IMG/VR virus record: IMGVR_UViG_3300015373_000036
Location: 1-27,570 of that record
Strand: one strand, 5' to 3'
Length of the DNA stretch: 27,570 nucleotides
Origin: a virus
The position numbers were made by a program, and so were the translations under genes. How positions within the stretch are numbered: the stretch's first letter is position 1; each line of letters opens with the position of its first letter. Below the pieces are notes generated by a model, which did not search any database, was not told the origin of the DNA, and saw only the letters and a program-made list of their open reading frames with translations. This document shows positions 1-27,570 of the stretch, piece after piece.

Positions 1-18
1 CAGCCTCTTTCGAGGCTG
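1..18 (-). terminator. Hairpin at the left edge, likely terminator of the last gene
   Basis: A perfect 7-bp stem closes a 4-nt loop. Read on the minus strand it is CAGCCTC-GAAA-GAGGCTG, a GNRA-type tetraloop. It lies 20 nt beyond the stop codon of the only gene that reads into it, which is where an intrinsic terminator would sit. Any U-tract would fall outside the window, so termination is inferred from position and stem strength. Confidence 0.55.
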
Positions 19-37
19 GCCAAGTACTACTCAGTGC

Positions 38-556
38 CTAGCTGTGATCGCGGTCGTACCGGCGGTCAACCGGTGCCGTGACTGTCAGCTCTGCATCCTT
101 CTTACGAAGCGTTACAGCGTGAACGCTGGTGGCGTTCGCGCCCACGAGGTCAACCACAACCTCGCATTCCACTGTGCCCCAATGAAATCCCTTGGCACGG
201 TCCCGCTTGAGACGCTCAGCGCCCTTACGGTGTTCCGAGGGATTCCAGAAGACGTTCTTACCGTGGCCCTCACCGGTGAAGATCAAAACCGATGAGCCGT
301 AACGGGTTTCAACCCACTTCCATTCGACCGGTTCGTCGTTCTCGTTGAGCACCCAGGCAAGCTCGGCGCGACCATTGTTCTCGGCCGCACGAGCACAGGC
401 GGAATACACACCGGCCATACAGCCGGAAGCCCATTGGCTCAGGAAACCGTCGGTGTCGCAGCGGTCGAAGCTGTCCTGCTTCTCTTGCTCGCGACCCTTG
501 GCCATTGCCCGCCATTCGGCCGGAGTGTGATCCATCGGGTAGTAAACGTCGCTCAT
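38..556 (-). CDS. Conserved phage protein of unknown function (172 aa)
   Basis: I do not recognise a function, but the protein resembles a hypothetical family seen in many actinobacteriophages. Its N-terminal part carries a motif like SFDRCDTDGFLSQWASG (about residues 28-44). The C-terminal part has GKNVFWNPS and a stretch ending in GANATSVHAVTL. It is soluble, with no signal peptide or membrane segment. The start is placed at ATG 556 because GGAGA lies 6 nt upstream. The frame stays open to 793, but that extension has atypical composition and no ribosome site. The gene is separated from the lysis genes by a long non-coding region, so it is probably transcribed from its own promoter and may belong to a different expression class. 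A hairpin follows the stop codon. Confidence 0.8.
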   Translation of the reverse strand: MSDVYYPMDHTPAEWRAMAKGREQEKQDSFDRCDTDGFLSQWASGCMAGVYSACARAAENNGRAELAWVLNENDEPVEWKWVETRYGSSVLIFTGEGHGKNVFWNPSEHRKGAERLKRDRAKGFHWGTVECEVVVDLVGANATSVHAVTLRKKDAELTVTAPVDRRYDRDHS

Positions 557-575
557 GTGTGTCTCCAATCTTGTT

Positions 576-594
576 GCCAGACAGCCGGTCTGGC
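576..594 (-). promoter_or_regulatory. Hairpin in the leader of the 172-aa gene
   Basis: A perfect 7-bp inverted repeat (gccagac / gtctggc) with a 5-nt loop lies 20 nt upstream of the start codon at 556 and just upstream of its ribosome site. The same repeat could act as a DNA operator or as an RNA leader hairpin. The sequence alone does not decide which. Confidence 0.4.
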
Positions 595-983
595 GCGGTA
601 GGTCTGAAGGACCATGCAACCCAGCACCCGAAAGTGTTGGGAAGCAAAGCTTTTCAGCTCTGTGATTGGAGGAGACAGGATTGGATGCGGAGTCACGCGC
701 TACACTGACGCGGCTAGATGGATGACGTGGAACGCACTCTCTAGTCTGACGCGAATTCCCTATGAAGCCAACATGTTTCGGCTGGTCTGACACAATGAAC
801 GGGGGACGTACTCTCGGTTGCTATCCGCCAAATCCTTTATTGCGCAACGCGGCTCGTCGATTGCCCGAGTCTTACGCGCGTGCCTGGGAACGGGAGCTTG
901 GGTCACATTCTGGCGTGGTCCTCGCGGGTGCGAGGGCGGGGTGCGATGTCCCGCGCCGCGTGTTGCTCCGTGTTCTGTTGTCA

Positions 984-1000
984 CCCTGGCAGAGCCAGGG
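984..1000. promoter_or_regulatory. Stable hairpin just downstream of the candidate promoter
   Basis: ccctggc-aga-gccaggg is a perfect 7-bp GC-rich stem with a 3-nt loop. If minus-strand transcription starts near 1003, as the promoter at 1010-1039 predicts, the RNA would begin with this stem-loop within a few nucleotides of its 5' end. Such an end would protect a long leader or a small RNA. It has no U-tract, so it does not look like a classical terminator. Confidence 0.45.
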
Positions 1001-1009
1001 CTTGGCCGT

Positions 1010-1039
1010 AGCCTAGTACCGTGCATATGCAAAAGTCAA
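1010..1039 (-). promoter_or_regulatory. Candidate minus-strand promoter
   Basis: On the minus strand, TTGACT (1039-1034) is followed after 18 nt by TAGGCT (1015-1010), which fits the TANNNT -10 pattern common in mycobacteria. The expected start is near 1003. It points towards the 172-aa gene at 38-556, which would have a leader of about 450 nt. Two direct repeats lie immediately upstream of the -35 box. Confidence 0.4.
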
Positions 1040-1040
1040 A

Positions 1041-1070
1041 TCAGCATGGCAAACCCGCAGGTCAGCATGG
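1041..1070. repeat. Two 9-bp direct repeats upstream of the -35 box
   Basis: The 9-mer tcagcatgg occurs at 1041-1049 and 1062-1070, a centre-to-centre distance of 21 bp, about two helical turns. The first copy lies one base upstream of the TTGACT box at 1034-1039. This is the geometry expected of an activator or repressor binding pair on one DNA face. No regulator gene is in the window. Confidence 0.45.
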
Positions 1071-1128
1071 GTAGTTAGACTAGCTGTCATTGTGATTCTC
1101 GGGCGTGTCGGAATCGCCCCTGAAAACG

Positions 1129-1179
1129 AAAAGTCAAGGGCTGCAAGGGAATTTAATCCGCATGCAGCCCTTGGCTTTT
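1129..1179. terminator. Long inverted repeat, probable (possibly bidirectional) terminator
   Basis: The arms 1129-1144 and 1164-1179 pair over 16 positions around a 19-nt loop. The one non-Watson-Crick position (1134/1174) is U-G in a rightward RNA and A-C in a leftward RNA. The stem begins with AAAAG and ends with CTTTT, and both flanks are T-rich in the direction leaving the stem. It sits about 100 nt after the stop of the last lysis-region gene (1282), so it can end the leftward late operon. The wobble suggests it also works on rightward transcripts. Confidence 0.7.
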
Positions 1180-1189
1180 CAGTGTTTAT

Positions 1190-1262
1190 GCAGGTCAGAG
1201 AGCTATTGTGCCCCGATCATGAAGTTGACCTGCGAAGATGGCAGGTGCCCAAGGGTGGGCAC
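1190..1262. terminator. Two further stem-loops after the lysis operon
   Basis: gcaggtca (1190-1197) pairs perfectly with tgacctgc (1226-1233) around a 28-nt loop. gtgccc (1245-1250) pairs with gggcac (1257-1262) around a 6-nt loop. Both lie between the stop codon at 1282 and the long stem at 1129-1179, forming a run of three stems at the operon end. They may assist termination or block 3' exonucleases. Neither has an obvious U-tract of its own. Confidence 0.35.
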
Positions 1263-1281
1263 GTGCACCCTGGTAACACGC

Positions 1282-1509
1282 TCAGCGATGCCGTTTCTTG
1301 CCACCTGAGTGCCCCGCTGAGCCACGTTCGGCCGGTGCCCGTGCCATCGCAGACAGGTACTCGGCGAGCCGACGTTGCGCGTTCAGCACGGCCGGATGCA
1401 ACAGCGTGGCCTGCACGGTGGGCGGGCAGTCGCGCAGCTCGGGCAGTGGGATCGGCAACCATTGCTCGGCCATGTCGTGAATCACCGAGTAGTTGTCGGG
1501 TGCGGTCAT
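1282..1509 (-). CDS. Small protein of unknown function (75 aa)
   Basis: Function not recognised. The start ATG at 1509 overlaps the TGA of the holin-like gene (1506-1508) in an ATGA arrangement, which is good evidence that it is translated with that gene. The protein is soluble: a helical-looking middle (about residues 25-55) is followed by a basic tail rich in Gly, Lys and Arg. It is the last gene of the leftward operon and is followed by three stem-loops. Placement next to two holin-like genes makes a lysis-accessory role possible, but nothing in the sequence shows it. Confidence 0.7.
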   Translation of the reverse strand: MTAPDNYSVIHDMAEQWLPIPLPELRDCPPTVQATLLHPAVLNAQRRLAEYLSAMARAPAERGSAGHSGGKKRHR

Positions 1510-1811
1510 GCTCCGCTCGTATCAACAACAGGCGTAAACCCGGAAGACACAACAGGATTCGCCAGCGGCACCGCCTCGTTGGGCGTGAGATAGGTCAGCA
1601 CAGCCGTGAGAATGCTTATGGCAGTAGTGATTTGCTTCTCGTACTGCTTGGGGATCAGGAACCCGAACCGGCTGGATACCAGTGTCAGCACGGTGAGTAG
1701 CGCACCAATGCCGCTCACGATGGCCTTGCGCGCACTCTTGGCCTTGTCCTGTATCTCGGGCGGCAGGTATCCAATGAGCTTGTCCACCAAGCCAGTGATG
1801 TCGAATGCCAT
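1506..1811 (-). CDS. Holin-like two-TM membrane protein (101 aa)
   Basis: The protein resembles small mycobacteriophage holins. A short amphipathic N-terminus (IGYLPPEIQDKAKSARK) is followed by a first hydrophobic segment at about residues 31-50 (IVSGIGALLTVLTLV) and a second at about 64-80 (ITTAISILTAVLTYL). That segment is followed by LTPNEAVPLANP, a pattern typical of this family. Holins accumulate in the cytoplasmic membrane and release the lysin at the end of infection. GAGGAG lies 7 nt upstream of ATG 1811, just after the preceding gene's stop at 1823. The gene is close behind a second membrane protein and two wall hydrolases, which supports a lysis role. The exact topology is a prediction. 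Confidence 0.75.
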   Translation of the reverse strand: MAFDITGLVDKLIGYLPPEIQDKAKSARKAIVSGIGALLTVLTLVSSRFGFLIPKQYEKQITTAISILTAVLTYLTPNEAVPLANPVVSSGFTPVVDTSGA

Positions 1812-1822
1812 GCGAATCTCCT

Positions 1823-2416
1823 CTACTGTTCTGCCGGTGTCGGTTTCGGCACCGGCATGATTTCCACACGCTCACCCGGTGTGCGTATGGTCGGCGTGAT
1901 ACGCAGCCGCATCACGTACGAAACCACTGTCTGGATAACAGTTTTGATCAACAATGCGCCGAACAGTATCCAGGTGTCCTTGGACAGCGGATCGACACCG
2001 GCAAGTGTAGTCAGCACTGCGACGAGCGCAAACGTTAAATCAATTCCCAAGCCCTGCAAGAACGTTCGGCCCGACCGGCTACGAGCGTCGGCCACCACCA
2101 GCTCCTTGCCCCGCTCTGTGGTGGCCGTGATCGTCGGATGCTCCCAGTCGATGTCCTGTCCGGTGCGCACGGCGTCAATCGTCTCGTGTGCGAAATCCCC
2201 TGCGGCATCCCGCAATTGGGGCGCAGACTCGCGTATCGCCTGAGCGAAGGCCTCGCGCATGATCGCTGCGAGGTCGATGGTGCCCTGTTTGCTGGGCAGG
2301 TTCTCGGTTGGTGTAACAGGCTGTGGCGCAACAGGTTCCGGTTTCGCCGGCGGCTCGACGACAGGTTGCTGTGGCGTGTCGTCCTCGGGCTGAAATTGAT
2401 CCCACGGCAGGCTCAT
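1823..2416 (-). CDS. Second holin-like membrane protein with a long N-terminal domain (197 aa)
   Basis: The first 40 residues are proline-rich (repeated PxPV runs). They are followed by a helical soluble part with many Ala, Glu and Arg (about 45-115). Two hydrophobic segments near the C-terminus (about 122-141 with LTFALVAVLTTLAGV, and 148-169 with WILFGALLIKTVIQTVVSYV) are separated by a short polar turn. It overlaps the DUF4185 gene upstream by ATGA. A two-TM protein beside a shorter two-TM holin in mycobacteriophage lysis cassettes is often a second holin or an antiholin. Which of the two genes forms the lethal hole cannot be read from the sequence. It could also be a tail or envelope accessory protein. 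Confidence 0.65.
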   Translation of the reverse strand: MSLPWDQFQPEDDTPQQPVVEPPAKPEPVAPQPVTPTENLPSKQGTIDLAAIMREAFAQAIRESAPQLRDAAGDFAHETIDAVRTGQDIDWEHPTITATTERGKELVVADARSRSGRTFLQGLGIDLTFALVAVLTTLAGVDPLSKDTWILFGALLIKTVIQTVVSYVMRLRITPTIRTPGERVEIMPVPKPTPAEQ

Positions 2417-3741
2417 CCGAGTGACTCCTGTACTCGCGCATACAGTTTAGCGGTATCGATACCAGCCTTACCGGCCAGCGCCGCCACCATGGCCTGAGTG
2501 AAAAGCCCCTCGGCCCTTGCGTTTAAGACATGCCCAAGCTGATCGTCGGTGTCTTTTGGGTGACGTGGCCGTCCGTTGCTCATGTCGTACCACCCGCGTT
2601 CCTTGGCGAATATCTGCTCGACAGCCTCGCGCAACGTGATGTTCTCACCTTCCGGCGTGGTGATCTTTATGCTGCCTGATGCCGAAAGTTCGCGCAGCAG
2701 AAGCTCATACAGTTCTTGTGGTGTCATGGTGCCTCCGGTGTCGACGGGTGCGGGTGGTGTGGGTGCGGGTATGGGTGGTGATGGCGGTTCCACAGCCAGT
2801 GGTCCCTGTGGTACCAGCGTGTCATCGAAGCGGACCACCCAGTACGGGTCATTGGTCGCTGTGTTCCATTGCGAGACAAGGAATCTCATCCCATTCGGCT
2901 GAATCAACCGGGAACTCGGCGCGATGTATCCGCCGTAGAGTTGCGGAAAGTCTTGCCCGCGTGCGTAATCCACCCGATTCGCCCTCGACCAATCGTCGGT
3001 GGGATTGACCACCGTGAGCGCGGTCTGACAGTAGCGGTCCACGTCGAAAAAACTCAGCACACAATTGCCTTGCAGGTAGCGGAAACACAGCTCGCCGTAG
3101 CGCCCCGGCAGAATGGGGTTGCCGTTGTTGCACGGTTCCCAGTCGCCGTGCGGGAACTCTCGAGCTGCGTTGCGCCACAACCAGATTGGCTGATCACGTG
3201 CGAGCCCGTTGGTGCCGAAGATGTACACGTAGTCGCCCACCACATCGAACGTCAGCATCGTATTGCCAGGATGCCCAACATGATTCATGTTCGCATCGAG
3301 GTGCACCAGGCTCACGTACGGGTCGGTCTTCTGCCAGTCGTACAGGTCGCGAGATTGCCAGAACACCGTGCGCTTCTCACGCCCCAGACCGGCCGTCACC
3401 ATCAGCGCCGCATACCACCAATCCCCAACGCGCACAAAGTCACACGGCAGGATGGTGCTGAAATCGGGGTTGTTGTGCGGGTAGTCAAAGAGTTGTTTGC
3501 GCCGCCCATTGGGGTCGATGCCGTCCCGTGTAGGCACGCCAAGCACGTTAAGGTCATTGTCGTAGCACACAATTGAGGGTGACTGCCACTCGCCCTGCAT
3601 TCGCCAGTATTCAAAATTGTCTCCGAACATCGCTGCGACACAGTGTCTTTGATCGTCCCAGCGTAGGATGCCAAGGTCCGCCGATTCCATCGCCACCCTG
3701 GTCGTCACCCCAACGCCGGTGACGTTGTTGAGTCTAGGCAT
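2413..3741 (-). CDS. DUF4185 (GH183-type) protein, probable arabinan hydrolase (442 aa)
   Basis: Residues about 10-310 look like the DUF4185 fold. The N-terminal signature has ADLGI-WDD, then FGDNF, then GEWQSPSIV, and later GELCFRYLQGNCVLSFFD. From memory, mycobacterial members are endo-D-arabinofuranosidases (family GH183) that cut the arabinan of arabinogalactan. Activity of this phage protein is inferred. A proline-rich linker (about 318-335) joins a C-terminal helical region that contains MTPQELYELLLREL and later LGHVLNARAEGLFTQAMVAALAG, possibly an oligomerisation or attachment module. The gene overlaps the lysin upstream (ATG 3741 versus TAG 3734) and the membrane gene downstream (ATGA). 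It therefore belongs to the lysis and wall-degradation block, although a tail-fibre role is also possible. Confidence 0.75.
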   Translation of the reverse strand: MPRLNNVTGVGVTTRVAMESADLGILRWDDQRHCVAAMFGDNFEYWRMQGEWQSPSIVCYDNDLNVLGVPTRDGIDPNGRRKQLFDYPHNNPDFSTILPCDFVRVGDWWYAALMVTAGLGREKRTVFWQSRDLYDWQKTDPYVSLVHLDANMNHVGHPGNTMLTFDVVGDYVYIFGTNGLARDQPIWLWRNAAREFPHGDWEPCNNGNPILPGRYGELCFRYLQGNCVLSFFDVDRYCQTALTVVNPTDDWSRANRVDYARGQDFPQLYGGYIAPSSRLIQPNGMRFLVSQWNTATNDPYWVVRFDDTLVPQGPLAVEPPSPPIPAPTPPAPVDTGGTMTPQELYELLLRELSASGSIKITTPEGENITLREAVEQIFAKERGWYDMSNGRPRHPKDTDDQLGHVLNARAEGLFTQAMVAALAGKAGIDTAKLYARVQESLG

Positions 3742-4771
3742 TGAACTGCGCTCCTATCGCGCCGCATAGCTCCTCGATGTCTGACGTCGAAAGATCAAGC
3801 GGCCCACCAGTATCCGGCTCCTTGATGGCCTCGGGCAATCCGAACACGCTGTACAGCTCGGCCAAATTGTATGGCGTCCAATTCATGTCGACCGGCTGAC
3901 CAGGCCACGGCATCACGTCGGTAGCCCGGTCGGTGTACTGATGGGCGAACGCCTCACGCGCCACGGTGTTCTGTGTGACGCCGGTCAAATCGCCTGGCCT
4001 GCCGTTGTATTGGGGAATCACCAGCTCGAGTGCGTACGGTCGTTTCAGCCATAATCCACTGTCCGCGTTGGGATTCCAGTAACCGATCACCCGGCGCTGA
4101 TTGCCGTACCAGCCGCGCATCCGATTGATTTCGTCGTTCACTTCCGCAGACTGGTCGCCCCGTATCCTGCCCTGGTCACCCTCCACGTCGACCATCGTTA
4201 ATGTGCTGTCGTGCAACCACATTCCATGATCCATCAGAATCTGCCGGTGCAGATCGCAATTGGCCTGCCCCGGCCGAAAGAAGTAGTACGCGATCACGAT
4301 GCTCAACTGGTCACTGGCCAGCAATTCCAGTGCGGCAGCACAATTCTCAGCGACGAGAGCATCCTCGGTGTCGCCGGTGTTGGTGCGAAAGCACCACACG
4401 CCGTACTGGTATTCCTTTGTGACAGCGGTCTTTTGGTACTGCGACACGTCGGCCCAGTAGGTGCCGCCATCACTGGGTGTGACCGGCTTGCGATCCATCA
4501 CCAGGTCGGTGCTCTTGCGAAAGAAGCTGAATCCGTCGGAGCGAATCTTGCGCGTGATGAAGTCCGCAGTGCGTGGGTTCCGATACGTGTCAAAGCCCAT
4601 CTGCCAATGCATTTCGTCTTGCGGATTGCCGTTCCATACCTCGCCGCCCCACCGGACCACACCCTCGTAGTAGTCCAACAGCTCGTTGATGGTGTCCTGC
4701 TGGTCGCGAGAGAACGTCTCATAGGCATGGAACGGATGATCGTTCCAGTTTAAATCCATTGCACTGCCGCT
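3734..4771 (-). CDS. Lysin A, main segment: M15 peptidase remainder + GH25 muramidase (second frame)
   Basis: This segment starts at the codons for SGSAMD and carries the rest of an M15 zinc peptidase, including the second histidine motif MHWQ. It is followed by a GH25-like muramidase: YWADVSQYQ near its start, VDVEGD holding the DxE pair, and AFAHQYTD. With the N-terminal segment at 4782-5012 it gives a lysin of about 421-425 aa that would cut the peptide stem and the glycan of peptidoglycan. The frame is +1 relative to the N-terminal segment. This reading frame is open back to a TTG at 4891, but the codons between 4891 and 4772 overlap the N-terminal segment and look like shadow. The stop overlaps the start of the DUF4185 gene. 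It could instead be a tail-tip lysin. Confidence 0.75.
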   Translation of the reverse strand, partial: SGSAMDLNWNDHPFHAYETFSRDQQDTINELLDYYEGVVRWGGEVWNGNPQDEMHWQMGFDTYRNPRTADFITRKIRSDGFSFFRKSTDLVMDRKPVTPSDGGTYWADVSQYQKTAVTKEYQYGVWCFRTNTGDTEDALVAENCAAALELLASDQLSIVIAYYFFRPGQANCDLHRQILMDHGMWLHDSTLTMVDVEGDQGRIRGDQSAEVNDEINRMRGWYGNQRRVIGYWNPNADSGLWLKRPYALELVIPQYNGRPGDLTGVTQNTVAREAFAHQYTDRATDVMPWPGQPVDMNWTPYNLAELYSVFGLPEAIKEPDTGGPLDLSTSDIEELCGAIGAQFNA

Positions 4772-4784
4772 GAATTCGGCTTCA
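4772..4784 (-). other. 13-nt interruption at CTT-TGA inside the lysin zinc motif
   Basis: The N-terminal segment ends ...Ser-Asn-His-Leu at codon CTT (4787-4785), directly followed by TGA. After 13 nt (TGAAGCCGAATTC on the minus strand) the other frame continues with Ser-Gly-Ser-Ala-Met-Asp. Removing exactly these 13 nt gives SNHLSGSAMD, which matches the M15 zinc motif SxHxxGxAxD. A simple +1 shift at CTT-TGA instead inserts Glu-Ala-Glu-Phe and breaks the His-to-Gly spacing. CUU-UGA is also the codon pair at the +1 shift site of bacterial prfB, though no purine-rich Shine-Dalgarno-like sequence lies just upstream here. Confidence 0.7.
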
Positions 4785-5012
4785 AAGGTGGTTGGATGTA
4801 GCCACAGAGTTTGTGGGTGTCCAACCGCCTTCGTCAGTACCTCCTCTCGAGTTCTGCAAGCTCTCAATGAACAAATGATAGTCTGCCGCAAAGGCTTTCA
4901 AGATTGTCGAGGGCTGCCCTTGCTGTAGTGGAATCATGATGTCCACACCAGGGATGGTCGAGCGATCCAATTGGTTGGAACCACATTGGGGCCAACCGTT
5001 TTCGGTGATCAT
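4782..5012 (-). CDS. Lysin A, N-terminal segment of the M15 peptidase (76 aa, first frame)
   Basis: The start ATG at 5012 follows the preceding stop (5020) by a few bases, with AGGAG about 5 nt upstream. The sequence opens MITENGWPQCGS, has QGQPSTILKAFAADYHLFIE in the middle and ends in WTPTNSVATSNHL. This is typical of the N-terminal half of D-Ala-D-Ala-carboxypeptidase-like (M15) domains in actinobacteriophage lysins. It contains only the first zinc-ligand histidine (His75). Alone it cannot be active, because the aspartate (SGSAMD) and the second histidine lie in the other frame at 3734-4771. Either a recoding event joins the two parts or the gene is broken. Confidence 0.75.
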   Translation of the reverse strand: MITENGWPQCGSNQLDRSTIPGVDIMIPLQQGQPSTILKAFAADYHLFIESLQNSRGGTDEGGWTPTNSVATSNHL

Positions 5013-5019
5013 AGTTCTC

Positions 5020-5364
5020 CTAATCCGGCAGTACGCCGAGCGGATGAGCGTTGGGCTGAATGTTCTCCATCGTGATGCAGTCCAGTGCCAGCACACCGGA
5101 TTGACTGAGTACCACCGGGATTGGCAGTTTGTTCACCGCCCAGAACACCGGCAGCGTGGGATGATAGCAGTAGATCACCCAGTGCCACATTCCTTCTGGC
5201 ACATCAACATTGGCTCGCCCGATCTGCTCACCGTTGGGCATCATGTCCCACTGAATCATCCCCCGCCTGTAGCGCGAATCTGACATCGGTTCTTGCCCAA
5301 GATGATTCACCGCCCCGGCATAGATCGGCAGGACGGTGAACCTCAGCGTTCCATCGGAAGACAT
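5020..5364 (-). CDS. Small minor-tail-region protein (114 aa), function unknown
   Basis: Not assigned to a named family. The start ATG at 5364 overlaps the stop of the preceding gene (TAATG), so coupling is likely. The frame is open further upstream, but that part is antisense-like filler over the preceding gene. The protein is rich in aromatic and beta-prone residues, with MWHWVIYCYHPTLPVFWAVNK near its middle followed by LPIPVVLSQSGVLALDCI. This suggests a compact beta fold such as a tail-fibre tip or chaperone. It has no signal peptide. It lies between minor tail genes and the lysin gene. Confidence 0.7.
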   Translation of the reverse strand: MSSDGTLRFTVLPIYAGAVNHLGQEPMSDSRYRRGMIQWDMMPNGEQIGRANVDVPEGMWHWVIYCYHPTLPVFWAVNKLPIPVVLSQSGVLALDCITMENIQPNAHPLGVLPD

Positions 5365-5714
5365 TATGTCTGAGTGTAATTCGGCGTTACCACAAGCTGG
5401 CCCTGAGCACTGAACACCACATCGGTCACGTCGGCCTTGTCGACCATGTTCGCGCCGGATACCGCTGACCCCAACAGGATATGGGTCACCGTCGATGGCG
5501 GAACGTCCAGCGTGACTGCGCTCCCGTTGATCACGCCACCCGTGCTCGATGTCCACGTAGTCTGCTTACGTGCGTAAGCTGGTGAACCACCGGCACTTTC
5601 GTTACTCGGCGTGGCCGTAGTGCCGGGATCGGCTGTGGCAGAACCGATCCAGGTCCCGAGCAACTTGTAGGCGTCGGCCAGGGCTTGCCTCGATGTCGCA
5701 ACTGCAATTGGCAT
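5364..5714 (-). CDS. Minor-tail-region protein (116 aa)
   Basis: The start at ATG 5714 gives MPIAVATSRQALADAYKLLG. An extension to 5798 is open but runs antisense-like over the lipoprotein gene. The N-terminal helix is followed by a Thr/Ser/Gly-rich beta region with YARKQTTWTSSTGGVINGSAV and a C-terminal QGQLVVTPNYTQT. Proteins of this pattern occur among minor tail genes of several mycobacteriophages. I infer a virion role such as a fibre or receptor-binding accessory. The stop overlaps the next gene (TAATG). A GAAAGG purine run lies about 12 nt upstream of the start, which is somewhat far for a ribosome site. Confidence 0.7.
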   Translation of the reverse strand: MPIAVATSRQALADAYKLLGTWIGSATADPGTTATPSNESAGGSPAYARKQTTWTSSTGGVINGSAVTLDVPPSTVTHILLGSAVSGANMVDKADVTDVVFSAQGQLVVTPNYTQT

Positions 5715-5737
5715 GGTGCACTTAACCTTTCGTTGTT

Positions 5738-5977
5738 TTACGGTGTTGCGGTGACCGTTTGGGTCACCCATCCAGACGGTGTGCCCGCTGGATAGCAATG
5801 GTTGAGCTTCATGTCATTTTTGTGGTCGCCGTTAGGGTCTTGTATGGCACAGCTTTCGGTGCCGTCTGGGTTGACCGTTTTCAGCACGGTAGGTGGCGGG
5901 GTGTTGCTCTTACTGCTGCACCCGGCCAGCACCACGGCGGTGACGAGCACCAAACCGAACATGCGAATGCGAATCAT
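5738..5977 (-). CDS. Predicted small lipoprotein (79 aa)
   Basis: Two arginines precede a hydrophobic stretch (MFGLVLVTAVVLAGC), ending in a textbook lipobox L-A-G-C at residues 16-19. After cleavage the mature protein would start at Cys19 with a Ser/Lys/Asn/Pro linker, then about 50 polar residues with two more cysteines (in SCAIQ and NHCYP) that could form a disulfide. AAAGGA lies 7-8 nt upstream of ATG 5977. Signal peptidase II processing and membrane anchoring follow from the motif; the job is unknown. By analogy with T5 Llp-type phage lipoproteins, a superinfection-exclusion role is possible. It interrupts a run of minor tail genes, so it may be a moron or accessory gene. Confidence 0.8.
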   Translation of the reverse strand: MIRIRMFGLVLVTAVVLAGCSSKSNTPPPTVLKTVNPDGTESCAIQDPNGDHKNDMKLNHCYPAGTPSGWVTQTVTATP

Positions 5978-5995
5978 AGTGTGTTCCTTTCACTT

Positions 5996-6937
5996 TCAGA
6001 TGTGAACCTCGACAGTGGCAGCGACCCAGCTACCCACGTTGGTGCCTTGGGCTATCGCACCATCCGACGTAGTGAGGTCCTTACTGTTCGCGCAGATGTG
6101 TGCAACGTTGGTGCTGCCGGTGGCCGATGCCTGCCGGGTGTAACCCGTTGGCGCAGCGGGCCATACCAGACCAGAGCCGCCCTGGCCGTAGAAGTGCAAC
6201 AGCATCGAGGTGTCATCGGTTCTGCTCATCGTGACGGCAGGTGCCGTCAGCGCACCACCCACGGCACCGTTAATCCCATGTCCGCCAATGGGATTGGACG
6301 CGTTCGCGCCACGCAGCACGATGGCGAACAAGCCGGTGTTTCCGCTCCACACACCGGACGTGTGATTGGTGGCCGTCGCGATGCAATAGACGGTACGGAT
6401 GTTGGTAGTGCCGCCACCGGCACCGCTGTCAATGTCTATCCAGTTCGGAACCGTCCCTCCCGCAGCGGGTTTCGTAACAGCCGTCGACAACCTGACCGCT
6501 GCGATAAGGATGGTGTCGCCAACGTTGTGGGCAGGCAACGGAATTGACGTAGCATCATCGGTGGCCACCGGAGTACCGACAACGCTGACCACGAGTGTGC
6601 CTGCCGCCGTTGCCGTTAGGCTTCCATTGCCGGTGAACGGTGCCGTCCTCAAGTACGCTGCAACGAGTACGGCCGTCATTGCACCGCTACCAGCAAGCGC
6701 CGCAAGGATATTCAGCCTCGGACTGACCAGCGGAGAGAGCATGGTGCCGCCACCACTGAACGCCGTCGCCATCGTCACCTTGATCAACATGCTTGCCAGA
6801 TCAAGTGCGCCACTGCCGGTCAATGTTGTTGTGGTACCGAACTTTTGGATGACCTCAGCCGACAGCGCGCCGCCACCGCTGAACCCGACAGATGCCGAGG
6901 TACCCATAGAGACTATGGCACTTAGTGTTCCGACCAT
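5996..6937 (-). CDS. Minor tail protein with glycine-rich repeats, copy 2 of a tandem pair (313 aa)
   Basis: The first 120 residues hold about five repeats of the form hydrophobic-x-G-x-G-x-hydrophobic (FSGGGALSA, LTGSGALDL, FSGGGTMLS, LAGSGAMTA, FTGNGSLTA) spaced about 20-30 residues apart. The last 190 residues are a paralog of the C-terminal domain of the upstream gene. Shared blocks include LPAHNVGD, NHTSGVW, PIGGH, GALTAPAVTM, STNVAHIC and a terminal TVEVHI. This layout (repeat stalk plus compact domain) suits a tail fibre or tip protein, which is inferred from context. Its start ATG overlaps the stop of the upstream copy (TAATG). Confidence 0.75.
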   Translation of the reverse strand: MVGTLSAIVSMGTSASVGFSGGGALSAEVIQKFGTTTTLTGSGALDLASMLIKVTMATAFSGGGTMLSPLVSPRLNILAALAGSGAMTAVLVAAYLRTAPFTGNGSLTATAAGTLVVSVVGTPVATDDATSIPLPAHNVGDTILIAAVRLSTAVTKPAAGGTVPNWIDIDSGAGGGTTNIRTVYCIATATNHTSGVWSGNTGLFAIVLRGANASNPIGGHGINGAVGGALTAPAVTMSRTDDTSMLLHFYGQGGSGLVWPAAPTGYTRQASATGSTNVAHICANSKDLTTSDGAIAQGTNVGSWVAATVEVHI

Positions 6938-6958
6938 TAGATGTGAACCTCGACAGTG
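5998..6958. repeat. Nucleotide repeats between the duplicated tail genes
   Basis: An exact 20-nt repeat (agatgtgaacctcgacagtg) lies at 5998-6017 and 6939-6958, covering the 3' ends of the two paralogous genes. A second pair, 6345-6382 and 7283-7320, is identical except for one base over 38 nt. The copies are offset by about 940 bp, one gene length, as expected of a tandem gene duplication whose C-terminal domains are still kept similar. Confidence 0.85.
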
Positions 6959-8175
6959 AGAGCGATGAAAGCACCGGTCGTAACCAAGGCCGATGAACCG
7001 TCAGATGTGGTGACATTCTTTGTGTTCATGCAGATGTGGGCAACGTTGGTGCTACTTGTCGACGAGACTTGCGTGGTGCAACCCGCTGGTGGCGGGTCCC
7101 ACACCAGGTTGGCGCTACCTCTCCCGTAGATGTAGAACAGCTCCGAGGTACCGTCTGTCTTGGTCATGGTGACAGCGGGAGCGGTCAGGGCACCCGAGAT
7201 ACCGCCAGCGATGGCATGCCCGCCAATCGGCGAGGAGGGATTGTGTCCGCGTAATACCACGGCGCACAACGCAGTTGCTGAACTCCACACACCGGACGTG
7301 TGATTGTTGGCCGTCGCGATTGCCCATGCGGTACGCCCGTTGACCGTGCCACCACCGGCACCGTTGTCGATGTCGATGAAGTTCGGAACTGTGCCGCCCG
7401 CAGTGGGTTTCGTGATCGCACTACTCAGTCTTGCTGCCGCCATGATGATCAGATCACCAACGTTGTGGGCGGGCAACGTAATTGACGTCGCCTCGGCTGC
7501 GACCGCCGCACCGACGATGGTGACCGCATTGACACTGCCCGACACCGTAGCCGACAGGCTGCCGCCACCGGAGAACGCAGGCGAACTCTGAGTTACCTTG
7601 GCGGCCATAGCCGTTAGGCTTCCATCCCCAGACAGGTTCGTACCGATGGCGTACTTCTGACTGAGCGCAAACGCCAAAGTGCCTGTGCCACTACCTGTAT
7701 TCGAGTAAAGCGGCTGCACACCCGCCGACAGGCCATCGGGTGCCAGGAACCCACCGGCCGTAGTGGCAGCGAAAGCGCCACTGCCGGAAAGACTTACCGG
7801 GTAACCATGCTGGACTATCGCTGTCAGCCCATCGTTGAGGAATGTTGCATACTCGCCGCCACCGATGAAATTGGCTGTGCACGAATGTGTTTCAAATCCC
7901 GGTATGATCAGCGAGCCGTCACCGGACAGCGGCACCAGGCACGTCTTGCGGGGTGCCGCCACCGCAGCCAGCGCACCGCCACCGGCGAACCCGGCTTGCT
8001 TTGAAAGATGCGGTACGAGAACAGCATTCAAGCTGCCGTCACCCTGTAGCTGAACGACCTTCTCCAGTAACGCGAACCAACTGCCATAACGCCTGCGTGG
8101 TTGCGTGACAATGGATTCCACCCATGATGGGCCGGTCTGTCGTTGTGCCATAACAGGATTCACGGACCAGCTCAC
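6937..8175 (-). CDS. Minor tail protein with glycine-rich repeats, copy 1 of a tandem pair (412 aa)
   Basis: GTG 8175 overlaps the TGA of the preceding gene (GTGA). ATG 8151 is an alternative start. After a short unique N-terminus there are about eight glycine-rich repeats (for example FAGGGALAAV, LSGDGSLII, LSGSGAFAA, LSGDGSLTA, FSGGGSLSA) through about residue 220. A C-terminal domain of about 190 residues follows, clearly paralogous to the next gene by eye. The repeat array is longer than in the copy (about eight against five), so the two differ mainly in stalk length. A virion tail-fibre or tip role is inferred from position after the baseplate genes and from repeat architecture. No enzymatic motif is visible. 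Confidence 0.78.
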   Translation of the reverse strand: MSWSVNPVMAQRQTGPSWVESIVTQPRRRYGSWFALLEKVVQLQGDGSLNAVLVPHLSKQAGFAGGGALAAVAAPRKTCLVPLSGDGSLIIPGFETHSCTANFIGGGEYATFLNDGLTAIVQHGYPVSLSGSGAFAATTAGGFLAPDGLSAGVQPLYSNTGSGTGTLAFALSQKYAIGTNLSGDGSLTAMAAKVTQSSPAFSGGGSLSATVSGSVNAVTIVGAAVAAEATSITLPAHNVGDLIIMAAARLSSAITKPTAGGTVPNFIDIDNGAGGGTVNGRTAWAIATANNHTSGVWSSATALCAVVLRGHNPSSPIGGHAIAGGISGALTAPAVTMTKTDGTSELFYIYGRGSANLVWDPPPAGCTTQVSSTSSTNVAHICMNTKNVTTSDGSSALVTTGAFIALTVEVHI

Positions 8176-10232
8176 TGCGTTTGGTCCATCCCGTTCCAGT
8201 AGTGCAGACCGCCGGGTGCCTCTTGACCCGGCAACGGCAACAGGTGCCCCTCGGCCCGCCCGCCATGACCCCAGCGCCGGAACGCTGCGCCCAAACCGGA
8301 AGCCGTGCCTGTCTCGACAACATCCAAACGTATTGAGGCACCGACCTTTGCGCGAAAGTACCGGGCTACGCCATTGGGCAGGTCACCGGCCTCGCCGATC
8401 AGGTTGGCACCGGGACCAGGTGGCGAAATGCCGCCAGTACTCAGGGATTTCAGTGTGGTCGGGCTGCCGCTGATGAACCGCACAATGGACAGCGAGCCGT
8501 CGCCGCCGTAGCGAATCCTGATACCCGTGACATTCGCCAAAGATGTTGTGTCATCAGAGATTCGAAGCCATACATCGTCATGCCCACAGTAGTTGTACGT
8601 GCCGAGGATCGCATCGTAGAACCGGGTCGACTTGGACGACAGTTCGCTCGTGACCCGCTGGTAATCCGTTGCGCTACGCAGGATTGCAGGATTGTTACGG
8701 ATGCACAGGAACTCGCGATCCTGGGTGCCGCTGGTCGCGAACGTCGCATCATGTCCGTTGGGTGTGGCCCAAATGCCCGCTCCCCCTGAGTAAGACGTGA
8801 GCCAGGTAGTACCGAGACTGGATGAGCTGGTGCGCTCCAAGGTGTCAGTGTCGGTGACTCCCACCAATCCGCCTGCGGCAGTGCCACTTCCGGTGCCGCC
8901 CGAGGCCACCGGCAGCGCCGATACCTTGCTCTCCAGGTTGGACAGTCGAGCGAACATGTTGGTGACACCGGCAGCCGCCTCGATAATTGAATGTGTCTGC
9001 CCCATAAGGACTTCCGCGACTTTCGCGATGTCGAACCCACTGCCGGTGAGGTTGCCGATGTTGGTCACCAGGTTGTCGTTGATGGTGCCCAGGCCGGGGA
9101 CGAACTGATCGGCGATAGCGCCGAGGTTAATGTTGTTGGCGTTCAACGGACTTAGGCTATCAAGGAACGCGCTCAGCCGGTCGCCCACGTCCTCGAAGCC
9201 TTCTGCGACATTGCCCTCGATGGTCGACACCAGATCGTTAAAGTCTTGCAGCTCAGCCTTGTTCACCAATTCCATTGCGTTGGTGACGATTCCGGTAAAC
9301 AGGTTGGTGACATCATCGGTAAGCGTTGTGCCAGCATCGGTTCCGGCAATGAACCGCTGAAACACCGTCTGCGTCTTGGTTGCCGACATGGTGGAGAACG
9401 ACACCTTCCCGGCCGTCGCTGTCGAGCCCACGATGAGCCGGGTGCGTATCCCAGTTACGTTGTCGGGCACCGTGAATGAACCGGCCAGCATGATCCAGTC
9501 GGTGATGGTCGACGGCGTAGCGGCATGCGATGCGATGACCTGTTGCGTCACTGCGCCGGTATCCCCATATCCGGTGACTCCCAACGCAACCGGCAGCCCG
9601 GTGCCGACGAGTCCCTGCCACAGTGCCCGCCCGCTGATCGGCATCACCTGGCCTGCCGATACCGGAATCAGATTGCCCAACAACTCTTTTGACGTTCCAT
9701 CGGCGTTGGTCCATGCTGCACCGGTACCGTTGAACCCACCGGTCGCATCGTGGAACCACTGCTCCAGTCCCGAAAAGCCTTCTGCATCAAGGAAATTCGG
9801 GTCGGCAATCAGGTTAGTGACGTAACTGCCGATATTCGAGAATGGTATGTGCGCCAACAAGTCTGTGGGAATCAGGTTGAACAGGTTCAGTGCATTGAGC
9901 GGACTGTCCGGCCCGAGCAGGCCGGTGGTGTCAATGTTGAAGAACTCGCCGATGGCCTGCACGAGACTCTCGAAAAACGCTGAAGGAGAAGAGAAGTCGA
10001 GGTCACCGAAGGCCAACAAGAACTTGTTGGCCACGTCGATGATGTCAATGCCGGTGACCGCTTCCAACGCTTGCAACAGTTCGTTGACCGCCTGAGTGAC
10101 CAGCTCCTCGACGTTCTCCAGCGAGAACGGATAGGTATCCAGAAATCGCTTGAGGTCGAACGACATTCGGTTCGTCGGATCGTTCGGCACCTTGCGGCGC
10201 GTAGCGGGGATGATGCTGACAGACCTAGGCAT
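8172..10232 (-). CDS. Large minor tail protein (686 aa)
   Basis: The opening MPRSVSIIPATRRKVPNDP followed by FDLKRFLDTYPFSLENV is typical of large minor tail proteins of mycobacteriophages. Residues about 30-150 are helical and rich in Leu, Phe and Asp. Residues 165-290 look like a beta-sandwich domain (from TGGFNGTGAAWTN to GSFTVPDNVTGIRTRLIVGS). A helical segment (about 315-440) with possible coiled-coil character follows (LSNLESKV). The last 240 residues, after a Gly-rich linker (ASGGTGSGTAAGG), form another beta-rich region similar to fibre heads. It probably forms part of the tail tip or a fibre. The stop overlaps the start of the first duplicated gene. Confidence 0.78.
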   Translation of the reverse strand: MPRSVSIIPATRRKVPNDPTNRMSFDLKRFLDTYPFSLENVEELVTQAVNELLQALEAVTGIDIIDVANKFLLAFGDLDFSSPSAFFESLVQAIGEFFNIDTTGLLGPDSPLNALNLFNLIPTDLLAHIPFSNIGSYVTNLIADPNFLDAEGFSGLEQWFHDATGGFNGTGAAWTNADGTSKELLGNLIPVSAGQVMPISGRALWQGLVGTGLPVALGVTGYGDTGAVTQQVIASHAATPSTITDWIMLAGSFTVPDNVTGIRTRLIVGSTATAGKVSFSTMSATKTQTVFQRFIAGTDAGTTLTDDVTNLFTGIVTNAMELVNKAELQDFNDLVSTIEGNVAEGFEDVGDRLSAFLDSLSPLNANNINLGAIADQFVPGLGTINDNLVTNIGNLTGSGFDIAKVAEVLMGQTHSIIEAAAGVTNMFARLSNLESKVSALPVASGGTGSGTAAGGLVGVTDTDTLERTSSSSLGTTWLTSYSGGAGIWATPNGHDATFATSGTQDREFLCIRNNPAILRSATDYQRVTSELSSKSTRFYDAILGTYNYCGHDDVWLRISDDTTSLANVTGIRIRYGGDGSLSIVRFISGSPTTLKSLSTGGISPPGPGANLIGEAGDLPNGVARYFRAKVGASIRLDVVETGTASGLGAAFRRWGHGGRAEGHLLPLPGQEAPGGLHYWNGMDQTQ

Positions 10233-10241
10233 CTCGAATCC

Positions 10242-11399
10242 TTATGCGGGAACCGGCAATTGGAGCAGGCTCAACTGTGCATCCTCAGGGTTGAAGTTGA
10301 AAGTGCCCACCAGGCCTTCATTTATCACATTGACATAGATGGTGCCAGCATTGCCAACATGATTGGCGGGCACCTTGGCCAGCGCATTGGTGGGCGACAT
10401 GGCCAGGTTGGGCTGGTCCGGTGAACTGGTGTGCGGGATCAAAGTGACTGTGCCGAAAGCGTTTCCATGTCCGACAGCGATGATCGTGCCATCCGGTGCA
10501 CCGAGCCTGACCTCTGCGCCGACCAGCATCGGGGTCGCCGAGAGCTGCAAACCGAATATCTTGAGCTGACCGAAAACCCAAGGCTTCCAAGGGAATTGCA
10601 GCACCGGGCAGGCGAACGTGCACACCGTCTGCGAGGCACCCGAGATACCGGCGTACGACTGGAACGCCGCCTCGGGGATCGTCATCGGTTGCGGCACAAT
10701 CATTCCCAGCGTCTTAGGCTCCCAGATCGGCTTGCCGCCCGCGTTGACCCGATTGGAACACACCAGGAAATCGCCGGGTGCCGGTGCTCGCGTGACGAAA
10801 TCAACGTCACCGGCCTGCGACAGTGCGTTGCCCGGAAGTCCTTGTGGCCCAATAGGATACGCAGCATGCAGGGTCCACGTCGGATTGGCGATGCCACCGG
10901 CCACCTCGACCCACGAGGACTCGCCGTTAGGCCCGTTGTTCGATCCCGGTGGCTCTGCCACAAGTAACGGATCGATGACCGGGTACGGTCCCGGTGGACC
11001 TTGCGAGCCCACCGGCATTTGCCGGTATTCCGTTCCGTACCACACGTACATCGCCGTGCCGATAGTGTTGCCCTCTTCATCCCTGGTGGCGAATATCCAG
11101 TACTTGCCGATGTCGGCTTCGGTGTTGGTCAACGTCGGAAGGTCTTGCGGCGTAGGGTAAACCGTCAACGGATCGTTCTGGAATCGCAGTGCGAACATGG
11201 GCTCGCCGGGCTTGCCCGGTGGCCCGACGAGCACCGGCACCGTGATCACCGCCGTGTCACCGAACATCTCCATGGTGGCGGCAAATTGGTTGGGCACGTT
11301 GGGGTCTGTGACCACACCCATGAAGTAGGTGTTGGTCAGCACGGTAGCCAGCGGGATGATGTCGCCCACTGAAAGTGCTTGGTACTGAGGATAAGTCAC
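10242..11399 (-). CDS. Minor tail protein with collagen-like segments (385 aa)
   Basis: The start is GTG 11399, overlapping the stop of the preceding small gene (GTGA). The protein contains three short Gly-X-Y runs: GPPGKPGEP (about residue 60), GSQGPPGPYP (about 131) and GPQGLPGNA (about 182). These are separated by globular parts. Collagen-like patches are common in actinobacteriophage tail-tip proteins, where they support trimerisation. The C-terminal 150 residues are beta-rich and probably form a head domain. It lies directly after the baseplate proteins. No hydrolase motif is seen. Confidence 0.78.
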   Translation of the reverse strand: MTYPQYQALSVGDIIPLATVLTNTYFMGVVTDPNVPNQFAATMEMFGDTAVITVPVLVGPPGKPGEPMFALRFQNDPLTVYPTPQDLPTLTNTEADIGKYWIFATRDEEGNTIGTAMYVWYGTEYRQMPVGSQGPPGPYPVIDPLLVAEPPGSNNGPNGESSWVEVAGGIANPTWTLHAAYPIGPQGLPGNALSQAGDVDFVTRAPAPGDFLVCSNRVNAGGKPIWEPKTLGMIVPQPMTIPEAAFQSYAGISGASQTVCTFACPVLQFPWKPWVFGQLKIFGLQLSATPMLVGAEVRLGAPDGTIIAVGHGNAFGTVTLIPHTSSPDQPNLAMSPTNALAKVPANHVGNAGTIYVNVINEGLVGTFNFNPEDAQLSLLQLPVPA

Positions 11400-11680
11400 G
11401 ACTCTCTCCGTTCGTTGATTGGCTCGATGTGATCGACGTAATTGACGGTTGGCCCACCGGTATTCCAGGGATCGACTGTCTCCGTTGGTATTTCGTGGCC
11501 AGGCAGCGGCTCACCCTCGACGATGCGCCACTGTGGCGCGTTGACGATGGCGTCCCGAATGTCCTTGGCCGTCTTGCCGATCTCCTGAATCCTCGGCGCT
11601 GCCGCCTGCATGGCTCGAGCCCAATCAGCAAGCGCCCCACGCTGTTCCGGCGTCAGTCGCGCTAAGTTGTTGCCGCTCAT
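11396..11680 (-). CDS. Small protein in the tail operon (94 aa)
   Basis: ATG 11680 overlaps the TGA of the Tal-like gene (ATGA) and its own stop overlaps the next start, so it is translationally coupled on both sides. The N-terminal half (LARLTPEQRGALADWARAMQ and on to about residue 48) is predicted helical. The second half is acidic and proline-containing. The same position in many mycobacteriophages holds a short protein of this type between two minor tail genes. It could be a structural connector or an assembly factor. No family is recognised. Confidence 0.72.
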   Translation of the reverse strand: MSGNNLARLTPEQRGALADWARAMQAAAPRIQEIGKTAKDIRDAIVNAPQWRIVEGEPLPGHEIPTETVDPWNTGGPTVNYVDHIEPINERRES

Positions 11681-13533
11681 CCGAATACCGTTCCCTCTCC
11701 CAAGAAGTTCCCCAGCAGTGAGTACACTGCCTGCAATGCCCGCATGCCACGCATGAACGGGTCATCCTTGCCCTTGCTGTCACCGATGGAAACCGTTGCG
11801 AGAACAGGCTTTAGGCGATCCCAGCCACGCTTCATGCCCTTGAGCTGATCGACGTAAATAACCTGATCGAACTCCCATCCACCACGCTCGCCGAGCCGGA
11901 TGTCTTTGTCCACCACCCACGGCATGCCGTTGCGGATGGTGGCCTGGAATCCATGGAAAGCCCTTGTCTTGTAACGTGCTTGCTCCAGTGTCAGGAACCC
12001 GGCGAGCGTGTACGCGACACCATGCCCCTTCTCGAAGAATTCCTGAAACGCCAAATCGCCTGTCCACAAGGCTCTTACGGGATCAGTGATGCGCTGCCAA
12101 CAGAGCACGGTGTTGTCGAGCTGACCCTGGTACACGTTCTCTAGTCCTGGCGTGGCAGGCATCTCCCACGCCGTGTTGACGAACGTGCCGATGGCAGCGT
12201 TGATCATTTCACTCAATTGGCTTAAGCCGTAACGGATTCCAAAGGTCTGGAGTTCGTTCACAATGGTGGGCGAACGGCCGCCGGTCATCAGCGTGCGGGC
12301 TGGTCCCTTGTTGAGCGTGTGCGAGGCCTCGACTACCGCCGTGAACTGACCGTCACGCCAAATCACTTTGGGTGGTGGAACTTTCACACCTAACAGGGTC
12401 TGGAATAGCGGCGTGACACCATCGGTGTCATAGATAGTTTCACCGTCGAGCGTCTGACCTGTGTTGGCGTCAAAGATGATTGAGCTGAACAGGTCATCGA
12501 GCGTGACGCCGACAGTCTCCAGCAACCCGTCAATCGGTGTGCCCGTTGGTCCCTCATGGCCAGACCAGTCCTCGATAGCGAAGATGACGCAATTGCGTAG
12601 CGGCCGAATGGATTTCGACAGCGGATCGCGAATCACGTTGGGCAGCAGGTTAACAAGGTCGCTCAACTCTGTGTGCGGGCTGTCCTCGTCCTCGTCCAAC
12701 CACGTGTAAGCCCTTAGGATGCAACCGGAGTCGTCCAGTATCTCGGCCGTCGCATCGTGCCACGTTGTCCACTGCGCACCGAGCACCTGCCACATCGAGG
12801 TGTCCAGCCCAGGGTTCACGAACGCTACCTGGATGGGCCACGCCAACGGGTCAAGATTCTCCAAACCCGTTATGTTCAAAGGGTTTATCCACGAGAACGG
12901 GTTGAACGCATTGGTGATGGTGGACAGACCGGGGAAGAACAGCCGAGCCAGGTTGACGAACATCGAAATGAACAGAATTGTCCGAATTGGCCCTGGTAGC
13001 ACCCACATTCGGGGCAGCTGTATCTCCGGTGCGAAGAACGGGTTACTGGCGAAGAGCAGGTTCTTGGCATGCTCCCGCATCGAAAAGGCAATCAGCTCAA
13101 CGGTACTCGTGCCATCGTCGTGTCGCTGGACGTTGATCGTCTTGACCTTGCCGCCCCATCGCGTGCGCCAGTTCCGGTCTGTCGGAATGGGATCGATGAT
13201 CAGGTGTAAATCCTCGTCGATACGGGTCTGGTTGACGATGTAGTCGACAACCCAATTGTCATATCGCACAACGTATCTGGCCTGCGCTGTATCGGCTGCG
13301 AGTTCCTCGTACTCGCACTGCATCTCCTCACGCAGTTCGGTCATGATCTTCAGGTTCTTGTCGGCCAGCCGAATCATCGGACGTTGTTGGGACGCTTCAA
13401 CAATGGCACGATTCTTGTTGTGCATGTAGTTCAGCGCCGCCATCGGGTGCGTGTCGATAGATGGAACACCCTGTGCACCAACGGGTTCGGTGAACAGTCC
13501 ATCTAACAGCTTACTGAAGCTAATGCCGAGCAT
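11677..13533 (-). CDS. Tail-associated baseplate hub protein, Gp37-like (618 aa)
   Basis: Position directly after the Dit-like protein, and length, match the Tal or baseplate-hub protein of siphoviruses. The sequence resembles the ReqiPepy6 Gp37-like minor tail family. Residues about 60-170 (RLADKNLKIMTELREEM, then VVRYDNWVVDYIVNQTRIDEDLHLIIDP, then WGGKVKTINVQRHDDGTSTVELIAFS) look like the hub beta-domain. A hydrophobic stretch at about 188-225 contains IRTILFISMFVNLARLFF and may be a membrane-interacting segment. The C-terminal half includes a conserved-looking WVVDKDIRLGERGGW. The start shares a base with the upstream stop (TAATG). A role in tail-tip closure and host contact is known for the family and inferred here. 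Confidence 0.78.
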   Translation of the reverse strand: MLGISFSKLLDGLFTEPVGAQGVPSIDTHPMAALNYMHNKNRAIVEASQQRPMIRLADKNLKIMTELREEMQCEYEELAADTAQARYVVRYDNWVVDYIVNQTRIDEDLHLIIDPIPTDRNWRTRWGGKVKTINVQRHDDGTSTVELIAFSMREHAKNLLFASNPFFAPEIQLPRMWVLPGPIRTILFISMFVNLARLFFPGLSTITNAFNPFSWINPLNITGLENLDPLAWPIQVAFVNPGLDTSMWQVLGAQWTTWHDATAEILDDSGCILRAYTWLDEDEDSPHTELSDLVNLLPNVIRDPLSKSIRPLRNCVIFAIEDWSGHEGPTGTPIDGLLETVGVTLDDLFSSIIFDANTGQTLDGETIYDTDGVTPLFQTLLGVKVPPPKVIWRDGQFTAVVEASHTLNKGPARTLMTGGRSPTIVNELQTFGIRYGLSQLSEMINAAIGTFVNTAWEMPATPGLENVYQGQLDNTVLCWQRITDPVRALWTGDLAFQEFFEKGHGVAYTLAGFLTLEQARYKTRAFHGFQATIRNGMPWVVDKDIRLGERGGWEFDQVIYVDQLKGMKRGWDRLKPVLATVSIGDSKGKDDPFMRGMRALQAVYSLLGNFLGEGTVFG

Positions 13534-14624
13534 TACCGTGACCTCTGATAGCGTTGGCCCACAACGACAGTCACCTTGGCGTTGGGGTTAGTGTGCCGAA
13601 TCTTGAAGTTGCACACCGTATGTGGCGGAATGGGGTACATGAACCGGCAATACCCACGCTCCCACCAGGCTTCGCCCCGATCTCCGATACCGGCCAGCAG
13701 GAACCTGAAAAGCCCTGCGGCTCTTGCGATTTTGTAGAACAGGTTGTCGTGCGGATCATTGGCCGTAGTCAGTGTGCGCTCGACCGGATCGGTGTTCACC
13801 ATACCCAGACCGTCGGCGTCGTACAGCGTCGGCAACGTCACCAGCCGATCCGAATTGTTATCGGACACTTGGCAATCGCCCGCACCGTCGATGAGATAAA
13901 CGACGTACGTGGGCATGTCGCCCTGATTGGCCAGCACTATCCGGCCGAAGTACCAATCCTGTTGTCCTGTAACGATTCCCAGCGCATCTGTGACATCGAG
14001 GGTTTCGGGCGGGCCGGATTCGATGGCCTTCCATGTCTTGTAGAACGCTGGCTTGCTGTAGTACGGGCGTGGTGCGATCCACTGTAAATCCCACTGGCAC
14101 ATATTGTTTCCGTAGGCTGCCGGGTCCAGCTTCTGTGACGTGTCAACGGTCTTGAACGGCCATACCTGAATCCAGCGCCAGCCGGAATGCCGGGTGAAGC
14201 ATCCGAGCCAGCCTGGCTGATCGATGACTTGCCCTGCCCACCAACGATCTTCACAGATTCGATACAGCAGGTTGTTCATCCCGGCCTTACCGATGACCAC
14301 GCGTAAATCGATGAGCCGCTTGATGATATTGGTTCGCTCGATGGTCGCGCCGAGCTGGTATGCCGACTCGGTGATGACTTGCTCGAAGGGTAGATGGTGC
14401 TCGCCCATCATGGTCTGTCCGAGCTGCACACCCTCTTTGCCCGCGAACGGCCCGTTAAGGTGAAAGATGTTGCCCCACGGGTCAATATAGATGAACATCG
14501 TGTCGAGTGCCTGTAGGTACTCGGGCTGATGATAAAAGTTTGAATAGTGTGCTACCTCAACAGGATTCAGCAACCCGGCGTTGGTGTATCCCCCGATGGG
14601 GATGGGATTGATTGGGGCAACCAC
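13533..14624 (-). CDS. Distal tail (Dit-like) minor tail protein (363 aa)
   Basis: First gene after the tape measure, the usual place of the distal tail protein that caps the tail tube and carries the baseplate. The start is GTG 14624, with AGGAGC overlapping the end of the tape measure gene about 10 nt upstream. The mid part is rich in Trp and Tyr (GWRWIQVWPFKTVD, then QWIAPRPYYSKPAFYKTW). The C-terminus, with MYPIPPHTVCNFKIRHTNPNAKVTVVVGQRYQRSR, reads like a beta-sandwich end. The assignment depends on position and fold-like features more than on a strict motif. Confidence 0.75.
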   Translation of the reverse strand: MVAPINPIPIGGYTNAGLLNPVEVAHYSNFYHQPEYLQALDTMFIYIDPWGNIFHLNGPFAGKEGVQLGQTMMGEHHLPFEQVITESAYQLGATIERTNIIKRLIDLRVVIGKAGMNNLLYRICEDRWWAGQVIDQPGWLGCFTRHSGWRWIQVWPFKTVDTSQKLDPAAYGNNMCQWDLQWIAPRPYYSKPAFYKTWKAIESGPPETLDVTDALGIVTGQQDWYFGRIVLANQGDMPTYVVYLIDGAGDCQVSDNNSDRLVTLPTLYDADGLGMVNTDPVERTLTTANDPHDNLFYKIARAAGLFRFLLAGIGDRGEAWWERGYCRFMYPIPPHTVCNFKIRHTNPNAKVTVVVGQRYQRSR

Positions 14625-14628
14625 GATT

Positions 14629-17600
14629 TCAGGCTCCTGTCTGCGGCATACCGGCGTTGTTTACAACGACATTGTTACGGGCGTTGTCGGCAACCTTCAT
14701 CCCTTGCACGTCAGACATATTCATCCCGCTCTGATTGACGATCAGGTTGTTGCTGTTGACCGGCCCCGGTGCTGGCCCGTAGGGCTGCCCGTAGCCGGGC
14801 GAGGGAATCGTATTCGTGGCTGAAATGTTCGGTCCCGCACTGACATTCGGGTTCACCAAGTTGGCGACATTAGGCAGGCTGATACCGCCGAGGTTGAGCC
14901 CGCCACCACTGCCGCTCTCGGTGTCCCACCCTGGAATCGGTTGGAAGCCAGTCATTCCGGTGTGCCCCTTGCCTACCTCGTTGGCCCACGCGTTGGCCGT
15001 ACCGATGCCCCAATTCGTCAGTCCCGCAGCAAGTTTGAAAATTCCCCATTCCCATGGCGGCTTGGCGAAGATGTCACCGAGGCCCAGCTCATCGGCGATC
15101 CCCTTCATCAGCCCGCTACCCAAATCCTCGAAAGCCTCTACGCCCGTTGCTGTTCGGCGTCGATCCTTGGGTGCGCCCGAGGGTGCCTTGTAATAGTCCT
15201 CCAGTTGCTTACGCTGCGCGTCGGCGATAGTCGAATCCTGGTCTGTGCGCTCACGTTGCAAGCGCGCCAGGTCGGTCTGTGCGTCAGCCAATTGCCTTGT
15301 GCTACTTGCTAATTTCTCGTCATCCTGCAACAGACCGGGTTGCGCTTTGATCTTGTCAACTTCACCTTGCAACCTGGTGATGTCGGCCTGCTTCTGAGTG
15401 ATCGCCGTGTCCATGTCGCTGGCCCGCTGTTGTGCGTCCCGCACCGCTTTGTCGTTGCGCGCCACCTCGTCGTACGTCTCTGCGCCGTAGGCACCGTAAC
15501 CGCCGTATTGTCCTGGCATACCAGGGAATTGGCCCTTCGAGCCCGGTGCCACATTGCCTGCCGGGTTGTAGGACATGTTCATACTCGTGCCAGGGCTGCC
15601 TGGCACCAGCGGCTGTGAACCCGGTGTCAATTGATCCGTAAGTGCTTGTGTCGCACGCACTGCCACGTGCACATGGTCCCGGTGACCGGCCAGCGTGTCG
15701 GCACCGTAAAAGCTTTTGTCCACTGCCCGGCCATCTTTGATCAGTTGCGGCAGTCTCGGATCATCATGGATAACCTCCGCTAACTGAGAACCGTAGTGCT
15801 GCATGACAAATAGCGCAAACTGATACTCACCCTCGGTCTGATAGCCGTCACTGAAATCACCGGCCTCGCCGGTATCGTGGTAACCCTGGTCGATGTCGTG
15901 CGTGCCGTGTCCCGACTTGCCAGCAGTGAGCGTGAGCCCCATCTGATTTGCGATAGCGGTCATGGCGACGATTTGCGGGTCGACACCGGCGATGTCATTG
16001 CCTGCACCGGAAGCCGCATAGTCCGACGAACCGGTACCACCACCACCCTGTAAACCCTTGGCGTTCATGAACTTTAGCATCGGGCCGAACATCTGCGAGG
16101 CACCGACGTTCATCATCGTCTCGCCGGGTGTCGCCCAGATCGGCACCGTGTCAGTACCACGAGAACCGCCCAGCAACGCCATCAGGATCGAACCCATGTC
16201 ACCCTTGATGGAACCGCCTGCGGCATAAGAACCTTCGCCCCGAGGATGGTTATAGTACTGCGCCACAGCGGCACTCGGCGTGCCATAGCGGTTGTAGATG
16301 TACTCGAACATCAGCGCCAATTGTGTTGCGGCATCAGTAGTTCCACCGGGGTAGCCGTAGTTGGCGAACGTCTGTGGCATGAACTGCCCGATACCCTTGG
16401 CCCCCATCGAACTCGTTGCCGTTGTGCTCCAGCCTGATTCGTGCTCGACCAGCCACACGAAAGCCGACCACTCACTGTCTGCCCACGGGAAGACTTGCCG
16501 CGCATAGTTTTTGATCGAGTCGACATTCTTGGAATCGAGGTAGGCACTGATGGCACCATAGTTGCCGAAACCTTGACCGGCCACGCTGGGCGGCGTCAAG
16601 GGGTTCTGCGGCCCAACGATGCTGGGCGGCATGGCAGTTCCCGGTGCACCGAGCGCACCCTGAGGCCCAAAGATGTCGGTGGGCGACCCCGGTGGCCCAG
16701 GCTTGGGCGCAACGGGTATCGGTCCCTGTGTGGGCGGCGTGCCCGAGGGCAGCTTAGCGCCCGGTGCCCCCGGTGGCGGCAGTGTAATCGATGGCGGATT
16801 GGGCAGCCCCGGCCCGAAAGGCACGTTGGGAGCAGGGATTTGGGACGACTCATGTTGCTTGTCGATCAGGTCATCAAGACTGCTGTTCAATCCCTGTGTG
16901 TTGATGTCGAAGTCATGCACCTTGTCGGCCGCATCGCCGAACATCTTTCCTATGTCTAACTTTTCGAGTTTGTCCAGTGACTCAGCCGACTTCGCAATCG
17001 AGTCGTGCAGCTTGTCGTTGCCGGTGATCATCGCGTAAACATCGGCAACACCCAGAGCGGTCTGTACGGTGAGAACCAGCATTTCCTTGAGCGGATTCGC
17101 CAGTGCGCCAAACAGTCTCAGTGACGTCTCGACGAAATCCTTGATGTCAGGCAACATGTCGATGAACGAGTGACCGATGTCACGCACCTTCGCCACAATC
17201 TCGTCGTGCTTGTCTCTGAAGACATTCGAGACGTTTTCTATTGCGCCGCCGAGCTTTTCGAGGATCAGCGTGCCCAGTGGTGCCAACACCGTCTCGGCCT
17301 GATGCTTGAGGTTCTCCCACTTGTCGCTCAGCTTTTGAGTAGAATCGACAACATCATCAATACCAGAGCTGGTGCCCGCCAACGATTCTGGCGTGGCCGC
17401 CATGGTGTCCTGAAAGTCCCTGATCATCTCGAGTGCTTCATTCCACCGACGCCCAAACAGCTTCTGCGCCAACGCATCTGCGTTAACCTTGTCACCGGAG
17501 TCGACCAGATTCTGAATCTCCTTGGCAGCCTCGGCCATACCGTCCTTGAACGACAGACCCTTCTTGGTGAAGGTGTCTTGCGCGTGTTCCATTGCGGTGA

Positions 17601-18774
17601 CTACGGTTACGGCCGTCTCGCCACGTTGAGTCATATCGGCCAGGAACTTCCCGGCCTGGTCGTAACTCATGCCCAACTCAATCGCCGTTGGCCCAAGCGT
17701 CTTCATACCGGCAGCCACGTCGGCGAAGGAAACACCTGCCTCCCTTGAACTTTGGAGTATCGAGGCCAGGTGCCTGTCGGCATCCTCGCCACTGATACCG
17801 AACTGAAAGAACGATGCCGCCAGTGCGGAAATATCCAGCTTGCCGAACCGTCCCTCTAATTCCTCGACGTGGCGTGTCAATTGCTCCAGTGCTGGGCCAG
17901 CTTCCAGCCCAAGGGATTTGCTCAGGATGGCCATCGTCTTTCCGAGATCGTCACCCTTAACGTCAAGTTCCCCAAAGACTTTCGCCGCACTACCCTCCAG
18001 CTTCTCGAACGCCTCACCGGAAGCGTCTGAGAACAAAGTGATTTGGTGCGCGATGCCCTCGAATTTCTCGCCTGCCTCGACGGTGAACTTGACGACCTCC
18101 TCACCGACCTCGACCGCCTTGTGCATACCCTCGACCAGCAGCTCGAAACCCTTTGTGACAGCTTCAATTCCGAGTGTCGCGAAAGCACCGGCCAATCCGC
18201 CGACGACCGCTGTCATGAGTTGGCTGGCCCGAGCGGACTCGCCCTGCGCCGCACTCAATCTTGTTGTGGCCTCGGTGTATTGGCGTTGCGTCTGGGTCAG
18301 TGTGGTGAGCGACTGCCGGTGCAGCTCCTCGGCCTTGACCGCCTGCTCATGCAGGAACGCGACCGGCTTGCCCTCACTCACCGATTTGTTGTAAGCCTCT
18401 GTGAGCCTTGTTAATTCGCCTTGATAGTGCGCCGCACTCTGGGCCGCTTTACTGTATGCCTCGAAGGTCGACGCAGCAGTATTCTTGAGCTTAACCAGTT
18501 GCGCCTCAGTGGTTTTCGTCTCACTGCCCACCGATTCCATGATCTTCTTCATGGTTTCAGGCATCGGCAGACCCTCGAATGTCGAGCTGAACGACTTCGA
18601 GAACTGTTGCGCGAACTGCTGCCCTAGCTGCTCAGGTGACGCACCGCCACCCGAAAAGCCTTGCAGGAACGCCTTTTTACCAGCCTCGCCAGCCTTCTGC
18701 ATCTCGGGCGCAAGCTTGGACGTTTCCGGCATGACCGGAATCCATAGTGCCGCAAGGTTAATGTCGTTAGCCAT
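14629..18774 (-). CDS. Tape measure protein with transglycosylase-like and M15-like domains (1381 aa)
   Basis: This is the longest gene, placed directly after the chaperone frameshift pair. The N-terminal 600 residues are helical, with a typical tape-measure core (about 300-460, including AADFFQ-like repeats and RWNEALEMIRDFQ) and a hydrophobic segment near 187-205. A Pro/Gly-rich linker (about 640-735) leads to a lysozyme-like SLT domain (about 740-855) with catalytic-type Glu779 in HESGWS and GIGQFMPQ at 794-801. A peptidase-like domain (about 920-1040) has HDTGEAGD at 966-973 and DHVHV at 1033-1037, a plausible metal site. A coiled coil (about 1100-1190) and a Gly/Pro-rich tail follow. It sets tail length, about 200 nm at 0.15 nm per residue. 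The hydrolases would open peptidoglycan during DNA entry. The start overlaps the chaperone stop by 8 bp. Confidence 0.93.
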   Translation of the reverse strand: MANDINLAALWIPVMPETSKLAPEMQKAGEAGKKAFLQGFSGGGASPEQLGQQFAQQFSKSFSSTFEGLPMPETMKKIMESVGSETKTTEAQLVKLKNTAASTFEAYSKAAQSAAHYQGELTRLTEAYNKSVSEGKPVAFLHEQAVKAEELHRQSLTTLTQTQRQYTEATTRLSAAQGESARASQLMTAVVGGLAGAFATLGIEAVTKGFELLVEGMHKAVEVGEEVVKFTVEAGEKFEGIAHQITLFSDASGEAFEKLEGSAAKVFGELDVKGDDLGKTMAILSKSLGLEAGPALEQLTRHVEELEGRFGKLDISALAASFFQFGISGEDADRHLASILQSSREAGVSFADVAAGMKTLGPTAIELGMSYDQAGKFLADMTQRGETAVTVVTAMEHAQDTFTKKGLSFKDGMAEAAKEIQNLVDSGDKVNADALAQKLFGRRWNEALEMIRDFQDTMAATPESLAGTSSGIDDVVDSTQKLSDKWENLKHQAETVLAPLGTLILEKLGGAIENVSNVFRDKHDEIVAKVRDIGHSFIDMLPDIKDFVETSLRLFGALANPLKEMLVLTVQTALGVADVYAMITGNDKLHDSIAKSAESLDKLEKLDIGKMFGDAADKVHDFDINTQGLNSSLDDLIDKQHESSQIPAPNVPFGPGLPNPPSITLPPPGAPGAKLPSGTPPTQGPIPVAPKPGPPGSPTDIFGPQGALGAPGTAMPPSIVGPQNPLTPPSVAGQGFGNYGAISAYLDSKNVDSIKNYARQVFPWADSEWSAFVWLVEHESGWSTTATSSMGAKGIGQFMPQTFANYGYPGGTTDAATQLALMFEYIYNRYGTPSAAVAQYYNHPRGEGSYAAGGSIKGDMGSILMALLGGSRGTDTVPIWATPGETMMNVGASQMFGPMLKFMNAKGLQGGGGTGSSDYAASGAGNDIAGVDPQIVAMTAIANQMGLTLTAGKSGHGTHDIDQGYHDTGEAGDFSDGYQTEGEYQFALFVMQHYGSQLAEVIHDDPRLPQLIKDGRAVDKSFYGADTLAGHRDHVHVAVRATQALTDQLTPGSQPLVPGSPGTSMNMSYNPAGNVAPGSKGQFPGMPGQYGGYGAYGAETYDEVARNDKAVRDAQQRASDMDTAITQKQADITRLQGEVDKIKAQPGLLQDDEKLASSTRQLADAQTDLARLQRERTDQDSTIADAQRKQLEDYYKAPSGAPKDRRRTATGVEAFEDLGSGLMKGIADELGLGDIFAKPPWEWGIFKLAAGLTNWGIGTANAWANEVGKGHTGMTGFQPIPGWDTESGSGGGLNLGGISLPNVANLVNPNVSAGPNISATNTIPSPGYGQPYGPAPGPVNSNNLIVNQSGMNMSDVQGMKVADNARNNVVVNNAGMPQTGA

Positions 18775-19587
18775 TGTCTACCTTAGCTTTTGCGAAGTGA
18801 GCCTTACGCTTGGCCGTCAACTCGTCGACGGTCATGCCCTGAAGCTGAATACCGAAAGCGGGTTTCTCGTCAACGGAAACCCTTGTGGCAGGCTGATATT
18901 GAACTCCCGGCCGAGGATAGCGACCAGACAGCGAAACGAGCCCGGCCTGCTGTTCACCCAGATTCGCAAGCATCTCAGCCTCTTTCGACCAAGAGCCGGT
19001 TGCGAAGTGAACAGCAGAACCGGGCGGGGCCGCTATCACAATCGAAATCAGTTCCCATAGCGTGAGTTTCGAGGTACCGATGTCGTCGGCCCGAAAGCCG
19101 AGTGCCAGTAGGTCGCGCTCGACCGCATGCCATCGCGTAGCGATGATGTGGACGAGCTGCATCATTCCCCCGGTGTCGCACCACCACCCATTGCCTTGAA
19201 CCACGCCGTAAACATGTCCATGTACTCATCGTCGGGCAGAGCACATGCCCTTCGCTGAATCTCCTTGGGTACCTTGGCTCTTTCCATCCACCGGAAGGTC
19301 TGCGACAGGAACGGCAACTGCCCCTGGTCCCACAGCCACACCTTGTCAGGCTTGTCGAAATGCATTGGGAATTCCAGGATTTCATCGCCCGACTTGGGTG
19401 TCCATGAAAAGAGTTCTGTCCCTTCGGGATACGGGGATTTCTTGTCCTCAACGGGTGCCTCGGCCTCGACATCCTCGACATCCTCGACCGGCAACTCGAC
19501 ATCCCTGATGATGATCGGCTCTGGCTCTTTGGCCTCTACGGCAAAGTCGGTATCTTCCAAAACCTTTGCCGCACTTGACTTTCCCAT
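18767..19587 (-). CDS. Tail assembly chaperone G-T fusion made by -1 frameshift (273 aa)
   Basis: The long chaperone is read as codons 19587-19165, then a -1 slip, then 19165-18767. The first 141 residues equal the short protein. The T part (132 aa) begins MMQLVHIIATRWHAVERD and carries LTLWELISIVIAAPPGSA, like the C-terminal chaperone domains of other actinobacteriophages. It ends in a basic helix that overlaps the tape measure start. In the lambda model the G and G-T proteins bind the tape measure and feed the tube protein during assembly, then leave. The slip site is GGGGGAA at 19171-19165, just before the TGA of the short frame. An overlapping ATG-ATG at the same place would also allow re-initiation. 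Confidence 0.85.
19162..19587 (-). CDS. Tail assembly chaperone G (141 aa)
   Basis: The short, zero-frame product of the chaperone pair lies between the major tail protein and the tape measure. ATG 19587 has AGGAT about 6 nt upstream. The N-terminal 60 residues are acidic and low-complexity (VEDVEDVEAEAPVED). They are followed by a more ordered part with ELFSWTPKSGDEILEFP and WLWDQGQLPFLSQTFRWMERA. The acidic lead and size are usual for this family. It should be made in excess over the G-T fusion. Confidence 0.88.
   Translation of the reverse strand: MGKSSAAKVLEDTDFAVEAKEPEPIIIRDVELPVEDVEDVEAEAPVEDKKSPYPEGTELFSWTPKSGDEILEFPMHFDKPDKVWLWDQGQLPFLSQTFRWMERAKVPKEIQRRACALPDDEYMDMFTAWFKAMGGGATPGE
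19165..19171 (-). promoter_or_regulatory. Programmed -1 frameshift site GGGGGAA
   Basis: In the zero frame the codons read CCG GGG GAA TGA. A one-base backward slip on GGG GAA gives GGG GGA, then ATG ATG CAG in the T frame. The downstream frame relation is exactly -1. The heptamer is a run of five G plus AA immediately before the stop codon, a layout often seen in tail chaperone genes. The GAA-to-GGA re-pairing is imperfect at the second base. Confidence 0.7.
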
Positions 19588-19594
19588 GATGATC

Positions 19595-20197
19595 CTAGCC
19601 GGTCGTCTGGCCGTCGTTGAGGTACAGGTAACCGTGGTTCTTGAAGCTGTCGGGGTAGGCCTTCAGCGTGCACTCAATCGTGGTGTACGTCTTGTGCGTG
19701 ATGTCCACGTCACCGATCTGCGTCACCCGGCCGATGGGAATCACGATGCGCGCCAACGTATCCTGATAGAACCCATCGAATATCCAAGACACCGTATCCA
19801 ACAGGTTCGGGTTCAGCTTGACGGCAATTTCCTTGCCCTCGGTAGCTGTCGCCGGAATGACCGACACGTTGTTGATACCGAACGCCGTAGCCAGCACGTC
19901 GGTGTTCATGAACTGCATCAGCGTGAAAGTCATTGTGCGAGAGTACTTTTCCTGCAAGGTACCAACGAGGTCGCCACCCCACACGAAAACGTCTGTGCCC
20001 GTTCGCTCTTCCTTCTGCTTCAACCCGGCGTCACTGGCGAATCCGAGGTCGATGAACCCATTTGCGCCACCGGTTATATCGTCGGAAGACGTTGTGGGAA
20101 GGGTGGTTCCGAGCTTCGCCCGCAGAATCGAGCCGCTCACTCGTGGCGATGGCGCGATCAACTGGAGTACGTTGTCGGCCGTCACTGGTGCTGTCAT
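19595..20197 (-). CDS. Major tail (tube) protein (200 aa)
   Basis: Position between the tail terminator and the chaperone pair, size and sequence style identify the tube subunit. The start is set at ATG 20197 because AAAGG lies 8 nt upstream. GTG 20203 is the alternative but lies too close to that site. Features include an N-terminal arm (TADNVLQLIAPSPRVSGSIL), a middle with ERTGTDVFVWGGDLVGTLQE, and a C-terminal part with DITHKTYTTIECTLKAYPD. Many copies polymerise around the tape measure to form the tail tube. Confidence 0.88.
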   Translation of the reverse strand: MTAPVTADNVLQLIAPSPRVSGSILRAKLGTTLPTTSSDDITGGANGFIDLGFASDAGLKQKEERTGTDVFVWGGDLVGTLQEKYSRTMTFTLMQFMNTDVLATAFGINNVSVIPATATEGKEIAVKLNPNLLDTVSWIFDGFYQDTLARIVIPIGRVTQIGDVDITHKTYTTIECTLKAYPDSFKNHGYLYLNDGQTTG

Positions 20198-20229
20198 GAC
20201 CACTGCCTTTCATGTTGTGTATTGATCGA

Positions 20230-20249
20230 ATTCAATTGTTATTCAATTG
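20230..20249. repeat. AT-rich 9-bp direct repeat before the major tail gene
   Basis: The 9-mer attcaattg occurs at 20230-20238 and 20241-20249, 11 bp apart, spanning the end of the tail terminator gene and the short gap before the major tail gene. The segment is unusually AT-rich for this window. It could be part of a promoter (TTGAAT occurs twice on the minus strand) or a regulator site, but no clear -10 box is seen. Confidence 0.3.
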
Positions 20250-20670
20250 GTTTCCCTGCGACTCGCCACGTCACCGCCGAGCGGTAGCGGGTGAGCCCTT
20301 CCACACCAGGCTCTGGAAGCTTCTGTCCCCCAACATAATTCACCACATCTACGATGTAGTAGCCCATGATCGTCTGCCCTCGCACCGAGCAAACATACGC
20401 TGCCACTTCAAGATTCAGATTCATTGCGGCGATCTCGTCAGGCGAGTAGCAGTGCACCAGGAACGCCAAATCCCACGCTGCATTGCGCTCCTCCAAAAGC
20501 GGGTTGAGCGTGGCACATTCGACCCGCACCGCACCATTGGTGTCGATGTCGTCAGCATCCTCCAACTTGGTGACTACCAGTGCCGGTGCCACGATGGGTG
20601 TCAGTGCATAGTGCGCCAGTGCCTCGATGTCCGCTGGCAGCATCAGTGGAAAGCGTTGTGGGAGCATCAT
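20239..20670 (-). CDS. Tail terminator protein (143 aa)
   Basis: This is the last connector gene before the major tail protein, where siphoviruses place the protein that caps the tail tube at the head end. Two consecutive ATGs start it and overlap the TGA of the upstream gene. The sequence has an N-terminal part with DIEALAHYALTPIV and a middle with NGAVRVECATLNPLLEERNAAWDLAFLVHCYSPDE. The C-terminal strands include YYIVDVVNYVGG and LTRYRSAVTWRVAG. The beta-alpha pattern agrees with the lambda gpU-like fold, although the assignment depends mainly on position and length. Confidence 0.78.
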   Translation of the reverse strand: MMLPQRFPLMLPADIEALAHYALTPIVAPALVVTKLEDADDIDTNGAVRVECATLNPLLEERNAAWDLAFLVHCYSPDEIAAMNLNLEVAAYVCSVRGQTIMGYYIVDVVNYVGGQKLPEPGVEGLTRYRSAVTWRVAGKPIE

Positions 20671-20996
20671 TTGCCTGCCATCGACAGTGCCGCCTTGAGC
20701 AGTACGGCGTCCTTGATTTCGTCGTGAATTCCCATGCTGTTGATGGGAATAACGTACACACGTGGCCTCGACGGCCCGCCGCCCACAATGATGTCGAAGT
20801 TCGCACCGACGTGCGCACGCAACAGCCGCGCCTTGTCGTTGACGTACTTGACCACCTGCGGCATATGTCGGATGGCCCGGTCGATCTCCTGCGTGATACC
20901 GGGATCGTATTCACCGGAAGTTGTTGTGACACGGAGGTATTGGACATCACCGAACTCGTAGGTGGCAGTCCCGCCGGGGGTGTACAACTCAGCCAT
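20667..20996 (-). CDS. Neck / HK97 gp10-like connector protein (109 aa)
   Basis: The start is ATG 20996, which overlaps the end of the 56-aa gene. The open frame extends to 21041, but that extension covers the small gene. Features include MAELYTPGGTATYEFG, a helical RAIRHMPQVVKYVNDKARLL, and a C-terminal PRVYVIPINSMGIHDEIKDAVLLKAAL. The order adaptor, stopper, this gene, terminator matches the HK97 gp10-like neck or tail-completion protein. It probably sits between head stopper and tail terminator. Confidence 0.72.
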   Translation of the reverse strand: MAELYTPGGTATYEFGDVQYLRVTTTSGEYDPGITQEIDRAIRHMPQVVKYVNDKARLLRAHVGANFDIIVGGGPSRPRVYVIPINSMGIHDEIKDAVLLKAALSMAGK

Positions 20997-21159
20997 CGGT
21001 GCCATCCAACGCCCAGCGAATGTGCTTGTCCAGATTGGCAATCAGCTCCTCGAACTCCGGCATTCTGTTGTCCTGCAACTGATGTGCCAGCATTCCCAAT
21101 TCCGCTGTGTCCCTTCGCATTTGCTTAAGTATCACCACGTTGTCCTGATGTACGCTCAT
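20989..21159 (-). CDS. Small connector-region protein (56 aa)
   Basis: A short gene runs from ATG 21159 (ATGA overlap with the stopper's stop at 21156) to TGA 20989, overlapping the start of the next gene. Translation gives MSVHQDNVVILKQMRRDT and a helical remainder ending in HIRWALDGTDG. It is mostly amphipathic helix. It fills the only gap between two connector genes and is coupled on both sides, which supports a real gene despite its size. Function unknown. Confidence 0.75.
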   Translation of the reverse strand: MSVHQDNVVILKQMRRDTAELGMLAHQLQDNRMPEFEELIANLDKHIRWALDGTDG

Positions 21160-21530
21160 GTCACCCTCTTCACGTGCAGCACATCGGGCACGAGGTCCGC
21201 ATACCCGTCGATGGGCATGTAGTCCCAGGTCGAAAACTGTGGCTGCCCTTGAACTTTGAACGTCACCCCAAACAGGATGATCTGATCCTGAGCGCCGAAC
21301 ACCGAGGCATCGTCGACACCGAGCATCACGTCGGTTTCGGTGCGCGCCACCACATCCGGCGAAATATAGTCACTGCGGCCCACCGAGGAGTTCATCGGGT
21401 ACACATCGATGGCCAGCCGGTCGATGAGCGTCGGCGAGAATCCGGCCACCTTGTTGCCATGCGAGTCACGCGTGGTGCCCTCCTGCCATACCTTGTGCTG
21501 GAAGGGAATTCGCGCCTCAAGGATGCTCAC
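21156..21530 (-). CDS. Head-tail stopper (124 aa)
   Basis: GTG 21530 starts one base after the adaptor's TGA, with AGGG 6 nt upstream. A TTG at 21545 is an alternative. The protein opens with SILEARIPFQHKVWQEG, has GNKVAGFSP and a beta-rich C-terminal part (DQIILFGVTFKVQGQPQFSTWDY split by turns). Size and place after the adaptor agree with the SPP1 gp16 / HK97 stopper class, which closes the connector until tail joining. Confidence 0.78.
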   Translation of the reverse strand: MSILEARIPFQHKVWQEGTTRDSHGNKVAGFSPTLIDRLAIDVYPMNSSVGRSDYISPDVVARTETDVMLGVDDASVFGAQDQIILFGVTFKVQGQPQFSTWDYMPIDGYADLVPDVLHVKRVT

Positions 21531-21531
21531 G

Positions 21532-22107
21532 TCACACCCTGACAATCGTGTACGGTGCCAGCCGCGAACACTGGCCTTCGCTCAGCACGGCACCAAACTC
21601 GTTGAACTTGAACCGATATGGGCCGGAAGTCAGATCGGTGACCACACCGGCTGGCTTCTCCATCGTCTTGCCGGTCAGCTCGAAGCCGACCTCAGCGATG
21701 GCCTTGGGCAATGTCTCGTAACCGTGCGTGAAATCGACCTCGACCCATCGCCAGAAGGGCTGTAATGGCCTCTGATTGAGCCGTGGAGCGACGAAACCGG
21801 CACTACCGGCCAGGTAGTACCCGGCAAGCTGAATCCAGCCGCTGTCGTGGACCTGATAGCCCTCTGTCGGGACGATCAACCCGTTCATCCGAACCTCTTC
21901 GACACTGACCAGGTTCAGTGTCGGCAGCATCACGATGCCCTCGTTGCCAATCTTGGCCTCTACGTTGACATCTGAGCGAACCGGATAGATGTGCCAGCCA
22001 CAGTAGTCGCGTATGGCCTGCCCGGCGACCTCGAGAAACCACGTCTCATCCTTGGCCTTGAACTTGGCAAAGTCGTTGGGGTCCAACAGGTCTGGCAGCT
22101 CAGACAT
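21532..22107 (-). CDS. Head-tail adaptor / connector (191 aa)
   Basis: The N-terminal helices have the pattern LPDLLDPNDFAKF, then WFLEVAGQAIRDYCGWHIYP. This is characteristic of gp6/gp15-type adaptors, where an acidic helix is followed by an AxxxIRxYCGWHI motif. The remainder is beta-rich (LNLVSVEEVRMNGLIV, then FTHGYETLPKAIAEVGFEL). The protein would dock on the portal ring. ATG 22107 overlaps the end of the Acb2-like gene by 8 bp. Confidence 0.85.
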   Translation of the reverse strand: MSELPDLLDPNDFAKFKAKDETWFLEVAGQAIRDYCGWHIYPVRSDVNVEAKIGNEGIVMLPTLNLVSVEEVRMNGLIVPTEGYQVHDSGWIQLAGYYLAGSAGFVAPRLNQRPLQPFWRWVEVDFTHGYETLPKAIAEVGFELTGKTMEKPAGVVTDLTSGPYRFKFNEFGAVLSEGQCSRLAPYTIVRV

Positions 22108-22345
22108 GACCGACTCGACTGTTCGGCTCGGCAGTCAGATCATGTCGAGCGATGGCGGCATTGGCCCAAAACATGGCTTCCTCCAATTTCGTTATGGCTA
22201 ACGACTTTTCGCGCCCCTCGGGGCACTCGTGCGCGACAACCACGGCAGCATCCTTGATCACGTTCCGAAGTAGTTGGTGCAGTTGAACTTTCAGTCCATC
22301 CGGTGGATGGTGGTCAAACCGGTTGTCGAATTCCTCTTGCTTCAT
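22100..22345 (-). CDS. acb2: Acb2/Tad1-type cyclic-nucleotide sponge, predicted anti-CBASS (81 aa)
   Basis: The whole protein matches the Acb2/Tad1 hairpin family as I know it. The N-terminal motif is EEFDNRFDHHPP (family form LDNRFxYHPP). Next comes a helix with KVQLHQLLRNVIKDAAVVVA. The C-terminal helix PEGREKSLAITKLEEAMFWANAAIARH is the most conserved part. Members form small oligomers that bind the cyclic di- or trinucleotides made by CBASS defence and so keep its effectors silent. Here the tyrosine before HPP is a histidine, which may change ligand choice. The gene starts on the stop of the LamG-like gene (TAATG) and overlaps the adaptor, so it is made with late head genes. The family call is strong; activity is inferred. 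Confidence 0.85.
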   Translation of the reverse strand: MKQEEFDNRFDHHPPDGLKVQLHQLLRNVIKDAAVVVAHECPEGREKSLAITKLEEAMFWANAAIARHDLTAEPNSRVGHV

Positions 22346-23325
22346 TATGGACGCAACCGCCTGATCATCATTCGCTGAGTAGTACCGTCAGCCTGCATGA
22401 CGTTATCGTAGATGTAATCCACACCCTCCACCAATTCCTTTGGGGGATACTCGTGTTCGATGTAACCGGGATCGTAATCGTAGTAGGGCCAACCGGTTTG
22501 CGGCGACGATGGTGGCGTCGGCGACACGGCCGTCATCCGCCCCGAACCCGAGAAGTCAACAGACAGAGGCAGTTTCGCCGACAATGGCATGGCCAGCGCA
22601 CCCGAGCCGGAAAGACCGACCACCGTCGGCATCGTCGGCATGATGCCGACTGTCACCGCACCAGCTCCTGAAAGGTCAACCGGTGCAATGAATCTCGAGA
22701 ACGCCGCACCGGCCAGCGCGCCCGCGCCCGCGAGAGCCATGCTCACCGGGACCGAAACAGGTGGCGGCGCAACAAGTTCAGCAACCTGTGCCGCTGTCAG
22801 CGCCACGTTCCAGTAAGTGAACGAATCCATCGTGCCCGACATATCGCTGCCACCCACACCCCCCAGGAGGACAACACTGTTGGCGCGATTGAAAGGGATT
22901 GCGGCAGTGTGTGATAACACTTCAACAGCGTCCACGTAGACCTTGATCACCGTGCCGTCCGAGGTCACTATGAAGGAATGCACGACATCCTCGGTGTACA
23001 CAGGCGCAGGCGTAATCAAAGTGCCTGTGTCATAAAGCTTTACCTTGCTGTCAATGGTGACGTTCAAGAAGATGGCACTCTGCATCTCGATAATGGTTGT
23101 CTCAGAAGCTGTTACATCATCAATGTTCACCGGGGCGGAGATAGACCACGTGCTGAGACTGCCCAAGCTGGTGTCATCGATCTTACCGACGAATTGCCTT
23201 GAGATAGAACCTGATCCGTTCAGTGAGCCGGTCGGGCCGGTCAGCGTGCGCAGACCGTTGGTCGACGTGGCAATGTTCCCGCTGGCTTCGTTGAACTCGA
23301 ATACCGTTGTCGGCGTTGGTATCAA
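22345..23325 (-). CDS. LamG-like protein with glycine-rich repeats, possible head decoration (326 aa)
   Basis: TTG 23325 follows GAGGAG by 5 nt. Residues about 5-190 read like a LamG/concanavalin-like jellyroll: an opening VFEFNEASGNIATSTNG, a middle with FIVTSDGTVIKVYVDAVEV, and a closing MDSFTYWNVALTAAQVAEL. Four glycine-rich repeats follow (LAGAGALAGA, LSGAGAVTVG, LSGSGALAMP, FSGSGRMTAV). They are of the same type as in the duplicated tail genes. A Pro/Tyr-rich tail closes the protein. It lies just after the capsid gene, a common place for head decoration or fibre proteins. Binding of surface glycans is a guess from the fold. Confidence 0.72.
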   Translation of the reverse strand: MIPTPTTVFEFNEASGNIATSTNGLRTLTGPTGSLNGSGSISRQFVGKIDDTSLGSLSTWSISAPVNIDDVTASETTIIEMQSAIFLNVTIDSKVKLYDTGTLITPAPVYTEDVVHSFIVTSDGTVIKVYVDAVEVLSHTAAIPFNRANSVVLLGGVGGSDMSGTMDSFTYWNVALTAAQVAELVAPPPVSVPVSMALAGAGALAGAAFSRFIAPVDLSGAGAVTVGIMPTMPTVVGLSGSGALAMPLSAKLPLSVDFSGSGRMTAVSPTPPSSPQTGWPYYDYDPGYIEHEYPPKELVEGVDYIYDNVMQADGTTQRMMIRRLRP

Positions 23326-23343
23326 GATTTCTCCTCACAGTTA

Positions 23344-23392
23344 GGTGACACGACGGCCGGGAGACCACCAAAGTACCGACCGCCGTGCCACC
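23344..23392 (-). terminator. Second hairpin downstream of the capsid gene
   Basis: In the leftward RNA, GGUGGCACGGCGG (23392-23380) pairs with CCGUCGUGUCACC (23356-23344) over 13 bp, with two G-U wobbles and a 23-nt loop. On the opposite strand those positions would be A-C mismatches, so the fold favours the transcribed strand. It lies in the 96-nt gap between the capsid gene and the LamG-like gene. No U-tract follows, so RNA stabilisation or partial attenuation is as likely as termination. Confidence 0.5.
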
Positions 23393-23396
23393 CAAG

Positions 23397-23427
23397 GTGT
23401 AATCGCTTGCCGCCTAAGCGATTACGC
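23397..23427 (-). terminator. Hairpin containing the stop codon of the capsid gene
   Basis: taatcgctt (23400-23408) and aagcgatta (23416-23424) form a perfect 9-bp stem with a 7-nt loop, extended by further pairs to 23397/23427 with one G-T position. The TAA of the capsid gene (23422-23424) lies inside the stem. It may protect the abundant capsid message or reduce readthrough into downstream genes. It lacks a run of U. Confidence 0.6.
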
Positions 23428-24921
23428 GAGCTGGATGATCTCGAACAGTTCGGGGTGATCGACCAACAGACCCACCCGCTCCTCGATTCGCATCGTCCAC
23501 AGGTTCTGCTCGAAGTCAAACCCGTTGGTGTTGGTCACATCAACGCGCAGACCACCGAGCCGCAGCACCTGACCACCGTCGCCGAAATCGCCGACAATCG
23601 GAAGCCCTGCTGGCTGAACAGGAGTCGAAACAACCCTCTTGTTCCAGAGCGTAAGTCCTTGCTCCACACCAAGACTCGATGGCGGGCCAGCATTGGCGGC
23701 GACACCGTAGTTGGTGCCGAAGAACGAGCCGCCCAGGTACTGCCCGTTCGCATCCTTGGCCAGCCGAATCGTAAGCCAGTCAACAGGATTGAGCAGTGCA
23801 GCATCCGGCTCATAGAACCACGTCATCCGAATGTCGGTGATGGCCTGAAGGATTGCCTCAGCCGCCGCCGTACCCTTGGTGTAATCCGTTGGGAGAGTGA
23901 CCTTTCGGCCAGGCGTGACACTCGCGAGCGTGACACTGCCGGTGCCCGCACCGGGTGCACCACCCACGACCACATTGGTAACCGGCGTGACAACGGTCGG
24001 CGTGTTGAATCCAGTCGGGAAGGATTGGTTGGTGCCGGTCGACCTGTTGTACAACCCGTTCACACCGGGCATCCCTGAGCCGCAAAGCAATTCGATCTCT
24101 TCTTTGCGAGTCACACCGAACACGCCGCGCCGCTGCACGAGCGCCCAGAAATACGGGGCGTCCTGAATCATCTCATCGGTGACGCGCTCCAGGTTGGCGA
24201 TCTTGCCGACCTGTTCCGAATACCGTTTCACGCCAGAGCCGCTCGTCGGCTTGGTGGCACCTTCCGGCACCGTCGCAGCGTTGTTGGTGAATGTCTCCTC
24301 ACGCACGTAGCTCACGATGGGACCGGACACCGGCATCGTGGGGAACAGGGACGCAATGACATTCGGGTAGAACCGCATCTCTGAGATACCCGGCAGGAAC
24401 GTCGGCTCGACCGTGGGACCTGCTGTGCCACCAGGGAAGTACACCCCGACCGCCAGGTTACCCGTTGGGGGAACCGTTGTGCCACTTGTGTATTCACCTT
24501 GCAGACCGGCGACACCCTGTGCCTTGAAGGTCAGGTCCTCGGGACCATCGAACCGCAACCCTACGTCAAAGCTGAAGTCGCCCTTGCCAGAACCCTTGTT
24601 GACCAGGTTCGCCTGTGCGCGCTTCTGGAGTTCCAGGTAGGTAGCCCAATTCTCTTGGGCCAGCTTCATTTTCGCGTTGGGCTCCATTGCGGGTGCCGGT
24701 GGCTCACCGCTCGGCTCTGGGTCGCCGCCTACCCGCCACTTGTTGGCAGCGTTGTAAGCCTTGATGCCAGAAGCGATTTCGCTGTCCTTCTTCTCGGCAC
24801 CCTCCATGAACGTCGCGAAGTCGGCGACCGTGATGGTGCCCTCTTCGCACTCCTTGATCTTGACATGAACGTCTCGATTGAGTTCGGCCGCTTGCTGCTT
24901 CAACTCTAATACGTTGGGCAT
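23422..24921 (-). CDS. Major capsid protein, HK97 fold (499 aa)
   Basis: Residues 1-60 form a helical delta-like scaffold region (LELKQQAAELNRDVHVKIKE). A Pro/Glu-rich linker (GDPEPSGEPPAPAMEP, about 66-81) follows. The mature domain shows typical HK97-family signatures: FLPGISEMRFYPNVIASLFPTMP, VPEGATKPTSG, VGKIANLERVTDEMIQDAPYF and a C-terminal ENLWTMRIEERVGLLVDHPELF-type ending (here FDFEQNLWTMR). An insertion of about 60 residues with Thr/Val/Gly repeats (around 315-345) is probably a surface loop. It is directly downstream of the protease that would remove the N-terminal part. AAGGGA lies upstream of ATG 24921. Confidence 0.95.
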   Translation of the reverse strand: MPNVLELKQQAAELNRDVHVKIKECEEGTITVADFATFMEGAEKKDSEIASGIKAYNAANKWRVGGDPEPSGEPPAPAMEPNAKMKLAQENWATYLELQKRAQANLVNKGSGKGDFSFDVGLRFDGPEDLTFKAQGVAGLQGEYTSGTTVPPTGNLAVGVYFPGGTAGPTVEPTFLPGISEMRFYPNVIASLFPTMPVSGPIVSYVREETFTNNAATVPEGATKPTSGSGVKRYSEQVGKIANLERVTDEMIQDAPYFWALVQRRGVFGVTRKEEIELLCGSGMPGVNGLYNRSTGTNQSFPTGFNTPTVVTPVTNVVVGGAPGAGTGSVTLASVTPGRKVTLPTDYTKGTAAAEAILQAITDIRMTWFYEPDAALLNPVDWLTIRLAKDANGQYLGGSFFGTNYGVAANAGPPSSLGVEQGLTLWNKRVVSTPVQPAGLPIVGDFGDGGQVLRLGGLRVDVTNTNGFDFEQNLWTMRIEERVGLLVDHPELFEIIQLA

Positions 24922-24941
24922 GACCCCAATTCCCTTCTGTT

Positions 24942-25823
24942 TCAGTCGTTTACATGACGGGTTGCAAAGCTCATAGCCTTAGCACGTGCGGTGGCAAGGA
25001 CTTTCACTTTGCGCTCCTGGTCAGCAGAATCGGCAGCGGCCGTACCGGTTGGCTCTTCTGGTGCCGGAAGTTCGTAATCTTTGTCGGTAATCTCGATGCC
25101 GAATTTCTTTGCGGCAGAACGAATCTTACCCTTGATGCTGGAAAGCTGATCGGAGCTATAGGCTTTCGAGTTGTCGCCCTGATTGATGTAGCTCCACGCC
25201 GCCCGCACATGCTTCTCGGTGTCGAGCGGGTATCGCTTCTTGCCATCCTCCTGATAGCCGGGGTCGGCGTAGGTCACGTCACCGTAAGGCTTCTTGCCAT
25301 CATCGTCGGCCTTGATCGAAAGTGCTTCTTCCACAATGGATTTGATGAATTCCTTGGTTTCCTCGGTCAGCTCGCCCTCGACGGTCAGCCCCTTGGACGC
25401 CAGCACCATTGCGTGAGTGTTGGCCGGTACCACCACAAATGAGCCGTTGACCAGCTCGCGCACGGTGCGCCCACCCGGTGCCCGCTTCTCCCGGTAGGCC
25501 ACCGAGACATGGGTAATATGCTTGCCCCGCACCAGCTTTCGAGTGTCCTGTGCGTTGTCGGTTTCGGCGTAGGTGCCCCGGCAGATGATGTTCTCACCCT
25601 CCAAAGTTGGCTTGGCAGAACCGACTACCGAATTAACCTTGTGCGTGTGGTCGTTGACGAACGTAATGTGTTCCGGCAGTGGCATTTCCCAGCCATCGGC
25701 GGTCAGCTCGTCACCATCCCTGTCGAGGTCGGGGGTGGCCAGCGCAACGGTGAATTCGCCTGGCCCGCTTGACCCTTCGACATCCTCGATGGTTGCCTCG
25801 ATGGTTTTGGTCTTGATGTCCAT
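24942..25823 (-). CDS. Prohead protease fused to a DUF6582-like domain (293 aa)
   Basis: The start is ATG 25823, two bases after the portal stop, with GGAGGAAGG about 9 nt upstream. An open extension to 25859 lacks a site. Residues about 5-150 are an HK97-type (U35) protease: FTVALATPDLDRDGDEL, the catalytic-type histidine in ITFVNDHTH, and the serine segment ITHVSVAYRE. Residues about 175-260 form a second domain (GDVTYADPGYQEDGKKRYPL, then HVRAAWSYINQGD, then IKGKIRSAAKKFGIEI). This resembles a small domain (DUF6582) found alone or fused in actinobacteriophage proteins. The tail is Ala/Lys-rich. The enzyme matures the capsid and clears the scaffold. The role of the second domain is unknown. 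Confidence 0.88.
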   Translation of the reverse strand: MDIKTKTIEATIEDVEGSSGPGEFTVALATPDLDRDGDELTADGWEMPLPEHITFVNDHTHKVNSVVGSAKPTLEGENIICRGTYAETDNAQDTRKLVRGKHITHVSVAYREKRAPGGRTVRELVNGSFVVVPANTHAMVLASKGLTVEGELTEETKEFIKSIVEEALSIKADDDGKKPYGDVTYADPGYQEDGKKRYPLDTEKHVRAAWSYINQGDNSKAYSSDQLSSIKGKIRSAAKKFGIEITDKDYELPAPEEPTGTAAADSADQERKVKVLATARAKAMSFATRHVND

Positions 25824-25825
25824 AT

Positions 25826-27331
25826 TCAGTTTCCTTCCTCCATCAGCAGGTGCAGACATGCGATCTGAATATCCTTGCGGTCCAATGGGTTTCGCTCGAG
25901 TATGTGCACCGCCACCTCGCCCCAGTTCTTGCCCCGACCCAGTTCCGACACGATGTCGGCACGGTACTTCATGGCCTTATCCGTAAGCGCCGGAACACGT
26001 TTCGGCAAATCGCCGGTCACCTTGGGCGACTGAATATTAGTGGCGTTCGGCGACACCGGCAATTCCTTGGGCTGATGCTGAGCCGAAAGTCCCATCTCTG
26101 CATCGGCTTTCGCCGATGCCGACAGTGCGCCGAGCGGCTGCAACGCCTGATTGGCGTACAACTCATCGGCCAGTGGCCCGGCGTCGTCGAAATCGAACCA
26201 CTCGCGTACCTCGGCAGGCTTCGCGATACCGGACTGCACAAGCTGAACTGCCGCTGGCGCAAGGGTTTCCACGTCACCACGGAGCTGCTGACTGACGTTG
26301 AACCGCATCTCACGCTTACCGGCGAACTCACGACCCACATGGTAGTCGAATACGGATTCCATTGCCTTCAAACGGAAGTCGATGGAGGACTTGTACACGT
26401 CCTTGAATCCCGGCTCAGCGGCAGTGGTTCCGCGTGTGGTCTGATCGATTATCTGAACCGCTTCTGGCGCAAGGTCATACACCATGCAGACCTCGCCACG
26501 GTTCAGCTTGCGACTGTCGATGTACTGCATCTCTTCCGAATTGAGCTGCATCATGGTGGCCGTGGTCTGATCTTCGAGGATCATCACGCCACCGGCATTG
26601 TCGGCACCGCCCGAGGTCGACTTGATACCCGCTCGCAGATTGTTTCGACCCTTCTCCCCCAAGCGTTTTGGCGTACTCAGCACCATCGATGGGCGTCCCA
26701 TTTCGCGCCACCATGAGTCCTGCGCACGCCTGGCACCATCCTCGTTGAGCAGTGTAAGTCGCAGTGGCTCAAGACGACTCAGCCCTCGCATGGTGTTGTC
26801 GGGGTTGTAGCGCCGGAACGGGACCACCTCGGTTTCCGGTAGCCACATGTTCGGCATACCCATGAATTGGTATAACAGAGAACCATTTTCGTCTCGTTTG
26901 ATCTGAGTGAGCGCCGGATGCATGGGCACCAGTGAGACGATCTTGCGCGTGTCGGGGTCGCGATTCTTGACCAGGTACGCCTCGCCGTAAATCTCGAAAG
27001 TTGTTGCCACCCAATGATAGAAGTGGAACTTGTCGACAGTAAGGCAGGGGTCCTGCATGAGTGACGCGTAGGCTCCGTTGCGGTCGCGGATGTCACCTTC
27101 GCTCGGGCGAGTATTCCACACCGTGACACCAAGGCGCGCAATGAGATTCGCTATCTTGTCGATGACCGCGAAGACGTGTGGCTGAACCTTGTACATGACA
27201 CCGTAGGTGACGAACTGAGTCTGAAGCTGCACACCCGTTCTCGGGGCGAAATACGACTCGTTGAACTGTGGTGCTATCTCTGCGAAGGCCTGTAGCGCAA
27301 TCGAGCGAGATACACCGTTAGACAGGATCAT
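25826..27331 (-). CDS. Portal protein, HK97 family (501 aa)
   Basis: Dodecameric portals form the DNA gate of the head. This protein has the family's N-terminal part (HVFAVIDKIANLIARLGVTVWN), the wing and stem regions with VATTFEIYGEAYLVKNRD and SLVPMHPALTQIKRDENG, and PFRRYNPDNTMRGLSRLEPLR. The clip and C-terminal segment contain LNRGEVCMVYDLAPEAVQII, with KPAEVREWFDFDDAGPLADEL near the end. AGGAG is 7 nt upstream of ATG 27331, and the start overlaps the preceding small gene by 14 bp. It is followed directly by protease and capsid, the canonical order. Confidence 0.95.
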   Translation of the reverse strand: MILSNGVSRSIALQAFAEIAPQFNESYFAPRTGVQLQTQFVTYGVMYKVQPHVFAVIDKIANLIARLGVTVWNTRPSEGDIRDRNGAYASLMQDPCLTVDKFHFYHWVATTFEIYGEAYLVKNRDPDTRKIVSLVPMHPALTQIKRDENGSLLYQFMGMPNMWLPETEVVPFRRYNPDNTMRGLSRLEPLRLTLLNEDGARRAQDSWWREMGRPSMVLSTPKRLGEKGRNNLRAGIKSTSGGADNAGGVMILEDQTTATMMQLNSEEMQYIDSRKLNRGEVCMVYDLAPEAVQIIDQTTRGTTAAEPGFKDVYKSSIDFRLKAMESVFDYHVGREFAGKREMRFNVSQQLRGDVETLAPAAVQLVQSGIAKPAEVREWFDFDDAGPLADELYANQALQPLGALSASAKADAEMGLSAQHQPKELPVSPNATNIQSPKVTGDLPKRVPALTDKAMKYRADIVSELGRGKNWGEVAVHILERNPLDRKDIQIACLHLLMEEGN

Positions 27332-27570
27332 TCGACAACTCCTGACGGTAGACGATGTTCACCCGGTCGACGTGCATGCGGCCGGGGATGGCCTGCGGCG
27401 TCTCGATGACCTGATTGGGCACAGTCACGCAGTTCTCGAAAACCAGTCTGCGCCAAGACTCTTCGACCAACAGACCGGCGAACTCACCCTCCTTGTCCTT
27501 CAGTGTCACCACGAACCTCTTCTTAATGTCGTTGTGCCATAAGCGATCTCGAGCCCATAGCCCACCGCCG
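27318..27570 (-). CDS. Small protein before the portal, probably running off the right edge
   Basis: The reading frame is open from the right edge to TAA at 27318. An internal GTG pair at 27512-27507 with AGAAGAGG just upstream could start a protein of about 64 aa. However, the codons before it (LWARDRLWHNDIKKRFVV) look like genuine protein and continue in frame to the edge, so the gene more likely begins outside the window. It contains LKDKEGEFAGLLVEESWRRLVFENC and ends overlapping the portal start. Small genes of this kind often sit between terminase and portal in mycobacteriophages. Function unknown. Confidence 0.7.
   Translation of the reverse strand, partial: GGGLWARDRLWHNDIKKRFVVTLKDKEGEFAGLLVEESWRRLVFENCVTVPNQVIETPQAIPGRMHVDRVNIVYRQELSNDPV

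Follow-up and report, generated by a model that had tools for sequence, protein, structure and literature searches.

Interruption of an M15–GH25 phage lysin gene within its zinc-site motif, with a different insert in the closest relative

Organisation of the lysin locus

The sequence analysed here, referred to as the window, is the 27,570-nt IMG/VR record of an uncultured virus, a soil phage whose portal, major head and tape-measure genes form a single minus-strand array. The minus strand also carries the lysin gene (5012–3734), and the features of this locus are listed in Table 1. ORF1 is preceded by a strong AGGAG Shine–Dalgarno sequence and runs from the ATG at 5012 to a TGA at 4784–4782, with the C-terminus TNSVATSNHL. 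The second frame begins SGSAMDLNW and is open as far as the TAG at 3734. Between the two frames lie 13 nt (4784–4772), which read TGAAGCCGAATTC on the gene strand. A preliminary description of this DNA had reported a frame ending in SNHL-TGA and SGSAMD resuming 13 nt further on, and both the ORF coordinates and the PHROG profiles bear this out. Its statement that removal of the 13 nt restores SNHLSGSAMD also holds, and relatives have the motif contiguous; a +1 move at CTT-TGA joins the frames too, as it had said, and leaves EAEF within the motif. The ATG at 4759 has no Shine–Dalgarno sequence (dG −2.3 kcal/mol vs a background median of −2.8).

Table 1. Features of the interrupted lysin gene and the neighbouring lysis cassette genes in the window
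Feature	Position	Strand	Basis or remark
ORF1 (76 aa), N-terminal M15 peptidase half-domain	4782..5012	−	phrog_317 match and Shine–Dalgarno sequence
13-nt insertion vs intact relatives, opening with an in-frame TGA	4772..4784	−	Alignment with L001, L002 and L004
Zinc-motif codons for SGSA, read in the second frame and lying before the putative restart ATG	4760..4771	−	Second part of SxHxxGxAxD
ORF2, MDLNW... from ATG 4759, C-terminal half of M15 with MHWQ, then GH25, 341 aa	3734..4759	−	
GH25 muramidase domain, DVE catalytic motif and C-terminal tail	3737..4465	−	Profile match to 4kru and AF2 model
DUF4185 gene (GH183 endo-D-arabinanase family), overlapping the ORF2 stop	2413..3741	−	PF13810, E 1e-35
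Cassette gene of unknown function, phrog_32276	1823..2416	−	Downstream in the cassette
Small cassette gene, possibly holin-like, 47% identical in G001	1506..1811	−	Downstream in the cassette

DUF4185/GH183 is an arabinanase family (PMC10115798). Lysin A is also followed by DUF4185 on Rhodococcus plasmids and in mycobacteriophage Phabba; Myrna and ScoobyDoobyDoo give matches like those of Phabba. Large Rhodococcus plasmids (L363 and L365–L367) carry a phage-like cassette with an M15–GH25 lysin whose zinc motif is intact, and in the plasmid cassettes DUF4185 adjoins the lysin where annotated. The R. opacus strain 9 plasmid L364 (1408–2926) has a frame break in a Pro-rich linker, with overlapping annotations as ‘M15 metallopeptidase’ and ‘hypothetical’. 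Like the window, L364 has a frame-broken M15–GH25 lysin upstream of DUF4185; there, the frame is lost in the linker that joins the two domains. Elsewhere in the window, two adjacent minus-strand ORFs (5996–6937 and 6937–8175) resemble each other at the C-terminus (...TSDG...TVEVHI) and contain recurring GSGAL-type segments, from which they are probably a tandem duplication of a tail-associated gene.

Distribution of the interruption among relatives

IMG/VR was scanned with separate profiles for the C-terminal and N-terminal halves, so that an intact motif was not a requirement. The motif is uninterrupted in 79 of 80 C-half loci and in all 80 N-half loci. A spaced DNA pattern (NHL...MDLNW) has about 80 true matches in IMG/VR, all with a spacing of 36 nt vs 49 nt in the window; it matches the window once and none of 100 shuffles. 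L194, L227, L236, L246 and L272, which the DNA pattern scan raised as length variants, proved to be unrelated chance matches. The collection of isolate phages yielded 1,100 matching records, and each of the 60 inspected contains one uninterrupted match. No close copy was found in prokaryote genomes. M15 lysin matches were likewise not found in G002–G014, sister phages by their capsid, in a search run without a positive control. One of these, the 10-kb contig G002 (L173; IMGVR_UViG_3300015372_000068), which also gave no M15 lysin match in that search, encodes a capsid protein 100% identical to that of the window, so the phage of the window has been sampled twice.

The only other interrupted copy among those scanned is that of the closest relative of the window, G001 (IMGVR_UViG_3300036785_000350). 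There, ORF1 stops at SNHLGGT-TAA, and 5 additional nt put the following MDLNW in a different frame. The inserts differ (+13 nt with TGA in the window, +5 nt with TAA and in the other register in G001) and fall in the same motif. An ATG coincides with the Met of GxAMD in both phages; in G001 the TAA sits five nt before it, and a weak Shine–Dalgarno sequence is present (−5.0 kcal/mol). Identity between the window and G001 is 68% for ORF1, 66% for ORF2, 75% for the DUF4185 gene and 47% for the small gene, whereas genes outside the lysis cassette show at most weak similarity (24–31%). The cassette is thus common to largely unrelated phages and has been passed from phage to phage; the lysin is interrupted in each of its two known copies. 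In the alignment with relatives proposed in the preliminary description, the insert is missing from intact relatives, and the closest relative has a different insert and a different stop.

Conservation of the two halves

Both halves are homologous to phage M15 endolysins and occupy adjacent profile positions. In the PHROG endolysin profile phrog_317, ORF1 matches positions 2–80 (E 9e-24) and the second frame 82–170 (5e-23); in phrog_1512 they match positions 11–80 and 81–162, respectively. The endolysin homology is cut with no residues lost, far beyond chance. The residues of SxHxxGxAxD and the later His are all present but are spread over two frames, and no single chain holds them. Intact relatives match PF13539 at 1e-9 and 2e-6, and ORF2 alone is below the cut-off. 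Of the 25 M15 columns with at least 90% conservation across 144 intact homologues, none is changed in the window and two are changed in G001. For the GH25 domain, the AF2 model has a pLDDT of 92, and its ten PDB matches with E ≤ 0.001 can be recognised as lysozymes or lysins of the GH25 family; a profile of 31 sequences matches 4kru (E 2e-7), and the catalytic D-V-E is invariant in 31 sequences. The earlier claim that the halves are otherwise intact thus agrees with both the M15 columns and the GH25 fold.

Between the window and G001, pN/pS is 0.25 for ORF1, 0.33 for the M15 C-terminal half and 0.33 for GH25, with synonymous sites saturated (pS 0.69–0.82). The sequences show no sign of old decay in either M15 half; a young lesion would look alike. 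The unscarred halves mean that the splits are young or that the halves are still functional.

Proposed reading: two insertions and restart at the motif ATG

We regard it as about an even proposition that separate stop-bearing insertions have split an M15–GH25 lysin A at its zinc site in the two phages, that the C-terminal half with GH25 is restarted, and that the single-chain M15 activity is lost. A small frame-breaking insertion would have landed in the zinc-site codons of the two-domain lysin A, and ribosomes would terminate at the insert's own TGA. Some would probably reinitiate at the motif ATG, which follows after 22 nt in the window and after 5 nt in G001, giving a product with the M15 C-terminal half and the whole GH25 domain. 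As this ATG has no Shine–Dalgarno sequence in the window and a weak one in G001, translational coupling would be needed. GH25 and the downstream arabinanase would remain expressed while single-chain M15 activity would be lost, and the different insert of G001 would have the same outcome. The loss of one among several wall activities can be tolerable: phage Ms6 forms plaques with only the N-truncated Lysin241 (PMC3111421), and the cassette also encodes GH25 and the DUF4185/GH183 arabinanase. Lysins divided in the linker, as in Gordonia phages and on plasmid L364, are further precedents.

Every motif codon is kept in each phage and extra bases are added, which argues for insertion into an intact gene and not for a shared old split that has drifted. 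A single ancestral split with a drifting spacer is disfavoured because all motif codons are retained although synonymous sites are saturated; had the split been old and ORF2 started at the ATG, the window should no longer have its SGSA codons, which would go untranslated. An origin of the 13 nt by duplication was also considered and rejected: a 12-nt copy was not found elsewhere in the window, in G001 or in 362 loci.

Two figures count against separate random insertions. The chance that two random positions fall within about 10 nt in a gene of ~1,270 nt is ~0.015 (~1.5%), a figure set before the rarity of broken copies is counted. An in-frame stop is expected in a random insert with a probability of about 0.13–0.32 for a 13-mer and 0.03 for a 5-mer, and both inserts have one. 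Ascertainment through reinitiation-permissive sites was rejected as the cause: positions compatible with reinitiation in relatives are not restricted to the motif and so cannot account for the co-location. Taken with the low chance of co-location, this makes the recurrence within the same ~20 bp a hint that this stretch is a hot spot or a nuclease target, or that selection favours a cut in it.

Alternative explanations

That the two actinophages sharing the cassette keep its lysin divided in the zinc site on purpose, through an undescribed decoding event or as a two-chain metallopeptidase, seems to us somewhat unlikely; if true, the divided lysin could stay inactive until lysis. A selected split enzyme, in which ORF1 would supply the first zinc His and ORF2 the Asp and the second His of one assembled M15 site, is fairly unlikely. 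Two otherwise largely unrelated phages are split at the same location, an ATG lies closely behind the stop in both, the halves are unscarred, and related phages often have lysin A divided into adjacent genes, but with the cut in the linker. The cut, however, falls between two metal ligands of one loop, a start of ORF2 at the ATG would leave the conserved SGSA codons of the window untranslated, and we know of no M15 enzyme that assembles from two such chains, which counts against this arrangement.

In Gordonia phages, the division of lysA falls between the domains (PMC9671378). Those of Troje and Reyja resemble the window in the order of an M15/L-Ala-D-Glu peptidase followed by a glycosyl hydrolase in two adjacent cistrons; their split lies in the linker and leaves the whole M15 domain intact, whereas the window is cut inside the zinc motif. 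The window therefore does not have the complete domain per cistron of a two-gene lysin A, M15 being divided. The lysin A of Fowlmouth and Cuke, which ranks with the nearest full-length homologues from isolates (48% over ORF2), is likewise a fused M15–GH25 protein, but in one uninterrupted ORF with a contiguous SNHLSGTAVD. The LysA384/LysA241 pair of phage Ms6 also uses an internal start within the lysin gene to give a C-terminal product; there the long ORF is intact and shares its frame with the short form, whereas the window has no long ORF.

Programmed recoding (+1 at CTT-TGA or a 13-nt bypass), which would give a full-length lysin in the window and need another form of recoding in G001, is unlikely on the features of the sequence. 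CTT-TGA is the conserved shift site of RF2 (prfB), and the RF2 sites have an internal Shine–Dalgarno sequence and nearly always UGA-C (PMC5009743). The window shares the codon pair, both halves are conserved (pN/pS 0.25–0.33), the SGSA codons before the restart ATG are kept perfectly, and the interruption is found in both known cassette members. Nevertheless, the CTT has no Shine–Dalgarno-like stimulator upstream and the base after UGA is A (TCCAACCAC-CTT-TGA-A), so that the prfB stimulators are missing. The pair is not conserved in the closest relative: G001 has ACT-TAA and would require a −1 shift at an unrelated codon without a slippery run. In the +1 product, moreover, two of the zinc ligands would be pushed apart by four additional residues. 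By eye, the predicted RNA folds at the two sites have no stimulator-like structure in common. As for bypassing, T4 gene 60 also has a short out-of-frame insert right behind a stop in an enzyme gene; its insert is 50 nt vs 13 nt, and the window has no matched GGA-like codons. Upstream of the stop, no codon recurs as a triplet that restores the motif, and matched take-off and landing codons restoring it are present in neither the window nor G001.

An assembly or strain-mixture artefact in the metagenomic contigs is quite unlikely. Both sequences are uncultured IMG/VR contigs, a second copy of either allele was not found, and an EcoRI site lies within the 13 nt. Yet inserts of several bases occur at the same motif in two independent contigs, are unlike homopolymer errors and make a simple sequencing error unlikely; the remaining long ORFs of the window and G001 appear uninterrupted, and GAATTC occurs 10 times in the window vs 5.7 expected. 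A nuclease target in the conserved zinc-site DNA (for a homing endonuclease, CRISPR or a similar system), with the inserts left as scars or as changes that protect against cutting, is a very unlikely explanation. It would account for two different inserts in the same conserved codons and has a parallel in the nuclease-target origin proposed for the T4 gene 60 insert (PMC5009743), but relatives with an intron or intein at the motif were not found in about 160 scanned loci, and 0 of 224 mycobacteriophage lysins are interrupted by an intron or intein (PMC3314691).

Among the four readings left open by the preliminary description, a frame-breaking insertion fits best; bypassing and the +1 shift are disfavoured, and sequencing error is unlikely.

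Implications

Known splits of endolysin genes, found in several phage groups, lie between domains. Division of the catalytic metal site, with different inserts in both known copies of the cassette, would mean that one wall-cutting activity can be easily discarded; alternatively, the repeated split of the metal site would mean a hidden way to join or assemble the enzyme. The pattern looks like repeated splitting or loss of one enzyme half, and not like known ribosome-skipping.
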